A stretch of DNA of 64,000 nt. Origin: Kibdelosporangium persicum. Its GTDB lineage: Bacteria > Actinomycetota > Actinomycetes > Mycobacteriales > Pseudonocardiaceae. Shown here one piece after another: positions 1-64,000 of this stretch (its first letter is position 1; every line of letters begins with the position of its first letter). Under the pieces are notes generated by a model. The model searched no databases. It was not told where the DNA came from and saw only the letters and a program-made list of their open reading frames with translations. The position numbers were made by a program, and so were the translations under genes. The DNA is taken from contig NZ_JAAATY010000045.1 of the NCBI RefSeq assembly GCF_013280595.1, positions 1-64,000 on the forward strand, given 5' to 3'.

Positions 1-113
1 TGTTGGACACCACACCCGAGGAACTACAGGGCTGGCTACGCCGTCACGGCGAACAACCCGACACCTGGACACGTCCCGGTGGCCCCTCGTCAACGGACAC
101 GACCAACCTCTGA
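1..113 (+). CDS. C-terminal end of an unidentified protein (partial)
   Basis: The window opens inside a reading frame (codons in phase with position 3) that ends at TGA 111-113. The visible 36 residues are polar and include a WLRRHGEQPDTW stretch; no family is recognisable. The gene precedes the 196-666 and DUF2637 genes on the same strand, so it probably belongs to the same conjugative-element operon. Confidence 0.5.
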   Translation, partial: LDTTPEELQGWLRRHGEQPDTWTRPGGPSSTDTTNL

Positions 114-195
114 ACCTCACCCACTGTCCACACACGACCCCGGCGCCCTGGTCACAGTGACCACGGCGCCGGGGACTGGACGGGAGATCCCAGCC

Positions 196-666
196 ATGAC
201 CAACACATCCACCAACCCCGCTCCCACGCCACGGCACAACCCCACCGACAACACCCAACCCAACCACGAGAAGATCCGCAGCCCGCACCACATCCCGTCC
301 CAAGCGGTCAGTTCCCTGCTACAGCAGTGGTCCGAAATCAGCCATCGAACCTTCATCGCCCACCACTCACCTGAAATGGACGTCAGTCCCGACGACTTGT
401 TCGCCGAGTTGGCCTACAGCGCGCGAATCGCACGAGAAATCACCGCAAGCCGCTGGTGCGTCGTCGCCGAACTGCTTCGCGCAGGCGCCGTCGAGTCCTG
501 GACCGACGTCGCTACCGCAATGGACATCACCGAAACAGAAGCGCGCAGCGGATTCCACGCCTGGATCACCGACCAGATCAATCTACGACGCTGGTCGGGC
601 ACCCTCGGACTCACCGACACCCACGCCCGCGAACTGTCCATGCTCGCCCAGGCGGTGGCCCAGTGA
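196..666 (+). CDS. Hypothetical protein, predicted DNA-binding-like, mobile-element operon
   Basis: This 156-residue protein starts at ATG 196, behind a GGGAGAT Shine-Dalgarno-like stretch; a longer frame from 79 has no ribosome site. Residues 1-40 are Pro/Thr/Asn-rich and disordered. The rest looks helical, with a possible helix-turn-helix around 105-140 (motifs SWTDVATAMDI and EARSGFHAWI). Its TGA overlaps the GTG of the next gene as GTGA, so the two are probably translationally coupled. Small proteins of this kind sit next to DUF2637 membrane proteins in actinomycete integrative elements. The function is unknown and the HTH is only a guess. Confidence 0.7.
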   Translation: MTNTSTNPAPTPRHNPTDNTQPNHEKIRSPHHIPSQAVSSLLQQWSEISHRTFIAHHSPEMDVSPDDLFAELAYSARIAREITASRWCVVAELLRAGAVESWTDVATAMDITETEARSGFHAWITDQINLRRWSGTLGLTDTHARELSMLAQAVAQ

Positions 667-1619
667 CCACCGCGCCCTCCTCGGCACCCGACACCGAAGC
701 CGACACGGCCACCGCTCCCAACACCGCGCAAATCCACCTCGACACCCCGGACCATCAGCCACAGAACACCATCACGGCCGACCCACCCCACGCCATCGCA
801 CCGGCAAAAGCACGCAACGCCGTCCAGGTGACCACCGTCGCCGCGGTCAGCGTCGTTGCCGCAGTGGCCGCAGTCGTCAGTTTCATGCACATGTACGAAC
901 TCGCCGCACGCGCCGGTGAAGGATGGCGCGCGTGGCTCGTGCCGCTCGCGATCGATGGCCTTGTCGTCGCAGCAAGCATGACCATGGTCGTGCGGCGCCG
1001 TGCCGGCATGAAAGCCGGTTGGCTGGCCTGGACCAGCATGCTCCTCGGGATCTCCGCATCACTCGCCGCCAACATCGCCGCAGCCCAACCCACCCTCATC
1101 GGCAGAGCCGTAGCCGCCTGGCCACCCATCGCCCTACTCCTGGCCTACGAACTACTCATGAACCAATTCCACACCACCAGCACACGAACCACCGCCCACC
1201 CCCAACCGACATCAGCACCAATCACCACCCTGCCACCAGGCAAACCGACCACGGCAACCCACCGTGCCACCCTGCCATCAGACGCAGCATCCACGGCAGG
1301 ACACACCAGCCACAACACAACGCCAGCAGCTGACACACCACACAACTCACCCCCCGCAACAGCGACCACGACGGCACCCGCACCGGCCCTAACAGCCGTC
1401 CCCAACCGTGACGAGGACAACGGCGCAGCCATCCGACAAGCCGCCCGACAGCGCTACCTCACCACCCTCAACGACGGCCTACCCTGCACCGGCCGAGAAC
1501 TCGCCGATATGTACGGCATGAGCGAACGATGGGGCCGCTACCAAATCCGGGCCGCCCGCCGCACCCACCTAACGCCTCTCCACCAACCACACGACCCATC
1601 ACACCGTGCCTGGGATTGA
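663..1619 (+). CDS. DUF2637 membrane protein (SpdB-like conjugation/spread protein)
   Basis: The start is GTG 663, overlapping the previous stop; the longer frame from 456 is a shadow. The 318-residue protein has a disordered N-terminus, then four hydrophobic segments (about 55-78, 90-106, 116-136, 145-165) with MHMYELA after the first. This is the pattern of DUF2637 proteins, which accompany FtsK-type Tra proteins in actinomycete plasmids and AICEs and are linked to mycelial spread. A long Pro/Thr/Ala linker leads to a C-terminal HTH-like segment (CTGRELADMYGMSERWGRYQ), so it may also bind DNA. A second DUF2637 gene lies at 38.4 kb. Confidence 0.8.
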   Translation: MTTAPSSAPDTEADTATAPNTAQIHLDTPDHQPQNTITADPPHAIAPAKARNAVQVTTVAAVSVVAAVAAVVSFMHMYELAARAGEGWRAWLVPLAIDGLVVAASMTMVVRRRAGMKAGWLAWTSMLLGISASLAANIAAAQPTLIGRAVAAWPPIALLLAYELLMNQFHTTSTRTTAHPQPTSAPITTLPPGKPTTATHRATLPSDAASTAGHTSHNTTPAADTPHNSPPATATTTAPAPALTAVPNRDEDNGAAIRQAARQRYLTTLNDGLPCTGRELADMYGMSERWGRYQIRAARRTHLTPLHQPHDPSHRAWD

Positions 1620-1669
1620 CTCGATTTGACAGACACGCGTATCCGGTCATCGGTGCCGCCAGGCTCGCA

Positions 1670-1948
1670 TCATGGCCAGTCAGCGTCGTCGGCCGTGACG
1701 TCTGCCAACAGGTCGTAGGCGCCCGCGACGATGACCAAGGGGCGGCCACGCCCGCGGGCGCCTAGGCCAGTCTCGTCGCCCGTGGCGACGGCCGCCCTGA
1801 GCTGCGCCATGAGGGATGGGCCGACGTGCCGAGTGACGGTGTCATCATCCCTGGCTATGGCGACTGTCTGGGGGTCGATGAGGTCCCGGGTGTGCTCACG
1901 AGGCCTCTGTCGGGCGTCGACGAGCAGCCGGGCGTCAAGCGTGCTCAT
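1670..1948 (-). CDS. Small phage-type protein, possibly C-terminally truncated
   Basis: This 92-residue frame begins with ATG 1948. The order 'V..SLMAQLRAAV' then 'RGRGRPLVI.A.AYDLLADV' resembles small actinobacteriophage/prophage proteins with a short LLxQLRxAV segment before a Gly/Arg-rich turn and a 'DLLxxI' helix. Those are usually longer, so this copy may be truncated at its C-terminus. It is the last gene of the minus-strand block running from 4404 down. The assignment is by pattern memory only. Confidence 0.5.
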   Translation of the reverse strand: MSTLDARLLVDARQRPREHTRDLIDPQTVAIARDDDTVTRHVGPSLMAQLRAAVATGDETGLGARGRGRPLVIVAGAYDLLADVTADDADWP

Positions 1949-1967
1949 TGACGCCCATCATGCAGCG

Positions 1968-2405
1968 CTAGGGCGACGTGCCGCCATCTATCGGCGGCCC
2001 GGAATCTTTGTATCGCTTGGCCGCCTCGCAGCCGCTGTGCGTGAGTCTGACGCGCGACTGGCGGGCACGCTGTACGAAGCCGCACAGTTCTAAGTGGCCG
2101 ATACGCCGGTCCATGTCATCGTATGAAACGTTCATAAGCTTTCGTAGTTCCGCAATTGTCATCGCCCGCGACGGATCTAGGACGATAAGCACGGCCGCTA
2201 CCTCTTGAGGCATTTTACACTGGCGCGGTCTGTTTTTGGCTGCGCGCATTTCCACGCCCGCCCACCAAAGCGCCCCTTGCACTACGGCGCGGGAGAACTG
2301 CGAACTTTCGGCGATCTGCTGCACCGACTCTCCGCGATCCGTATAGCGTCGTGCCCAATCATGCGCGAACACTTGCCACGCGGGCACTTCATGCCGTTCA
2401 GCCAT
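1968..2405 (-). CDS. Two-module HTH/winged-helix protein (paralogue of 2430-2966)
   Basis: This 145-residue protein begins WQVFAHDWARRYTDRGESVQ and has a first HTH (IAESSQFSRAVVQGALWWAG, about 30-50). A second winged-helix follows (about 68-130: MTIAELRKLMNVSYDDMDRR, then RVRLTHSGCEAAKRY). The layout matches the neighbouring 178-residue protein, so the two arose by duplication. Each module looks DNA-binding. It is likely a regulator, or a sequence-specific element of the mobile DNA; the target is unknown. Twenty-four bases separate it from the upstream paralogue. Confidence 0.75.
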   Translation of the reverse strand: MAERHEVPAWQVFAHDWARRYTDRGESVQQIAESSQFSRAVVQGALWWAGVEMRAAKNRPRQCKMPQEVAAVLIVLDPSRAMTIAELRKLMNVSYDDMDRRIGHLELCGFVQRARQSRVRLTHSGCEAAKRYKDSGPPIDGGTSP

Positions 2406-2429
2406 CGGTCTTCGGCGGGTACGTCATCG

Positions 2430-2966
2430 TCACTTCCCGCGCCGTCTTGCTCGATCGTCCCAAGCGGCACGGTCCGTCGCGAACACGGACCCTTTTATAG
2501 GCCGGTAGATGTCGGGGGCAGGCTCTGTTTTCACCGCTTCTTGGCCACTAGCGGTTATTTTATACCACCCTACGCGATCGACAACTGACTTCTCAGCATA
2601 TCCGCGCATCTCTAGCGTGCGCGCCCCGACCTGCACGTCATTAGCGGTGCTAGTGACATAATCCCGGATCTCGCGAATCCGAAACCGTCTTTCCTGCGAG
2701 TTGAGCACGTGGAGTACTGCCCAAGCTGCCTTAGTCATCATCGCTTGACGGACAGCCGCATCCGGATGGCGGGGCGTTCGTGGCCGTCCAGCGCGGCCCC
2801 CTGGTGGCGGAATGTCCGCGCCCGCTTCGATCAACGCCGTGCGAACGGTTCCGAAGGAGAACCCGCTATCTTTGGCTATCTTGCGTATGGAATCACCTTT
2901 CCCGTCGTCATAGAGGATTCGCCAGCTATTCATATGTTCGCGCCATTCGTAGTTCCCACGTGCCAT
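2430..2966 (-). CDS. Two-module HTH/winged-helix protein
   Basis: This 178-residue protein starts at ATG 2966 with a good AAGGTGAG ribosome site. An internal ATG at 2933 overlaps the upstream stop as ATGA, but the N-terminal 11 residues align with the paralogue at 1968-2405, which favours 2966. A first HTH at about 25-45 (SIRKIAKDSGFSFGTVRTAL) is followed by a winged-helix at about 75-145 (LHVLNSQERRFRIREIRDYV, RTLEMRGYAEK) and a basic tail. The gene overlaps the upstream zinc-ribbon gene by 37 bases. Confidence 0.75.
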   Translation of the reverse strand: MARGNYEWREHMNSWRILYDDGKGDSIRKIAKDSGFSFGTVRTALIEAGADIPPPGGRAGRPRTPRHPDAAVRQAMMTKAAWAVLHVLNSQERRFRIREIRDYVTSTANDVQVGARTLEMRGYAEKSVVDRVGWYKITASGQEAVKTEPAPDIYRPIKGSVFATDRAAWDDRARRRGK

Positions 2967-3199
2967 TTTCTCACCTTCTCATTCTGTGATCGCCGTGCTT
3001 GTCCCCTGCCACCTGACGGCAGGGTTCCGTAGTGCCATATGCCCTCTGTCACTGGGCACCTGTATGCGTTGAGCGGCTGCCCGAGGTGGTGACGGCGGCT
3101 GGCGCTTCGGGCGGCCGTGCGGCTCGTATACGAGCCTTTACCGCACCATTCGCATGTTGCGACCGGGTGGTACAGTTTGAAGTTGCTGGCGCATGCCAT
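2930..3199 (-). CDS. Small Cys-rich (zinc-ribbon-like) protein
   Basis: This 89-residue protein starts at ATG 3199 with GGGAGG 8-13 bases upstream; the longer frame to 3331 lacks such a site. It contains CEWCGKG, then RTAARSASRRHH, then a YRCP...IWHYG motif. That layout of CxxC followed by a later Cys and WH is common in small actinobacterial and phage proteins of unknown function that probably bind zinc. Its 3' end overlaps the next HTH gene. The function is unknown. Confidence 0.7.
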   Translation of the reverse strand: MACASNFKLYHPVATCEWCGKGSYTSRTAARSASRRHHLGQPLNAYRCPVTEGIWHYGTLPSGGRGQARRSQNEKVRKWHVGTTNGANI

Positions 3200-3248
3200 A
3201 GTTGGTGAACCTCCCGCACACATAATGCGTCCGGGAGGGGTGCGGCGG

Positions 3249-3659
3249 CTAGGTGCGTGGTTCGCCGAATACGTCGGCTTTCTTCGGCAGTCGCACCGAC
3301 TGGTAGGGCCGATGGTTCGGCAAGCTGACAATGACGATCAGCGCTGTCAGGGACAGGTATTCCACGTCTTCAGGCGCATGGCTGGTGATCAAGCGGGCCA
3401 CGTGCATACCAAGTTCTGTCAGCGTGAAGTACTTTTGACCGTTTATTCCGCGGAATGAGACGAGGTTTCGTGACTGCAAGTATCTTAGGCTTTCAAGTAC
3501 AAAACTAAGGTCTTCGCCGGCCAGTGCGTCTGCGATCATGGCACCATCCATTGCCCATCCACCATGGAAAAGCGTTACGAGGATACGATGGGTCTTCAAC
3601 GTACGTTCCGCATGGAACCGCTTAAAACTCCACGCAATGGGCGGCTCTTCGTTGCTCAT
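3249..3659 (-). CDS. Winged-helix protein
   Basis: Start ATG 3659 overlaps the upstream TGA (TGATG) and has AGGGA at a spacing of seven; GTG 3662 is an alternative. The 136-residue protein has a winged-helix fold by pattern at about 20-75: LKTHRILVTLFHGGWAMDGA, then FVLESLRYLQSRNLVSF, then FTLTELGMHVARLI. It is the third of four such proteins in this operon. No catalytic motif is seen. It is probably a small DNA-binding regulator. Confidence 0.7.
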   Translation of the reverse strand: MSNEEPPIAWSFKRFHAERTLKTHRILVTLFHGGWAMDGAMIADALAGEDLSFVLESLRYLQSRNLVSFRGINGQKYFTLTELGMHVARLITSHAPEDVEYLSLTALIVIVSLPNHRPYQSVRLPKKADVFGEPRT

Positions 3660-4267
3660 CACCTAATCCCTGAGTTTCGCTTACGCTTCGCAAGCTCGTC
3701 GGTTGCCGCCGTGTAGCCGCTACTGGTCAACACGTAAGTCGGCCCGGGAGTGTCAGACTGTTCGTCGGATTTTTCACACGGTTTCATCACTGGCCTGTTA
3801 ACGAGGCCGTTTTCGATCATTGTGGCAAGGGCTCTGAACAACGCGTGTGGCGCCAAGCGGGTTTCGGCTTCAATGACGGAAGGTGTGGCACCACCAGGCT
3901 TGTCCACGAGCGCCACAAGTATTTTAGGAAAGCTTTCGCTAACCTCTACCTGGGCAACGACAGGCGCCTGCGACCCATTGGCGGCTGACAGACATTCTTT
4001 GAGGGACCTACCCGCGTATTCGATAGGCATGGCATAGAGTAGTCGTACAACCTTTGTGCCATTCTCCGTGGGCGCAAAGCTGGGTGTGTCAGTGTCGCCG
4101 TTAATGCGGGACACAAAGCCTTGGGTCTCAGCAGAACGCAAACTGGCGCGGACCGATTCGTCACGTACGCCGTGCAGCTTTCCTGTCAACTCTTGGAAGG
4201 TGATTGGCGCGTCTGCCTGCGCAAGTTTCATCACCACTTGCTGAGTAAGCGTGAACGGTTTGCTCAC
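3659..4267 (-). CDS. Tandem winged-helix protein
   Basis: The start is GTG 4267, which overlaps the stop of the upstream 46-residue gene as GTGA; the frame extends to 4306 but has no better start. The 202-residue protein carries two winged-helix units: about 5-70 (QQVVMKLAQADAPITFQELT, RSAETQGFVSRI, PTENGTKVVRLL) and about 105-190 (FPKILVALVDKPGGATPSV, IENGLVNRP, LTSSGYTAATDEL). It is the largest protein of the winged-helix cluster. The tandem layout suggests binding to repeated half-sites. Confidence 0.75.
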   Translation of the reverse strand: MSKPFTLTQQVVMKLAQADAPITFQELTGKLHGVRDESVRASLRSAETQGFVSRINGDTDTPSFAPTENGTKVVRLLYAMPIEYAGRSLKECLSAANGSQAPVVAQVEVSESFPKILVALVDKPGGATPSVIEAETRLAPHALFRALATMIENGLVNRPVMKPCEKSDEQSDTPGPTYVLTSSGYTAATDELAKRKRNSGIR

Positions 4268-4404
4268 CGTACTGCCCCCGGTGCGCATCGTGTGCCGGGA
4301 TCGCACCAGGCTGGCGGCGCGGCCACCCTGACAGGATGGACGTTGTCAGCGGTAAGCGTGACCGCCAGGGCGACAGTGGTCGCCGCTACTAGTATCCGGT
4401 GCAT
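4264..4404 (-). CDS. 46-residue predicted secreted peptide or lipoprotein-like leader
   Basis: From ATG 4404 the frame reads a basic start (MHRILVAATTVALAVTL) typical of a signal peptide, then a short mature part with two cysteines (PAWCDPGTRCAPGAVR). It ends in GTGA overlap with the tandem winged-helix gene, which argues that it is translated. It has no strong Shine-Dalgarno. It heads the winged-helix operon and lies just downstream of the large inverted repeats. It could be an exported peptide or merely a leader ORF. Confidence 0.45.
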   Translation of the reverse strand: MHRILVAATTVALAVTLTADNVHPVRVAAPPAWCDPGTRCAPGAVR

Positions 4405-4441
4405 AACGCGCTCTCGATCCCGTGAACAGTGCTTAGAAAGG

Positions 4442-4549
4442 CCCTTCCAAGGACGGAAACGCAGAAACGGCTACCCGGTATCGCGTCGGGATCATGACCG
4501 CTCTTCGCCACAAGAAGAGTGAAGGCGTTAACGCCCGTCCTTGGAAGGG
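4442..4549. repeat. 15-bp perfect inverted repeat with nested hairpin
   Basis: CCCTTCCAAGGACGG at 4442-4456 is the exact reverse complement of 4535-4549, with a 78-base spacer. Inside the spacer CTCTTC (4501-4506) pairs with GAAGAG (4514-4519). It lies in the non-coding stretch upstream of the 4404 gene. It could be an origin, a transfer origin, a recombinase site or a folded leader RNA; nothing in the sequence decides between these. Confidence 0.7.
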
Positions 4550-4620
4550 TGTTTGTGACCGGTCGCCTGGACATTGGGCTACCGGCCACGGTCGGGGCGC
4601 TGGGAGGGAAGGGCGCCCCT

Positions 4621-4717
4621 CTTTGACAGCCGATTGATCGCGGCAAACCGGCTGTCAAAGTTGGAAGGCCGATGGCAGGGCTGAATGGTCTGCTGGGGTG
4701 TGCACCCGCCATCGGCC
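4621..4717. repeat. Two further perfect hairpins in the same non-coding stretch
   Basis: CTTTGACAGCCG (4621-4632) pairs perfectly with 4649-4660 around a 16-base loop. GGCCGATGGC (4667-4676) pairs with 4708-4717. They sit just past the 3' end of the 4729-4962 gene, so one may end its transcription. Together with 4442-4549 they make about 280 bases dense in secondary structure and without a convincing gene. Confidence 0.65.
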
Positions 4718-4728
4718 GGTCTGTGGTG

Positions 4729-4962
4729 TCAGCCGCGGCATGTTCGGGCGACGCACTTCACCCGGTCGCGACAAACGCGCATGTTCGTTTGCGGCAACAT
4801 GGGTGGGCTTGGCTTTTCGGCTTCGTCAGGTCGTGCGAACCGGCGATCACACCGCATGCAGCACCGCCCCAAGCGTTGATCTTCGGTGTACTGCTTGCCG
4901 CTGTTGTCGCCCGCGAACCCGCCCATCACGGCTGCGCCGTTCACTGTCTCGGCTGTCGCCAT
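4729..4962 (-). CDS. Small Cys-containing hypothetical protein
   Basis: This 77-residue protein starts at ATG 4962 after a strong GAGAGGAG ribosome site. It has CCMRCDRR at about 34-41 and three more cysteines near the basic C-terminus (CRDRVKCVARTC), suggesting a metal-binding or disulphide fold. It lies 30 bases downstream of the CPBP protease gene on the same strand and is probably co-transcribed with it. The family is not recognised. Confidence 0.6.
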   Translation of the reverse strand: MATAETVNGAAVMGGFAGDNSGKQYTEDQRLGRCCMRCDRRFARPDEAEKPSPPMLPQTNMRVCRDRVKCVARTCRG

Positions 4963-4992
4963 CTACCGGTCTCCTCTCAGTGCGCTGCATGG

Positions 4993-5724
4993 TTACGGAC
5001 GCAATGACGTCGCGATTAGCCCAAAGACGTTGTAGACGTAATGCGCCGCGATCAAGCCTGGCAGGTTGCGATACCTGAACCATAGGAGAACAAACGCGGT
5101 TGCCCAGATGCAGATACTGCCCATGCCCGCGATGCCATAATGGGCGTGGTAGGCGACGCGGGCAGCTATCACGAATGCTGCGATTTCGAAGATGGATCGT
5201 CGCGCCCATGTGAGAACGACGACCACGGCAACCACAACCAGCTCTTCGGGCAGTGCCGACGTAAACACCGCACTAGGCGCAAGGCCGTTGTCAGGCGGAG
5301 CGGGCGCACCAAGCCATATCAGCCCGTTCATCGCCACGAGACCCAAGCCCATTGCGGTTGAGCCAAACATGAATGTGTCCATGAACCGCTTCGCATCGAA
5401 CGGCTTCGTCAAGCCCAACGGGCGAGGCCCCAACACCAACAATGGAACGACTACACCGATGGCAGCCGACACGATGGCACGCAACCACAACACCAGTTGA
5501 TCAGGGGTACCAAGGGCCTGACGGCCTTCCGTCACGATGACGGCAACGCTGACGTAATTGAAGCCCCACACACTCAGTAGCAAGCCACACGCCACGGCGT
5601 AGGCGCGGACCGGCGACGTGCTTTTGACGCGTTCGCTGATCGAATCGTCCACCCAAGTAAGCGGGGCGCCAGCGTCCGGGGGCTTCACGGTGATGACCCG
5701 CTTTAGCCTTTCGATCAGTTGCAT
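4993..5724 (-). CDS. CPBP-family intramembrane metalloprotease-like protein
   Basis: This 243-residue polytopic membrane protein is placed at ATG 5724, with GAGAGGG 12 bases upstream; a TTG at 5736 sits too close to that site. About six hydrophobic segments are visible. Near residue 165 it reads SALPEELVVVAVVV, followed by HAHYGIAG and later LIAAHYVYN. This matches the EE...H...H/N order of CPBP (Abi) proteases, which cleave within membranes and include bacteriocin-immunity and prenyl-processing members. The usual Arg after EExxx is not obvious. It sits in an operon of small mobile-element genes. Confidence 0.8.
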   Translation of the reverse strand: MQLIERLKRVITVKPPDAGAPLTWVDDSISERVKSTSPVRAYAVACGLLLSVWGFNYVSVAVIVTEGRQALGTPDQLVLWLRAIVSAAIGVVVPLLVLGPRPLGLTKPFDAKRFMDTFMFGSTAMGLGLVAMNGLIWLGAPAPPDNGLAPSAVFTSALPEELVVVAVVVVLTWARRSIFEIAAFVIAARVAYHAHYGIAGMGSICIWATAFVLLWFRYRNLPGLIAAHYVYNVFGLIATSLRP

Positions 5725-5776
5725 GTCGGGGGACAACCCTCTCTGTCTTCGCTTGGGGATTGGGTGACGATTTGTG

Positions 5777-5880
5777 AAGGGTCACGACGTCGAGTGCACG
5801 AAGAACCAGCGTGCCGACACCTGCAAGCCGGGGGGCAACGTTGCTGGTGTGACTTAACCGCTGTTGACGTCGTGACCCTT
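5777..5880. repeat. 15-bp perfect inverted repeat, 74-base spacer
   Basis: AAGGGTCACGACGTC at 5777-5791 is the exact reverse complement of 5866-5880. Arm length and spacing closely match the 4442-4549 repeat (15 bp, 78-base spacer), although the sequences differ. The right arm falls in the last codons of the 5854-6117 gene and the left arm ahead of the protease gene. It may be a long-stem terminator/attenuator or a protein-binding site. Confidence 0.7.
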
Positions 5881-6117
5881 GCCTGGGCTGATTAACAGCC
5901 CGGAGCTTTCTAAGACTGCGCGGTAACGCGGAATGAATCGGCGTAAGCAGCTAACCGCGTCGACGCATTGCCTATAGACGTGTGGCGCACCAAAAGACAG
6001 AGGCTCTGCGTCCATGTCGTGCTGAAAGACCACTCGACAGATCGCACATGCCCTACCGTCCAGTTGGGCGTCGTTGAAGTCCAACACGGTGAACGAAGAC
6101 AAAGGGCGCGCAGTCAC
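5854..6117 (-). CDS. Small Cys-rich hypothetical protein
   Basis: GTG 6117 overlaps the upstream stop as GTGA and follows GGGGTGA. The 87-residue product contains GRACAICRVVF (CxxC, about 22-32), then CVDAVSCLRRF, a spacing compatible with one zinc site. It is the third gene of the coupled set 6670-6482, 6485-6114, 6117-5854. Its function is unknown. Confidence 0.65.
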   Translation of the reverse strand: MTARPLSSFTVLDFNDAQLDGRACAICRVVFQHDMDAEPLSFGAPHVYRQCVDAVSCLRRFIPRYRAVLESSGLLISPGKGHDVNSG

Positions 6118-6485
6118 ACTGCATCACCCCGTTGCCCCATGGTGGGGTTCCCAGCGCCAGGGCAGAAACCGGAACCCCACCATGGGTATTGCAGACAAGG
6201 CAACGGCTTAGTTCGCCGAGACAAGGTAATCGGCGGCAACTCGTTGCCCTGCCCACCCCCTAGGGTGCGTACCGCGCGGAAGGCAGACCGGTACACACGC
6301 GGCTCGTCGGGACGGTGCAGCGTCAACCGCGAGCCAACGTTTAGCGGCCATGACGGAAACCCCGCGGGAGATTCAACCGCCATGGCCTTACCCCGCCCTG
6401 ACGCGGTCCCTACTGCCCCGGGGACCGGGGTACCGGGCATTAGAGACACAGCGGGGCGCTTGGTGACGTGAATGTGCATGCTCAT
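6114..6485 (-). CDS. Hypothetical basic protein
   Basis: ATG 6485 overlaps the upstream TGA as ATGA, and its own TGA overlaps the next GTG, so coupling on both sides supports translation. The 123-residue product is Gly/Pro/Arg-rich, contains LTLHRPDEPRVYRSAFRAVR near the middle and matches no known family. A 16-bp perfect hairpin (6136-6151 with 6171-6186) lies inside its 3' end, with outer GTTGCC/GGCAAC pairing. The gene's end may therefore carry an RNA element. Confidence 0.5.
   Translation of the reverse strand: MSMHIHVTKRPAVSLMPGTPVPGAVGTASGRGKAMAVESPAGFPSWPLNVGSRLTLHRPDEPRVYRSAFRAVRTLGGGQGNELPPITLSRRTKPLPCLQYPWWGSGFCPGAGNPTMGQRGDAV
6136..6186. repeat. 16-bp perfect inverted repeat within a coding end
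   Basis: CCCATGGTGGGGTTCC (6136-6151) pairs perfectly with 6171-6186 around 19 bases. An outer GTTGCC (6131-6136) can pair with GGCAAC (6199-6204). It is in the last 25 codons of the 6114-6485 gene. A stem this long would be expected to slow ribosomes or polymerase, or to bind a protein. Confidence 0.65.
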
Positions 6486-6670
6486 CGGCGGGGGCCGCCT
6501 CTCGCACACCCCACTGCAATGAGCGCGACCACGCCAAGCAAGATCAAAATTGCGACGTCACCGGTAACCGGTATCGCGGCTTCACCACTGGCGAGAGCCG
6601 CAAGCGCGGTGTGTACGGAGACGATCACGGTGCAGAGTGTCGAACGGACACAAAAGGACGGCGGGTACAT
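6482..6670 (-). CDS. Small membrane protein
   Basis: ATG 6670 is preferred because the upstream TTG at 6697 sits inside the 6689-6707 palindrome. The 62-residue product has hydrophobic segments at about 11-27 (LCTVIVSVHTALAALA) and 36-56 (GDVAILILLGVVALIAVGC), then a short basic tail. It looks like a two-pass or signal-plus-anchor protein. It heads the operon that runs down to 4729 and starts directly after the XRE gene. Confidence 0.55.
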   Translation of the reverse strand: MYPPSFCVRSTLCTVIVSVHTALAALASGEAAIPVTGDVAILILLGVVALIAVGCARGGPRR

Positions 6671-6688
6671 CGCTGCACCCGCCGTCAG

Positions 6689-6707
6689 GGGGTACAAACT
6701 GTACCCC
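6689..6707. promoter_or_regulatory. Palindrome GGGGTAC-N5-GTACCCC, candidate XRE operator
   Basis: GGGGTAC at 6689-6695 and GTACCCC at 6701-6707 form a perfect palindrome with a 5-base centre. It lies between the XRE gene (stop 6717) and the downstream small-gene operon. Related GTACCC elements (8030-8037 and 8047-8053) lie upstream of the XRE gene itself, which suggests autoregulation and control of the downstream operon. Confidence 0.5.
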
Positions 6708-6716
6708 TTTACGCGT

Positions 6717-7940
6717 TTAGACGTTCACGCCGATGCGCTTCGCCAAAGCTCGCGACTCCCGCTCAATGAGTCGACCACCGGACGTGACGAGCCATCCGGC
6801 GATACCCCGTGACAGGGGATGACTAGCCATCGATTCCGTACTGATGTTCGTGGCCTTCTCCAACACATGAAGTGCGCTCGTAGCGTCGCCGCGTTGTTGG
6901 TACGCACGACTCGTCTCCAACCAGAGGCGGGCTCGTCGGTCGACGGACGGAATATCGTCCGGGTCTACCCGACTTGCGTACTCCAAAGCCGTGCCAGTCT
7001 TACGAAGATCGACTTGAACCGATACACCTGTAAGAGCCGCGTTCGCCCGTCCGAACAAGGTCCACGGGTGCGCGTACTGCTCAGGAACGCGTTCCGCCAT
7101 CTTCTGAGCATCATCAAGCCCACGAAGGGCGTCTCCCTCACGGCCCATGCGAGCAAGCGTGATTGACGCGTGTAGACGACAGGCGCCCCAAAGAGCGCGT
7201 GTGCTGTCCGGGCCGTCATTGAGCCGTGGTTCGAGCAACGCCGCACCGTCGTCAACGAGGTTCCAGGCTTCCTCTTCACGTCCCGTGGCTCTCCATACAT
7301 TCCCGAGTACCCATGCGGCCGACGCCATAGTTTCCGGATCGTCCGCCTGTTGAGCGGCGTCCATGCACCGGTCGGCGGCAAGCCACAACAGCGCCGAATC
7401 AGCCACCCACGCCAATACCTGTTCAGATAGCGCATATGCGCCAGCGAGCGCCGTATATGCCCGACGCCGGTCGTCCCCATCGAGTACCCGGACTGCGCGA
7501 CGTCCGTCACGAATGATCTGCGGAAGCACGGCACCAGCAGAGGCGCGCGGCGTTGCTGATGTGTGCCACAAGTTCCACGCGTCGGCGGTACGAGCGCATA
7601 GGACATCCGGGTTCGGCGGCGGACCTAGCGATGGCGAAAGCGTCACTGACTCGATTGCGTCACGCATATCGTCGACCACCGGGTGACCGCTGCGCCGCTC
7701 AAGCCCCATGCGGATCGTCTCATCGCCGGTTAGCTCGGACAGGTCATTCACCCCGAGCACCTCACCGAGCTTAATCAACATGTGGACGTCAGGAGCTCCG
7801 CGCTTACCCCTTTCAACGGATTTCAGCCACTCCGTGGAACGACCCACCAAACCGGCAACAACTGGGCGCGACTTTCCTTTGCGTTCGCGGACCGCTTGAA
7901 TCCGCTCACCGATGGTCAATCCCTCAAGTTCGTCGGCCAC
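6717..7940 (-). CDS. XRE-family regulator with TPR-like C-terminal region
   Basis: GTG 7940 follows GAGGGTGG at a spacing of five; the frame upstream to 8066 is not protein-like. The 407-residue protein begins with an HTH_XRE domain (about 8-65: IGERIQAVRERKGKSRPVVA, STEWLKSVERGKR, MLIKLGEVLGV). A roughly 300-residue all-helical region follows, with repeats such as AYTALAGAYALSEQVLAWV and ADRCMDAAQQADD. This is typical of actinomycete regulators with TPR-like sensing domains that bind a peptide or partner protein. It probably controls the adjacent coupled operon through the GTACCC palindromes. Confidence 0.8.
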   Translation of the reverse strand: MADELEGLTIGERIQAVRERKGKSRPVVAGLVGRSTEWLKSVERGKRGAPDVHMLIKLGEVLGVNDLSELTGDETIRMGLERRSGHPVVDDMRDAIESVTLSPSLGPPPNPDVLCARTADAWNLWHTSATPRASAGAVLPQIIRDGRRAVRVLDGDDRRRAYTALAGAYALSEQVLAWVADSALLWLAADRCMDAAQQADDPETMASAAWVLGNVWRATGREEEAWNLVDDGAALLEPRLNDGPDSTRALWGACRLHASITLARMGREGDALRGLDDAQKMAERVPEQYAHPWTLFGRANAALTGVSVQVDLRKTGTALEYASRVDPDDIPSVDRRARLWLETSRAYQQRGDATSALHVLEKATNISTESMASHPLSRGIAGWLVTSGGRLIERESRALAKRIGVNV

Positions 7941-7949
7941 CAGGACCAC

Positions 7950-8053
7950 CCTCTTCGCGGTAGACCCCCCTCCGCGTGCCCCCGACCCGTCGACCGGGGG
8001 CGTCCCTCCGCGAAGAGGTGCAACAGTAAGGGTACCCGCAGTCACCTGTACCC
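7950..8053 (-). promoter_or_regulatory. Leader and operator region of the XRE gene
   Basis: CCTCTTCGCGG (7950-7960) pairs perfectly with 8008-8018, and an inner CCCCC/GGGGG stem lies between, giving a folded leader. Just beyond it are the perfect palindrome GGGTACCC (8030-8037) and a TGTACCC half-site (8047-8053). These resemble the 6689-6707 palindrome. The half-site overlaps the 3' end of the endolysin relic. Promoter hexamers are not obvious. Confidence 0.5.
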
Positions 8054-8703
8054 AAGTGCTGCCCATGTCCGTGGTCCCACGATGCCGCCTGTTGTGAGTC
8101 CCGCACGCTGTTGGAAGTAGACGACACGTCCTTTGGTGGCGGGGCCGAAGTCGCCGTCAACGACCAGGGGTGTCATGCCGGGATACCAGCGGTTCAGGGT
8201 GCGTTGCAGGCTCTTCACAGCTTCGCCGCGTGACCCAACTTGTAGCGTGGGCCGTCCGCTCGAAGGTGGTGCGGGTACGTCAGATGACGTACCGAAACCC
8301 CACCCCCGGGAGTCATCAAAACCGCTGCGGTTGCGGGAAAAGCTCACGTGCACGTGGCTCGTGTGGGGGTTGCTTCCGGTGTATGTGGACCAGCCGCGCC
8401 AGTCAGCGCGGGTGATCCTGCGGTTGTAGATCACGTACCCGCCACCGACTAGCCGGGCGTCCCCCGCGGCACCCATCAGCCGGACCTGTTCGGCAAGCCA
8501 CGCGGCATCGATGCCGCCCCGGTCGACGTCGATTGCCCGGACGACACCGACACCGTCAACGACGATCCACGGTTGTGATCGGACGAGCGGCTAGCGTGTG
8601 CCGCGTCGCCGATGGTGCCGTCGCTCGTCCGGTCCCTGGTCGGCCAACGCGTGTTTACAGCGTTCCGAAAGGCCACCAGGGCGCCCGCCAGGCGCCAGGC
8701 CAC
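8042..8703 (-). pseudogene. Phage endolysin with peptidoglycan-binding domain, frameshifted
   Basis: The gene starts at GTG 8703 (VAWRLAGALVAFRNAVNTRW), typical of actinobacteriophage endolysins. It continues SDGTIGDAAHASRSSDHN, then the frame breaks at about 8569-8573. Restoring one C in the run after AAC gives PWIVVDGVGVVRAIDVDRGG and joins the frame that carries IYNRRI, SNPHTSHVHVSF and a C-terminal peptidoglycan-binding domain (LQVGSRGEAVKSLQRTL). Total length (662 bases) is one short of an open frame. Either a real one-base lesion or a sequencing error. Confidence 0.85.
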
Positions 8704-8704
8704 C

Positions 8705-8842
8705 TTAGGACACCTGCGAGTCAGTCTCGGGGTTCTGGGGTGCTTCTGCGTCGTCGCCCCGGAGCCGGTCGGGGTCTTCGTGGCTCTCTTCGCCAGCCGA
8801 CTGCGCAACCGGTTCGTCAGCCGGATCAATTGGTTCAGTCAT
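8705..8842 (-). CDS. 45-residue acidic peptide ahead of the endolysin
   Basis: ATG 8842 opens a 45-codon frame, very rich in Asp, Glu and Pro, ending at TAA 8705-8707 one base before the endolysin GTG. The tight spacing suggests coupling. No ribosome site is clear and the family is unknown. It could be an intrinsically disordered phage-type accessory protein. Confidence 0.4.
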   Translation of the reverse strand: MTEPIDPADEPVAQSAGEESHEDPDRLRGDDAEAPQNPETDSQVS

Positions 8843-8890
8843 GCGGCAACGATAAGCGCCTAGAATGGGACCGAACAATGTGAATGACGG

Positions 8891-8964
8891 CGCACCGTAG
8901 AGCAGTCGGGTAGCTCGCTGGGCTCATAACTCAGAGGTCGGCGGTTCGAATCCGCCCGGTGCCA
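8891..8964 (+). tRNA. Initiator-like tRNA-fMet (anticodon CAU)
   Basis: A full cloverleaf folds: acceptor CGCACCG with CGGTGCC, D-stem GAGC/GCTC, anticodon stem CTGGG/CTCAG with loop CTCATAA, T-stem GGCGG/CCGCC with loop TTCGAAT, discriminator A. Initiator hallmarks are present: position 1 is unpaired (C1 facing C72), A11-U24 in the D-stem, and G29-C41/G31-C39. The middle pair is G30-U40 instead of G-C. CCA is not encoded. It differs in the acceptor and T-stem from the usual actinobacterial CGCGGGG initiator, so it is probably an extra copy on mobile DNA. Confidence 0.9.
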
Positions 8965-8974
8965 CTCACGCCAC

Positions 8975-9004
8975 GAGCCCCGGTCAATCAACCGGGGCTC
9001 TTTT
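8975..9004 (+). terminator. Rho-independent terminator after the tRNA
   Basis: GAGCCCCGGT (8975-8984) pairs perfectly with ACCGGGGCTC (8991-9000) around a 6-base loop, followed by TTTT. It lies 11 bases past the tRNA end and would terminate plus-strand transcription. Confidence 0.85.
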
Positions 9005-9212
9005 GATGGATGCGCACACTTAAAGGGTTCGCGCTAGTCACCTTCGAGTACGCGCATGGATAATCAGTCAAGTCTTGTCATAGCAGTCAAGCTACGCGAG
9101 CGCGGAATATTCCAATACTCAACCGTGTGCATACGTCGCCGAAGACCTTCGACGTCGTGACTCGTGACTGACGGGGTCCCAACCAGTGCAGTCAACCCAT
9201 AGAATCGATGTC

Positions 9213-9485
9213 ATGGGCTCAACTGACGATGCCGCTTCGCCGTCGTCGATGGCGATAGATGATGTTGACCGCGCGTACGCGGACGTCGACAGGACGGTTG
9301 ACGAGCTTGTTGACACGGTGCGCAAGATCCAAAGTGGCCGTCGTCCGGCCGACACGTGGGCGCTGTCCACGCTGATGTTTGGCCGTGAGCACAACCTAGA
9401 AACCGTTCAGGCGCAACACATATCTGAGTGGCTGATGGCAGCAGTCATGCGCCTTGCCGCTCAGCCTGCCGCGCCATCGGAGTGA
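9213..9485 (+). CDS. Small hypothetical acidic protein
   Basis: This 90-residue frame is placed at ATG 9213; an upstream in-frame start at 9186 is less likely. There is no clear Shine-Dalgarno, but CATAGAAT 14 bases upstream could be a -10 box for a near-leaderless start. The product is helical (DDVDRAYADVDRTVDELVDT) and contains REHNLETVQAQHISEWLMAA, resembling small phage proteins. It is the first of four plus-strand genes ending at 10192. Confidence 0.6.
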   Translation: MGSTDDAASPSSMAIDDVDRAYADVDRTVDELVDTVRKIQSGRRPADTWALSTLMFGREHNLETVQAQHISEWLMAAVMRLAAQPAAPSE

Positions 9486-9581
9486 GCCGCGACACGGCCC
9501 GTTCAACGTCTGGCGATCATGTGTCTAGCCGCTCAGCCTGTCGCGTTAACTAGCCGCCAATCCCGCGGCTACGATGCAGGG

Positions 9582-9809
9582 ATGCGGATACGCGAGTTTG
9601 AGAATCTGCTGGTCAAGGCCATAGAGGCTGATGATCATCCCGAGATCGTCTCAGTAGACCGAGTGGCCACGGACGAGCGGGACACGCGCCACACGCGTGT
9701 CCGTACCGAGTTTGCCAACGGTGCTAGGACGTTCGTCATGGTTCAGCAGGTGACTGGGCCGAACATCCCCCGGCATGCCCCTTACAACCTTCCCAAGGAG
9801 GCGCTCTAG
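9582..9809 (+). CDS. Small hypothetical protein (paralogue of 9968-10192)
   Basis: ATG 9582 follows GCAGGG; a longer frame from 9519 is unlikely. The 75-residue protein begins MRIREFENLLVKAI, with IVSVDRVATDERDTRHTRVR and TFVMVQQVTG. The same order (MRVERFKDYLREKI, VASVDTYAVDD, LYLHVVRTS) recurs in the 9968 gene, so the two are diverged duplicates. The pattern suggests an alpha-beta fold. Function unknown. Confidence 0.65.
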   Translation: MRIREFENLLVKAIEADDHPEIVSVDRVATDERDTRHTRVRTEFANGARTFVMVQQVTGPNIPRHAPYNLPKEAL

Positions 9810-9811
9810 CC

Positions 9812-9952
9812 GTGGCTGCGGAGACACCTAAGGGCCGCTGTCCCTCGTGTGGCCAGGTTGCGGCAGGCAGTAGAGGGGACACGGTAGGGCAGCATCAGAA
9901 ACCTGACGGCAGCCGTGAAACGTGCCCGGGTAGCGGACAAACGGCGAACTAG
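9812..9952 (+). CDS. 46-residue zinc-ribbon-like peptide
   Basis: GTG 9812 lies 2 bases after the previous stop, with AAGGAGG about ten bases upstream inside the previous gene. The frame reads GRCPSCGQVAAG, then GQHQKPDG and ETCPGSG, a C-x2-C...H...C arrangement that could hold one zinc. It sits between the two paralogous genes and is probably co-translated. Function unknown. Confidence 0.55.
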   Translation: MAAETPKGRCPSCGQVAAGSRGDTVGQHQKPDGSRETCPGSGQTAN

Positions 9953-9967
9953 ACAGAGGGGCGAACG

Positions 9968-10192
9968 TTGCGCGTAGAGCGTTTTAAGGACTACTTGCGG
10001 GAAAAGATCATCGGTCTCCCGGACGTTGCAAGCGTTGACACCTACGCCGTAGACGACGCCATTACCGGTATCAAAGTCACGGGCACCGATGGTGTCGAGT
10101 TGTACCTACACGTGGTGCGTACGTCGCCAAACGGGGGTGACAACCACAACGAGCCTGAGAAGATCGTCACCAAACATGCAGTGACGATGTAG
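9968..10192 (+). CDS. Small hypothetical protein (paralogue of 9582-9809)
   Basis: TTG 9968 is chosen because GAGGGGCGAAC precedes it at the right distance and its N-terminus then matches the paralogue. The 74-residue product reads MRVERFKDYLREKIIGL, then VASVDTYAVDDAITGIKVT and a polar C-terminus. It ends the four-gene set; the 10219-10248 hairpin follows. Confidence 0.65.
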   Translation: MRVERFKDYLREKIIGLPDVASVDTYAVDDAITGIKVTGTDGVELYLHVVRTSPNGGDNHNEPEKIVTKHAVTM

Positions 10193-10218
10193 CGCAGACT
10201 GCAACGCAACATGTGACA

Positions 10219-10248
10219 ACGGCCCCGGGGTTGAGACCCCGGGGCCGT
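10219..10248 (+). terminator. GC-rich terminator hairpin
   Basis: A 13-bp perfect stem (10219-10231 with 10236-10248, GGCCCCGGGG core) closes a TGAG loop 27 bases past the 10192 stop. It has no T-run, as is common for actinomycete terminators. Confidence 0.75.
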
Positions 10249-10337
10249 GTGCTACCGCTTACCTGTCATGTGTCAATCGTGTAACAGTCGCGCGGTGGAG
10301 GACCATGGTCAACATCGCTTAGTTGATCACTAGAACC

Positions 10338-10426
10338 ATCCGGCGATTGAAGATCACGCACCCGGCCACCGGTCAGCCGAGCACCCCCCGCGGCACCCCA
10401 TAAGCCCGGACCTATTCGGGCCAGCC
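10338..10426 (-). pseudogene. Degenerate relic of an endolysin segment
   Basis: This stretch aligns base by base with 8414-8500 of the endolysin pseudogene, in the same orientation (shared blocks AGATCACG, CCGCGGCACCC, CGGACCT.TTCGG). It carries scattered substitutions and indels and keeps no open frame. It is the remains of a second endolysin copy or of a local duplication; the tRNA and four small genes lie between the two copies. Confidence 0.7.
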
Positions 10427-10450
10427 GCTGCCCCCACCTGTCCCAGGGCA

Positions 10451-10549
10451 GTTGCCGCCCTCGCGGCACTGCGGCACGTTGGTTGCCGTCCTCGCGGCAC
10501 TGCGGCACGTTGGTTGCCGTCCTCGCGGCACTGCGGCACGTTAGTTGCC
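10451..10549. repeat. 31-bp direct tandem repeat, three units plus a partial fourth
   Basis: Units run 10451-10481, 10482-10512 and 10513-10543, followed by GTTGCC. They differ at only two positions (C/T at base 8; final G/A). Each holds TGCCG-YCCTC-GCGGCA, a near-palindrome, and GCGGCAC twice. There are no spacers, so it is not a CRISPR array. The arrangement resembles iterons or a centromere-like/partition site of an integrative plasmid. Confidence 0.85.
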
Positions 10550-10585
10550 ACAGTTATCAACTGACAGAGGCGACACCCTTCACAT

Positions 10586-10780
10586 GTTGTTGATTACGAA
10601 GAGTTGCGGCAACACCTCCCCCGAATGTTCGAGCGGGTGTACCAGCTGCGGAAACACCTGCTGACCCCCAAAGAGTCAGTGGCGGAGCGTAAGTCCGTTA
10701 CTACGATCCGGTTGAATGTCCACTGTGCTGGCACGGTTCGGGTGATCTGCGGCCTAACGTGGACCTTCTTCAGACGGGGG
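10586..10780 (+). pseudogene. Coding-like fragment of an unidentified protein
   Basis: The frame reads VDYEELRQHLPRMFERVYQL, then RKHLLTPKESVAERKSVTTI and RLNVHCAG. It looks protein-like but has no start with a ribosome site, and its tail becomes Arg/Gly-rich before running into the next gene. It is probably the remains of a gene truncated when the MFS-GGDEF cargo arrived. No family is recognised. Confidence 0.35.
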
Positions 10781-10826
10781 GACGGCTTGCGGAGTTGCCG
10801 CGCGGGCTGGGTGCAGGGGAGGCCAG

Positions 10827-13559
10827 ATGACGGAGGCGCGGTCGCCGGGGCTCGGCACAGTGCTGCGCGTACCGGAGTTTCGGGCGCTGTGGGTCGCCGA
10901 GGTGCTATCTGTTGCTGGTGACCAACTCGCGCGGGTTGCCCTGGCGTTGTTGGTATTCAGCCGAACTGGTTCGGCAAGCGCGACAGCGCTGACGTATGCA
11001 CTGACGTTCGTGCCTGCACTGGTCGGCGGCTGGTTGTTGTCTGGATTGGCCGACCGGTGGCCGCGGCGCACAGTCCTGGTAGCCACTGATCTCATTCGAG
11101 CAGGGCTGGCCGCAGTGATGGCGGTTCCAGTCCTACCACTCTGGGCGCTGTGGGCAACCGTGATCGCCTTGACTTTGGCCGGCGCCCCATTCAAGGCCGC
11201 ACAGCAGGCGTTGCTGCCCGAAGTACTAGTCGGCGAGGGCCAGTACAAGCGGGGACTTGCGGTACGGGTAATCAGCAACCAGACGGCACAATTGGTCGGG
11301 TTCGGCGCTGGCGGGGCCTTGGTCGTGGCGGTGAGCCCGGCCGGAGCGATGCTGATCAATGCCGGGACGTTCGCGGTTGCCGCGTTCGTCGTTGCCACAC
11401 GTGTCCGGCGTCGACCCTCCCCTGCCCTGGCTCCCCGCGGCAAAGAAGGCGGCACCGTCGGCACGGATGACTGGGTCGCGCACCAACGTGGTCAACTGCT
11501 GGTGCCGTTCGCCCTGGTCTGCCTGACTGGCCTGTTCGTGGTGCCAGAGGGACTGGCAGCGCCGTACGCAGTCACGCTGGGGATGGGATCGGTGGCGGTA
11601 GGGCTTTTGATGGCTGCCGACCCGGCGGGCAGCATTGTCGGTGCGTGGCTGGAGAGCCGACTCCCCCACTCGAACAATGGCCTTGGCGGGGTCATCGTGC
11701 CAGCGGCCTTGGCGGGTCTGCCGCTCGTGGTCTGCCTCGCACAGCCAAGTCTGGCGCTCGTGGCGCTATTGTGGGCGATTTCGGGTGCATTGTCGACGAT
11801 CTACCTGCTTCGGTTGCAGCCCGTGGTGGTGCAGCGGACTCCTCATCATCGGCTTGGCCTGGTGATGGGCCGGTACACAACGTGCTTGTACGCCTCACAG
11901 GGTATAGCGATCCTCGCCGGCGGGTTGCTGGCGGAACGAGTTGGCCCAGTGTCCGCGGTTGCAGCCGCCGGTGGTCTGGGCACCCTGGCGGTCCTGCTGG
12001 CGGCACTGGTCGCTACCCGGGAACGTCATCGTCGTCGCACGGCCCGCGACGACGATGACGCCGAAGCTCATGATGGGAATCTTGCTGACGATCAGGTGTC
12101 CTTATTGGCCACGACATCCTCCCGGGGAACTGAGCGGTCGTCCGGTGAACCCTCAACCAGCGGGATGGAGGGCGCACCGGCTGGATATGGAAGCGCGGAC
12201 AGTATGACGGATGACCGCAGGCGTACGCGCCAGTCTCGGCGTTCTGACCGTCCAGGGGTGAAGGGTTGGGCGCTGTGGTCACGGCGCCCTGTAGCAATTG
12301 GGCTGCTGCTAACTGCGGAAACAGCAGCGGTCGCGATCATCGCGTACAGCGCGTGGACACAACCGGTGACTAGGCACGACGTGCTGCTCTGCACTACGTT
12401 GGCCGTGCTAGGACTGGTCGCAGCCGAGATGACCCGCACCGTCGAGCGACTTCGACGGCGAAGCACTCACCCGCCTCACGTCAATCTGAGTTCGGTGTGG
12501 ACGTGCGGTGCGGCGCTAGTCCTGCCAGTGAGTCTGGCGGCGGCCGTAGCGATAGCCCTGTACGGGCACATGTGGATTCGAAGCTGGCGGCGACTGCCGG
12601 AAGTTCGTCCGCACCAAGTAATCTACAACGCCACGAACGTGATCTTGACCGTGTCCGCAGTCTCTGTCCTGATCCATCTGGCTCCGGAACAACCGCTGGT
12701 CGCGTCCGCCGCGCCACTGACGCTTGGCTGGTTGGCAGCAGCGCTATTCGTGTACTTCGTCGTCAACTCCGCCTTGGCTGCGGCATCCGCGGCCGCTTAT
12801 CGGCCGGGTGAGCGGCTGTCCGCAAGTGATCTGCTCGGCGACCTCCGTGAAAACGTGCTGGAGCTGGCGACCTTGTGCATGGGCACGATCGCCGCTTTGC
12901 TGTTGACGCTCCGGCCTTGGGCGGTCGTATTGGTCTTCGTCCCGCTGTTCATCCTGCACAAGTCCGTCTTGATCAAGCAGTTGGAAGACTTGGCCACCAC
13001 CGACGCGAAGACCGGACTTCTCAACGCAGCCACGTGGCGGACACTGGCCGACCGCGAGCTTGAGCGCGCCCGACGCTACAGCCGCACATGCGGCGTACTC
13101 CTGCTCGATCTCGACCGATTCCGCGAAATCAACAACACCTACGGGCACCTAGCTGGCGATGAGGCGTTGAAGTTGGTCGGCGGAGCTATCGCCGCATGCA
13201 CCCGCGGTTCAGATCTGGCAGGCAGGTGGGGCGGCGATGAGTTCGTCGTGCTGCTGCCGGACGCCAGTACGGCAGACCTGCTCCCGGCTGCTACACGGCT
13301 ACGCGACCAAATCGCGAACCTGACCATCGGCAACGAGCACAGACCCCTGTCGGTGTCCGTTGGCGCCGCCGCATGGCCCACACATGGCGCCGATCTCTCC
13401 GAGGTGTTCCTAGCCGCCGACAACGTACTGTTCGCCGCGAAGGACAACGGCCGTGGTCGTGTCTGCGTGGCGGACGGGTCGACCAGGCCCACAGCGGCTA
13501 GTCAGGAACGTGAGGAAGCTTCTGCTCCCACTGCTGCGCCCACTCCGCCACCGGCCTAA
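10827..13559 (+). CDS. MFS transporter fused to a membrane-anchored GGDEF diguanylate cyclase
   Basis: ATG 10827 follows AGGGGAGG. Residues about 15-400 form an MFS exporter (12 hydrophobic segments; LADRWPRR in the 2-3 loop). A polar linker (about 400-475) leads to a second membrane block of about six segments (475-695), then a GGDEF domain (about 705-870). That domain shows LLDLDRFREINNTYGH, an intact GGDEF motif, and RGSD five residues before it, the RxxD inhibitory site, so it should make c-di-GMP. An internal ATG near residue 464 could allow a separate cyclase. MFS-cyclase fusions are unusual. The 3' end overlaps the convergent HxlR gene by 62 bases. Confidence 0.85.
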   Translation: MTEARSPGLGTVLRVPEFRALWVAEVLSVAGDQLARVALALLVFSRTGSASATALTYALTFVPALVGGWLLSGLADRWPRRTVLVATDLIRAGLAAVMAVPVLPLWALWATVIALTLAGAPFKAAQQALLPEVLVGEGQYKRGLAVRVISNQTAQLVGFGAGGALVVAVSPAGAMLINAGTFAVAAFVVATRVRRRPSPALAPRGKEGGTVGTDDWVAHQRGQLLVPFALVCLTGLFVVPEGLAAPYAVTLGMGSVAVGLLMAADPAGSIVGAWLESRLPHSNNGLGGVIVPAALAGLPLVVCLAQPSLALVALLWAISGALSTIYLLRLQPVVVQRTPHHRLGLVMGRYTTCLYASQGIAILAGGLLAERVGPVSAVAAAGGLGTLAVLLAALVATRERHRRRTARDDDDAEAHDGNLADDQVSLLATTSSRGTERSSGEPSTSGMEGAPAGYGSADSMTDDRRRTRQSRRSDRPGVKGWALWSRRPVAIGLLLTAETAAVAIIAYSAWTQPVTRHDVLLCTTLAVLGLVAAEMTRTVERLRRRSTHPPHVNLSSVWTCGAALVLPVSLAAAVAIALYGHMWIRSWRRLPEVRPHQVIYNATNVILTVSAVSVLIHLAPEQPLVASAAPLTLGWLAAALFVYFVVNSALAAASAAAYRPGERLSASDLLGDLRENVLELATLCMGTIAALLLTLRPWAVVLVFVPLFILHKSVLIKQLEDLATTDAKTGLLNAATWRTLADRELERARRYSRTCGVLLLDLDRFREINNTYGHLAGDEALKLVGGAIAACTRGSDLAGRWGGDEFVVLLPDASTADLLPAATRLRDQIANLTIGNEHRPLSVSVGAAAWPTHGADLSEVFLAADNVLFAAKDNGRGRVCVADGSTRPTAASQEREEASAPTAAPTPPPA

Positions 13560-13848
13560 GCGCCGCCAACAACGACCTACCCATGGCGGTGAGCTGGTAC
13601 CACACTCCGGTCCCAGGCTCACCAGGTCGACCCTGAACCACACGTCGCTCAAGCAAGCCGTACTCCACGCCCTTCGCGAGCGTTTCAGCCAACACCTTGT
13701 CTGAAACGGACCCACTCACCAGACCTTTGATCTCTGACGTCCTCCGCTCACCAGGAGCGAGCGCAGTGAGCACGTCCACTGTCCATCGCCGCCTGATCAA
13801 CAGTGCGGCCTGTCGGACTCCACGTGAGTACCGCGACTCATCCACCAC
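13498..13848 (-). CDS. HxlR-family winged-helix regulator
   Basis: The start is GTG 13848, with AGGT upstream. The 116-residue protein reads AALLIRRRWTVDVLTALAPG, then RRTSEIKGLVSGSVSDKVLAETL and YGLLERRVVQG...WYQLTAMGRSLL. This is the HxlR/MarR-type winged helix, although the usual N-terminal Cys is missing. Its 3' end is antisense to the last 20 codons of the MFS-GGDEF gene. It may regulate that gene, but no operator is recognisable. Confidence 0.8.
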   Translation of the reverse strand: MVDESRYSRGVRQAALLIRRRWTVDVLTALAPGERRTSEIKGLVSGSVSDKVLAETLAKGVEYGLLERRVVQGRPGEPGTGVWYQLTAMGRSLLAALRPVAEWAQQWEQKLPHVPD

Positions 13849-13950
13849 ACAGGTGACCTAACCACCCCTCCGGTGTGCGGGACTGGCGCGACACGACCGA
13901 ACGAACATGCACGTAGTCCGAACGAGTGAACATCACCGCACTCACCGTCA

Positions 13951-14002
13951 GGTAAGTGCGCGCTTCCCTTGCGGTAAGACGCTGACGGGTCGCTACAACT
14001 GC
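13951..14002 (+). promoter_or_regulatory. Promoter-like module with GGTAAG repeats
   Basis: GGTAAG occurs at 13951 and 13973 (22 bases apart). TTGCGG overlaps the second copy, and TACAAC follows 19 bases later, then TGCCGT. The same order, with the same 19-base TTGCGG-TACAAC spacing, recurs at 30404-30450. It is upstream of the 14446 gene. The remainder of 13849-14445 holds the 14273-14336 inverted repeat and no convincing gene. Confidence 0.5.
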
Positions 14003-14272
14003 CGTACCCCTCGGGCGAGACATCCCCCAGGGGCTGGAGATGGAAGCAGATGCCGGCCGGACTCGCCGAACGAACAACACAACTGAATCCTCTTGCACGA
14101 GGGGCGGGTCCGGACGGCGTCACCGGATAGGAAGATCGCATGGACGGGGGTCTCACCCGCCCGTGACCCATAAGCCACGCCCGACAGATCTCGTGGACCG
14201 CCTCGGTCTGGAGTTCGCGGGCGACCTGGCCGGACATTGGAGCCCTGGGGAGGGGGTGCGTCCGGTCACGCA

Positions 14273-14336
14273 CTCCGATCGGTGCGCCCGCCATTCGGTT
14301 CGGCAAGCCATGGCTGGTGCGGCGCACCGATCGGAG
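14273..14336. repeat. 16-bp perfect inverted repeat upstream of 14446
   Basis: CTCCGATCGGTGCGCC (14273-14288) is the exact reverse complement of 14321-14336, with a 32-base spacer that itself contains AGCCATGGCT. Similar repeats precede other genes in this block (15002-15034 before 15083; 17831-17905 before the NOS gene). It may fold in the leader RNA of the 14446 gene. Confidence 0.7.
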
Positions 14337-14445
14337 CCGTCGCCACCCCGGTCAACGGCCGGGATACGAGCCGACCGGTTCGTCTGCCCACAGCTCACCG
14401 ACTAGGCGGACCGGTCGGCGCTCCACTCATCTCAGGGGAGGGACG

Positions 14446-14781
14446 ATGAGCGGACCAATCCAGCGTCGCCAACCTGGCCACGTCGTGCAATGCGCGAGCG
14501 TCCGCGACGTGATCGAACGGTACAGCGGCATGGCCGAACCCTATTCGATGGCTGTCTGGGCCGAAGCCGACAACAGTGCCGTGCTGAGGCTTGTGGCTAG
14601 CGTTGACGGCCTGCCCCTCACCGTAGTCGCGGACGCCTCATGGCTCGCGACGCTGTGGCGAATGCGCCCCGGTGACCGGCGGCCTACCCGCATGGCCGCA
14701 CTTACCGCGCCGTTGGAGGCGCAGTCACGAATCGACCGGCTACTCACGGACGCCACCAGCAAGGCGAACCCGCGGCACTAA
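14446..14781 (+). CDS. Hypothetical protein
   Basis: ATG 14446 has GGGGAGGG six bases upstream. The 111-residue product contains VRDVIERYSGMAEPYSMAVW, then LRLVASVDGLPLTVVADASW and LEAQSRIDRLLTDATSK. It looks like a compact alpha-beta protein without recognisable catalytic motifs. It is followed by about 300 bases containing only the 15002-15034 hairpin, then the 15083 gene. Confidence 0.65.
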   Translation: MSGPIQRRQPGHVVQCASVRDVIERYSGMAEPYSMAVWAEADNSAVLRLVASVDGLPLTVVADASWLATLWRMRPGDRRPTRMAALTAPLEAQSRIDRLLTDATSKANPRH

Positions 14782-15082
14782 TCCGAAATACCCGCGTGCC
14801 GCGCGCCCTGGGAGGTGTGGCCGTTCCCTCACGCCACACCGGCGTGACTGCACGCGCGTGGCCCTGACCGGAATCTCGGGTGGCCGGGAGCACCCGTCCG
14901 GACAGGGCGGTCAGCCAGAGCGGGGCTGACCACAACGGTTCAGGTCGGCGCTCGCGGCGAGGCTCGGCCCTGCCCCGCGCGCCGGCCTGGACCTCTCATG
15001 TTCCCCGATCCAAGGCCCAGACCTCGATCGGGGAGACGACGGCAGAAGCGCCGACTCCACCCATCAAGAAGGAAGGTCCTTA

Positions 15083-15415
15083 ATGGTCAACGACGGTGAC
15101 CAACCACGACCAGACACCAAGCACGTGACGTGCATGCCTCTGTCTGTCCGATCAGCCTCCATCGGGAACCCGCGACACTGCCAGGTCCGCCTTCTGCGGG
15201 CGCAGTTCGCGGTCGCTGTTGTCGTCACAGCCTTGGCGGCGGTTGTGTACACCGCCGTTGCGCTCAAGCGCCGCGCGGCGCCCGAAGTAGACACGACTCG
15301 GAATCACACTGTGATCTCTGTGGGCAAGGTAGTCGATTCGGTGGAGACCCTGAGAGGTCAAAGCCTCCTCACGGGGAAGACGGTCGTGCGTATCGCATCG
15401 GGACGGACCCGATGA
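15083..15415 (+). CDS. Single-pass membrane protein of unknown function
   Basis: ATG 15083 follows GAAGGAAGG. The 110-residue protein has a soluble N-terminus, one transmembrane segment (about 40-62: AQFAVAVVVTALAAVVYTAVAL), a basic flank and a short C-terminal domain (VISVGKVVDSVETLRGQSLL). A 9-bp hairpin (15002-15010/15026-15034, CCCCGATC core) lies in its leader. Confidence 0.6.
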   Translation: MVNDGDQPRPDTKHVTCMPLSVRSASIGNPRHCQVRLLRAQFAVAVVVTALAAVVYTAVALKRRAAPEVDTTRNHTVISVGKVVDSVETLRGQSLLTGKTVVRIASGRTR

Positions 15416-15548
15416 CCATGGACGCGACCAGCCTGCCGCAGTTGCCTACATTGCGGCACGCGGCCATGCCGTCGTGCCGGCAACCGTGGCACGATCGCGC
15501 GACACGTCGGACCGTGCGGATCGGGGTCGACCTGCTCAGGGCGGCAAC

Positions 15549-16748
15549 ATGAGTACCGAGAACCTGAACGTGCCGGTGTCTCTGCTGCGGGTTGCGCCTT
15601 TGGCGGCTGGTTCAGCCGCGACCGGGACGAGCGGGTATTCCGTTTCCGGAGTACTGCCCGCGCTCAGCCAGCACCTCGGGATCGAACCGGCCGCCGCTGG
15701 CCAACTGGTGACGCTGTTCGCGCTGGCCTGCGCGACGAGCGGACCTCTGATGGTCGCTTTGACCCGAGCGTGGCCGAAACGTCGGATCGCGGTGGTGGCG
15801 TTACTGATCACTGGGGCCGGCAACGCGTTCACCGCCATGGCGCCGAGCCTGGCCCTGTTGGTGACGGCACGGATCATCACCGCGGTCGGGGTCGCGGTGT
15901 ACGTGCCGGCAGCCTCGGCGACCGCTGCCGCGATCACCACCGGGAGTCGACGCGCCCGTGCCGTAGCCGCTGTCATCGGTGGGTTGACCGTCGCGTTATT
16001 GCTGGGTGTCCCGATCACCACCGCCCTGTTGTCCCGTCTGGGCGGCTACCAGGGTGTGTTCCTGCTGGTCATGGCGGCATGTTTGCTCGCCGCGGCCGCG
16101 ATCGTGGTGGTAGTCCCCACCGCGGCCACTGCCTCGACTGTCGCTAGCACACTCCACCAACGGCCGCCGGCAAGCGATGGACGAGTCTTGTGTCTGCTTG
16201 GCGCTACGTTCATGGCGACGACCGGCACGTTCGCCGTCTACACCTACATCACACTGGTGGTGCAAGAGTCCACAATGCACGACTGGCCAGCAAGCGTGAT
16301 GCTGGCCGCCTACGGCCTCGGCGCCGTCGCTGGCAACGTGATCAGCGGTCGGTTGACTGATCGTTGGGGCGCGGCCTGGCTGCTGCTGATCGCCACCGGC
16401 ACCAGCTGCTTGGCGCTCCTCGCGCTCACTGCCGCGGCTGCCTCACCGGTGGGGTTGGTGGGTGTTCTGATGGTGTGGGGTGGTGCGTGCTGGGCGGTTT
16501 ACGTTCCTGCCAACGTACTGTTGTTGTCCAATAAGGACAATAAGCAGGGTTCCACCTTGTTGAGCCTCAACGCCTCTAGCGTCTACGCCGGAATGGCGAC
16601 CGGCGGTCTAGTCGGTGGCGTGGTGATCGAGGCCGCGGGTGTTGGCACGGTGCCACTCGTTGCCGCCGCTGCGGCTGTGATCGCTGCGGGGTTGGCGTAT
16701 CTCGGCGCGGTACGCCGGCGCGAACCGTCACGGATGCCCAAGCCGTGA
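15549..16748 (+). CDS. MFS transporter, DHA1-like exporter
   Basis: ATG 15549 follows AGGGCGG; the frame's earlier start at 15474 adds a non-protein-like segment. The 399-residue protein shows 12 hydrophobic segments with VSGVLPALSQHLGI in helix 1-2, LTRAWPKRR in the 2-3 loop and SGRLTDRWGAAWLL in the second half. This is the layout of drug/arabinose-efflux MFS proteins. It sits among secreted SH3-like, NOS and regulatory genes; the substrate is unknown. Confidence 0.85.
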   Translation: MSTENLNVPVSLLRVAPLAAGSAATGTSGYSVSGVLPALSQHLGIEPAAAGQLVTLFALACATSGPLMVALTRAWPKRRIAVVALLITGAGNAFTAMAPSLALLVTARIITAVGVAVYVPAASATAAAITTGSRRARAVAAVIGGLTVALLLGVPITTALLSRLGGYQGVFLLVMAACLLAAAAIVVVVPTAATASTVASTLHQRPPASDGRVLCLLGATFMATTGTFAVYTYITLVVQESTMHDWPASVMLAAYGLGAVAGNVISGRLTDRWGAAWLLLIATGTSCLALLALTAAAASPVGLVGVLMVWGGACWAVYVPANVLLLSNKDNKQGSTLLSLNASSVYAGMATGGLVGGVVIEAAGVGTVPLVAAAAAVIAAGLAYLGAVRRREPSRMPKP

Positions 16749-16873
16749 ACTAAGTTCGTCAAGAAAAGATTCTTACGTCTCGTTTATAGATTTGCCTTGA
16801 CGCGACGTAGCCCAACCAGTCGCGCCTATTTTGTTGCGACTGCACAAAAATCATCACGTGATAGGGGAGGCTC

Positions 16874-17269
16874 ATGTCTTTGAAAACGCGTCTGATTGGT
16901 GCCCTGTTCGCACTCACAATGGCGTGCAGTGCCGGAGTAGTCTCGGCGCACGCCCGGACAACCAATAGTGTCGGAGGTTCACAGAAGGTTGCCCAGGCAG
17001 CGCCGGTTCGAGAGGGGACGGTATCCGTGCTCGCCGCACGAAGGTGCGATCCGAACTATTGGCAGATCAGCGGCAACGGCGTGCGTATTAGGCAGACGCC
17101 GGGCGGCACTGCCCTCGGTCATGCGAACTACGGGGAACGCGTGGATATCTGGGCCCGCAGCGGCGTCTGGGTGCGCGTCTATTTCAAGAACCGCCCATTG
17201 TACGTTCACCCGAGGTCCGGGTGGGTTCACCAAGACTACGTGGAGTACCGCCAGCCAACCTGCTGGTAG
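16874..17269 (+). CDS. Secreted SH3-like protein 1
   Basis: ATG 16874 follows AGGGGAGG. The 131-residue protein has a signal peptide (about 1-27, cleavage near SAHA). Its mature domain reads ISGNGVRIRQTPGGTALGHA, YGERVDIWARSGVWVRVYF and SGWVHQDYVEY. This is the bacterial SH3 pattern (VRIR..P....G....G..V), used to bind cell wall or partner proteins. It is paralogous to the next gene. Confidence 0.8.
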   Translation: MSLKTRLIGALFALTMACSAGVVSAHARTTNSVGGSQKVAQAAPVREGTVSVLAARRCDPNYWQISGNGVRIRQTPGGTALGHANYGERVDIWARSGVWVRVYFKNRPLYVHPRSGWVHQDYVEYRQPTCW

Positions 17270-17356
17270 CGGCTGGTCTCCCGCTCGATTAGACCTGGTC
17301 AAATCAAACAGATTCGGCAACGAAAATTGATGAAAGTCCGTCCTGAGGAGAAAATT

Positions 17357-17698
17357 ATGCGACACGTTAAGCGTGCCCTGGTCGTCTTGGTTGCCGCACT
17401 CGCCGTCATCGGCCCTGGTGGCACAGTTGCCAACGCTCAAAACGGTTCCGGTAGAACGCCGCCAACACAATCGAAACCGTGTAAGGCGTACTTCTACGTC
17501 GCTGGCGACGGTGTGCGAATCCGGGCTACTCCCGGCGGGAGAAAACTCGGTCTCGCATGGTACGGCGAATCGGTTCGGATCGGCACGGTTGTCAATGGCT
17601 GGCGTCAGATATGGCTGCCGAACCGGTCTGGTCGGCCAGGAACGGCAAGCGCCGGCTGGATGAGCGACAGGTACATCGAACTCGTTCCTTGCGTGTGA
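17357..17698 (+). CDS. Secreted SH3-like protein 2
   Basis: ATG 17357 follows GAGGAGAAA. The 113-residue protein has a signal peptide ending near NAQ. The mature part reads VAGDGVRIRATPGGRKLGLA, then YGESVRIGTVVNGWRQIWL and GWMSDRYIEL. It has the same bacterial SH3 pattern and a conserved C-terminal Cys, like the 16874 gene 88 bases upstream. The pair arose by duplication and is probably co-expressed. Confidence 0.8.
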   Translation: MRHVKRALVVLVAALAVIGPGGTVANAQNGSGRTPPTQSKPCKAYFYVAGDGVRIRATPGGRKLGLAWYGESVRIGTVVNGWRQIWLPNRSGRPGTASAGWMSDRYIELVPCV

Positions 17699-17830
17699 TT
17701 TGCCTGCCTATGGACATCCTGGCTTGTCCGTAGGCTCGTCAGTCGTGTACGTGCCCAGCTGATGTCGGAGCAGTCGAGGGGGCTGTTCCGGACAGCCCGG
17801 GCGGTCGTTCCGGTACGGGAGCGACCACAG

Positions 17831-17905
17831 GTTCGGGCCGACCGGCCGCGTGGCGTGGGTGTTTCAGCCCCCTGGCACCCGTCACACAGGACGGTCGGCC
17901 CGAAC
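17831..17905. repeat. 14-bp perfect inverted repeat upstream of the NOS gene
   Basis: GTTCGGGCCGACCG (17831-17844) is the exact reverse complement of 17892-17905, with a 47-base spacer. It lies 100 bases ahead of the NOS start, in a 307-base gap that otherwise shows no gene. It could be a leader-RNA stem or a dimer-binding site controlling the NOS gene. Confidence 0.65.
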
Positions 17906-18005
17906 TGCTACCACTGCGCAGGGCTTGCCGAGGTTATGACGTGGGCCAGCACCCGGCGAACCAAGCGCCCGCAGCGCTGGGCTCGATCTTGGAAAGGACC
18001 GCCAC

Positions 18006-19139
18006 ATGGACATGACCACCGCACGAAACCAACCCCAGCACGCACCCGCCGAACTGTTGGCGGAAGCGTGCACGTTTCTGGCCAGTGCTGAACTTCGTGG
18101 TACCTCCGCCGCGCGGTTGGCCACGGTACGCGAGGAGATCACGCACACTGGGACTTACGCCCACACCGCCGACGAGTTGACCTGGGGAGCCCGGATCGCC
18201 TGGCGCAACGCGACCTCGTGTCTCGGGCGGGCGTACTGGCGGGCATTGGAGGTGCGTGACCGGCGGGAGGTCACCACGGTCGACGAGTTGGCCGAAGCGT
18301 GTGTTGAGCATCTGCGAGTGGCGACCAACGGCGGCCGGGTGCGGTTGACCATCACCGTGGGACCGGCGGCTGATGCGGGGCAAGCCTTGCGTGTTCTCAA
18401 CCATCAGCTGGTTGGATATGCCGGGCATCTCCAGGCGGATGGCAGCGTGGTCGGCGATCCGAAATCGGTGTGGCTGACTCAGCTCGTTCGTTCTCTCGGT
18501 TGGTCAGGAACCGGCGGCAGGTTCGACGTGTTGCCGTTGGTCATCCAACGCGCCCCGGGGGAACGGCCATGGTGGTACCGGTTACCGCGGGACGTGGTCA
18601 TGGAGGTTCCGCTGAGTCACCCGGATCTGCCGTGGTTCGAGGCGCTTGGGCTGAGGTGGTACGCGCATCCGGCGATTTCGCATCAGCGGTTACGGATTGG
18701 AGGGGTGGACTATCCGGCCGCACCGTTCAGCGGCTGGTACACCGCTACGGAGATCTCAGCTGAGAACTTGGCTCGACGGTACAGTGTGCTGCCAGAGATC
18801 GCCCAGCGGATGGGGCTCGACACCACCAGCACGCGGACGCTGTGGCTGGATCGGGCACTGGTGGAATTAACCACTGCGGTGCTCCACAGCTACCAGCGCC
18901 ACGGCGTGATCGTGGTCGACCACCACCACGCCGCGAAGTCGTTCAGCACTCACGAGAACAGCGAACTCGCCGCCGGGCGGCCCGTGTATGGACGGTATTC
19001 ATCTCTAGTGGCGCCGACGGCCGCCGCCACGACCGACGTCTACTACCGGTCCTATCGTAACCGGGTCGTTGTGCCCAACTTCTTCCCACCGGCACCGATC
19101 GACCTCGATCCGGACGCCGCCAATGGCGCTCTTCGGTGA
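18006..19139 (+). CDS. nos: Nitric oxide synthase oxygenase
   Basis: ATG 18006 follows GGAAAGGA. The 377-residue length matches bacterial NOS oxygenases. Conserved signatures are WRNATSCLGR with the haem-ligating Cys at residue 72, FSGWYTATEISAENL with the arginine-binding Glu at 249, and HHHAAKSFSTHENSELAAGR. These enzymes oxidise arginine to NO and citrulline using a separate cellular reductase; no reductase domain is present. In actinomycetes NOS genes occur in specialised-metabolite clusters and mobile islands. Here it neighbours an MFS exporter and follows a 14-bp inverted repeat. Confidence 0.95.
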   Translation: MDMTTARNQPQHAPAELLAEACTFLASAELRGTSAARLATVREEITHTGTYAHTADELTWGARIAWRNATSCLGRAYWRALEVRDRREVTTVDELAEACVEHLRVATNGGRVRLTITVGPAADAGQALRVLNHQLVGYAGHLQADGSVVGDPKSVWLTQLVRSLGWSGTGGRFDVLPLVIQRAPGERPWWYRLPRDVVMEVPLSHPDLPWFEALGLRWYAHPAISHQRLRIGGVDYPAAPFSGWYTATEISAENLARRYSVLPEIAQRMGLDTTSTRTLWLDRALVELTTAVLHSYQRHGVIVVDHHHAAKSFSTHENSELAAGRPVYGRYSSLVAPTAAATTDVYYRSYRNRVVVPNFFPPAPIDLDPDAANGALR

Positions 19140-19542
19140 CCGCGGTCGCGGTGCAGACAGCGGGCATTACTGATCATCGCGTGTTTCGCCGTCCAACTAT
19201 CCACACAGGATGCTTACCAGGAATCGAAATCTACTTAGCCAACGACTGTGTGGGTTTGGTGATGGTGGCAGTCACGTCGGTCGGCCCGCGTCAGTGGACA
19301 CGGTCCTGCCGGAGTGCACATGGCCCTGGTCGCCGCCTACTTCCTCGTCCAGGCGGTCACGGCGTCCACCCGTTCACCTGCTGTAGCCCGACAGTTTCGG
19401 CGAAGTCCGCGGAGACATGGACGTGGACGTGCCGGACATTCATCCCGCAACAGTCCAACGTCATGACACAACTCGCAGATACGCACCACTAGCCATTGGA
19501 CCCGGTCGCAACCGGGCTCCTTTTGATCTCGGGGAGGGGATC
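19140..19542 (+). other. About 400 bases after NOS without a confident gene
   Basis: A GTG at 19136 overlaps the NOS stop as GTGA and opens a 118-codon frame to 19492, but its second half is Arg/Thr/Cys-rich and not protein-like. A small hairpin (CCCGGT with ACCGGG at about 19501-19516, then CTCCTTTT) precedes the 19543 gene and may terminate or attenuate transcription. Confidence 0.35.
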
Positions 19543-19701
19543 ATGAGCGTAGAGAACACGTGCCCACTACCGTCACTCTTGACCATCCGGCCACACCAAG
19601 AGTCCGTGACGTTGACCTACTCAACCCGCGTCGCGGTCCCCGCCAAAGGCAACCGCCATCACTCCACTGTGATGGTGCGACAGTCGTGGGGCATGCGATG
19701 A
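19543..19701 (+). CDS. 52-residue leader peptide gene of the Tra operon
   Basis: ATG 19543 follows CTCGGGGAGGGG, the same long ribosome site used before 30547 and 24956. The product has a Pro/Leu start, then SVTLTYSTRVAVPAKGN and a basic end. Its TGA overlaps the next ATG as ATGA. It is probably the first translated gene of the RuvC-like/Tra operon. Function unknown. Confidence 0.5.
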   Translation: MSVENTCPLPSLLTIRPHQESVTLTYSTRVAVPAKGNRHHSTVMVRQSWGMR

Positions 19702-20300
19702 CAAAGGCGGCGCAGTTCACCGAGATACCCACCGATGGCGTTGCGCCGGCAGGTAAACCGTTGCCATGTATCGGGGTTGATCCCGGGCAGACCTGGACCG
19801 CAGCGGTGTTGCGGGTCGGTGGGTTCGGGGAACACGGATGGACCATGGGGCCGGTCGACAAGTACGGCGTAATACGCCGGGACGCGTTGAACGAGGTGGA
19901 CGCATGGGACGCGTTCGCGCTCTACATTGTCCGGCTGGTGGACGCGTTGGACGCGTTGGTGGAGTACGCCGTGACACGGTACGGGGAAGTCCGTGTAGGG
20001 GTAGAGGTTCCCTTAGTTCCGGTGGGATGGCGGCCGGGGTCAGTGAAACGGTTCCAGCAACTTCCGATGAGGGACTGGCTCATCCCGCGGCAAGTCGCGG
20101 CCGCGGTTCTGGGGCAATATCCTGAGGCCAAAGTGATCCGACCGGACGGGTTCGGTTCCCGTCCTGCCTCGGAATACCCAACCGAGCTGCGCGGGACCAG
20201 ACCACCCGGATGGGGGCCGAATGAGACGCCGAACAGGGAGCGGGATCACGAGAGGGCGGCGTATGACATCGCCGGCGCCGCCGCGCGGATGCCGCGATGA
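19698..20300 (+). CDS. RuvC-like nuclease, coupled to Tra
   Basis: ATG 19698 overlaps the previous stop and the TGA overlaps the next ATG. The 200-residue protein has the acidic residues of an RNase H-fold resolvase in order: CIGVDPGQTWTA near residue 25, VGVEVPLVPVG near 104 and RERDHERAAYDIAGAAARM near the C-terminus. RuvC-type enzymes cut four-way or branched DNA. Its tight coupling to an FtsK-type Tra gene suggests it processes the transferred or integrating DNA. RuvC subfamily membership is inferred. Confidence 0.7.
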   Translation: MTKAAQFTEIPTDGVAPAGKPLPCIGVDPGQTWTAAVLRVGGFGEHGWTMGPVDKYGVIRRDALNEVDAWDAFALYIVRLVDALDALVEYAVTRYGEVRVGVEVPLVPVGWRPGSVKRFQQLPMRDWLIPRQVAAAVLGQYPEAKVIRPDGFGSRPASEYPTELRGTRPPGWGPNETPNRERDHERAAYDIAGAAARMPR

Positions 20301-22252
20301 CCCACTCCCCCGGGCCTGGACCTTCCGAATCTGCGTCGGACAAAGCGGCCAACCAGCAGAGCAGGCAACCGGACAAGCCACCAACCGGGCCACGGCCGGA
20401 GCCGGATACACCCGGTCTAACACAACAGCCACCGCCACCGTCTCGACCTCGGTCGACCCGGTGGCGGTGGCAATTACGGCGCTGGATGCCGTACTGGCTC
20501 ACCAGCCGTCGCGCGTTCGTGGCCACAGTCCGTTCCTGGTGGGCCTCCCCTGCCGCGGAAGAAGTTCGCGCCGCGTACCACGACACCAAGCGGGCGCCTG
20601 GCTGGGTAGTCCTGGGCATGATCGGCGTTTTCTGGCCGCTCACAGGCTTCTCACTCGTCCCGGTCGGCGTGGCCGTTGTCGTCTGGTTGATCATGATGTG
20701 GACCACCAGCGGTATCAGGTACTGGTTTCTTCGCCGTCGAGTTCGGCGAGTTCTGCGCCCGCTGATTGGCCTGCTGGCCCTGCTCGTCCTATCCGTCCAG
20801 GCGGGTATCTGGGCGTGGCTGCTGTCGATCGGGGTGTGGTTGATCGTCGCGGGTTTGACAGATACTTGGCGGGCTCACCATCGCCTAGCAACATGGATCG
20901 TCGGCGCAGTCTCGCGCACCACCAAAAATGATCCAGACGAATTCGACCTGCACACCACCGAATGGGACGGCCGGCATCTGCTGTACGCCGAAGTCGACTT
21001 CGGACCGCTCGTACGCACGGAGGACGCGGCGGCACGCGACCGGATTGCCCAGGCAGTGGCTTGGAGTCTCCGGCATGCCGGCCGCTACACGGTGTCCTGG
21101 CCGGCCGGTCGAGCGTCGTTCGAGATCACCGCGACACCGACGCTGCCCACATCAATCTATGAGCAGGACTGGGGCGACCTGCCAGGCATTCCGATCGGCG
21201 CAACCGACGCGGAACACGCCGATGGAGTAGTCGACACAGTCGAGGCGGAGACCGGGACCGTTCTCGAATCACTTCCGATAGTCCTTGTAGATCCAACGAA
21301 CTCTGACAAGCACATCCTCGTGGTGGGAGGGACTGGCGCTGGAAAGTCGGTGTGGATGCGGGGGTTCATCGCCCGTGGCATGCGGAAGGGGTGGTGGCCC
21401 GGCGGCGTGTTCATTCTCGACGGAAAAGGAGGCTCCGACTTCATCGTCTTTGAAGGCAGAGAAGGAGTCCACTGTGTAGCGCGACATCCGGACGAGTGGA
21501 CCGAGTGGCTACCGCGCATCTCCACGATGATGCGCCAACGGTATGACGAGGATGCCGACTACGAGCGAGGCAACACGCCAAAACCCAACTTTCCGCGTTA
21601 CCTGGTCGTGTTGGACGAAGTACAGGAGATCCGCGCCACGCTAGGCAAGAATGAACTAGACCCGATCCTCCAACAGATCTCACGCCAAATACGCGCCAGT
21701 AAGGGAAAGCTACTGGTGGCCACACAACGACCGGACGCCGAGGACGCTATTCCTGGTGCGGTGCGGGACATGTTGGAAGACCGCATCATTCTCGGCTACA
21801 TGTCCGACACTGGGGCCCGCATGGTTCTCGGCAAGGACTGGCGGGAAGCGGTGGACGAGTACGGCTCGAACACCGTTCCAGGTCGGGGACTGGCGCGTGT
21901 CGGCGGTCACCTACGTCGTATCCAGGGATTCTACCTGGATACCCCCAGGGAACACCCCGAGGTCGAGCATCTCTATCCGCCCAAAACCGCTACGGTTGGC
22001 GTGACGCAAAGGAACCAGGCCAACGCTGAGTCGGCAACTACGACGCAGTGGGCACCAAGACCGGCAGCGGACGCGTCCAGCAACCCCCAAAAGGCCGCTC
22101 AGGTGGCCGTAGGCGCCGCCGAAACGAGCGCCGGCGGCAAGGAGGCCCCCACAGCAGTCGACGCGCCGCCAAGAGCGGCACCAGCACCCCAAGAGAACAG
22201 AGACGACCAGGAGTTGCCACGGCCACCGCGGAGACGCCGACGAACCATCTAA
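20297..22252 (+). CDS. FtsK/SpoIIIE-type conjugative transfer protein (Tra)
   Basis: ATG 20297 overlaps the RuvC-like stop as ATGA. The 651-residue protein has a disordered Pro-rich start, membrane segments at about 100-130 and 155-195, and a P-loop ATPase domain with Walker A GGTGAGKS (about 349) and Walker B LVVLDEVQ (about 437). ATQRPDAEDAIPGAVRDML is typical of FtsK-like Tra/TraB proteins. These move double-stranded DNA between mycelia as hexameric pumps. The tail is disordered and basic. It is the transfer engine of the 19.5-32 kb element. Confidence 0.93.
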   Translation: MTHSPGPGPSESASDKAANQQSRQPDKPPTGPRPEPDTPGLTQQPPPPSRPRSTRWRWQLRRWMPYWLTSRRAFVATVRSWWASPAAEEVRAAYHDTKRAPGWVVLGMIGVFWPLTGFSLVPVGVAVVVWLIMMWTTSGIRYWFLRRRVRRVLRPLIGLLALLVLSVQAGIWAWLLSIGVWLIVAGLTDTWRAHHRLATWIVGAVSRTTKNDPDEFDLHTTEWDGRHLLYAEVDFGPLVRTEDAAARDRIAQAVAWSLRHAGRYTVSWPAGRASFEITATPTLPTSIYEQDWGDLPGIPIGATDAEHADGVVDTVEAETGTVLESLPIVLVDPTNSDKHILVVGGTGAGKSVWMRGFIARGMRKGWWPGGVFILDGKGGSDFIVFEGREGVHCVARHPDEWTEWLPRISTMMRQRYDEDADYERGNTPKPNFPRYLVVLDEVQEIRATLGKNELDPILQQISRQIRASKGKLLVATQRPDAEDAIPGAVRDMLEDRIILGYMSDTGARMVLGKDWREAVDEYGSNTVPGRGLARVGGHLRRIQGFYLDTPREHPEVEHLYPPKTATVGVTQRNQANAESATTTQWAPRPAADASSNPQKAAQVAVGAAETSAGGKEAPTAVDAPPRAAPAPQENRDDQELPRPPRRRRRTI

Positions 22253-22274
22253 CGCGAAGATCACCCAAACACGA

Positions 22275-22309
22275 ATGGGCCCCACTCTTGATCATGGAGT
22301 GGGGCCCAT
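22275..22309 (+). terminator. Terminator after Tra
   Basis: ATGGGCCCCACT (22275-22286) pairs perfectly with 22298-22309 around an 11-base loop, 22 bases after the Tra stop. The stem could also act for the convergent HEPN-motif gene. Confidence 0.8.
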
Positions 22310-22355
22310 CTTGTCCGTTCCGTTTGAACCCTGCGCATGGGGAAGGCTGACCTGC

Positions 22356-22416
22356 GATCCGCAAAGTAGGTCCGGACAAGCAGCGGCCGCAGTGTCCGGA
22401 CTTACTTGGCGGATTC
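22356..22416. repeat. Imperfect 22-bp inverted repeat; 12-mer repeated beyond the HEPN gene
   Basis: The left arm 22356-22377 (core CCGCAAAGTAGGTCCGGAC) and the right arm 22394-22416 (GTCCGGACTTACTTGGCGG core) are reverse complements with two or three mismatches and a 16-base spacer. The 12-mer CCGCAAAGTAGG recurs in direct orientation at 23222-23233. The two copies bracket the 22502-23179 gene, as the ends of an inserted segment or paired regulator sites would. Confidence 0.6.
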
Positions 22417-22501
22417 GCTGGGCTCGGCGCGATGACGGCATGTCTGTGCCGCACTTGGAAGGCGCACCTACGAGAGCTGCCCCAACTGCCGTCGACCACT
22501 G

Positions 22502-23179
22502 TTACCGACGTGTCGGAGCGTGTGACTCGGCCGTAGCGCTACATCGTGTCCAACGCCAGCCTTCCTGTTGTCCTGACTCCATAGCAGTCGCCCGAGCGAT
22601 GAGGTCGCGATGGTAGCCCCGCGCGCTTCTAAGGGGATCGTTTCGGTGCGCCATGGTTGCATCCTGTTCGCGGCTGCGCAGTACTTCTATGGCGCGGCCA
22701 GCGTCGCCCAATACGCAAGCCACAAGGAAGAAGGTCTTACCTAGCAAATGCAGGCTGCCGACTGTCGTCTTCACATGCTCCTTGCCCCAGCGAGTAGCCC
22801 GGTATCCGAGTAGGCCGTCAGGCCAGTTCTCGGACGGCGCAGGCTCCCACACGTCATGGACGACTCGATTCCGCCAATTTACGAGTTTTTCCATCACCTT
22901 GAGTGTGGACAGGACCATCGCTCGCGCTTCCGTGTCCATCGGTGGGTGCCGGATCCACTCATTCGTCGTGGCTTGTTCGACCATGGTCCGAACGTGCTTG
23001 ACCTGTGTGCCGAGGGTGCCATCTCGGAGTATGAAATAGATCAACCCAGTGCCCGTCATAGCCTCGGCCATCTGCTGAAGTGCCATCGACGCGTGCCCGC
23101 TACTCATGGTCACGTCCCCGATGGCGGCAAGCATCGCCGTTCGCGGATTATCGCTCACACTGACATGGTGACAGCTCAT
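22502..23179 (-). CDS. HEPN-motif protein, possible RNase toxin/defence protein
   Basis: This 225-residue all-helical frame starts at ATG 23179 or an internal GTG/ATG; no ribosome site is clear. It contains MEKLVNWRNRVVHDVWEP at about 100-117: RNRVVH fits the R-x4-H motif of HEPN ribonucleases found in abortive-infection and toxin systems. No antitoxin-like neighbour is coupled to it. It is bracketed by CCGCAAAGTAGG copies. The HEPN call rests on one motif and helical character. Confidence 0.5.
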   Translation of the reverse strand: MSCHHVSVSDNPRTAMLAAIGDVTMSSGHASMALQQMAEAMTGTGLIYFILRDGTLGTQVKHVRTMVEQATTNEWIRHPPMDTEARAMVLSTLKVMEKLVNWRNRVVHDVWEPAPSENWPDGLLGYRATRWGKEHVKTTVGSLHLLGKTFFLVACVLGDAGRAIEVLRSREQDATMAHRNDPLRSARGYHRDLIARATAMESGQQEGWRWTRCSATAESHAPTRR

Positions 23180-23718
23180 CGCGCGTGTGGACTGCTAGAC
23201 ACGCTCCCCTGTCAGCCAGTCCCGCAAAGTAGGATGCCCGCAAGGTCCAGCCGGACAGGACAGTACGTCTCGGCTCGGAACAGTGATGTACGGCCCGGTC
23301 GCACTCCTCGGAACATTTCTGCCGACTCTGTCGGCAGTATATCCAACGAGTCGGCCGGGACGGTGGGCGAATCGACACGAAGTGTCGATTCGCCAAGGGG
23401 TCAGTGGCGCGCGTTCCGCAGCCGGTGCCGCGCCTCCGGTGGGGGAGGGGAGGGGTGCGGATATCTCCTGCGGGTTCGCCACCGCGTGATCCATCTGCGG
23501 CCTCGAAGTGCGGGAGTTGAACAGGGCTTAAGGACCCTGCCCCTCCCCCACTGCTGGCATGCATCGGGGACGGTCACCAGAACGCGTGTTCCTGGCGACC
23601 GCCCCCGTAGGTGCTCTGCTCTCCCAGTGTCCACTATGGAAGGCGGACGCTAGTTGATGTCCCACGCGAATCTATGCTTTGCAACTGACGGGGACTGGCG
23701 CGAGGGATTGGCTCGGCA
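23180..23718. other. Non-coding or uncertain stretch with a perfect 13-bp palindrome
   Basis: GGCGAATCGACAC (23366-23378) pairs with 23382-23394 around a 3-base loop, and CTGCCGA (23319-23325) pairs with TCGGCAG (23331-23337). A minus-strand frame (23195-23494) exists but has no ribosome site and reads through the palindrome. The stretch may hold terminators or operators between the HEPN-motif gene and the Rmf-like operon. Confidence 0.5.
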
Positions 23719-23967
23719 TTAGTCCGATTGTGGACGGTCACGACTCTGCCGAAGATCGGTTCGTCCCTGCGCGTACCCTCTTATCCACATTCGGCGTTTT
23801 TCTACGTCGGCCGACGTGTGGGCGGCCGCCCATGGGCAAGCAGTGGCCGACAGGCCGGCGCGGAAGGCGTCGCGACCATCGTTCTGGATCTCTAGAATAT
23901 CTTTCGGTCCGAGCGAAACCGCCGGACTCTCCATCATATGGGGGGACTGGCGTGGCGTCTCGGTCAT
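23719..23967 (-). CDS. Rmf/CrpP-fold small protein
   Basis: ATG 23967 overlaps the upstream TGA as ATGA and has GGAGAGG behind it; the frame to 24051 is a shadow. The 82-residue product contains QNDGRDAFRAGLSATACPWA, then EKRRMWIRGYAQGR. That is the G..AF..G.....CP....R..W..GY pattern of ribosome-modulation-factor-like (Rmf/CrpP) proteins, common on actinobacterial phages and integrative elements. Its role there is unclear. Confidence 0.75.
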   Translation of the reverse strand: MTETPRQSPHMMESPAVSLGPKDILEIQNDGRDAFRAGLSATACPWAAAHTSADVEKRRMWIRGYAQGRTDLRQSRDRPQSD

Positions 23968-24782
23968 GCCGTGACCTCTCCGATCGATTGGTGTTGTGCC
24001 GTTCTGGCGGCTTTCCGGTCTGAGTCTCGACCGAACCACTCGTACCGCCATTCCGCGTAGGTGATCCGGCCGTGTCTACCGAACCAGGTCTTTAGTTCTT
24101 CGCTGCCGTACTTGCGGACACGGCTAGCCGGTCCTGAGAACAGGGTTTCCGGATTGACGCCGTGCGCCCGTCCGGCCCGAGAGAGTAGCACTCCCCTACA
24201 GTCGTTCTCCGCTTGCAGATACGAGGTGTACAGATGTGCGTCGTATTCCTCGCGACAGACTTGCTCAGGCTTTAGCCGGCGGCTGCTGCGTCGTGATGGA
24301 TTGGTGAGAGGACTGGAGTCTTCCCACTCGCGCAGCCAAGCCGCTTCCCGTTCGGCTTTCTCGTGGCGTTTCCGGTCAAGGTCGGCGGCTATGTTGGCGT
24401 CACGCTGCCGCTCCATCTGTTCACGCCAATCCAGTGTGGACAGAATTTGATCTACGGCCGCCGGGTCGTCGTGCACCCTGTTCAACTCGGCGGACAGATC
24501 GTCATCCGACCAATGCACGGTTGCCTCTGGCGTGTACTGCTTGGCTCGTGTCGGCGGAGCCTGACCCACCGCGGGACCGCCGGTGGCACATTCGTAGTCG
24601 CCGATTGCACGTTCCAGCAGCGCGACATAGTGAGTCTCGCGGTCCCAGTCCGCACGGTCGGCGGCCTTGCGCGCGTTCCGGTCGTGCCTGCCGATTCGTT
24701 GCCTGATGTTGGCTAGTCCTCGTTGAATCGGATCGAAGCATCCTGGGCAGCGTCTACCGCCCTCGCTGATTGCCCTACACAC
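23964..24782 (-). CDS. Mobile-element protein with N-terminal Cys motif and coiled coil
   Basis: GTG 24782 follows GGGGAGGG; the frame upstream to 25109 is not coding. The 272-residue protein begins VCRAISEGGRRCPGC, a start seen in many actinobacterial mobilome proteins. It continues with highly charged helices (RKRHEKAEREAAWLREWEDS) and ends with TWFGRHGRITYAEWRYEWFG. Charged helices suggest a coiled coil. It is translationally coupled to the Rmf-like gene. Function unknown. Confidence 0.7.
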   Translation of the reverse strand: MCRAISEGGRRCPGCFDPIQRGLANIRQRIGRHDRNARKAADRADWDRETHYVALLERAIGDYECATGGPAVGQAPPTRAKQYTPEATVHWSDDDLSAELNRVHDDPAAVDQILSTLDWREQMERQRDANIAADLDRKRHEKAEREAAWLREWEDSSPLTNPSRRSSRRLKPEQVCREEYDAHLYTSYLQAENDCRGVLLSRAGRAHGVNPETLFSGPASRVRKYGSEELKTWFGRHGRITYAEWRYEWFGRDSDRKAARTAQHQSIGEVTA

Positions 24783-24955
24783 AAACCCTCCCCGGTTTGT
24801 GCCCCCTTGCAATCCCCCTGTGTCTCCTGTGTACACGAAACGAGACGGGGACGCGCGCAGCCCGACGTACAGAGCAGTGTGGTTCGTCAACGGCGCGAAC
24901 ACGTGGGATGCTGAGAGTGAAGGGAAATGGACGTGCTCGGGGAGGGGTGCGAACC

Positions 24956-25966
24956 ATGCAACTGTCATTGCTGATCGCTGGTGTGACGCTGTGCGCGGCG
25001 GCCAGCGCCGGGATCTACACGGATCACCTGGCGGACCAGCGCGCACAAGTAGCGGCATTGCGGGCAGAGGCCGAGCTAGCCGAAGGGCAAATCCTGCCCA
25101 GGACGCCATCGGAAGCGGTACGAAGTCTGCACAGTTTGATCAGTTACGCGGGTGACCGCGCATCCGCGGGCCCGGCATGTTCCCTGATGACTCCCCTGGC
25201 GCAACGGGAGTTCGCCGCCGTGTACAGACAACCTAACTGCCTCGCCACCGCCCACATACTTCAAGCCCAAGTGACCGACCGCACCAAGTATCCAAGGTTC
25301 CGATTTACTGATCAAGATCAGGTTATCCAGGGCGATCACGGCACAATGGACGGATGCGCCATCACGTGGCGCAGCGCTATCGACCCTGCCGGCACACCCG
25401 ACCCCGGCCCCCGATTGGGCCGGTTCACACTGCATCGGATCGCCGGGTTAGGCTTCAAGATCACTGGCGTAACACCATGCGCATCAAAGGGTTCGACCGC
25501 CACACCCGACCCACGGCCCACCCTCGCAAATACTCCCCCGGCCGGCTCGGCGAGTTCACGACCGCCGGCGCCACCAATGTCACGCCCTACCGGATTGCTA
25601 CCCAGTTACGCGCCAAGCGTGCCCGCCATCCTCGCTGGACGTATCGCCATGAATGATCCTGGGGCATGTGAGCTGTTCACCGCAGCCGGCCGTGCGCAGT
25701 TCGCCGCCGCACACAAGGCCGCCGATTGCCCGGCCGCGGTCGCGGTCATGCGCGCTCAAGTTGTCAATCCCACGGTGTATCGCAACCCTCACACCATCAC
25801 CACTCAGACAACCGACGTGACCGGCCGGACCGTTGTAGACGGTTGCCGCCTCAAGTGGTCGACCTGGGCCGGCCCGACTGTCCCAGGCCCCCAGATTGGC
25901 CACCTAGAGCTAGAGCACCCGCCGGGCAGCGTTGGCTATCTCATCGCGGGGTATACGCCGTGTTGA
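24956..25966 (+). CDS. Secreted or anchored protein with two copies of one Cys-containing domain
   Basis: ATG 24956 lies behind GGGGAGGGG (GTG 24947 is possible). The 336-residue protein has a signal/anchor (about 1-18), then two homologous domains of about 105 residues joined by a Pro/Ser/Thr linker. Each domain shows C(S/E)L(M/F)T....R.(E/Q)FAA, then a Cys, AQV......Y, DGC.(I/L).W and a terminal G(V/Y)TPC. The four shared cysteines probably form two disulphides per domain. The 173-base divergent gap to the 24782 gene must hold both promoters. Confidence 0.75.
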   Translation: MQLSLLIAGVTLCAAASAGIYTDHLADQRAQVAALRAEAELAEGQILPRTPSEAVRSLHSLISYAGDRASAGPACSLMTPLAQREFAAVYRQPNCLATAHILQAQVTDRTKYPRFRFTDQDQVIQGDHGTMDGCAITWRSAIDPAGTPDPGPRLGRFTLHRIAGLGFKITGVTPCASKGSTATPDPRPTLANTPPAGSASSRPPAPPMSRPTGLLPSYAPSVPAILAGRIAMNDPGACELFTAAGRAQFAAAHKAADCPAAVAVMRAQVVNPTVYRNPHTITTQTTDVTGRTVVDGCRLKWSTWAGPTVPGPQIGHLELEHPPGSVGYLIAGYTPC

Positions 25967-26018
25967 GTAAGAGAAGTCTGTAGATCGCTGAGATTCGGCG
26001 GAGGAGCGTAAAGACACC

Positions 26019-26056
26019 TTGCGCGTGACATCTTAAGCTACTATAGTTATACGCGT
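26019..26056 (+). promoter_or_regulatory. Promoter P1: TTGCGC-17-TATAGT with a conserved leader
   Basis: The -35 is at 26019-26024 and the -10 at 26042-26047, with 17-base spacing. Thirty-one bases (26026-26056) are identical to 27439-27469, and the leader continues alike (GGGACCGCAGCCC, CAACCACCGTGACA) up to the start region. It is a strong vegetative-type promoter for the 26121 gene. Confidence 0.85.
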
Positions 26057-26120
26057 CGGAGGGACCGCAGCCCCACCTGACAACCACCGTGACAACACCC
26101 CCTGGCGAGAGGACAACGTC

Positions 26121-27236
26121 ATGCGGACTACGTACACCGCGCGGATGCCGGGCGGCATGTTCCCCGAGTTTGAGCCGACGACCGCACCGGCCGCGCCGCA
26201 GTCTGTGCCACTGTTCGATCTGCCCGCCGGCGTGGGCAGCGCGGCGAAAACCGTTGACTACGGAACGCCCACGGCGCCGGCGCGCAGTGCGGTAACCTCC
26301 GGCCTGTTCGACACAACGCTGACCGTCGGAAACGGATCTTTCGGTTTTGGCATCACCGACACCCAAGACACGTTCCACTACCTCGGCGTGTGCACCCCGT
26401 GCACCCGTCCGATCCGGACAGACAACACCACCGGCGCCCGCAGAATTGCCGCGTCGTGCCCGGAATGCGGGAACGGCATCACGTGTGAGCGCCTGGTGGC
26501 TGTCACCACCGTGGACGTGTGCGACGCCCGGTGCATGAACGCGACCGGGCCGTCATGTTCGTGTGCATGCGGAGGCGCCAACCACGGCGGAACATGGGGC
26601 GTCCGCACCCGTACGGATCTACAGTTCGTGTCCGCGTTGGAAAACTACCGTGCACAGGTCACGCGGACACAGGCCAAGAAGGCGGCGAAGGCACAGCGTG
26701 AAGCCGACCGGCGCAAGGCCGCGTTTGCCGAATGGGCAACCGACAACGAGGTTCAGACGGTCCTGTCTTTCTTGCGATCCACCGACATCAACAACTCATT
26801 CCTAGACGACATGTCGGCCCTGATCGAACAGGGCCGAATGTTGACCGATCGACAGGTGGCCGGCGTGGCGAAGTTCGCCGAGAACGCCCGCAAGGCAGAC
26901 GCACGCCGCGCCGAAGCCCAGAAGCGCCAAGCAGAAGGCAAACCTGCCCCAGTGGGCAAGGCCGTTGCGGTCGAAGGTGTCATCGTGAACGTCAAGACCA
27001 CGGACGGATACACCTACGGCTCCGTTACCACGCGCATGCTTGTAGATTGCGTGGACGGCTACCGCGTCTACGTGACTGTGCCCCGATCACTAACTCCTGT
27101 GATCACGGTGGACACTCTTCCCGCACTGCGCGGCAGGAAGGTCCGCTTCGTTGCCGACCTTGAACCCGCCCGCAACAGCGACGACTCGTCATTCACCTAC
27201 GGCAAGCGCCCACGCAAGGCCCAGTTCGTGGACTAG
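26121..27236 (+). CDS. Cys-rich zinc-finger-like protein of a conjugative element
   Basis: ATG 26121 lies 10 bases after GAGAGGA. The 371-residue protein has a disordered start and a Cys-rich core (about 90-155: GVCTPCTRPIR, ASCPECGNGITCER, CDARCMNATG, CSCACGGANHGGTW) that could bind two zincs. A basic coiled coil (about 175-200, TQAKKAAKAQREADRRKAAF) follows. The C-terminal beta-rich part (VEGVIVNVKTTDGYTYGSVT) resembles an OB-like fold. It is expressed from P1 and may bind nucleic acid. No precise family is named. Confidence 0.75.
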   Translation: MRTTYTARMPGGMFPEFEPTTAPAAPQSVPLFDLPAGVGSAAKTVDYGTPTAPARSAVTSGLFDTTLTVGNGSFGFGITDTQDTFHYLGVCTPCTRPIRTDNTTGARRIAASCPECGNGITCERLVAVTTVDVCDARCMNATGPSCSCACGGANHGGTWGVRTRTDLQFVSALENYRAQVTRTQAKKAAKAQREADRRKAAFAEWATDNEVQTVLSFLRSTDINNSFLDDMSALIEQGRMLTDRQVAGVAKFAENARKADARRAEAQKRQAEGKPAPVGKAVAVEGVIVNVKTTDGYTYGSVTTRMLVDCVDGYRVYVTVPRSLTPVITVDTLPALRGRKVRFVADLEPARNSDDSSFTYGKRPRKAQFVD

Positions 27237-27431
27237 CCCCACAGGACAGACGCACCACAAGCCGCACTGCGTACGCGTTGAGCCGGCCGGGGCAGCTCCG
27301 GCCGGCTCAACGCGTTCCCCCTTTCGATTCCCCAGTACGCCGCGGCGCGAGCGCCCGGAATTACGCATCCCACACCGGTCTGCTCCCCACGAACCCGTTG
27401 TCGAAAGTCGTTGACCTCAGCCAAGAAAGCC

Positions 27432-27469
27432 TTGCCGATGACATCTTAAGCTACTATAGTTATACGCGT
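27432..27469 (+). promoter_or_regulatory. Promoter P2: TTGCCG-17-TATAGT, duplicate of P1
   Basis: The -35 is at 27432-27437 and the -10 at 27455-27460. The stretch 27439-27469 is identical to 26026-26056, so the promoter and leader were duplicated or kept identical by selection. It drives the 27529 ArdC-like gene. An inverted repeat GAGCCGGCCGGGG...CCGGCCGGCTC lies upstream at about 27279-27307, probably ending the 26121 transcript. Confidence 0.85.
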
Positions 27470-27528
27470 TGGTGGGACCGCAGCCCTAGACCAACAACCA
27501 CCGTGACAGACCCAGAGGAGCAACCCCC

Positions 27529-28941
27529 GTGGCCAGTCCAGTAGCGGGCAACCGCCGAACCAACTACACACCGGAACAGCGCGCAGAGCGAGACGCAGCA
27601 GACGGCGCTATCCGGGACAAGGCCGCAGAACTGTTGGCCAACCCCGACGCCATGGCCGCAATGGTGGCCAGGCTCATGACCACCACGTCACCGAAGCTGC
27701 TGCGCTACTCCATGCGCAACAACGCGATGCTGGCCAGGCAAGCCGACGACCGCGGCATGACCCTGACCGACGTGGACAGCTACCGCGGATGGCAAGAACG
27801 CGGCCGCGCGGTCCGCAAAGGCGAACGCGGATTGCGCATCGTCGCCCCGAAAGGCACAGAGCCAAGCGACCAGGCCGAGCAAGACAAGGTGAACCCAAGC
27901 CACGACAACCACGCCGGGCAGAACGAGAACGAAGAGACCCGCGTCAGGTTCCGCATGGTCTCAGTCTTCGACATCAGCCAAACAGACGGCATCGAAGACG
28001 CCGAACCAGTCGAGACCGAAACCGTCAACGACCCCGCCACCGTCCTGCATGCCAACCTCACCGAGGAAATCCAGCGTCTCGGCTACACCATCGCCACCAC
28101 CGACCAGGCCAACGCGACCGTCACAGTGCAGGGCACAACGGTCACCGTTCCCCACACCCAACCGGTCCCCGAACTCGCCCGCGCGTTGGCCATCGTGCTC
28201 AACCTCCCCAAGGCAGACCGCCCGACGCCGCAGACCACCCGAACGAACGCAGATACCGCGACCACCGACGCCGGCACCAGCATGGTCACGTCGACCGACC
28301 CAAACGCATCACAACCGGTTCGCCTCCCACTGGGAGACGACTATGGCACCGCCACCGGAACCGTACGAACCGAATGGACCACGGGCCGGGTCTACTTCGC
28401 CCTACGCGCACCCCGAGTCACCGGTACGTGGACCGTGACCATTGACGACCCAGCCGACACCGAACGGCCAACCCGGGTTAACGTCGACTACGGCGAGGAC
28501 GACGGCCGCAACCTCTACGGCAGCCTGGGACGCCGGCGCCCACACCGCCCGATCATCAACGGTATCGACATCGCCGGCGGGACCCACGGCATTCCCCTTA
28601 GCAACCCCGCTGAATTGGTTCGGTGGCACGTCAACTGTGACCGTCCTACCGGCAGCTACAACAGCACCCGCACCCCTGACAAGACCACCGAACGCATGGC
28701 CGCCGTACTGCGGGCCATCGTGCACCACATCGCCGACCGGCCGGACCTCGCCGAGCTGCACCACGTCGCTGCCCGCCTGGCCGCGGTGTCCCGCACACGC
28801 GAGGAAGCCAACAAGGCCGCACAACTTGATCAAGAAATCACCGACCTCGCCGCCAAGCGCGACCGACACAACCAACGAGCCGAACAGCTAGCCAACCTCG
28901 CCGCCGACAGCGACCAGCTTGCACTGTTCGCCAGCAATTAG
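27529..28941 (+). CDS. ArdC-N (ssDNA-binding, antirestriction-like) protein
   Basis: GTG 27529 follows AGAGGAG. Residues about 40-150 carry the ArdC N-terminal pattern: SPKLLRYSMRNNAMLARQAD, YRGWQERGRAVRKGERGLRI and FRMVSVFDISQT. ArdC proteins protect incoming single-stranded plasmid DNA. The usual C-terminal metallopeptidase HExxH is absent; instead there is a beta-rich domain (GTVRTEWTTGRVYFALRAP) and a coiled-coil tail. The 470-residue protein shares its promoter with the zinc-finger gene, suggesting joint early expression after transfer. Confidence 0.85.
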   Translation: MASPVAGNRRTNYTPEQRAERDAADGAIRDKAAELLANPDAMAAMVARLMTTTSPKLLRYSMRNNAMLARQADDRGMTLTDVDSYRGWQERGRAVRKGERGLRIVAPKGTEPSDQAEQDKVNPSHDNHAGQNENEETRVRFRMVSVFDISQTDGIEDAEPVETETVNDPATVLHANLTEEIQRLGYTIATTDQANATVTVQGTTVTVPHTQPVPELARALAIVLNLPKADRPTPQTTRTNADTATTDAGTSMVTSTDPNASQPVRLPLGDDYGTATGTVRTEWTTGRVYFALRAPRVTGTWTVTIDDPADTERPTRVNVDYGEDDGRNLYGSLGRRRPHRPIINGIDIAGGTHGIPLSNPAELVRWHVNCDRPTGSYNSTRTPDKTTERMAAVLRAIVHHIADRPDLAELHHVAARLAAVSRTREEANKAAQLDQEITDLAAKRDRHNQRAEQLANLAADSDQLALFASN

Positions 28942-28947
28942 CACACC

Positions 28948-28979
28948 GTCCGGTGATGGCCCTCCCGCCATCACCGGAC
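28948..28979 (+). terminator. Terminator after the ArdC-like gene
   Basis: GTCCGGTGATGGC (28948-28960) pairs perfectly with 28967-28979 around a 6-base loop, 7 bases past the stop. There is no T-run. Confidence 0.8.
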
Positions 28980-29519
28980 CACACTCAACCCCGCCCCGAC
29001 GATGCCACGCACTGGGGACCGGCACCGAAGGGACTGGCACCGTCCCGACACAACGCCTACTCGTCAGCCCGCGGTTACCGGTCCGCCATCGCGGCAGAAA
29101 GGTCAGCCGCCGGCGTCTACCCGTGAAGGGGGCACCTCCACCTTCGGTCTGTGTCAAACCCTGGATGCAGGAAGATTCGCCCAGTGGGTCGTTGCCCAGT
29201 GTTCCCCACTGCTCAGCCACGGTTGCCCATCCACGGGAGTGGACTCGACCCAAAGCGTGCAATCAGGGTCGGCGCTTGGGGACTGGCGTTCAGGACTGGC
29301 GTGGCTTCTTAGGCATGAAAGAGGCGCGGAGCCGTTTCCACCCGGAGGTGGCCGCAGCGGCCCCGCGCCTACCACCGTGACCCTTTCCAGAGGAGAGGCA
29401 TCACTAGACGCAGTGTAGAGCACCGCAAACGGGAGCAATCGACAGCTTGCCCTACTATATTTGTTCAGGCCGACCGCTGATCCACCCGTCAAGCTCGTTG
29501 ATCACGTCAAGGACACGCC
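28980..29519. other. 540-base stretch without a confident gene
   Basis: Open frames here (for example 28919-29380 plus) are Arg/Pro-rich and lack ribosome sites. The stretch holds two GGACTGGCG copies (29280 and 29293) and an AT-rich CTACTATATTTG at about 29453, which could be a -10 region for the 29520 gene. It may be a regulatory or replication region. Confidence 0.4.
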
Positions 29520-30164
29520 ATGATCCCCTTCGGACGGACCACCGTCGACCGTGCCGGCATCGCCAAACTGCACAACATGAGCTGGCGCAAAGCTGAACGC
29601 GCCAAGCCATGGACCTTGCCCGCACATCCGAAGCCCCTCACACCACCCAATACACGACCGGTGCTGTGGGATATGGCGCAGGCCGAGGCCTTCGCCCGCG
29701 GCGCCGCCGTCCCTGCACTGCCGACCGTCAGTCACCCGCAGGATGCGCTGCACTTCACCGAGGCCGCCGACATCGCCAAGATGAACCACGACTATTGGGA
29801 GCAGGAGGTACACCGCGGCCGGCTCCCCAAACCAAACATAGAAGTCCATGAAGGCGTCTTCTTCTACTCCCGCGAAGTAGCCGAGCAGGTGACCGCCCAG
29901 CGGCAGGTACGCAGAACCGGCGGTGGCCGTCCGCCCGGAGCAACCGAAAAGATCAAACGCGCGGACATCCCCCGACGCGTGGCCGAACTCTTCGACCTCG
30001 CGGCGGACAAGGGCGACCCGGAACCTTCCATCGCGGAAGTTCAACGAACTCTAGGAATCGCGTACTCCACGGCACACAAGCACGTCCACCTCATCAAAGC
30101 CCAACGCGCGGCAGCCGCAACAACGCCCCACAACCAGACGGTGCCCAGCCAGCAGCCAAGGTGA
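29520..30164 (+). CDS. Two-module helix-turn-helix protein
   Basis: ATG 29520 follows AAGGACA. The 214-residue protein has an N-terminal segment IAKLHNMSWRKAERAKPW, a central excisionase/AlpA-like part (TEAADIAKMNHDYWEQEVHR, then LPKPNIEVHEGVFFYSREVA) and a C-terminal HTH (SIAEVQRTLGIAYSTAHKHV). Proteins like this recognise partner sites at integration or replication loci in actinomycete elements. It precedes the AbrB-integrase pair. Confidence 0.7.
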   Translation: MIPFGRTTVDRAGIAKLHNMSWRKAERAKPWTLPAHPKPLTPPNTRPVLWDMAQAEAFARGAAVPALPTVSHPQDALHFTEAADIAKMNHDYWEQEVHRGRLPKPNIEVHEGVFFYSREVAEQVTAQRQVRRTGGGRPPGATEKIKRADIPRRVAELFDLAADKGDPEPSIAEVQRTLGIAYSTAHKHVHLIKAQRAAAATTPHNQTVPSQQPR

Positions 30165-30174
30165 ACCGTGTTCT

Positions 30175-30240
30175 TGCCGGCGGCATGCCGCCGGCACGTC
30201 ATCTGTGCCGCGTTGCCGCACGTGGCGGCAACGCGGCACA
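30175..30240 (+). terminator. Two strong hairpins after the HTH gene
   Basis: A perfect 22-base palindrome (30175-30196) is followed by a 16-bp perfect stem (30204-30219 with 30225-30240, CGCGTTGCCGC core, 5-base loop). They lie just past the 30164 stop and are probably terminators. The rest of the gap to 30546 contains the GGTAAG promoter module. Confidence 0.75.
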
Positions 30241-30403
30241 CAGGCCTGCCGCCCAGGCCGCAGTGGCCGACACAACATTTTGATCATGAAACGTGGAGCG
30301 GAGACTGGCGTACCTTCACAGCCGGATACTGGCGGCACGCCAGACGCGGAACGCGCGGCCCGCCCGTAGACCAATCAGGTGATCATCCGTGGACTCACCT
30401 CGC

Positions 30404-30450
30404 GGTAAGTCAAGAACTTTCCTTGCGGTAAGGCAGCCACTACCAGCTAC
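30404..30450 (+). promoter_or_regulatory. Promoter-like module matching 13951-14002
   Basis: CGGTAAG occurs at 30403 and 30426. TTGCGG (30424-30429) is followed 19 bases later by TACAAC and then TGTCGT, the same order and TTGCGG-TACAAC spacing as at 13951-14002. It precedes the AbrB-integrase operon. Confidence 0.5.
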
Positions 30451-30546
30451 AACTGTCGTGACGGATTGCTGCCGACGGATGCGCCTTGCTCGTCACTTGC
30501 TTCTTCTCGCCGGCAAGCATCCTTCATCTCGGGGAGGGGATGAAGC

Positions 30547-31140
30547 ATGAGCACACCAACGCCCGCGGCCGGCCCTACTGGCGAGATCCCTACACAGCCG
30601 GGCACAAGACAGCCATCAGCTCGCCCAGTTCGATCAACGATCGTCACTGGCCCGCGGGCACGACACCTCAGGAACACACAGGCCCCCTGTCCACAAGCGA
30701 CCGACGTGGTATCCGCCCTCGCAATACCAACACTGCACACCGCAGCAACAGGACAGCTTGAGCCCTTACCCATCGTCCAACTGCCCGACCTACCACGCGA
30801 CACGTCCATGCTGTACGGAATCGGCTGTGTGGACGCATCCGGGCGGATATCGGAACGCCACATGATTCACGCTCTCGACTGGAAACCCGGACAACGGTTT
30901 GACGTCACCCTGATCACCCGCGGCATCGTCATTCGTGCGTCACCAGACGGATCGACCGTCCTACCTCGGACCCAGCGGCTCGTGGTACCGCTGACCGCCA
31001 GGCGCCACTGCGACATCACTGCCGGCGACCGCCTTCTTCTCGCCGCCGCACCACAACACGGCGTCATCATCGTCCACACAGCGACAGCACTGGACGAAAT
31101 GCTCATCCAGTACCACGCATCCTCAGCGGGCACTCCATGA
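30547..31140 (+). CDS. AbrB/SpoVT-like DNA-binding protein paired with an integrase
   Basis: ATG 30547 follows CTCGGGGAGGGG. The 197-residue protein has a disordered first half (about 1-70). A beta-rich domain then reads YGIGCVDASGRISERHMIHA, LDWKPGQRFDVTLITRGIVI, LVVPLTARRHCDITAGDRLL. That is a double AbrB/MazE-like arrangement. The TGA overlaps the integrase ATG as ATGA. Such AbrB-integrase pairs are common in actinomycetes; the AbrB partner probably regulates or assists recombination. Confidence 0.8.
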   Translation: MSTPTPAAGPTGEIPTQPGTRQPSARPVRSTIVTGPRARHLRNTQAPCPQATDVVSALAIPTLHTAATGQLEPLPIVQLPDLPRDTSMLYGIGCVDASGRISERHMIHALDWKPGQRFDVTLITRGIVIRASPDGSTVLPRTQRLVVPLTARRHCDITAGDRLLLAAAPQHGVIIVHTATALDEMLIQYHASSAGTP

Positions 31141-32264
31141 CCGACCACCCGACTAGGCGCGAGCCGAACCAAACCGACGAGATCGCCGCCGCGAAGATGT
31201 TGCTGGCCAAACTCGGCATCACACCCACAGACCTCCTGGCCGACGCTACCAACGCCTTGGCCAGTCCGACGTTCGCCGAGTACATCCCACGCGTCGCGCA
31301 AGCCGTCAGCGCCGGGACTCGACGCGCGTACTCCACCTACTGGAACCGAATCATCACCACATGGGGATCACGACAACTCACCGACGTCACCGCACTGGAC
31401 ATCACCCAACTCGCCGAACACATCAAAACAACCGCAGCTCAACGACGAAACACCCGCGGCGGACGCAGCGCCGCCGAACACACCATCTCCGCACTGCGCT
31501 GCCTCTACAAACACGCCGTCGCCGACAACATCCTCAACGACACCAACAACCCCGCCACGCGAGTCCCCAAACCACGACGCCTACCCAGCACCCGCCGAGC
31601 ACTGCCTACCAACCGACTCGACGAAATCCACCACGCAACAGCCACCACCGGCAACGATCCCGCACTGGACACGTTGCTGATCAGGCTTCACGTCGAGACC
31701 GCATGCCGACGAGGCGGCGCACTAGCTCTAACACCAACGGATCTTGATCCGCAGCAGTGTCTTGTGCAACTACACGAGAAGGGCGAGACCTTACGCTGGC
31801 AACCCGTTTCGCCCACGTTGATGACCCACCTGGTCAATCACGGTAAGACCCGCGGTGGACTAGACACTGAACACCCGTTGCTGAGATACACAAGCGGCCA
31901 ACCCATCAGCGCACGCCGCTACGACCACCTCTGGCAACGCCTCGGCCGCCACCTACCCTGGGTCGCCACCCAACAGGTCAGCACTCACTGGCTTCGACAC
32001 ACCACCCTGACCTGGGTTGAGCGCAACTTCGGCTACGCCGTCGCGCACGCCTTCGCCGGCCACACGGACAGCAGGAACGACAGAAACGCAACCACGACCT
32101 ACGTGCAGGCAACCGTTGAAGAAGTAGCAACCGCGCTCGCGGCGCTCACCCGCGAACCACATCCACTAGCCTCCGACCTCACGCAGGTGTCCCTCATGGA
32201 CATCCCTATCAGAGACCGCTCGGCACCACGGGACAATCCTCCAGATTCACAACACGGCGCATGA
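31137..32264 (+). CDS. Tyrosine recombinase/integrase
   Basis: The 375-residue protein is coupled to the AbrB gene. It has a SAM-like core-binding N-domain (about 50-140: AYSTYWNRIITTWGSRQLTD) and a catalytic domain with Arg in ETACRRGGALAL, HWLRHTTLTW (H-x-x-R), AFAGHTD and a putative nucleophile in TTTYVQAT. All tyrosine-recombinase residues are present, so it should be active. It is the likely integrase of the 19.5-32 kb element; no clear att site is recognisable beside it. Confidence 0.9.
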   Translation: MTDHPTRREPNQTDEIAAAKMLLAKLGITPTDLLADATNALASPTFAEYIPRVAQAVSAGTRRAYSTYWNRIITTWGSRQLTDVTALDITQLAEHIKTTAAQRRNTRGGRSAAEHTISALRCLYKHAVADNILNDTNNPATRVPKPRRLPSTRRALPTNRLDEIHHATATTGNDPALDTLLIRLHVETACRRGGALALTPTDLDPQQCLVQLHEKGETLRWQPVSPTLMTHLVNHGKTRGGLDTEHPLLRYTSGQPISARRYDHLWQRLGRHLPWVATQQVSTHWLRHTTLTWVERNFGYAVAHAFAGHTDSRNDRNATTTYVQATVEEVATALAALTREPHPLASDLTQVSLMDIPIRDRSAPRDNPPDSQHGA

Positions 32265-32968
32265 GCCTTGGCGGTTATCGTGCCGCGGCAGCACGCTGGG
32301 CCTGGACGATCTCCCGTAGTTCGGACGGGGCCAACCAGTGGGTGCCGCGGTGGATCATGCGGTGGCGATCCACGCGTTCAACGACTTGGAGTTCGGCTCC
32401 CACAAGACGACAAGTGATAGCACACCCTAAACCATTCTATTCAAGGCGTTCCAGTTACCGCAGCTCCAGATTTCCAGATGGACAACACCACCGCACCAGC
32501 GCGTAGAGATGTTCCTGAAGAGCGAAGCCGGTCAGTCGAGGACTCCTGCCGACCTGAGTCGTCGGGGAGATCTGCGGATCGATCCGTCCGGCCGTCGATG
32601 GCGAGACCGAGGAGAACCCTTCCGGGGAACAGGCGTCCTCCGATGTGGTCCCGAGTGGCGTGGACGCCACGAGGGGCACTCGTGACGAGCACGGCTCGTC
32701 GCTCGCCCCGATCAGCCGGACGCCTCCGGCGGACCAGCAATCTGCCTGAGTAACCGGGTGACCCGGTAGTGGCCGTAGGGGTGAGGTGGCCTACAGCACA
32801 TCTTCCCGATTCGCGCAACCCGTCTGACCTGGGAAGTGCAAAGAAGACCCAACGGGTGGATACGACATCTGGTTGCACGAGTGTGCTTGACACGAGCGTG
32901 ACGGCGTGAGTCCATTCTTTTAGCCCACCACCTAATTCTGTGTTTAAGCAGAGGTAGGTAGGTGGACG
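32265..32968. other. 700-base stretch with at most a gene remnant
   Basis: On the minus strand 32275-32403 reads VGAELQVVERVDRHRMIHRG then APSELREIVQAQ before TAA. It is protein-like but has no ribosome site, so it is probably a remnant. Elsewhere the overlapping frames are Arg/Ser-rich and unconvincing. The likely promoter of the 32969 gene should lie at the right end. Confidence 0.35.
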
Positions 32969-33325
32969 ATGGAGCCTGTTTGGGGCTGGACGTGGGTCAG
33001 AGAGGCCCTGTCCTCCGGGTTTGACCCGGTGACGCTGATCTTTGTGGTCCTGGGCGTGCTCGTCGTGTGGCTCGCCCGGCGGTTGTTGGTCGCCCTGCCC
33101 AAGATCATCGAAGAGCACTACCGCACGAAGCGGCTCCGAGAGGTACTCAAGAACGAAAGAGCCATAGCGACTGGCCATGTTGAACTCAGCCCTGACGGAC
33201 ACCTGATCATCGGTCCGGCCGACAAGGATGAACCGGCCGACCAGGCGGAGCCTGCCGACGACCCGACCGAGGTCGTCCCGATCCGGCGAGATCCTTCGCA
33301 GCAACCAGACCAGCAATCGGCATGA
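32969..33325 (+). CDS. Single-pass membrane protein with acidic tail
   Basis: ATG 32969 follows GGTAGGTGG. The 118-residue protein has one transmembrane segment (about 19-45: VTLIFVVLGVLVVWLARRLL), a basic cytoplasmic flank (EEHYRTKRLREVLKNERAIA) and an acidic Asp/Pro/Gln tail. It stands alone between two integrase genes; function unknown. Confidence 0.65.
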   Translation: MEPVWGWTWVREALSSGFDPVTLIFVVLGVLVVWLARRLLVALPKIIEEHYRTKRLREVLKNERAIATGHVELSPDGHLIIGPADKDEPADQAEPADDPTEVVPIRRDPSQQPDQQSA

Positions 33326-33540
33326 ACAGAGGTCCGTTGTCGAGGTGCGCTGCGAGCTCGTCAGGGCTGCGACCGGGCCAGGGCGGCAGTGGCGTGTCGC
33401 GCAGCATCCGTGTGGCGGCACCCGCCGCGGCCCGTGCCGCCGGCGAAGCGGTTGACGGCTCGCCCAGTGCGCCACAGGACCTCCGGAGTCGGCACCGGCG
33501 CCATGGCCATCGCCTCGACCACGACATCGGGTGCGCGTCT

Positions 33541-34100
33541 GATGAGCGTCGATCTTCAGGAACATATCGCCGCCGCGCAGGTTTGTGCGCTCCTACGACT
33601 GCACACCGAAACCGCCGCCCGGCGCGGCGGCGCCCTCGCTCTACGCCTCATGGACCTCGATGTCGAGCATTGCCTGGTGTTGTTGCGGGAGAAGGGCGGC
33701 ACCATCCGCTGGCAACCCATCAGCCCACCACTCACCACCGCGCTGGCAGACCACGCGGCGTGCCGTGGAGCAGTGCTGCCGACCGATGCCCTGTTGCGGT
33801 ATCGCGACGGACACCCGTGCACGACCCGTCGTTACGACCACTTGTGGCACCGCATTGGCCAGCACCTGCCCTGGGTAGCCACCCACCGCATCTCCACGCA
33901 CTGGTTGCGGCACACCACCTTGACCTGCGTGGAACGCCATTTTGGCTACGGCATCGCCCGTGCCTACGCTGGCCATACCGACACACCACCGGACCAGCCA
34001 CCACCACCTACATCAAGGCGAACCTCCACGACGTCGCCACCGCACTATCCGCGATGACCGGACAACCCCACCTCTCGCCCTTCACGACAACGCACAGTCT
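33541..34100 (+). pseudogene. Degenerate C-terminal half of a second tyrosine integrase
   Basis: Starting near 33541 the frame reads LHTETAARRGGALALRLMDL, EKGGTIRWQPIS, RRYDHLWHRIGQHLPWVATH and HWLRHTTLTCVERHFGYGIA, closely matching the intact integrase at 31137-32264. The N-terminal half is missing. After AYAGHTD a one-base loss shifts the frame; the other frame resumes with ATTTYIKANLHDVATALSAM. It is a relic of an older related element. Confidence 0.85.
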
Positions 34101-36177
34101 TAGGGAACTGGTCAGATGCCGCGACGACCGCCGATGTGCCACACGTCCAGTGTGGACGCATGCCGCGCCGCCCCTCGAAACGTTCGACGCCAACCACGTC
34201 CCGTCGACCGCCCCACCTCGACAAACACGCGTATCCTCCACGGTATGAACACGCCAGCCATGCCGGGAGGCACAGTCGCCGCTCAAACTCCACAGTGGAT
34301 ACACGTCGCTGAGACGACCGGACTCCTATACACGCCAAACCACTATGGAACCGCGACGGCACGTGTAGTAGTATTTCCGGCATGACTTCCCCGATCCGGG
34401 GAAATCTCACCGTGCCAAGTGTTCGAATCCCCCCTCGGACACACGCACTACCTACACGAGAGCAGGACGTCACATAGACGGCCTGCTCTTCCGCTTTGTA
34501 GACCATCTGTACGTCCAGCTTCTCGTACAGCCTGGCAAGTCCGGCGGGCTTGGCGTCCTTGATCACAGCACCGACGTCACCCAATGAGTCGATCATGGCG
34601 TAGATCTCAGCCGACGAGATCTCCGTGTCGGCAGGCACACGATCCAGCTCCGCCCTCGCCGCTGTCCGCTCGGCTTGAGCCTGGTTCATCACCTCAATGA
34701 GTGCACTCGGGTCGACTCCGGCGCCAATTGCGTCTTGATACCGCCGTAGCCTCCGCTCAGCCTCCGCCAACCGCTCCTTGGCCGCGTCCCGCGGGCTCGG
34801 ACTCGCTTCCGGCTGCGCGCCCAGCAGAGCGGCCACTGTCTCGTCCACGTTGTCCGGGTGGAACACCCGCCCGATCCACGCGTTCAACCTCTCCGTGACC
34901 ACGTCCTCTCGCAGATTGACCGTCTTCGGATGATCTGCGAGCGCTGCTGAGCCCGGTGCCATGGTCCGAGCCGTGCACCGGTAGTAGGCCCCGCTTCGGA
35001 TGGTCGCACCCTGCATCTTCCGGTTGCACTTTCCACAGCGAACCCGGCCGCGCAGCAGGTACGACCGCGCGTCGGTGCGCCCGCCGCGTTCTGCCTTACG
35101 CGCTGTTGCCAGTCCGCCAGCAGACTTCGACCGGCGCAGAAGCTGCGCGGCCGTGAAGGTTTCCACCGACACGATCTCCGGGTGCGCAGGCTTCCGCGAC
35201 CGGACGATCCGGTCCGGCGCCGCCCGGCGAAACCTCGTCACATGCCCGGCTCCGACGTCTTCCGGGTCCAGCAAGGTCTCGTGTTTGGTCCACCGGCCGA
35301 AGAACGCGTACCCGGTGTACCGCGGGTTGTCCAAAATGGCCCGGACCGTGCTGCCCTGCCACCCGTCCGCCAGCCGATGACGGTTCTGGTCCGGCCGACG
35401 TGCGGACGGAGACGGGATGCCGTCGCGGTTGAGGCCGTTGGCAATCGCCCGGTCACCGGCTCCGTCCAGGTACTCAGCGAAGATCCTTTCCACCACGGCC
35501 GCCGAAGCGTCATCGATCGCAAGCACGCGGAGTCGGTACCCCTCCGCGGCCTTCCTCGGGTTCGGATGCGGACCGCCATCGACGGCGACGTACCCGTATG
35601 GCGCCCGGCCGCCCTGGTGACGGCCCTCATTGACCACCTGAGCGTCCATCGCTGCCCTTACCCGAGCCTGAACATGCTGCCGCTCAGACTCGCTCATCCC
35701 ACCCAACACACTCATCAACATCTTGTGCGACGGGTTCCGGGCGTCGAACTTGCCGCCCAGCTCCGGCACCCAGAGGTCAACGCCGTACGCCTGGAGCCTC
35801 GGCGCGATAAGTGAGAACTGGTTGCCGAACCAGCACCGCGTCCCTTCGCCGACCACGATGGCGTTCCAACCCCGCCAAGGGTCCTTCAAGGCGGCGAGCA
35901 GTCGGGCAGCCTCCGGCCGACGCTCCCACGGCACCGACCGCGACTGACCGATGTCGAAGAAGTCCGCCACGATCTCGCCGCCCAGCGGCTCGACGAACTT
36001 CCGCGCGTTCCCCACCTGCCAGGCATGAGACGTCTCAGGGTCCTGGTTGTCCTCGGTCGAGCACCGGCCGTAGCTGGCCATCGGACCAATCCCGGCGTCA
36101 ATGTCACTCGTCGCGACTTCGACACCCAGGATCTCGTCCAACGTCGCCCATGGGTCCTGGCTGATTTCAGCACTCAC
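34045..36177 (-). CDS. Large serine recombinase (integrase), frame extended through att
   Basis: GTG 36177 follows GGAGAGG and is preferred to ATG 36192. The catalytic domain shows SYGRCSTEDNQDPETSHAW with the nucleophile Ser at about residue 40, LMSVLGGMSESERQHVQARV, then a recombinase domain (GGRAPYGYVAVDGGPHPN, ILDNPRYTGYAFFGRW), a zinc ribbon (VRCGKCNRKM...YYRC) and a coiled coil. The native protein probably ends near CVRGGIRTLG, which is the att site. Beyond it about 120 residues come from flanking DNA, so the C-terminus depends on integration. Confidence 0.9.
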   Translation of the reverse strand: MSAEISQDPWATLDEILGVEVATSDIDAGIGPMASYGRCSTEDNQDPETSHAWQVGNARKFVEPLGGEIVADFFDIGQSRSVPWERRPEAARLLAALKDPWRGWNAIVVGEGTRCWFGNQFSLIAPRLQAYGVDLWVPELGGKFDARNPSHKMLMSVLGGMSESERQHVQARVRAAMDAQVVNEGRHQGGRAPYGYVAVDGGPHPNPRKAAEGYRLRVLAIDDASAAVVERIFAEYLDGAGDRAIANGLNRDGIPSPSARRPDQNRHRLADGWQGSTVRAILDNPRYTGYAFFGRWTKHETLLDPEDVGAGHVTRFRRAAPDRIVRSRKPAHPEIVSVETFTAAQLLRRSKSAGGLATARKAERGGRTDARSYLLRGRVRCGKCNRKMQGATIRSGAYYRCTARTMAPGSAALADHPKTVNLREDVVTERLNAWIGRVFHPDNVDETVAALLGAQPEASPSPRDAAKERLAEAERRLRRYQDAIGAGVDPSALIEVMNQAQAERTAARAELDRVPADTEISSAEIYAMIDSLGDVGAVIKDAKPAGLARLYEKLDVQMVYKAEEQAVYVTSCSRVGSACVRGGIRTLGTVRFPRIGEVMPEILLHVPSRFHSGLACIGVRSSQRRVSTVEFERRLCLPAWLACSYRGGYACLSRWGGRRDVVGVERFEGRRGMRPHWTCGTSAVVAASDQFPKTVRCREGREVGLSGHRG
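34421..34442. other. tRNA-3'-end-like attachment site (attL/attR candidate)
   Basis: TTCGAATCCCCCCTCGGACA (34422-34441) looks like the T-loop, 3' T-stem and acceptor 3' strand of a tRNA whose 5' acceptor would be GTCCGAG, as in actinobacterial tRNA-Leu genes. The five bases before it cannot pair with the CCCCC strand, so the tRNA is not continuous here and crossover probably occurred at the T-loop. The adjacent serine recombinase frame reads through it as VRGGIRTLG. Confidence 0.65.
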
Positions 36178-36309
36178 GACAATCCTCTCCATCCAGGACT
36201 TCGACCGTGGTCAGCTCGACCAGTATTGCAAGCAGTATGCGGTATACCTCTGGCGTCAGCACAGGAAGTTCAAGCGGAAGGTGGACCGTGACATCCTCGG
36301 CACCCGCGT

Positions 36310-38382
36310 TCACTCTGTACCACCACGAGGGGCAGGCACCGAGCCGAAATCATCCATCGCAGTTCGAATGTCGGCGGTCATGTACCCACGAACTCGGCGC
36401 GTGCCGCCGTCCTCGCTGGGCACGTACTGCCGGACCGGCTTGCATCCCAGTTCTGCCATCTGCCGGGCGAACCCGGTTGGCTCGACCTCCAGCGCCTCGA
36501 CCAGTTCGGCGGTCGGCACAAACTCCCGCGTGTCCAACTCGTCGCCCAGGTGCTCAACGACCGACGCGAGCGGTTCCGGCAGTTCGTCACCAGCGCCACT
36601 CGGCCCCAGCGCCATGACCACAGCGGATGGATCGAGCGCACGCGTGGTGTCATCACCGGCCGCGTGGCCAGTCAGTGTGCCTGCGGCCTCCCGTAGCTCT
36701 CGGCCACGTGCGCAGACCGTTCGCCACTCCTGATTCGGCATGTAGAAGGTCCGAACAGTCGTGGCCAACATGTCCGCGCCGGCCGTCTCACCGTCCGGCC
36801 GCAAGATGCCGACACCCTTGTGACTGGGCAGCAGCGTGGACGCGTCATACCCACGCGTGTTCATCTGTTCGCCAAGAACGATGTTCGAATCCCGCCAGTC
36901 CATCACCCGCAAGGCGAACCGAGACCCAAGGACTGCCCGCAAGCGGGAAGGAATAGTGTTCGAGTCCGGCCGCTGGGTAGCCAGGATGACCACAATGCCC
37001 GCCGCTGGACCCTTCCGAACCAGGTACGTCAACAAGTCCGCGATGTAGGCGCCGATCGTGGTTTTCTTCCCACCGACCTCCTGCCGAGTCGGGTTCTCCA
37101 GAAACACCTGAACCTCATCGATCACTACCGCCGTGATCGGCATCCGCAGGTTGACGTCACGCGAGATCTGCGGCGTGATCTTCGACTCTGGGCAGATCTC
37201 ATCGTCCAAAGTAGCCATGCCTGCGTAGCGGGACTGCACTTCTGCCGCCAGTTCCACCAAGTAGTCTCGAACCGACTCGACATGCTGTAGCTCGTCGCCG
37301 CACACGAACCGGTGCGCTACTTGCTCCGCCGCATCCCAGTCCTTACCGCCCTTGCCGTCGAACACGTACAACCGCGTGTACGGATCCAGGATCAACCCTG
37401 CAGCAGCCAACCGAGTAGCGAACGTCTTGCCCTGCCTCGGAATCGCTCCGACCAACAGCGACGTCCAGACCAACGGAAGATCAATCCGACGGTTCCGCGC
37501 ATCCCTACCAAATGGAACCGGCCGCCACGCATCCCAGTACTCGACATCGAGCAGCGGTGTACGCAGCGGCGGACCGGCGTACGGATCTTCATCAGCGACC
37601 CACAAGAACACGCGCCCGGCGTGTCCGCCTCGGCCACGGACGCGTTCAACGATCAACTGCACCTCGTCAACCGCCAGCGCCGATGCCAACGCGTCCCGGT
37701 GCTTGATCACGTCATCCGCCTTGCGCGTGGCAGGCAGATCGACCGTGATGGACCACCCGTCGCCAACCCGTGAAGCGCGCTCGACCAGCCGAAGCGATTC
37801 GTCCTTGCCGATCAGCTTCGCGTCCCGGAACGCATCGACCAGCACCTGAGGGTCCATCGTCCACGTCAGCGCGCGCGGCCCGGCCAACACCGCCTTGCGC
37901 CCCGGCGAGCCGTCTTTCCGACGCCCAACGATCGCCAAGACCACGGACCCAACGCCACCCGCGATCCACAACGGAGCACCGCCGTACACGAGATCAACGA
38001 GTCCGACCACGAACGAACCGAGCACGGCCACGAGGCCAGTGACCTTCCAACGGAACAACGTCAGAGCCCGGATCTCCACGAACTTGTCGGCAAGCTTCTC
38101 GGCATGCTCGGCCGCCTCGCGGTAGTCGACCACTCGAACCCAACGCCGCCACGCACGCACCGACACGACTAGCCCACGGCCAACAGCACCGACGAACCGG
38201 AATGGCGCCCGCAGCAGCCAAGCCGCCGCGTCCTTGACGCCTTGCCGCGACTTGAAGACATCCGGCACCCGCCGTGAACGCCGCCACCAGTTCATGAACC
38301 CGCCGGAATTCACATGTACGTCTGGCGTCTCGTCGACCAGTTCACCATCCAACACGGCCCGCACAACCTCGTGCCCGCTCAT
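36310..38382 (-). CDS. FtsK/SpoIIIE-type Tra protein of the second element
   Basis: ATG 38382 overlaps the upstream stop as ATGA. The 690-residue protein has two membrane segments (about 118-140, 145-160) and a P-loop ATPase domain with Walker A GAIPRQGKT (about 315), FDGKGGKDW, Walker B ITAVVIDEVQVFL (about 418) and LATQRPDSNTIPSRLRAVLG. The C-terminus holds a winged-helix-like unit (FVPTAELVEALEVEPTGFAR), comparable to the DNA-recognition domain of TraB proteins. It is distinct from the 20297 Tra, so two conjugative modules coexist. Confidence 0.93.
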   Translation of the reverse strand: MSGHEVVRAVLDGELVDETPDVHVNSGGFMNWWRRSRRVPDVFKSRQGVKDAAAWLLRAPFRFVGAVGRGLVVSVRAWRRWVRVVDYREAAEHAEKLADKFVEIRALTLFRWKVTGLVAVLGSFVVGLVDLVYGGAPLWIAGGVGSVVLAIVGRRKDGSPGRKAVLAGPRALTWTMDPQVLVDAFRDAKLIGKDESLRLVERASRVGDGWSITVDLPATRKADDVIKHRDALASALAVDEVQLIVERVRGRGGHAGRVFLWVADEDPYAGPPLRTPLLDVEYWDAWRPVPFGRDARNRRIDLPLVWTSLLVGAIPRQGKTFATRLAAAGLILDPYTRLYVFDGKGGKDWDAAEQVAHRFVCGDELQHVESVRDYLVELAAEVQSRYAGMATLDDEICPESKITPQISRDVNLRMPITAVVIDEVQVFLENPTRQEVGGKKTTIGAYIADLLTYLVRKGPAAGIVVILATQRPDSNTIPSRLRAVLGSRFALRVMDWRDSNIVLGEQMNTRGYDASTLLPSHKGVGILRPDGETAGADMLATTVRTFYMPNQEWRTVCARGRELREAAGTLTGHAAGDDTTRALDPSAVVMALGPSGAGDELPEPLASVVEHLGDELDTREFVPTAELVEALEVEPTGFARQMAELGCKPVRQYVPSEDGGTRRVRGYMTADIRTAMDDFGSVPAPRGGTE

Positions 38383-38981
38383 GATGCCGCCTTGAGCGCC
38401 GCAGCCAACTTGGACGACAAGCCGCGCGAACAACCGGTGACCTCACGAACCCACGCAGGCGTGACGACGGTGTCCCGCTTCCGAGCGGCCCGCGCCACGG
38501 CCAGATACTCGGCGAACGTCGTCCGCCGCGGACTCGCCGCCGCCTCGACGCACTTGGACGCCCGACCAGCAGCCTCGCCCAACTTGTCCCGCAAATCGGT
38601 CACCGCCTCGGCAGCAACGAACACAACCAGAGGCGGCACCGAATGCAGCACGACCGACGCCGCTGAACCGGCCGCGTAGGCGGCCCACGTGTTCATGACG
38701 TACGTGGCGGCGAGCGCGAACCACTTCGCCGCCCGCACCCATCCACCAGTCCGAACACCGTGCCGCGCGAGAACCTGCTCCGCTCGAAGGATCGCCAGCA
38801 GAACCAGCGACACCATCGGGTCCAGCAGCCACGCAGCGAGCCAAGGCAGAGACCACGGCGCCGCACCGGCAGCAGCGAACCCCTGAACGTTGGTCATCGT
38901 GAACGCCAGCCCGAGCAAAATCCCGGTCCAACACAGCCGATCCACCTGAGCGGCCACGGTTTCCACCGATTCAGCGCTCAT
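38379..38981 (-). CDS. DUF2637 membrane protein (SpdB-like)
   Basis: ATG 38981 overlaps the upstream stop. The 200-residue protein has four hydrophobic segments (GILLGLAFTMTNVQGFAAAG, WLAAWLLDPMVSLVLLAILR, WFALAATYVMNTWAAYAAGS, VVLHSVPPLVVFVAAEAV), the DUF2637 layout. A C-terminal HTH-like tail follows (TPAWVREVTGCSRGLSSKL). It is coupled to Tra and probably helps spread of transferred DNA through the mycelium. Confidence 0.8.
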   Translation of the reverse strand: MSAESVETVAAQVDRLCWTGILLGLAFTMTNVQGFAAAGAAPWSLPWLAAWLLDPMVSLVLLAILRAEQVLARHGVRTGGWVRAAKWFALAATYVMNTWAAYAAGSAASVVLHSVPPLVVFVAAEAVTDLRDKLGEAAGRASKCVEAAASPRRTTFAEYLAVARAARKRDTVVTPAWVREVTGCSRGLSSKLAAALKAAS

Positions 38982-39292
38982 CGCCGACCGTCCCGCGTAG
39001 TCACCGTCAACGCCCGCGTCAGCGTGTACGAAGCGAACAGCGCAGGCAGGCCCAGCACCGCCAGCAGCAACCACCCTGTACCGGCCTGAGTGATCACCAA
39101 CCACTGAGCAACGACGATCAACCCGGCCGTGAACAGCACCCGCCCCGCGAGCGACATGAACCGGCCACCCGACCGGGCCGCCTCGGCCGCAGCCTTCGCC
39201 CGGCGCGAACCAGCCCGCCAGACCATGAACAGCACCATGAGAACGCCCAGACCAGCCATCATCTCGACCGGCGACAGACTGATGGTCGTCAT
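38978..39292 (-). CDS. Small multi-pass membrane protein (SpdB-like)
   Basis: ATG 39292 overlaps the WhiB-like stop as ATGA; the longer frame to 39499 is a shadow. The 104-residue protein has hydrophobic segments at about 8-24 (MMAGLGVLMVLFMVWRA) and two between about 48 and 88 (AGRVLFTAGLIVVAQWLVIT, WLLLAVLGLPALFASYTLT). It sits in an unbroken run of ATGA-coupled genes between WhiB and DUF2637. Confidence 0.7.
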   Translation of the reverse strand: MTTISLSPVEMMAGLGVLMVLFMVWRAGSRRAKAAAEAARSGGRFMSLAGRVLFTAGLIVVAQWLVITQAGTGWLLLAVLGLPALFASYTLTRALTVTTRDGRR

Positions 39293-39633
39293 GGCGCCAC
39301 CTCGTCCTCGGCGCGTTCGCCACGTTGACGCCAGTGCGGGTACAGCGCCCGGCGGTTGTCCTCCGACAGCGCGCCCCACACGCCCATGGTCTCCAGACCG
39401 GCCGTTCGGAGCTCCAGCTCCAGGCACTCGTCCTGAACCGGGCACCCGGAGCACATCACCGCGGCCAACTCTTGATCGGTGAGCCGTTCGTCCTGCCAAG
39501 CAGGCTCGTCGTCAGCCCATCCCCACATGCACAGCCCGTCGCGGAGAACGAGCTCCGCCAGAACGGCACGCGGCACCCAACGCAGCCGATCCAGCCGCCA
39601 AGCGATACCGATCAGCAGGTGGTCAGTCGTCAT
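39289..39633 (-). CDS. WhiB-family iron-sulphur regulator
   Basis: ATG 39633 is chosen because the WhiB fold starts after it; the frame up to 39834 is antisense-like. The 114-residue protein has the four cluster cysteines in GLCMWGW and CSGCPVQDECLELELR (C...C-x2-C-x5-C), followed by the GVWGALSEDNRR turn. WhiB-like proteins bind a [4Fe-4S] cluster and partner sigma factors, sensing redox state or NO. It probably regulates the transfer genes coupled to it. Confidence 0.92.
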   Translation of the reverse strand: MTTDHLLIGIAWRLDRLRWVPRAVLAELVLRDGLCMWGWADDEPAWQDERLTDQELAAVMCSGCPVQDECLELELRTAGLETMGVWGALSEDNRRALYPHWRQRGERAEDEVAP

Positions 39634-39829
39634 GACGTGCCCCCGGGCTGTTCCCAAGCGGCTCACCCAGCAGCTTGACCAGCACAGACGCGGGCAGCAC
39701 CCGCCGACCGTGACGGCCGACAGTGCGAAGCGTCCCGAGCCTGATCGAACGCGACACGGCCGAAGGAGCGACACCCAGAATCCACGCGGCCTGCCGGACG
39801 GAATACGAAGAAGACAGAGAAGTGCGCAT
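39623..39829 (-). CDS. Excisionase-like MerR-type HTH protein
   Basis: ATG 39829 opens a 68-residue protein with YSVRQAAWILGVAPSAVSRS IRLGTL..VGRHGRR, the short MerR/excisionase winged-helix pattern. It overlaps the WhiB start by 11 bases and is the first gene of the minus-strand transfer operon. It is likely the recombination directionality factor for the serine recombinase, or an autoregulator. Confidence 0.75.
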   Translation of the reverse strand: MRTSLSSSYSVRQAAWILGVAPSAVSRSIRLGTLRTVGRHGRRVLPASVLVKLLGEPLGNSPGARHDD

Positions 39830-39850
39830 TGCAAAAGTCCTTAGTTTGAC

Positions 39851-39879
39851 GATTTCAGCAACATAGTGTTGATTTCAGC
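39851..39879. promoter_or_regulatory. Paired GATTTCAGC repeats in a divergent promoter region
   Basis: GATTTCAGC occurs at 39851-39859 and 39871-39879 (20 bases apart), between the divergent xis-like (39829) and XRE (39988) genes. GATTTCAG appears within CTGATTTCAG at 43921 and 44177, also upstream of genes. It is a candidate operator shared by this neighbourhood. Confidence 0.5.
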
Positions 39880-39987
39880 GCTCAATAGCGCGTGAGATAC
39901 CGACCGCAGCGCAAGACGCGTCGTGTCACGCCACGGAAAGGCGCGGAACCGCTAATCTCGGCGCCGAGGCGGAGCGCGGAGGAATAG

Positions 39988-40371
39988 GTGTCGGAGGATT
40001 GGGCGGCAGTCGCCAAGGCCATCAACCAGCGAGTCAACGAACTCGGGTGGCGTCAACGCGAACTGGCCGAACGCTCGAACGTGTCGCAGGCGATCGTCCG
40101 CGAAATCCAACACCACGTCGTCGAACGCCGACGCAGCGCCCGAACCCTCGAATCCCTCTCGACAGCGCTGGGCCTGCACCCGCAACACCTCGATGCGGTG
40201 TTGCACGGCCGAACCCCTCCCTCGCCCGGCGAACCGCCGGCTCACCAGGGAACAGACGTGATGTCCCGTTTGGACGGTCTGGAGAGGCGCCTCGACGACA
40301 TCACTGACCGTCTCGACGATCTGAAAGCCGATCTCGCGAAGATGATCGAACATGTCCGGAAGACCCGGTAG
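39988..40371 (+). CDS. XRE regulator with C-terminal coiled coil
   Basis: GTG 39988 follows GCGGAGGAA. The 127-residue protein has an HTH_XRE domain (about 8-70: AINQRVNELGWRQRELAERS, VSQAIVREIQHHV, ARTLESLSTALGLHPQHL) and a C-terminal coiled coil (LDGLERRLDDITDRLDDLKA). It is divergent from the excisionase/WhiB/transfer operon and probably represses it through the GATTTCAG sites. Confidence 0.8.
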   Translation: MSEDWAAVAKAINQRVNELGWRQRELAERSNVSQAIVREIQHHVVERRRSARTLESLSTALGLHPQHLDAVLHGRTPPSPGEPPAHQGTDVMSRLDGLERRLDDITDRLDDLKADLAKMIEHVRKTR

Positions 40372-40485
40372 CGTAGCGCGGTGTTTGCCATGCCACTAAT
40401 TCCACTGCGAAATGCGCGGCGAAACGATGCATCACCAGTGCACAACCAGTGCAGGTTCAATGCATAAAGCGACGCGGGGGACGCA

Positions 40486-41997
40486 ATGAGCCTGGTAAGC
40501 GGCTGGACCGGCAAGACCGCAGGCGCACTCCAAGCAGCCTTACGGATGAGCAACGAAGCATTCGCGCAGCACCTCGGAATCGGTGTCCGCACCGTCGCCG
40601 CGTGGCACAAGAAACCGACCTTGCGCCCTCAATCCGAGATGCAACGAATCCTCGACACGGCACTCGAACAGTCCGCGCCCGCTGTCCAGGCACGCTTCGC
40701 GGAACTCAGCTTTAAGACCAGCTCAACCCCAGACGACCGCCTGTCAGCCGACCCGAACATCACCTCAGCACTGGATTGGCTCGACGAGCACGCAGGCTGG
40801 CAACCAGGGACAAGCCGCCGCGAAGTCGCCAGCCGAGTACAACACGTCGACCCGCACGAACTGGAGCTCCGCGGCCGCAAGCGTGGCCGTGTCGATCAGC
40901 AGCAAATCGCCCGTGCGCTCACCGAGTACTATGGCAACCCCAGCGGCCTGTACGGCGCCGGAAACGGCGTAACCACAAGCATTCTCACGCGATCAGACTG
41001 GTTGGACCTCGCCTGCCCACTGATCGCCGCGCACGATCGCCTGACGCTCACCAGCGCGACCCGTCAAGCCATTACCCTCGATGCCGAAGCAGCCGGACAC
41101 GCCGCCCAACGCCTAGCCGAGACACTGGCGCTGGGCGTTCGGATGGTCGATATGCCGCTCTACCACCTGCTCGGCGTCGACATCCGTCGCGGCGAACTCG
41201 GCGGAACAGTCGGAGTAAGCACGTTCGTGCACTACGCGCTGACCATGGATCTCCTCGAAGGCGAACTGGTCGACGCGCTGACGACGGGCGCGAAGTCCCA
41301 CCCTCTGCGCGACCGCTACCTACCCGACCTCGACAGCGTCCTAGATCTGTCGAACCGTCTCTGTGCAGGCGGCACATTGGCCGTGACCGCAATAGCCCGC
41401 CCAGCGGACCCATATCGCGGCCCTGCCGACTACGTTCTCCTGGTGCAGGAACGCTCAGGAAACGTGGTCAACGCCGCACGTCGGCTGGCCCCGATCCCCA
41501 AGGGCTTCCACCAGCCGCTCACGGACTACCGCGCTGACGCCCAAATCGGCGCCACCCTCCGACGCGAGATCGAAGAAGAACTCTTCGGCCGCGACGACGT
41601 CGACAACACCGTAGGTGAACAACGCTTCGCCGACCCGATGCACCCAAGCAGGCTGTCCGAACCGATGCGTTGGCTCATGGCCGACCCCAGCCGCATGCGC
41701 ATGGAGTGCACAGGATTCGGCCTCAACCTCGTCAGCGGCAACTACGAGTTCGCCGGTCTGATCCTGATCGACGACGAAGAGTTTTGGGTCCGCTACGGCG
41801 GCGTGATCGAAGCAAACTGGGAAGCGTCGACGCTGCGCCAGTACTCCACTCTCGACAGTGAGCAGATCACACATCTGATCCAAGACGTGGCATGGAGCAA
41901 CGAAGGCCTTTTCGCCCTACTGCAAGGACTTCGCCGTCTCCGTGAGCTAGGCGGTAGTAAGATCAACCTGCCCGAGATCGAATGGGAGACGAGTTAA
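40486..41997 (+). CDS. HTH regulator with a Nudix-like domain
   Basis: ATG 40486 starts a 503-residue protein. Residues about 8-65 are an XRE-type HTH (LQAALRMSNEAFAQHLGIGV, RTVAAWHKK). The middle is helical. Residues about 300-470 resemble a Nudix fold: LAVTAIARPADPYRGPADYV, then LRREIEEELFGR (the RExxEE core of the Nudix box) and NYEFAGLILIDDEEFW. The classic Gly-x5-Glu start is imperfect, so it may bind rather than hydrolyse a nucleotide. Its TAA is followed directly by the cupin GTG. It is paralogous to the convergent 42320-43867 gene. Confidence 0.75.
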   Translation: MSLVSGWTGKTAGALQAALRMSNEAFAQHLGIGVRTVAAWHKKPTLRPQSEMQRILDTALEQSAPAVQARFAELSFKTSSTPDDRLSADPNITSALDWLDEHAGWQPGTSRREVASRVQHVDPHELELRGRKRGRVDQQQIARALTEYYGNPSGLYGAGNGVTTSILTRSDWLDLACPLIAAHDRLTLTSATRQAITLDAEAAGHAAQRLAETLALGVRMVDMPLYHLLGVDIRRGELGGTVGVSTFVHYALTMDLLEGELVDALTTGAKSHPLRDRYLPDLDSVLDLSNRLCAGGTLAVTAIARPADPYRGPADYVLLVQERSGNVVNAARRLAPIPKGFHQPLTDYRADAQIGATLRREIEEELFGRDDVDNTVGEQRFADPMHPSRLSEPMRWLMADPSRMRMECTGFGLNLVSGNYEFAGLILIDDEEFWVRYGGVIEANWEASTLRQYSTLDSEQITHLIQDVAWSNEGLFALLQGLRRLRELGGSKINLPEIEWETS

Positions 41998-42354
41998 GTG
42001 GCTGCGAACTGGACGCACGGCAACGCCGGAGAAGACACCGGAGACACCCGCGGCTGGCTGCTCGGCCACTTCATCGACCCATCCGAAGGCGTCCGCTCAT
42101 CAAAGGACGTCGAGGTCAAGTGGGGCGTGCACCCCGCCGGCGACAAGCGTCCCGAATGGACTCACGACGACCAGCGCACAACGCTACTTCTATTGGTGCA
42201 AGGTAACTTCCGCCTCGACCTCACCGAAGGAAGCTTCAATCTGACCAAACAGGGCGACTACGTCCTATGGGGACCAGGTATTGACCATTCATGGGAAGCG
42301 ATCGACGAGACGGTGATCATCACCGTACGGTGGCCGTCAGCTTCGGCAGCCTGA
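41998..42354 (+). CDS. Small cupin protein
   Basis: GTG 41998 follows the previous TAA directly. The 118-residue product has cupin-like beta segments: LLGHFIDPSEGVRSSKDVEV, TTLLLLVQGNFRLDLT, KQGDYVLWGPGIDHSWEAID. The usual metal histidines are only partly present (HDD, DHSW). It lies between the two HTH-Nudix paralogues and overlaps the end of the convergent one by 35 bases. It probably works with the 40486 protein, with which it is coupled. Confidence 0.75.
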   Translation: MAANWTHGNAGEDTGDTRGWLLGHFIDPSEGVRSSKDVEVKWGVHPAGDKRPEWTHDDQRTTLLLLVQGNFRLDLTEGSFNLTKQGDYVLWGPGIDHSWEAIDETVIITVRWPSASAA

Positions 42355-43867
42355 CCCGCTCCCCACCCAACTCGCTCAGTCGCCGCAACCCGAGCAGGAA
42401 CGCGAACAGTCCTTCGTTGCTCCAAGACTCATCAGCGACCAGTTCGCCGACCAAGTCAGCATCCAGACTGGAGTACACCCGAAGGCCAACCGCCTCCCAG
42501 TTCGCCTCGACGTGACCACCGAAGCGCGTCCAGAACTCCTCGTCGTCGATGACGACCAGCCCCGCGAACTCGTAGTTCCCGCTGACGAGATTCAGCCCGA
42601 ACCCCGTGCACTCCATCCTGAGCCGCCCGTCCACCTCCATCAGCCACCGCATCGGCTCGGACAGGCGGCTGGGATGCATGGGCGCGGCTAGCCGATGCCC
42701 ACCGACCGTACCGTCGACCTCGGCACGCCCAAACAACTCCTCTTCCATCTCCCGCAGGAGAGTCGCACTGATCCGCGCATCAGCCCGCGAGTCCTTCAGC
42801 GGCTGATGAAACGCCTTTGGGATCACCGACAGCCGACGCGCACCGTTGAGCACGGTCGCCGACCGCTCCTGCACCAAGAGCGCGAAGTCGGCAGGACCAC
42901 GGTACGGATCGGCCGGACGCGCGATCGCGCACAAGGCGAGCGTCCCACCAGCACAAAGCCTCCTCGGCAGGTCCAGCACCGCAGCCATGTCCGGCAGGTA
43001 GCGGTCCCGCAGCGGCAGTTTCCCGCGCTGACCAGCGAGCGAGTCAACGAATTCGCCCTCCAACAGATCCATCGACAGCGCGTACTCAGCGAACGACGAG
43101 AGCGTCACCGTGCTGCTGACCTCGCCGGACTGAACGGTGACGTCCAGCAGCCGGTAGATCGGCAAGTCCGTCATCCGCACGTCCAGCGCCGCAGCCTCGG
43201 CCAGTCGATTGACGGCATACCTCACATCGACATCGCCACCAGCCGCCGACGTAGTTACGAGGTCGAACCGCTCGTTCTCCGGCACGAGCGGAGTAGAAAG
43301 ATCAACCCACTCCGACCGCGTCACGATGCTGGTGACCAACTCGCGGTCCTCGACCCGGACGCCGTACAAGCCATACTCATCAGCCGGGTCGTAGTACTCC
43401 CCCAGTGCCCGAGCGAGCTGACTCCGACCGACACGAGCGCGCCGGACCATCCGATCGTGAAGTGCGTCAGTATCCACCGACGCCAGCCGCGAAGTCACTT
43501 CCCACTGGCTCGACTCAGGCAACCAGCCCACGCGCGCGTCCAACCAGTCGAACGCCCCGCCGAGCCTGTCGACGTCCACTTCTACTCGCACGGCCGGTTC
43601 CTCCGACCGCGGCGGGCTCAGCAGCTCCTCAATGCTCAGATCGAAGATCTTCTCCAGTAGTCGAGCAGTCGCCGGACGAACCTCGCCCAGTGGCCGTCCC
43701 TTCGGCCCGACGCCAGAGGCCAGCCGCTGAAGATGTCGCGCGCTCACCGTGCCGAGCTTGAGCTCCTTGTGTTGCCGCGCGAACACCTCTGTGAACTCGG
43801 CGAACTCTTCGATGCTCTGCCGCCGTTCCTTGATCTTCTGTTCAAGCACAGTCCGGAACGTGCGCAT
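42320..43867 (-). CDS. HTH regulator with a Nudix-like domain (paralogue)
   Basis: ATG 43867 follows GGGAGA; the frame extends to 43891. The 515-residue protein has a different N-terminal HTH (FRTVLEQKIKERRQSIEEFA, VSARHLQRLASGVGPKGR). It shares its middle and C-terminal parts with the 40486 protein: LCAIARPADPYRGPADFALL, REMEEELFGRAEVDGTVGGH, MECTGFGLNLVSGNYEFAGL and DEEFWTRFGG. Only the DNA-binding end is exchanged. A CTGATTTCAG site lies 54 bases upstream of its start. Confidence 0.75.
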   Translation of the reverse strand: MRTFRTVLEQKIKERRQSIEEFAEFTEVFARQHKELKLGTVSARHLQRLASGVGPKGRPLGEVRPATARLLEKIFDLSIEELLSPPRSEEPAVRVEVDVDRLGGAFDWLDARVGWLPESSQWEVTSRLASVDTDALHDRMVRRARVGRSQLARALGEYYDPADEYGLYGVRVEDRELVTSIVTRSEWVDLSTPLVPENERFDLVTTSAAGGDVDVRYAVNRLAEAAALDVRMTDLPIYRLLDVTVQSGEVSSTVTLSSFAEYALSMDLLEGEFVDSLAGQRGKLPLRDRYLPDMAAVLDLPRRLCAGGTLALCAIARPADPYRGPADFALLVQERSATVLNGARRLSVIPKAFHQPLKDSRADARISATLLREMEEELFGRAEVDGTVGGHRLAAPMHPSRLSEPMRWLMEVDGRLRMECTGFGLNLVSGNYEFAGLVVIDDEEFWTRFGGHVEANWEAVGLRVYSSLDADLVGELVADESWSNEGLFAFLLGLRRLSELGGERVRLPKLTATVR

Positions 43868-43920
43868 CGAAGAATCTCCCGTCCGCTCCACCCGAGTAAC
43901 GAACAGCCGTCACTAACCAG

Positions 43921-44186
43921 CTGATTTCAGTCTCGCACGAGCAGCAATCACGGCTTTCCCGACCCGTCCCACCCGGCCCGACAATCGGCGCACGTGTCCC
44001 ACAGCAGGACACCTCACATCCACCATCCGACCTGCGCCAACACCGCGCGGGACGGCTGGACATGCAGGACATGAGCCCGTCCCGCCGGCCCATATCCCGC
44101 CCGAACCAGGCCGAAGCCGCGAATGTCGCCCAATGTCGTCCCAAGATCGTGTTCAGAGTCGCGGTAAGCCGACATGCTGATTTCAG
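43921..44186. promoter_or_regulatory. Two CTGATTTCAG sites between divergent genes
   Basis: CTGATTTCAG occurs at 43921-43930 and 44177-44186; CTGA/TCAG makes it a near-palindrome. The first is upstream of the 43867 HTH-Nudix gene and the second upstream of the 44329 gene. Otherwise 43868-44270 shows no convincing gene. Confidence 0.45.
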
Positions 44187-44270
44187 CCAGCCGAGATCTC
44201 CCGGATTGGATCGAGGCACGGCAGCCCGGCGGGGACGAATGATCAGGCGTCAACCCACCGCCGGGCAAAC

Positions 44271-44308
44271 GTCGCGGGCGAGCCGAACTGTCCCGGCTCG
44301 CCCGCGAC
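44271..44308 (+). terminator. 14-bp perfect hairpin before the 44329 gene
   Basis: GTCGCGGGCGAGCC (44271-44284) pairs perfectly with 44295-44308 around a 10-base loop, 20 bases before the GTG start. Its position in the leader suggests attenuation as much as termination. Confidence 0.6.
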
Positions 44309-44328
44309 CAACCCAAGGAGATGCCCTC

Positions 44329-44562
44329 GTGCCCGCGACAGCCAGCGCGGCGACACGCCCCATGTGGGTCGTCAGCATCGTCGACGACGCTGAACACGCG
44401 GTCACCCGAGACGACCTCGCCGCCGGCATCGCCTCCGGCTCCGGCACCTACCGCGCCTTATGCCAAGCCACAGTCATCCCGCCATCTATGACCGAGCCAC
44501 CCGGCAGCCGCTGCCCGTACTGCACCGCAGTCCTTCGCCTCCGCCGCAGGACCACCGCATAG
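44329..44562 (+). CDS. Small hypothetical protein with CPYC motif
   Basis: GTG 44329 follows AAGGAGATG. The 77-residue product contains WVVSIVDDAEHAVTRDDLAA, YRALCQATVIPPSMTEPPG and a C-terminal CPYCTAVLRLRRR, suggesting a half zinc site. It is followed 38 bases later by the 44601 gene. Function unknown. Confidence 0.65.
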   Translation: MPATASAATRPMWVVSIVDDAEHAVTRDDLAAGIASGSGTYRALCQATVIPPSMTEPPGSRCPYCTAVLRLRRRTTA

Positions 44563-44600
44563 CCTCCGCCTTCACAACTCACACCATCGGGGAACGCACT

Positions 44601-45092
44601 ATGTCCACCTGCAACACCGAGTCACGCCACGACGCTGAGCTCTGCCCCGACTGTGGGCACCCCATGGTGCGTCCGTCCGTGCCGAACCTCATCAGCTACC
44701 CCAAAAACGGCCCTCTCACGAAGACCACACCGTTGCAACGCGTCCTCGCCCTCGCCGAGACGGCCAATGTGGACGTCTTCGACCTCGCCAACGGCGCCCC
44801 GACGGAAGTCTCTGCACTCGTCACCGTCAGCCAAGACCCCGACGACCTCGCCGCCACAGTCGGCCTCGCCCCAGACCTCACCGAAGACCTCCGCACCGAC
44901 GTGATCGCGTTCGTCATCGCTCTCGTCGTCGGCACGCCCCAAACCATCACCAACACACCGCAAGCCACCGTCGCCATCAGCCGAACCCCACTCGAACCAG
45001 CCGCGGACGGCCCCGGCCACCTCGCCCGCCACATGCTCTACACCTGCGGCCGCACCACACCATCCGCAACCTTCGCCATTGCCGCCGTCTAA
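44601..45092 (+). CDS. Hypothetical protein with short N-terminal Cys motif
   Basis: ATG 44601 follows GGGGAAC. The 163-residue protein begins MSTCNTES, has CPDCGHPM at about 17-24 (CxxC), then an acidic Thr/Val/Leu-rich region (DDLAATVGLAPDLTEDLRTD) and a hydrophobic stretch (VIAFVIALVVG). It probably belongs with the 44329 gene. Family unknown. Confidence 0.6.
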   Translation: MSTCNTESRHDAELCPDCGHPMVRPSVPNLISYPKNGPLTKTTPLQRVLALAETANVDVFDLANGAPTEVSALVTVSQDPDDLAATVGLAPDLTEDLRTDVIAFVIALVVGTPQTITNTPQATVAISRTPLEPAADGPGHLARHMLYTCGRTTPSATFAIAAV

Positions 45093-45163
45093 CTCCCCAC
45101 AACCCAACGTTGCCCACAACTGCCCAGTCCTCAGCAGCAACGAACACCACCAGGAGAGCCGAG

Positions 45164-45336
45164 GTGCCCGAACAGAACCATCCTCCGGACCTACGCCGCA
45201 ACCTCGGAGCCAAGCTCCGCCGAATGCGAAAACAAGCCCATCTAACCCTAGAACTCGCGGCACCGAAGCTCGACACAACCCGAAGCGCACTCCACCGCGT
45301 AGAAACCGGCCAGACCAAGGCGAATGTCCACCTAGT
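45164..45336 (+). pseudogene. XRE-family gene truncated by IS481
   Basis: GTG 45164 opens an HTH_XRE domain (LRRNLGAKLRRMRKQAHLTL, LAAPKLDTTRSALHRVETGQ, TKANVHLV) that runs into the left end of the IS at 45337 and then reads a few IS-encoded codons to a stop. The downstream half is not found on the other side of the IS, so DNA between was probably lost. Confidence 0.8.
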
Positions 45337-46468
45337 TGTTGCGGGTCATGAGGTTGTTGACGCCGGATAGGGCCTGAGGATGGGGACGGGTCTTTCAGCG
45401 GCAGGATGAGAAGTACCACCAACTCGTCCGTTGAGCAGAAAGACCCGTCCGTGCTCCACCGTAACGCCCCGCTGTCTGTTGAAGGCCGCCGCCGTCTGGT
45501 CGAGCGCTGCCAGACCCGTCCGATCGCGCATGTCGCCGCGGAAATGGGGATTTCCCGGCAATGCGCCTCAACGTGGGTCAACCGCTACCGCCAGTTCGGC
45601 GAGGCTGGTTTGCTGGACCGGCCCAGCGTCCCGCACCACCAGCCCACGGCCACCCCGGCCGAGGTGGTAGCCCGCATCGAACAGCTCCGCAGGCACCACA
45701 AGCACTCAGCCCGCCGGATCGCCCTGGAACTAGCAGGCGAGGGCATCACCATCTCGGTGCGCACCGTCAGCCGGCACTTGGCCCATCTCGGCCTCAACCG
45801 CCGGAAGTTTCTCGACCCGAGCGGTGAGACCAACCGGGCACCCCGCAAGATCCACGCCCGCTGGCCCGGCCACATGATCCACCTCGACGTGAAGAAAGTC
45901 GGGCGGATTCCTGACGGTGGTGGCTGGCGGGCCCACGGCCGCGGCAGCGAGCAGGCGCGGCGGTCCAGGCGGGCCACCGGCCGGCGAAACCCTGGCGGCC
46001 GGCGGGTGTCTTACACCTACCTGCACTCCGCGGTCGACGGGTTCTCTCGGCTGGCCTACACCGAGGCCTTACCGGACGAGAAGGCCCGCACCGCGATCGC
46101 GTTCCTCTCCCGGGCCCGGGCGTTCTTCGCCGCCCACGGCATCACCCGCATCCATCGCATCGTCACCGACAACGGCTCCTGCTACAAAGCCAGCAACTTC
46201 GCCACCGCCCTACACGCACTCGGGACACGCCACCAGCGCATCACGCCCTACACACCCCGCCACAACGGCAAAGTCGAACGCTACAACCGGATCCTGGCCG
46301 AAGAATTCCTCTACGCCCGCACCTGGACCAGCGAACAACAACGATCAGAGGCTCTTCCGGTGTGGAATATCCACTACAACTACCATCGACCCCACACTGC
46401 CGCCGGAAACCAGCCACCAGCCACCCGGCTGCGCGCCGGCGTCACCAACGTCATGGCCTCATACAACA
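45337..46468 (+). mobile_element. IS481-family insertion sequence
   Basis: The ends TGTTGCGGGTCATGAGG (45337) and the reverse complement of the right end (TGTTGTATGAGGCCATGACG, from 46468) form imperfect inverted repeats sharing TGTTG and GTTG.TGACGCC. It encodes one DDE transposase. The flanks, ...CCACCTAGT and GCGCAGCTGG..., show no target duplication. Together with two truncated, unrelated genes on either side this suggests an adjacent deletion or recombination between two copies. Confidence 0.85.
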
Positions 46469-46659
46469 GCGCAGCTGGTGGACGCCGGCGAACCGTTCGT
46501 GTACCGGCCAGGCGCCGGGTGCGCCGACTGTCCGTTCGCTGCAGTATGTCCCGCGCTGCACCGAACTCCGGGACTGCTGGGTGTCCAAAACCGACGGCGC
46601 CCCCGGCGAAGCTGGTCCGCTACGTCGGCGCGCAACCACGCTATCTGCCCGGCCCGTGA
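45451..46659 (+). CDS. IS481-family transposase, reading past the IS end
   Basis: GTG 45451 (VLHRNAPLSVEGRRRLVERC) is chosen by family likeness. An N-terminal HTH (AAEMGISRQCASTWVNRYRQ) is followed by the DDE core: HLDVKKVG, VTDNGSCYKA and HNGKVERYNRILAEEF. The normal end is at VTNVMASYN, where the IS ends. With no stop inside the IS, translation continues about 63 residues into flanking DNA. Confidence 0.9.
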   Translation: MLHRNAPLSVEGRRRLVERCQTRPIAHVAAEMGISRQCASTWVNRYRQFGEAGLLDRPSVPHHQPTATPAEVVARIEQLRRHHKHSARRIALELAGEGITISVRTVSRHLAHLGLNRRKFLDPSGETNRAPRKIHARWPGHMIHLDVKKVGRIPDGGGWRAHGRGSEQARRSRRATGRRNPGGRRVSYTYLHSAVDGFSRLAYTEALPDEKARTAIAFLSRARAFFAAHGITRIHRIVTDNGSCYKASNFATALHALGTRHQRITPYTPRHNGKVERYNRILAEEFLYARTWTSEQQRSEALPVWNIHYNYHRPHTAAGNQPPATRLRAGVTNVMASYNSAAGGRRRTVRVPARRRVRRLSVRCSMSRAAPNSGTAGCPKPTAPPAKLVRYVGAQPRYLPGP

Positions 46660-47353
46660 CTATGGGCGTCGCCAGCGCCTGCCCGTCGACCAGGGCGTCG
46701 AGCGTAGGTTAGCGGCCGAACGCGGGCGGGCGGTGCACCGGTACCTCGAAGACCGCCACCACGCAGCCACCTGTCCCTGCGACGCCCGGATATCAGTAGA
46801 CTGGGTGCCGCTGGGCTTCAGCCTCACTGAGGAAGACCGCGCACTCGGCACCACGCTCCTGCGTCACCATGCCGTGGTGTGCCCGGTTCGCCACACGCGC
46901 AGCTCCGCTGACCTCCGGGTAGAACCCAACCTGGTCTTCGATGACACCGACGCCGACACGGTCGTCATAGCCAAGCCTGATCTCCTGTACCACGACGGCA
47001 CCACGTGGGTCTGGCGAGAGGTTAAGACATCGGCTTCAGCTCGCCGTGGGACGCGTCCTTGGCTCGAGCAATACCCACAGCTCGCTCTGGCCACCATTCT
47101 CGCTGCACGTGACGACTTCGGGCTGGGATTCGGCCGGGTCGAGCTGGAGGTCCTCCGTCCCGGCGGTGCCGACCTCTACACGCTCGACCCACGGACACCA
47201 GAGGTCCGTCAGCACGCTGAGACGGTCGTCCGCGATTCATTCGGCCAGTGGCATGACGACGACCGGTTTCTCCCCACGCCAGGCCTGCATTGCGCCGACT
47301 GCGAAATGTCCCAGTGGTGTTCCGCTCGGGCAACACCCGGAAAAGAGACATGA
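46469..47353 (+). pseudogene. PD-(D/E)XK nuclease-like protein, N-terminally truncated by IS481
   Basis: From the IS edge an open frame reads AGCADCPFAAVCP, then RRSWSATSARNHAICPARDY, a RecB/Cas4-type start. The catalytic core follows, with KPDLLYHDGTTWVWREVKTS (the D...ExK of PD-(D/E)XK nucleases). It ends with a CADCEMSQWC cluster that could ligate iron-sulphur with the upstream cysteines. It lacks its own start codon. Its TGA overlaps the next ATG as ATGA, so it was the first or an early gene of the pPIWI_RE operon. Confidence 0.8.
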
Positions 47354-48366
47354 TGGACGCGACGACCTTGCTCAACCACCTTGCCCGTGGCATGCACGCT
47401 CTGTCCGACCACGACAGTGCTGGCCCGTCGGTTCCTCCGTACCCAGACGACACCCAATACGCCCTGGATCTGGTAGTCCGTGAGTGCCTCGACCACGAGC
47501 GAACGCCGCCGACAGGAGTGCCTGAGCTGGTTCGGTGGTGCACGGACCTCGCATCAGAGCATTGGCCGTACCAGCCCGGCCAGAGCGGGACAGCCCTCGT
47601 CGACCCGGTGCACCACACTCGGACCCGAGCGTGCGCCGAGCTGGCAGGAGTGGCAGCCACCGCCGACGCGCTCATGGTCGAGGCTTTGTCCGACCTTCCT
47701 GAAGCCGAAGCAGCCGAGCGATTTCAATTTCTCCGGTCACATGTTCTGGTCGGACCTGACACACAGCGCGAACTCCTGATGAAGAACCCGAAGGCCGCGT
47801 CGGTCTTCAAGTTCATCAAGGCTTTGTACCTCCCAGTTCCGGCCGCCTGGGTCGTCCGGGGACGGGTGGCCCTGTGCGAGTGTGGCCTGCCTGCGCAGTC
47901 GGATCGCCTCGCGGGCGAACTGATCACCTGGTGCGAACGTGAAACCTGTCCGCCAGGGACCCGGGTCGCGCAACGGCTGCCGACCGGCCGGGCGTTCCTG
48001 CTTCATTCCGCGCTCCGGCTCTTCATGCACCTGCCGTCCTCATTAGAGGATCGCGTTCGGAACAGTCTCATGGCCACAGGCCTTCCGGTCCGCACACTGG
48101 ATCTCGCCACGCGGCGCCACGAAGTCGAATTTCCTGGCAGAGCACCAGTTTCCTTTCGATGCTACGACCGGATGGTCGGCTCAGTCCTCGCCATCGACGC
48201 TACAGCTGACCGAGTGGACATCGCGGTAATCCCGGACAGCTGTGCGTTGGCCACGCCTGTCGCCCGCCAGATTTTCGCCGCCGCACTTCCGCCCGGATCA
48301 CATGTCACCCTCGCGACCGAAAGCGAACTACGCGCCAGCACGATCAATGACCGAAAGGACACCTGA
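47350..48366 (+). CDS. pPIWI_RE-associated REase-like protein
   Basis: ATG 47350 follows GGAAAAGAG and overlaps the nuclease stop. The 338-residue protein matches, by remembered pattern, the restriction-endonuclease-related partner of pPIWI_RE systems: VPELVRWCTDLASEHWPY, LVDPVHHTRTRACAELAG, LYLPVPAAWVVRGRVALCEC and a Cys-rich insert (CECGLP...CERETC). The place where a D...xVKD catalytic core would be expected reads PVSFRCYDRMVGSVLAIDAT, so it may be catalytically inactive. It directly precedes the helicase. Confidence 0.7.
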   Translation: MMDATTLLNHLARGMHALSDHDSAGPSVPPYPDDTQYALDLVVRECLDHERTPPTGVPELVRWCTDLASEHWPYQPGQSGTALVDPVHHTRTRACAELAGVAATADALMVEALSDLPEAEAAERFQFLRSHVLVGPDTQRELLMKNPKAASVFKFIKALYLPVPAAWVVRGRVALCECGLPAQSDRLAGELITWCERETCPPGTRVAQRLPTGRAFLLHSALRLFMHLPSSLEDRVRNSLMATGLPVRTLDLATRRHEVEFPGRAPVSFRCYDRMVGSVLAIDATADRVDIAVIPDSCALATPVARQIFAAALPPGSHVTLATESELRASTINDRKDT

Positions 48367-48383
48367 TCCGCGACCCCGAACCT

Positions 48384-51300
48384 GTGCTGGCACCGGTACT
48401 GGACGCCCTCAACGAAGCTGGCCTCCGATCGGATCAGGCAGCTTTGCTGTGTGACGTCGAACTGGGGCTCCGGTTGCACGAACGACTAAACCCCGCCGAA
48501 GCGGTAGGCGCGGCTTGGGTTCTGTTCTGCGGAATTCCCTACGCCCGCGGACGCGGACTTGTGACGAGGGACGAAGCGGCTATCGTTCTCCATTCGGCGC
48601 GCTTCTCGTTGTGGACCTTGCGTCGACGAACAACATGGCACGACGCCCTGGCCACTTACCAGGCCCTGGACAAAAGGGTCAGGGCCTTCGACGTACTGAG
48701 CCCGGATACCCGGATCGTCCGGTTGCCGACCGAGGGCATCGCCGATGACCGATTTACCCAGTACGACCAGCTACTGGCCGCGGCCCCTCCCTTCAAAGGC
48801 AGCCCAGCCACCTTCGCTCGGCAAGGATGGCACCAGTTCCAAGCTGGCCGCGCGACCATCCGCGTCGATCTGCCCGATACCGCGCATCTCGCTCGGCCTG
48901 CCGGACACGACATCCATTTGCTTCCGCCCGGAAATGGCGATCCGATACCGGTGAACTGGGACGAGCTGATCGACACAGCTAAGGACATGGACGCCATCGA
49001 ACCCCACGATTGGGCGCGCCGTATGCGTTCAGTCCGGCTCCGGACGCGAGGAAAATCGACGTTTCGCGAGAAGCGCGAGTTCACCGTCGCGGGAATCCAG
49101 CACCTCCTCGGCATCGTCGGAGCGGGGAAAAGCACCTTACGTGACGTGCTGACCGTGCACCTTGCCCGACAGGGCGGTCGGATCACAGTCGTGGTTGGCG
49201 ACGTCGCCGAAACCCTTGAGCTGGTCAGGCTTTACAACCTATACACCGGAGGCAAGGCGGCTCCGATCCTGGGTGCGTCGGGCAAGGAACGGCATGCACA
49301 GCGGATGCACCGCAGACTCGCCGGGCGCGGCGAGGCGAACGTCCTTGCCCACAAGGATCCCGGGTTCAGCTACCTCGGCACATCATGCGTGCTGAACACG
49401 CTCCTCAGCGACCAGGACGATGTCCTCGCGTTCAACCAGGCTCCGTGCACGCGGCTCCACCGCCGCACCGTGCGGCCCGACGCCAGAAGAAAGTGGTCGA
49501 CGGTGCCGGTGACCTGCCCCTACTGGGTTGGGTGCCCGCGGTACCGCGGAGCGCACGAATTGGTGCAGGCCACCATCTGGGTTTCGACGCCAGCCGGTCT
49601 GGTGGATGCCGCGATACCACACCCACAAAACGCCGAGAAGATTCGTTACCTCGAGGCCGCCTGTAGACGCAGCGACCTCGTCATCATCGACGAAGCCGAC
49701 CGGGTACAGATGCAGCTTGACCGGATGTTCGCTCCCGCAGTCACGTTGGTTGGCGGCTCGGATAGCAGGTCGCTGCTGGATGACCTGGTAGGTCACAAGA
49801 CCCGGGAGCTGTTCGAAGGTGCCCGGACGCAGCTGTCCGACCACGATGTCGAGGTCTGGACGGCCGCAGTCAACACAATTACCACGACCACCGATCGACT
49901 GTACGCAATGCTGGTCGCCGACCGTGACCTTCGGGAATGGGTACGGACCGGCTACTTCAGCGCCTGGACCCTACAGCTCCGGCTGATCGAAGAACGCTAC
50001 CCCGACGACGCGACCGACGTGGAAGAGCCTCGCCGAGATCTAACTGACCTGCTCGACGAGTTCCGGGACAACCCTTTCGGCGATCGCGCCGGCAAAGTCA
50101 CGCCGGAGCTGACGGCGCTTGTGAACGAGGTGCTCACCACCGGACGCCAACCGGCAACCAGGCGAAAGCTGACCGATTTCCTGGTGGAGTTGTTCGACCT
50201 GTCCCGATTCTGACGAAGCTGGAGCTGGCGTACAAAGAGCAACAAGAACAGCCCAGGCCGGCCAAGCGCCGGCACAAGCCAGCGCCGGATCCGGCGGACT
50301 GGCTGGACAAGAAGCGCCGCCAGTTCGAGTTCACCCTACTGCTGTCGGCGCTGGAACCGAAACTGGCCCTGATGAACGCAATGTGGCCTCGCGTCGAATC
50401 GGTCCTGAAGCTGGGTTTCAACGACATGTACCAGCGACCGCCTGACTACGGCCCGATCGTCCCGGAAGCACCGAGGGGAAACGTACTGGGCTTCCAGTTC
50501 ATCGTCGACGGGCCGCCACGGCACGGCGTACAGAGCGGTGAGCTGCGGTACTTTCGGTGCAGTGGCATCGGGCGGGAACTGCTCCGCGCCATGCCCGACC
50601 TTCCCAGAGTCGACGGCCGCCCGGGCACCAACGTGCTCCTGATGTCGGGTAGCAGCTGGGCAGGCAGTTCCAGCCGCTACCACGTGTCGGTCCCGGTCGG
50701 CGTCATCCTGCTTCCGGCCGAAGATCACCTCAAAGCCGTGGTCGGCGGAACCGAAATGCGGTTCGAGTTCCTGCAGAGCGGAGCCGGGACCGAGACACTG
50801 AAACTTTCCGGCGCTGATCTCGACGAACGACCGGAGATCATCCGCCGCATGGTGACCCGCCTGGGCGAGCCCGACCACGACGGCAGCATCCTGGAGCGCG
50901 AGCTGCGAGAATGGCCTGATGCCCGGCGGCGGATCCTCCTCCTGGTTGGCAGCTATGACGAAGCGGAGCTGGCGGCCGACACCCTGCACACCCTGAGCTC
51001 GAGGTGGAAGGGCAGGGTGGTGCGGCTCGTGTCCGACGACGCCGAGGTCGTCGTCGGAAATGACGACGAACGACACGCACCGGTCTTGCGCCGCGGCGAC
51101 GTAGACACCCTTCGCCACACCGATGCGGAGATCCTCGTGGCACCACTGCTCGCCGTAGAGCGCGGGCACAACATCCTCAACGACGACAAGGTCGCTGCCA
51201 TTGGCAGTGTGTTCTTCCTGGCTCGACCCAACCCCCGGCCCGACGACCTGGGGCTCGCGGTCCATACCGTGAACGACTGGCTGGTCCGGTTCACCGATAG

Positions 51301-51745
51301 CACCGACTTCGCCGAGCATCTGCGCGAAGCGACCGATGTGGACGAAGGCGCCTCAGCGATCCGCAAGGAAGCGCGGACCCGCTGGTACCGAGCCCTCGCC
51401 AGGTCTCTCGGCTGGAGCTCGCTCGGCGTCGACCGTGACACGGTGACCTGGGATTTGCTGGTGCTCATCTGGCAGGTGATCGGCCGTCTGGTGCGCGGCG
51501 GGGTGCCTGCACGCGTCGTGTTCGTTGACTCTGCGTTCGCACCGGAAACGGCCGCAGGCAAACCAGCCGACGAAACGTTCGCGACCAGTCTGCTGCACAA
51601 CATCCATGCTGTGCTCACGCCGTACCTGACCGCGGACTCGACCGAATCGGCTCACGATCGCTACATCGTCGACGCGCTCTACCGGCCGCTCTGGGCAGCG
51701 CTGGACCGCCTTCTCAACGACAGGACCTCGGAATGCACTCTCTGA
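48384..51745 (+). pseudogene. DinG-like helicase of the pPIWI_RE system, frameshifted
   Basis: GTG 48384 is the first standard start, but a CTG at 48363 overlaps the upstream TGA (CTGA) with AAAGGA before it. The first part has Walker A GIVGAGKST (about 245), a Cys-containing insert (CPYWVGCPRYR) and Walker B LVIIDEADRVQ. It stops at TGA 50211-50213; one base restored there continues as TKLELAYKEQQEQ into the C-terminal half (RILLLVGSYDEAELAADTLH, VAPLLAVERGHNILND). Total length is one base short of open. It would unwind duplexes for the PIWI nuclease. Confidence 0.8.
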
Positions 51746-54371
51746 TCACTCCCTGCGCGTACGAACCCGACCCCGACGCCGGCCCGTGGGTCGAAGACCT
51801 TCACGTGACGACGTTCGCCGAGCAGTGGCGCACCGAACTGACCGATCTGTTCGCGCTGGGCTGGCGCAGCCGGGAACCATTCGCCGGGCTGCCGGTCCGG
51901 AAGCTCGACAGCCTCCTCCGCGCGGTGGCACCGGGGATACTCGCGACCGGCCGCGGTGCCGCCGCCGACAGTTCGGTGCCGTGGCTCTATGCGCGGGAGC
52001 CGCTTCCCCACGACATCGTCCTACCCGCGTTCATGAGCTGGGTCGCTGCTCTCCGGCCAGAATCCGAGCACCAGGCCGCCACCCGTCGCGTGCTCGACGC
52101 GGTCCGCCGGACGGAACCGGAATGGTCGACCTGCGCGGTCGAGCTATCCGGTGCCGACGTGTCCCCAGGCGGGACCGCTTCACCACACCGACGGCTCTAT
52201 GCGCTCCTGCCCGAGCTGCTGGCTCTTCGCCTGGCCGAGCGCCCCTTCCGCGCCGAGGGGACGCACACGGACATGTGGTTCCGCGCGGTCCGGCTCGAAC
52301 ACGGGGCGGAACTGGTTTCGTGGCCACCGCAGAGGTTTCGGAAGAACGGGGTGGATCACCGGTACTCGGCCCGGTTGGGGATCACTCTGCACACCGTGCC
52401 GTTTTGCCCGTCGTTCCGCGTCCACGTGTCGTCGGGAATTCGCCGATGGGTGACCCGTTCTCCCATCTGGGTTCCAGCCGGCCGCGGCGCCACCGTGCTG
52501 TTCGACCTTCCGTTGCCCTGGCAGGAAGAGACCGAGTCGCGCCGCCTCCGTCTGGTCGGAAACGCGATGAAGTTCTCCGTCTCCGACGGGCGGTACTCGT
52601 GGCGGGGGCACAGCCCGGTGGAGATCATCGACGACCTCGACATCGTGCGGCGTTACCCGAAACTCGAAGACCTCATCGCCGACCCGCGCGCGTGGCTGGC
52701 CGGCTAAGGCGGCGTCATGGCGGCGGTAGTGCACAGCACCGCGATGGGCCCACACAAGATCGCCAGCGGCCTGATGCCCGGGGAACGGGCTGACCTCGAC
52801 AACTGGGTGGAAGCCGGGCTCCGTCCTTGGCTACGCCGAGTTTCTTCGCTGAAGCGGGCGTTCCGCGTCACCAAGCCGGTTCTGCTTCCGAAGGTGCCAA
52901 AGACCGACCCGGTGCGTCGGGCTGCGGTGGAATTGCGGGCTGTGTCGGCCAGGAGAGCCTCGCTGCGTGCCGTCTTGGCAGGGGAACCGCTGCACGTCGA
53001 CATCGTCACTGTCTATCCGGAGACACGGGAGCACCTGCTGCGGCAGCTTGCCCTGCTGCTCGGGGCTGCCGATCCCGGCGAAGGCGACCACCGCCGATGG
53101 TCCGTGGACGGCCTCGAAGTTGAGCTCGTTCTGTCTGACGCAAGCTCTCTCACCAAGGCCCTGAAAACCCTGCCGGACGCGCGGCTTCACGCCGCTGAGG
53201 CACTGCGCGCGCGGCGAGCCGCGGTGGCAGCGCGGTACTCACCTCGCATCGGTCGGCCAGGATTGGCTCTAATCGAGATTCCCGGCGCCGACCGGTTCAC
53301 GGTCCCCGGCACGGATCCGAAGCCCGCCTTGCGGCTTGGGTTTGCGACACCAGGCGGCTCTCTCAGTTCATCCAGATCGCTGACGACCACACCGCGGATC
53401 CGGCGACCCGCGCCGAAGCCGCGTGCAGGGACGGCCTTCGTCAGCTCGGCGCCTTCTCTACACCAGTACACCGGGCAGGCACCGGCGTCCCGGCTGACCT
53501 CCAGTACGTGGCCCTGTGGGTGGTGCGCAAGCAGGCCACGACTACGACCAAGCGAGCGAGCCGGCATCTCGTCGCCGTGCGAGTACAGCCCGCCGATCCT
53601 GAGCACCCGGTCCAGGGCTGGGACGACCGCGTCCAGGACTGGGTTCCGTACGCGGACCTCCTTGTTTCTCTCGCGGCGGGCGGAAACTCCGCCGACGACG
53701 TCCCAGCGAGTGGCCTTCGTCCGCTTCTTACGGTCGAGGACGAACGAGCCGACATCGAACGACGCGTGCGCGCAATCCTCTTCCAGGTCCGGAACCAGCC
53801 GACACTGCTGCTTGCGAACGCAGGTAACCTGCGAGACTCATGGCGGTGGCTGGGTAATGAGACCCTGGTGCGGGACAAGCTCGGCTTTGCCGGCGAACCG
53901 GACCAACGCCTGGGTGCCTTCGGCGAGCACCTGCGGGTTGTTCTGCTCCGCGACCGCAACAGCCGGGACGAGGTCCCGCAGTGGTACGCACCTGGCAAGG
54001 ACAACGACACGCCCGGCTTCGGTGTCGGCCTGTGGGTGTCGCAGGACGGGGCGCCGGACAACCTGGTCTTCGCCAGCACAGCAGACGTGCCCAAGAACTT
54101 CCCCAAGGTCCCCCGCGGACTCCGCAAGCTCTCGGGGAGGGAGGGCGCCGGCCCTGCGCCCACGGTGGCTGCGTGGAATCCGCAGTACCTGGAACTGACG
54201 GTGCTGGGCTGCCCTGAACAGGACGAGGCGGCGACGTGGGCGGCGATCGCCCACCAGCTCAGGTTCCACGACGACTACGTTCCCCTCGCCCGGCCTCTAC
54301 CGATGCACCTGGCCAAGCTCGCTGAGGAGTACCTGAGCCCACAGCCCACGGACGGCGGTTCGCTGGGGTAG
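51733..54371 (+). pseudogene. pPIWI_RE protein A, split by a stop and a frameshift
   Basis: ATG 51733 overlaps the helicase end. The first 324 codons (to TAA 52705-52707) form the N-terminal region (VPWLYAREPLPHDIVLPAFM, PLPWQEETESRRLRLVGNAM). The same frame resumes immediately (AAVVHSTAMGPHKIASGLMP), so the TAA is a nonsense change or a gene split. At 53344-53346 one base is missing; the new frame carries the RNase H/PIWI domain: PTLLLANAGNLRDSWRW, LRVVLLRDRNSRDEVPQWYA, TVLGC and ARPLPMHLAKLAEEYL, including the R and E that name the family. These proteins are predicted nucleic-acid-guided nucleases. Confidence 0.85.
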
Positions 54372-54465
54372 TACCACCTCGGGCTGCCGCTGGTGGACAA
54401 CCCAGCGGCACCCCCACACCAGCACATCACAGGGCGCTGACAACGGCCTCCCATAGGCTGTAGAA

Positions 54466-55479
54466 ATGGCATTTGGCGACTCGCGCGAACCGGCAGGCAA
54501 GGGACCACGGTCCGTCCCCAAGCCGAAACGGCTTGCACACCTCCGCGTCGACAATCGCGGCTACCCGATCATCGCAGCAATCGGCCAGGCGCCCGGAGAC
54601 ATCGACTTCGGCGCGCTGTCGGAGCCGCGAAAGCTCGCATTGGCCACCTTCGACCTCTGCGCAGTGTGCGCGCTTCCACTTGGCCAGGAGCTGCGGTGGC
54701 AGGTTTCCTTCGACGAAGCAGCGGCGACGGCGAAAACGTTCATCTCGAGTGAGGCACCGGTCCACGAGATCTGCGCTCTGTACGCAGCCCAGGTCTGCCC
54801 GCTCGTTTCGTCTCCGTACGCCCGACACGGCGACGAAATCCGTAAAGGCATGAAGCGTCCCAAGGTCACCTTCCTGACCGGGTTCCGCCGGACAGCACGG
54901 GTCTTCGGCCAACGCTCAGGGCTTCAAACTTCCGAGTGTGTCCTGCATTTCGAGACCACCGGCGTCGAGCAGCGGCTGAAGCTGTCGACCTCAGCCGAAG
55001 CGATCGAGGCCTACCAGCGAGCGCTCGAGGCCGAGGTGGAGGTCACGATCGACGACACTGAGCGAGAGATTGCCACACGCCTCACCGAGCTGACGATCCA
55101 GGAGGGTGAAGATTCCGGCAGTGTGATGGCAGGAGCCGCGTGGTTCGCGGGCGGCGCGTTCTGTCCTAAAGTCGGCAACGTGCAGGGCATGCGGCGCTTC
55201 ACCGAAGACCCGATCTACACGGCTCTCGCACGACGGGTGCTACTGGAACCTGGATTCGCGAAAAAGTTCGAGGAGACGGACGACCTCTACACCCGCGCTG
55301 CAATCAAGTGGCTCAACAGCCGTGACCACCTGCCGGAAATTCTGGCAAGCTGGCGCAAAACCGCGTTGAATCGAGCGCTGAGCGGTCGGTCGGCACCTGA
55401 CAAGAGCAGCGGCGGAGTTAATCTTAAGAAATCCAAGCGCAAGCTTCAAGGCGCCGCTCGGCGCAAGAACCGCCGATGA
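54466..55479 (+). CDS. Cys-rich hypothetical protein downstream of pPIWI_RE
   Basis: ATG 54466 is placed by content; no strong ribosome site is seen. The 337-residue protein has a possible zinc site (CAVCALPLG near 66-74, then VHEICALYAAQVCP), a central helical region with many Glu/Thr, and a very basic end (KKSKRKLQGAARRKNRR). It lies 94 bases past the PIWI gene on the same strand. It may be an accessory component; no family is named. Confidence 0.65.
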   Translation: MAFGDSREPAGKGPRSVPKPKRLAHLRVDNRGYPIIAAIGQAPGDIDFGALSEPRKLALATFDLCAVCALPLGQELRWQVSFDEAAATAKTFISSEAPVHEICALYAAQVCPLVSSPYARHGDEIRKGMKRPKVTFLTGFRRTARVFGQRSGLQTSECVLHFETTGVEQRLKLSTSAEAIEAYQRALEAEVEVTIDDTEREIATRLTELTIQEGEDSGSVMAGAAWFAGGAFCPKVGNVQGMRRFTEDPIYTALARRVLLEPGFAKKFEETDDLYTRAAIKWLNSRDHLPEILASWRKTALNRALSGRSAPDKSSGGVNLKKSKRKLQGAARRKNRR

Positions 55480-55817
55480 CCCCGACACGGGAGCTGGGTG
55501 GCGTTGCCACCGGACCCTCTGGCCTGGTAGCGGCGCGCGGGCGGGGTGGCGTACTCAACGCGTGGGGTGCTGGAGCAGCGGAATCTGCGACTGTCGGCGT
55601 GAAACGACGTGACAGCGAGAGTGCGGCGCGAATTCAACCGTCGGCAGGTTTGGTCGCGTAGAGGGCTTCGGGGTGCAGCGAACCTGCCGGTCGCCGTCCG
55701 ACCTGGGCTAGCTGCTGTCGTGGCCATGCATCGCGGGCGAATGACCTGGCGAACCTATTCGTGAATCCGGATGGGCCGACGTATGGCTGCGGGGTTGATG
55801 TTCAACATGGACACTTG
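55480..55817. other. Flank of IS3 without a confident gene
   Basis: Frames here on either strand are short and Arg/Gly-rich. The right part runs into the IS3 left end at 55818. The N-terminus of the CHAT gene beyond the IS is not recognisable in this stretch. Confidence 0.4.
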
Positions 55818-55882
55818 TGAGGTTCCCCCGGTAGCTCGGAGACTTTGAAGCATGGTCCGATAGGACCTGAAGGGAGTCGTCC

Positions 55883-56193
55883 GTGGCAGCACCGAAGAAG
55901 TACCCCGACGAGCTGAGGGCTCGTGCAGTCCGGCTGTATCGAGAGTCTGATCCCAAGCCGGTGATCCGCCGGCTGGCCGAGCAGCTCGGGGTGCATCACG
56001 AAGCACTGCGTAACTGGATCCGGCAGGACGAGGCCGACCGCGGCGAGCGCGACGATCGGCCCACAACCAGCGAGTCGGAGGAACTGCGCCGACTGCGGCG
56101 GGAGAACGGGAACTCAAGCGTGCCAACGAGATCCTCAAGGCCGCGAGTGCTTTTTTCGCCTCGGAACTCGACCCGACCCGGCGACGGTCGTGA
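55883..56193 (+). pseudogene. IS3 orfA (HTH), one-base frameshift
   Basis: GTG 55883 opens the usual orfA HTH (YPDELRARAVRLYRE, RRLAEQLGVHHEALRNWIR). At about 56113 GAGAAC-GGGAAC lacks one C; adding it restores RENRELKRANEILKAASAFF and a stop at TGA 56191-56193 that overlaps the orfB GTG as GTGA. The lesion matches the one-base losses elsewhere in the window. Confidence 0.85.
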
Positions 56194-57095
56194 AGCTCGT
56201 GCAGCAGCTTCGCGGCCGCTTCGGGGTCGAGCCCATCCTCCGGGTCCTCGGTATCGCCTCCTCCACCTACTACGGCTGGGTCCGGCGCCAGACAGACCCG
56301 TCACCGCGGCAGCGTCAGGATGAGGAGCTGGTGGCCGAGATCGTGGAAATCCACACCACCTACGGCAGCCCGCGGGTGCACGCGACGCTGCGCCGCCGCG
56401 GGATCCGGGTGTCGCGCAAGCGGGTCGAGCGGCTGATGCGCGGCCACGAGCTGCAGGGCGCGTTCCTGCGCAGAAGGTGGCGAACACCCTCGACCCGCCG
56501 CGATCCACGAGCGACGCCGGCGCCGGACCTGGTCAACCGGGACTTCACCGCCCCGGCCCCGGACCGGCTGTGGGTTGCCGACGCCACCCGTATCCCCACC
56601 GGCGAGGGCGTGTTCTGGCTGGCAGCTGTCCGTGATGCCTTCTCCAACCGGATCGTGGGCTGGAAGACCAGCGACCGCTGCGACACCAGCCTCGTGCTCG
56701 GCGCGCTGGAGTACGCGATCTGGTCCCGCGAGGTCCGTGACGGGCAGCTGATCCACCACAGCGACCGAGGCTCGACCTACACCTCGATCCGCTTCGCGCA
56801 ACGCTTGGCGGACAACGGAATCCTGCCGTCGATGGGCTCCGTCGGCGACTCCTACGACAACGCGCTGATGGAGAACTTCTTCTCCACGCTGAAGATCGAG
56901 CTCGTGTACCGGAACTCGTGGCATACCCGCGACGAGGCCGAGAACGCGATCTTCAGCTACATCGACGCCTGGTACAACACCCAGCGCATCCAGAAAGAGC
57001 TCGGCTGGCTCAGCCCCGACGAGTACGAGGCTACCTGGCACGCCGATCAACTCGAGCCATCTATCATCCCTGCGTCCCCAACCGGAGCCAGGTAA
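56190..57095 (+). CDS. IS3 orfB transposase
   Basis: This 301-residue DDE transposase starts at GTG 56190. It shows the HTH_21 region (SPRQRQDEELVAEIVEIHTT YGSPRV) and the catalytic residues in VADATRIPTGEG (D), HHSDRGSTYTS (D) and NALMENFFSTLKIE (E), then YNTQRIQKELGWLSPDEYEA. In IS3 elements a functional transposase is normally made by frameshifting from orfA. Confidence 0.93.
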   Translation: MKLVQQLRGRFGVEPILRVLGIASSTYYGWVRRQTDPSPRQRQDEELVAEIVEIHTTYGSPRVHATLRRRGIRVSRKRVERLMRGHELQGAFLRRRWRTPSTRRDPRATPAPDLVNRDFTAPAPDRLWVADATRIPTGEGVFWLAAVRDAFSNRIVGWKTSDRCDTSLVLGALEYAIWSREVRDGQLIHHSDRGSTYTSIRFAQRLADNGILPSMGSVGDSYDNALMENFFSTLKIELVYRNSWHTRDEAENAIFSYIDAWYNTQRIQKELGWLSPDEYEATWHADQLEPSIIPASPTGAR

Positions 57096-57171
57096 TCAAC
57101 CCTCCGAGTTATCGGGGGAACCTCACTTGTGCGACCGATCCGTGAGATGACGCGGGCTTTCGCCACGTCAG

Positions 57172-58158
57172 GTGCACCTTGGACGCAGGCACGTAAAACC
57201 ACAACACGAGCCGCTGTGGCCAGCGAACCCTCTGCCATCGCCAGGTACCACATGGACTCTGGAAACTGGCTGGAAAACACAGGTCGAGATCGCACCTCCG
57301 GCTGTCGGGACGCTGTTGGACACGCTGTCGCGAGGAGACGAACTGCCCCAGCGAGGCATCACCCGGGCGAAGTGGGACAGCCTTGGCGCATTCCTGTTCC
57401 CGCACGAGGAGATCTGGTCTGGCACCAACGAAAGCCCCCGCTCAGTCCTCGTGTGCCCGGACCCGAGGCTGTGGCAATTGCCGCTCGGCGCGCTCACCCG
57501 GGACGGTGTGCACCTCGCCGGCGTTGCCGAACTGGTCCTCACCCCGAGTCTGCGCACGGCGGCGCTAGTAGCCAGCAGGAGTCGTACCCGGCAGAGCCGG
57601 CCACTAGGCCCAACAGTCAGCATTCTTGATCCGCGACTGCCTGGGCACGACGTCGAACGCCAGACGCTGGACATGTGGGCGGCCGACCATGTCGAGGACT
57701 CTGGCCTCGACATGGTCAGCCAGGCCTGCATGCTGTACATCAGCGGACGCGGCGACGCCGCCGGCGAGTCGGCCACCCTCGGACACACGGCGATCACCCT
57801 GGAACGTCTCGCCAACCTGCCGCTGCCCCCGCTGGTCGTGCTCAACGGCTGCTGGAGCGGCACAGCGGTGAGCCGGTACGGCACGGACCCGTTGAGCCTG
57901 GCGGTCGGTGCCATGCTGGGCGACGCGGACTCGGTGATCGCCGGTACCGGGGCCATCGGTGGAATCGGTTCCGCACTGGTCGCGCAGCACCTGTTCCCGT
58001 TGCTGAGGTCGGGTATCCCGGTGCGCTCCGCGCTACGCTTGGCGCAGTTGCGCGTACGGGACGAGCATCCCGAGCTCGGACCGTTCGAATGGGCGGGACT
58101 CTGCATGGTGGGCATCGACGCACGGTGGAACGGCCGGGCCTTCACCAGCGGAACATGA
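57172..58158 (+). CDS. CHAT-domain (caspase-like) protein, possibly N-truncated
   Basis: The frame opens at about 57172 (TTG) with no good ribosome site; IS3 sits 46 bases upstream and may have removed the N-terminus. The product of up to 328 residues has the CHAT order: VLVCPDPRLWQLPLGALTRD, LTPSLRTAALVA, MLYISGRGDAAGES, VVLNGCWSGTAVSRYG, SALRLAQLRVRDEH. The nucleophile Cys (LNGCWSG) is present, but where a His of the GHG type is expected it reads SGRG, so protease activity is doubtful. It is convergent with the NB-ARC gene 20 bases away. Confidence 0.8.
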   Translation: MHLGRRHVKPQHEPLWPANPLPSPGTTWTLETGWKTQVEIAPPAVGTLLDTLSRGDELPQRGITRAKWDSLGAFLFPHEEIWSGTNESPRSVLVCPDPRLWQLPLGALTRDGVHLAGVAELVLTPSLRTAALVASRSRTRQSRPLGPTVSILDPRLPGHDVERQTLDMWAADHVEDSGLDMVSQACMLYISGRGDAAGESATLGHTAITLERLANLPLPPLVVLNGCWSGTAVSRYGTDPLSLAVGAMLGDADSVIAGTGAIGGIGSALVAQHLFPLLRSGIPVRSALRLAQLRVRDEHPELGPFEWAGLCMVGIDARWNGRAFTSGT

Positions 58159-58178
58159 CCGGCCGCTCGGGTCACAGC

Positions 58179-60674
58179 CTACCCATCATCACCCTCACGG
58201 AACACGGCGTGGTCCGCCCGCAGTTCGTTAGCCAGCGGCGAGCCGATCTCTTCCAACAGGTCCACTGCATCCTGGAAGAACGCAGCCGAGGCCGCGTGAT
58301 CGCCGGTGGCGCGGGCGACCCTACCCAGGCCGTCCAAGGCCAACGCCTCCTCGAACCTGCTACCGCAGTTCTTGCCCGCCTCGATGGCCGCCAGGTGAGA
58401 CCGCTCGGCTTCGTCGTACCGGCCAAGGCGTAACAGCACCCAGCCAAGGGCGTTGTGAGCGCGGGCGATGTCCATCGTCATGCCTTGCCCCGACTGCCGG
58501 CAGAGCGCGAGCGACTCCGTCAGGTGCTGTTCCGCCTCGGCGAGGCGCCCGGTGTCCAGCTCGATCCACCCGATCGTGCGAATCGTGATGGCGGCGTTGC
58601 GAATCAATCCCACCCTGAGGTAGAAGTCGAGCGCTTCACTGGCGAGCCGGAGCGCCTTATCGAACTCACGCCGGTTGCGGTGGACCACCGCTTGCTGGAC
58701 AAGTGTGTTGGTGGCTCCGTGTTCGTCGCCGATCTCATGGAACAGTCGGTTGGCGATCTCGTACTGGACCAAGGCGGCATCGTCGTCACCGCGTTCGTGT
58801 AGCGCGACACCCAGGTAGCTCCGCGTGACAGCCTCGGCACCACGATCAGCCAGTCGGATCGCTCCCGGCAGCGCGAGTTCGTGGCTCTCGATCCACTCGT
58901 GGATCCGCTTGGTGAGAAAAAAGAATCCACGGAAGAAGCACGCCAGCCGCCATCTCGCTGTGTCGAAACTCGGATCGTCCAGCCTGCACAACGCGACGGC
59001 ATTGGCAGTCTCGGTGTAGAACCACGCCAAGGCACCGTTGTAGTCGTTGAACGGCGCCGGTACCAACGGCGTTTCCGGCAACGGAATCCGGTACCGCTGC
59101 GGCTCCAGGAATTCGTCCGCACGCCTGGCGGTGTGCACGAAGTAGTCGAACGCCCGCTGACGCGCGTTGCGCGTGTTCTGGTCGCCGCGCGCCAACTCCT
59201 CCGCGTACAGCCGGATGAGATCGTGCATCTCAAAGCGTCCGGCGACCTCGCGGGCGAGGTGTAGGCGAACAAGGGTTCTCAGGTGTCTGACCGCGGCACG
59301 TGGCGACAGGCCGCCGAGCGCAGCGATGACGTTGGCGTCGAACGTCCGACCCGGAAACAGGCCGACCGCTCGGAAAACTGCTGCGACATCGGCGGAAAGC
59401 TGACGATACGACCACGAGAACGCGCCACGCGGAGTCGAACGCGGATCAGGTCCGTCAAGTTCCTCCAGGCGGTCGTGTTCGTCCACCAGCTCCCCCACGA
59501 GTGCCGCGAGGGACGCCTCCGCACGTGTTCGCGCGTTCGCCGCCACCACCCGCAGCGCGAGCGGGAGCCGTCCGCACAGGTCCACGAGTCGCTCAGCGGC
59601 CGCAGTTTCCTGCTCGACGCGCGGGCCGACCAGCGCGCGTAGCAGACACACGGACTCCTCGTCAGAAAGCAAGTCCAGTCCGATAACCGTCGCATCGTGG
59701 TGGATCACCAGTCCGGGCAGTGTGTTCCTGCTGGTGATCAGCACCGGGCACAACGGCGTTCCGGGCAGCAAAGGCCTTACCTGCTCCTCGTCCCTGGCGT
59801 TGTCCAGAACGATCAACACCCGCCTGCGGGCCAGCGCGGACCGCAGCGCTGCCGAGCGGCTGACAACATCGTCCGGCATCGTCGACGTATCCAGCCCCAG
59901 CTGGTCAAGCCAGTTGGTGAGCACCTCTTCAGGCAGCGCCGGTTCGTCAGGCCCCCAACCGCGCAAATCCCGGTACAGAACACCGTCCGCAAACCCGTCG
60001 ACATGGCGCCAGGACCAGGTGACCGCGAGGGTTGTCTTACCGATTCCAGGCTCCCCGGTCACGACAGCCATCGGCACGAAGTTGCCCTTGCGCAGCAACA
60101 ACTCGTCCAGAAGGACGAGTTCGGCGCGCCGGGCAGTGAACTCGCTGACGCCGGGTGGAAGTAGTTGCGGCACAGCAACGCTGCGTTTGGGCGGAAGACC
60201 GGACAGCGCTGTTGGTCTGGCCCGGCGGGTCCGGACACCGGCTTCACCGCACGCTGCCTCGTAGAGCTGGTCCCAGTCGCGGACTCCGGTGGCCGCAGGC
60301 GAGATCTTCATCAACAGCAGGCGCATGACCGGCCACGTTGTCGTCATGTTCGGGAGAACCCGGCCCTTCTGCGCGTCGTCCCATGTCGACTTCCCGATGC
60401 CGCTGGCCGCCTCGGCAGCACGAACTCCGCCAAGCACGCCCACTGCCCTGGCCAACCCATCGCGCAGACGCAACTGGTTCGGCCCAGGCGATCTCGGCAC
60501 GCGGTCCGCCTCCCTTGTCCTCGGGCGCAGTACTGCGAGCGTAAGTCGCATGCCACGGCTGGCCGCAACAGCCGACGCAGGCAAAGTCGGTCTGTCACCC
60601 AGGTGGCGTAGCGGTTCCACCCCCGGAGTGCTCAGTAGTGCCTTGGGCGCGACCATGGCTGGCGTGTCCGACAT
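58179..60674 (-). CDS. NB-ARC/TPR STAND NTPase (AfsR-like without SARP domain)
   Basis: ATG 60674 follows GGAGG; a later ATG near 60551 is possible. The 831-residue protein has a short N-terminal helical unit (about 70-130), then an NB-ARC domain with Walker A TGEPGIGKTTLAVTW (about 210), VLIVLDNARDEEQV, VLITSRNTLPG and CGRLPLALRVV. A winged-helix-like part (GRFEMHDLIRLYAEE) and C-terminal TPRs (SYLGVALHERGDDDAALVQY, AHNALGWVLLRLGRYDEAE) follow. STAND proteins oligomerise on ligand binding. Its pairing with a CHAT protein fits a sensor-effector defence or signalling unit. Confidence 0.85.
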   Translation of the reverse strand: MSDTPAMVAPKALLSTPGVEPLRHLGDRPTLPASAVAASRGMRLTLAVLRPRTREADRVPRSPGPNQLRLRDGLARAVGVLGGVRAAEAASGIGKSTWDDAQKGRVLPNMTTTWPVMRLLLMKISPAATGVRDWDQLYEAACGEAGVRTRRARPTALSGLPPKRSVAVPQLLPPGVSEFTARRAELVLLDELLLRKGNFVPMAVVTGEPGIGKTTLAVTWSWRHVDGFADGVLYRDLRGWGPDEPALPEEVLTNWLDQLGLDTSTMPDDVVSRSAALRSALARRRVLIVLDNARDEEQVRPLLPGTPLCPVLITSRNTLPGLVIHHDATVIGLDLLSDEESVCLLRALVGPRVEQETAAAERLVDLCGRLPLALRVVAANARTRAEASLAALVGELVDEHDRLEELDGPDPRSTPRGAFSWSYRQLSADVAAVFRAVGLFPGRTFDANVIAALGGLSPRAAVRHLRTLVRLHLAREVAGRFEMHDLIRLYAEELARGDQNTRNARQRAFDYFVHTARRADEFLEPQRYRIPLPETPLVPAPFNDYNGALAWFYTETANAVALCRLDDPSFDTARWRLACFFRGFFFLTKRIHEWIESHELALPGAIRLADRGAEAVTRSYLGVALHERGDDDAALVQYEIANRLFHEIGDEHGATNTLVQQAVVHRNRREFDKALRLASEALDFYLRVGLIRNAAITIRTIGWIELDTGRLAEAEQHLTESLALCRQSGQGMTMDIARAHNALGWVLLRLGRYDEAERSHLAAIEAGKNCGSRFEEALALDGLGRVARATGDHAASAAFFQDAVDLLEEIGSPLANELRADHAVFREGDDG

Positions 60675-60929
60675 CCGGACCCCGACCTCCGGAACACCGG
60701 GTGCACTGCCCGATGACCTTCGGTCCGACGTCTACGACATCGTTTCCGACCCTACTTGCTGACCGACGAACGCGGCGCCGAGCACACCAACGCCACCACA
60801 ACGGGCATGATCAACGTCCGAACAGGACAGTGATCACCAGATCTGACCCGCGATCTGCCCGCGAACCTGCTGCCAGCCCCACCCCACCCCGGCGATCCGG
60901 CACGCACCTACAACGGTGTCCCGGTCCCG

Positions 60930-61172
60930 CAGTCGGTTCGCCCGAAACAGCTTCCGCCGTCGTCGCCGTACCTGCCGACACCGAGCGGTTCGTCTACATC
61001 TCGTGCGGCACGTGGCGGCTGCAGGAATGTCTGCGCTGCTGGGACACCGAACTGGAACCGTTGCTGAAAGAAGCCGAGCACACGCGAGGCCTGCTCTTCG
61101 ATCCCGACAACCAGGTGTTCCTCCCGCCAGGAGGCATGCCGGCCCGGATCCCAGCAGTGGTGCGGCACGACC
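60930..61172 (+). pseudogene. Relic of an FGGY carbohydrate kinase (rhamnulokinase-like)
   Basis: A frame fragment reads AVPADTERFVYISCGTW then RLQECLRCWDTELEPLLKEA and FDPDNQVFLPPGGMPARIPA. These are, in order, pieces of FGGY sugar kinases, but the stretch expected between ISCGTW and LQECLR is missing, so it is an internally deleted remnant. No start or end is intact. The flanking bases from 60675 to 61236 show no other gene. Confidence 0.7.
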
Positions 61173-61236
61173 ATGACGAGGCCGGCGGCGCTACCTCCCC
61201 CGGAGAGCGCCGCAGTACCGACCGGACATCGCACGT

Positions 61237-63796
61237 TCACTGGCTCGGCTCCTCGTCGTCCGCGTCGACTGTCCGCCGGTACTCAGGATGGTTGCGGTCC
61301 ATCAACCTCGCCAAGTGCACCGGCACGGGATAGCTGGTCCGCCCGTCCCACGACACGGAGTGATCGCACAGCCTCGCCGCAGCGACGGCGTACCGCACCG
61401 GATCGGAGTCCACACCCACCACGACGATCTCGGTCGCAGTGTGCGCGTACCACGTATTCCTGCCCAACTCGGCACTTGCGGACCAGCGCCCCACATCACG
61501 GCCGACACGGCGAGGCGGCGGGCCACCGGCGAACTGGCGCGGAACGTTGGACAGGATCCAGGTGCTCGCCGAGCCGTTCAGTGCGTACAGGGACTCGGTG
61601 GTCTTGACTATGTACAGGCCATTCTCGGCCTTGGGGTCGGAGACACGCACCTCGACCGGACGCGGTAGATCGCGGCTCCCGGACGTGACGCGCACGACGG
61701 CCCGAGGACGATGGCCGGTGGCCGGGTCCCATCCCGGCAGGGCGAGGCGGCCGTTCACCAGACAGGAGGCGTCCGGTTCGAGGTCGAGATTCTTGTTCGC
61801 CAGCAACGGGTACAACGATCGTGCGCTGTCGCCGGACACCATCAGCACATAGCCGGCTCCCGTGGCGATGTGCGGCTGCAGCAGCCTGAGCGCGGTGTCA
61901 ATCGCCGCAACCAGAACATCGTCCTGCCGTTTCCCTCCGGGCAGCGGGCTCGCCCGAAACGCCGCGTTCGCAGTGAAATAGTCGTGCCATCCGGCCTCGG
62001 TGTCGGTCTTCCGCTCCCGTACCGCCTGATATGCGAGAACCCGCCAGTGCTCGCCATCAGGAATCGTGGCGACCAGCGACCAGCTCAACTTCGGCCGACC
62101 GTTGGTCCACGCGTTTCCACGCTGCTCCCGCACGTGCAGACCGACGTACGTGACCGGTTCCTTCGTCCCCAACGATCCGTATGACAACGCCTTCGTCATT
62201 CGCGGGTGGACCAGACCCGCAACCCGCATCAGGTCCGCCAACGCGCCGTGGCCGCGGTAGTCGTCCGCAGGCTCGTGCACTGGTTTGGTCTCCGGTGCGG
62301 TCGCGAGAAACTGCGCCAGCACACCGCGCTCCGCGAGCAAGCTGTTGACCAAAGGTTTCGCGTCCTCGTCCGGCGTCTTGCCGTCGTACTCCGTCTCACA
62401 GAGCGCCAGCACTCCCGTTCCCGCCGGCCCCGTGAGGTGCGGCACACGGTTCAGTGCATCGATCCTCTGGCGCTGCCTGCCATGGACGAGGAGCTCCTTC
62501 GCGTGGTGGAAGACGATCTCCACCCCGGCGCCGACGTCGATCAGCTCGTCGTGCGGGAGGTCCTCACCCAGCGAGGCCTGTTCGAAGTGCTATCCGAGCA
62601 AACGCAGCACGCGAGTCCGGGTACGTGGCTCGTAGTAGAGGACGAGAAGGCGCAGTCGCTCGCAGCCGGCGGCCTTGATGATGGTCAACAGGGAATTCTC
62701 GTCGAGAAGCTGAGCGTCCCGGCCCTTTTTCGGGATGCGCCTGGCCTGCTGGGAGAACCTGTGCCCTTTCACCTCACTGGCGGTGAGGTTCGGGACCTCC
62801 AGCACGTCGGCGGCATGGCGACTCAGCTCCCGCACGGTGTACATGCCCACACCGCGGCCGACCGGCCACCGCACGGACTTCGCCACGAGCGGGCGCAATC
62901 GCCCTGGTTCGCCCGTGCGGCCGAGGTCATCTGGCGCGAGAAGGCATTCGCCGTCGAGTCGCCGCGACACCGACACCGCGATCATGCTCGTCCGCTCGAT
63001 CGAGGTCTTGCCTGCCCGCTGTTCCATCGCAAGGCACAGCTACGGGGAGTTTGAGCGCCTCGGGGTCAGCCATCGGTACGGGTGCCGTAGAGCCCACGGC
63101 TTAACCGCGCCACAGAGGGATCGAGTACCAGCACGGGTGTACGCAGGTTCGGCATCGTCTGCATCGACAACCGAACGCGCAGAGCGGCGTACTGGAGCTC
63201 TCCGTTCTTCTTCCAGGCATCCGACCACAGCGCTTTCGGGTCCCACACCAGGAGGTTGCCGTCGGTGTCGGTTCGCAGCACCACCTCCCCGCCGTCGACC
63301 TGCCACGACGTCGCCTCTAGCCTGCGAGCGGCCTCCCACGTCGCGGCGTCGTAGACCCAGTTCGGTGCGTCCGGCTGGTTGCCGAACCGGTGCACGTGGC
63401 CCGCGAGTGAGACCTCCTCGACGGTGCTACCCGCCACCAGCTCCGCCAGCTCACTGGAGTAATTGAAGGTGATCTTGTCATCCGGTACACCGAGCACGGC
63501 CTGTTCCCACAGCACCACGGCATCGCGCACGTCGCGCACGTCGAGCGGCCTGCTGGCGATCAACTGCTGCGGCGCGTGCTTCTTGCTGGCGGGAAAGAGA
63601 TTCACGAAGGCGCCGCTGTAAGCACGCAGGCCGGTGGCCAGTCCCGTGTACGGAAGGTTGGCGTTGGCGTGCGCATGATTCCGCAGCCGCTCCCACGCGT
63701 CCGCCACCTCCTCCGGGAAGCGGTGGATGTAGGCCGTGCCGTGCAGCTGCTCGGTCAGCGGGTAGGCCAGTAGAGCAAGTTCCTGTCGGTCGTCAC
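61237..63796 (-). pseudogene. pPIWI_RE protein B, broken by frameshifts and an in-frame stop
   Basis: GTG 63796 overlaps the upstream TGA (GTGA); after five codons one C seems missing, then the frame reads LALLAYPLTEQLHGTAYIHR. Three further shifts lie between about 63020 and 63080, joining WLTPR and KTSIERTSMIAVSV segments. A TAG at 62590-62592 sits within otherwise continuous frame (RVLRLLG, then HFEQASLGEDLPHDEL). The C-terminal RNase H/PIWI domain is intact: SWSLVATIPDGEHWRVLAYQ, RAVVRVTSG, AHTATEIVVVGVD and YPVPVHLARLMDRNHPEY. It is a different subfamily member from protein A. Confidence 0.85.
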
Positions 63797-64000
63797 GAAG
63801 CCTCCTTGCCGTCGATACCCGCGAAGACCAACCAGGACTCCAGCGTTGAGCCGTAGATGCGCCGCAGCGCGCGCTGTTCAGCAAGGCTGAGATTGTCGTA
63901 GTAGTAGCGGAGCAAGCGCCGCAGATCCGTGCCGAGCTTCTCGTCGTGGAACGCGTCGTCCACGAGGTAGAGCTCGACCGGGGTGCCACCGCGCCGTGCC
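63793..64000 (-). CDS. C-terminal end of the gene upstream of pPIWI_RE B (partial)
   Basis: From the right edge the minus strand reads GTPVELYLVDDAFHDEKLGT, DLRRLLRYYYDNLSLAEQRA and LESWLVFAGIDGKEAS, ending in TGA 63793-63795 overlapping the PIWI start. It is probably the C-terminus of the helicase partner of this second system, by position and charge pattern. The rest lies outside the window. Confidence 0.55.
   Translation of the reverse strand, partial: ARRGGTPVELYLVDDAFHDEKLGTDLRRLLRYYYDNLSLAEQRALRRIYGSTLESWLVFAGIDGKEAS

What the first reader, a model, noticed from the sequence alone, without database searches (positions are those of the whole stretch)
46469..54371. Four-component pPIWI_RE operon with an extra Cas4/RecB-like nuclease
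The order is PD-(D/E)XK nuclease with Cys clusters, REase-like protein, DinG-like helicase, PIWI protein, then a Cys-rich protein. The known pPIWI_RE core, predicted as an RNA/DNA-guided conflict system, is PIWI, helicase and REase. Here the REase-like protein seems to lack its catalytic lysine motif, while a separate Cas4-like nuclease sits coupled in front by ATGA overlap. The catalytic role may have moved to the new gene. The couplings and motifs are seen; the division of labour is inferred.
Basis: partly seen in the sequence, partly recalled or inferred. Interest (0 to 1): 0.85.

Follow-up and report, generated by a model that had tools for sequence, protein, structure and literature searches.

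The report
Broken PIWI defence operon, extra nuclease
The region is a recently broken copy of a known bacterial PIWI-type defence operon, but its intact relatives show a pattern worth testing: where an extra Cas4-like nuclease sits in the operon, the original nuclease has repeatedly lost its active site, as if the cutting job had been handed over.

Summary
Window 46469-55490 is 88% identical to an intact operon of Amycolatopsis taiwanensis. The first gene has lost its 5' half beside an IS481-like element, the helicase has a frameshift, and the PIWI gene has a stop codon and a frameshift. All four core proteins match PADLOC-DB models (PprPDDEXK, PprRE, PprDinG, PprPIWI), so the four-gene layout is catalogued.

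Of 136 loci with the extra nuclease and a scored RE protein, 73 have lost the RE active site; of 42 loci without it, none has (a 43rd is dead but cut off by its contig end). The extra nuclease keeps its D-E-K site in 135 of 136. The PIWI first catalytic Asp is absent in 136 of 136 deduplicated loci. RE changed state at least three times on the tree, inside extra-nuclease lineages. Three events are weak statistics: chance about 0.19 by branch length.

Likely reading: PIWI binds, DinG unwinds, RE persists as scaffold, and a tandem Cas4-like protein cuts.

The parts
45332..46465 (+). IS481-like element (transposase ORF from 45406); CTAG at its left end, but the CTAG that follows 4 of 4 other right ends in the genome is missing here, which suggests an adjacent deletion
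46469..47353 (+). 3' fragment of the tandem Cas4-like nuclease gene (NUC, PADLOC PprPDDEXK): end of the degenerate domain 1 plus domain 2 (PD..EVK, Q, Cys cluster)
47350..48366 (+). RE protein (Y helical domain, zinc ribbon, REase-like end); ORF open, ATGA overlap with NUC; the five site positions read E-A-R-R-Y where live relatives read E-D-D-D-K
48366..51745 (+). DinG-family helicase (domain Z plus helicase), broken by a one-base frameshift near 50203; the ATG with which three relatives start is not conserved (a GTG follows at 48384)
51733..54371 (+). pPIWI_RE protein (X, MID, RNase H domains), broken by a nonsense codon at 52705-52707 and a one-base frameshift near 53344; the first RNase H Asp position is Trp
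54466..55479 (+). 337-residue protein without family match, also present in the two closest relatives
55883..57095 (+). IS3-type transposase ORFs on the right flank (integrase core shown for 56190-57095)
61237..63998 (-). second, different pPIWI_RE locus (PIWI 76-82% identical to that of L104, a three-gene locus); PIWI broken by a frameshift near 63074, helicase running off the window

Best explanation
Seen in sequence: the window holds a decayed copy, probably acquired horizontally, of a four-gene PIWI-RE operon. In its lineage three of four predicted nuclease centres lack catalytic residues: the PIWI RNase H domain, the RE REase-like domain and the first Cas4-like domain of NUC. Only the second Cas4-like domain of NUC keeps its D-E-K site. 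Inferred: in the intact system the PIWI protein binds a guide and a target without cutting, DinG helicase unwinds the nucleic acid, RE holds the complex together, and NUC (a RecB/Cas4-type nuclease with cysteine clusters) degrades the exposed DNA. The presence of NUC made the RE active site dispensable, and it was lost at least three times.
For: Families. Intact relatives and lesions. RE site intact in 42 of 42 decidable NUC-lacking loci and lost in 73 of 136 NUC-bearing loci; after merging at 95% DinG identity, lost in 0 of 37 against 52 of 98 (L155 set aside). NUC domain 2 D-E-K-Q in 135 of 136; the exception, L168, looks disrupted. Domain 1 has Arg at the Asp position in 132 of 136 and Lys at the Lys position in none; eight cysteines in 134 of 136. 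PIWI strand-1 position is W, H, Y, S or C in 136 of 136 deduplicated loci, never D. Well-supported branches force at least three changes of RE state, inside NUC clades. NUC model pLDDT 91.5; Foldseek hits are AdnA, the Argonaute-associated Cas4 protein ACE1 and SSO0001. The dead REase-like domain is still constrained: w 0.21, 0.55, 0.31, 0.65 and 0.28 in five pairs of RE-dead relatives, 0.12 in one live pair. RE is present in 136 of 136 NUC-bearing loci of this set.
Against: Only three independent losses. If losses fell at random on the tree, all three would land in NUC lineages with probability about 0.19 (my arithmetic from branch lengths 34.9 and 26.1). The third loss (L114, L207) keeps the D/E-x-K half and is softer; without it there are two. 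63 of 136 NUC loci keep RE live. NUC presence itself changes only twice on the tree, and gain cannot be told from loss. Foldseek finds no significant PDB match for the RE model (best E 0.14), so 'dead REase fold' rests on homology to live family members. The w values of the dead domain are noisy and mostly higher than in the other genes. No activity, guide or phage data.
Confidence: 0.6

Rival explanations
1. NUC makes or trims guides or substrates (as Cas4 trims CRISPR prespacers, recalled) rather than acting as the effector; RE lost its site for unrelated reasons.
For: Cas4-like fold and four-Cys clusters; NUC occurs together with live RE in 63 of 136 loci, where RE could still be the effector.
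Against: In RE-dead lineages NUC is the only one of RE, PIWI and NUC with an intact catalytic site, so it would have to do both jobs. NUC relatives also occur on two plasmids beside a protein of about 265 residues and an ImmA/IrrE protein, with no PIWI gene annotated in the stretches shown.
Confidence: 0.25
2. The link between NUC and RE loss is a coincidence of a few old events on the tree.
For: Three RE changes and two NUC changes only; probability about 0.19 from branch lengths.
Against: No loss in 42 decidable NUC-lacking loci, whose 37 deduplicated members form four separate groups on the DinG tree. The RE site is also intact in two Nostoc plasmid operons outside the phylum, which have no NUC annotated.
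Confidence: 0.2
3. The window operon is functional: the interruptions are sequencing errors or programmed frameshifts.
For: Substitutions against L053 are still concentrated at third codon positions in every piece, so any decay is recent.
Against: The lesions are of different kinds: IS-linked truncation, nonsense substitution, two frameshifts and a changed start codon. The missing 5' half of NUC was not found elsewhere in the assembly. Two relatives have single ORFs. The second PIWI locus is frameshifted too, which could also be read as a sign of an error-prone assembly.
Confidence: 0.07

Closest known systems
pPIWI-RE three-gene system (Burroughs, Iyer, Aravind 2013, PMC3702460; abstract, section 7 and passages read)
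   Same: RE (Y, zinc ribbon, REase), DinG-type helicase with domain Z, and pPIWI-RE in that fixed order with overlapping or closely spaced genes; the paper says PIWI comes in active and inactive versions
   Different: An added first gene (NUC), and in the window clade an RE without active site; the passages read describe RE as always the first gene
PADLOC-DB Ppr models (PprPDDEXK, PprRE, PprDinG, PprPIWI)
   Same: All four window proteins match; PprPDDEXK hits the full-length relative in L053 at 2.1e-129
   Different: The models carry no description or mechanism in the tool output, so nothing about RE inactivation could be seen there
Argonaute-associated Cas4 family protein ACE1 (PDB 9iab, 9iac; titles seen)
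   Same: Cas4-family protein tied to an Argonaute; Foldseek E 1.3e-5 to the NUC model
   Different: Chains of 266-269 residues, about half of NUC; partner system and function are recalled, and no paper on it was listed
PIWI-RE of Pseudomonas stutzeri (PMC10991935; passages read)
   Same: PIWI-RE gene clustered with a DinG helicase and a restriction-type enzyme
   Different: Catalytically active PIWI-RE (D525, D610) with RNA-guided DNA cleavage; the PIWI proteins here lack the strand-1 Asp (mapped by pattern, not aligned to this protein)

Membership tests
pPIWI-RE system | pPIWI_RE_X, MID and RNaseH_pPIWI_RE domains in one protein | tested here: met
   (in three pieces in the window); single ORFs in L053 and L050
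pPIWI-RE system | RE - DinG (domain Z) - PIWI gene order, same strand, close spacing | tested here: met
pPIWI-RE system | The conserved Arg and Glu that name the family | not tested
   near-invariant R and E columns exist in A1 but were not matched to the published positions
pPIWI-RE system | Working gene set in the window | tested here: not met
   NUC, DinG and PIWI genes broken
Active PD-(D/E)XK REase (RE protein) | E...D...DxK site | tested here: not met
   E-A-R-R-Y in the window; 29 of 29 NUC-lacking family loci have the site (one with D for E)
RecB/Cas4-type PD-(D/E)XK nuclease (NUC) | PD, ExK and Q motifs with an N-terminal and three C-terminal cysteines | tested here: met
   (domain 2)
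CRISPR Cas4 | Adaptation context with Cas1/Cas2 | not tested
   no search for cas1 or cas2 was made; PADLOC Cas4 models reach 0.046 for the window ORF and 5.8e-5 for L053, far below PprPDDEXK
Catalytically active PIWI | First RNase H Asp in strand 1 | tested here: not met
   W in the window, D in 0 of 136 deduplicated loci; position mapped by strand pattern, not by a solved structure

The most novel reading that the evidence does not exclude
PIWI-RE systems have a replaceable cutting subunit. A tandem Cas4-like nuclease, recruited once or twice, took over DNA destruction and left the original restriction-type nuclease as a catalytically dead structural subunit in at least three lineages. This gives a guided system in which a dead PIWI directs a helicase and a Cas4-family nuclease.
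Probability: 0.45. Interest if true: 0.72.

Novelty: new variant of a known kind. Interest (0 to 1): 0.52.

Why it matters
I found one biochemical study of a PIWI-RE protein (PMC10991935, passages), and it concerns a catalytically active PIWI. In the 136 deduplicated actinobacterial loci examined here the PIWI lacks its first catalytic Asp, so RE or NUC would have to cut. The survey supplies natural operons with an intact site in RE alone, in NUC alone, or in both, so the question of who cuts can be answered by comparing three kinds of operon.

Tried and rejected
That call kept the best 80 of 332 relatives, ranked by likeness to a NUC-bearing helicase, so it leans towards NUC-bearing operons; the family, order/class and named samples are therefore given apart.

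Foldseek for the RE model gave nothing significant. An EVE/DCD paper (PMC7641849) listed for 'PIWI-RE' only spoke of 'Piwi-related' proteins in the passages seen. In one search I translated the first helicase piece in the wrong frame, so its 'DinGN' rows were not used; onward use ORFs.

Considered and rejected: that the 54466 gene is a fifth component (in 5 of 190 loci entries only). A programmed frameshift in the helicase was set aside because two relatives have one ORF.

Rows dropped: 11 of 190 loci had no scored RE gene. L155 (RE dead, no NUC seen) was set aside because its contig leaves 160 bases before RE. 13 loci without a long enough helicase, or without RE or PIWI, the window itself included, were left out of the tree, and 41 near-copies were merged. 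L042 was counted live although it lacks two of five positions; L114 and L207 were counted dead although they keep D/E-x-K. The IQ-TREE run used 51 of the 136 loci. Of the 91 family places listed, 82 lie in the 80 regions fetched; the 9 left out match 115 or fewer of 288 positions. From the places new regions were fetched; one weak match (G604) was not.
Full report
What is in the window. Pfam places the first in PDDEXK_1 (1.4e-16), the second in pPIWI_RE_Y, the third in pPIWI_RE_Z, and the PIWI pieces in pPIWI_RE_X, MID_pPIWI_RE and RNaseH_pPIWI_RE; the second helicase half has no Pfam hit. PADLOC-DB has a model for each: PprPDDEXK 1.7e-82, PprRE 4.4e-31, PprDinG 6.2e-119 and 1.1e-128 for its two halves, PprPIWI up to 3.4e-81. 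The four-gene set is therefore already catalogued.

The copy is broken. Window 46469-55490 aligns as one block to an operon of genome G178 at 88.2%; operons of G146 and G095 follow at about 82% and 75% over most of it. G178 is Amycolatopsis taiwanensis DSM 45107, by the contig of the same length (378820) with a 100% helicase match in the named collection. In G178 and G146 helicase and PIWI are single ORFs. The window has a one-base frameshift in the helicase near 50203 and one in PIWI near 53344, a nonsense codon at 52705-52707, and no ATG where three relatives start the helicase. The block begins at 46469, three bases past the end of an IS481-like element (45332-46465). Four of four other right ends of this element in the genome are followed by CTAG; the one here is not. 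The first half of the nuclease gene was not found elsewhere in the assembly. An element insertion followed by a deletion into the gene fits this; since several contigs end in this element, a wrong join in the assembly is not excluded. Substitutions against G178 are still mostly at third codon positions, so the damage is recent. The closest operons are in other genera while a same-genus operon (G218) is more distant, which suggests horizontal transfer (inference).

How common the extra gene is. In the host's family 77 of 390 genomes have a pPIWI_RE match. Of 81 loci entries examined there (80 fetched plus the window; the window's contig is present twice), 45 have NUC, RE, DinG and PIWI, 29 have RE, DinG and PIWI without NUC, and 7 are partial. 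Over the 190 entries of the whole survey, NUC lies upstream of RE in 136 of 136 loci that have both; in one of them (L168) it is 1.7 kb away. NUC is therefore a standing partner, as PADLOC's model implies.

NUC is a tandem. The model of the full protein has pLDDT 91.5, and I read the same order of helices and strands twice in it. Profile comparison of the two halves gives probability 84% and E 7.9e-6 over 86 columns at the end of each half, against 0.1-0.2% for three column-shuffled controls. Domain 2 has D-E-K-Q in 135 of 136; domain 1 has Arg at the Asp position in 132 of 136; eight cysteines are kept in 134 of 136. Foldseek finds AdnA, the Argonaute-associated Cas4 protein ACE1, SSO0001 and RecE.

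The RE test. In 29 of 29 NUC-lacking family loci the RE active site is complete (E or D, D, D, DxK); of 45 NUC-bearing loci it is lost in 27 (Fisher p 1.5e-8, inflated by relatedness). In the order and class samples outside the family, 25 of 29 loci could be scored: 13 of 13 NUC-lacking live; 3 dead and 9 live with NUC. In the named collection: 43 dead and 36 live with NUC, and one dead locus, L155, whose contig ends too near to decide. These samples overlap. Together: 73 of 136 dead with NUC, 0 of 42 without, L155 aside. After merging near-copies: 52 of 98 against 0 of 37, L155 aside. Two Nostoc plasmid operons with no NUC annotated keep the site. On the helicase tree RE state changes three times and NUC presence twice. 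The RE-dead groups are the window group (41 loci, L155 among them), a group of 10 with a different replacement pattern, and the pair L114/L207; live NUC-bearing groups lie between them. IQ-TREE on 51 loci needs three changes even if only starred branches count. With 57% of the branch length in NUC lineages, three losses all falling there has a probability of about 0.19. The pattern is consistent but not proven.

PIWI and RE as proteins. The strand-1 position that should hold the first catalytic Asp is W, H, Y, S or C in the 136 deduplicated loci; the mapping rests on the strand pattern, not on a structure. The window's RE is modelled at pLDDT 92.1, with a helical part, a ribbon-like strand region and a helix-strand-strand-strand-helix-strand end, but no significant PDB match. 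The live RE proteins L184, L059 and L106 match pPIWI_RE_REase (1.6e-20 or better), while dead L142 does not at 0.01. In five pairs of RE-dead relatives the dead domain has w between 0.21 and 0.65, in one live pair 0.12, so it is kept as a protein though perhaps less strictly. A role as scaffold is inferred.

Mechanism proposed. Dead PIWI binds a guide and target, DinG unwinds the hybrid or duplex (as proposed for the three-gene system, PMC3702460, passages), RE links the parts, and NUC degrades the DNA. Only sequence anatomy is shown.

What is known. PMC3702460 (abstract, section 7, passages) describes the three-gene system with RE always first. PMC10991935 (passages) shows RNA-guided DNA cleavage by a catalytically active PIWI-RE. 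Full-text searches for pPIWI-RE, PIWI-RE, the Ppr names, PIWI-RE with DinG or Argonaute, Argonaute with Cas4 family or ACE1, and PIWI-RE with nuclease terms listed no paper that names the extra nuclease or RE inactivation in title or abstract start. Only open-licence papers are held, some lists were capped (30 of 202, 25 of 163, 10 of 28), and three papers were opened.

Noticed in passing
window 61237-63998 (-), continuing past the window end: A second pPIWI_RE locus about 7 kb from the first, with a frameshift in its PIWI gene; a third, with an open PIWI frame, lies on contig C35 (L106). Two damaged PIWI-RE loci sit on one contig.
   Followed up: partly
L235 9091-12662 and L236 8791-12493 (plasmids of Rhodococcus antarcticus and Streptomyces albidoflavus): The tandem Cas4-like nuclease also occurs with no PIWI annotated nearby, followed by a protein of about 265 residues (PIN-like just under the cut-off in one of the two) and an ImmA/IrrE metallopeptidase: possibly a separate three-gene module; no literature search was made for it.
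   Followed up: partly
window 57172-58158 (+) and 58179-60674 (-): A CHAT-domain protein and an NB-ARC/TPR protein on the opposite strand lie between the two PIWI-RE loci.
   Followed up: no
window 45332-46465; contigs C1, C20, C22, C29, C32, C39, C59, C79: Parts of the IS481-like element match at several places, several of them at contig ends; 4 of 4 readable right ends and 4 of 4 readable left ends border on CTAG, unlike the window's right end.
   Followed up: partly
L114, L207: RE proteins with both Asp of D-x-x-D changed to Gly while the D/E-x-K half is kept: possible intermediates in the loss of the site.
   Followed up: no
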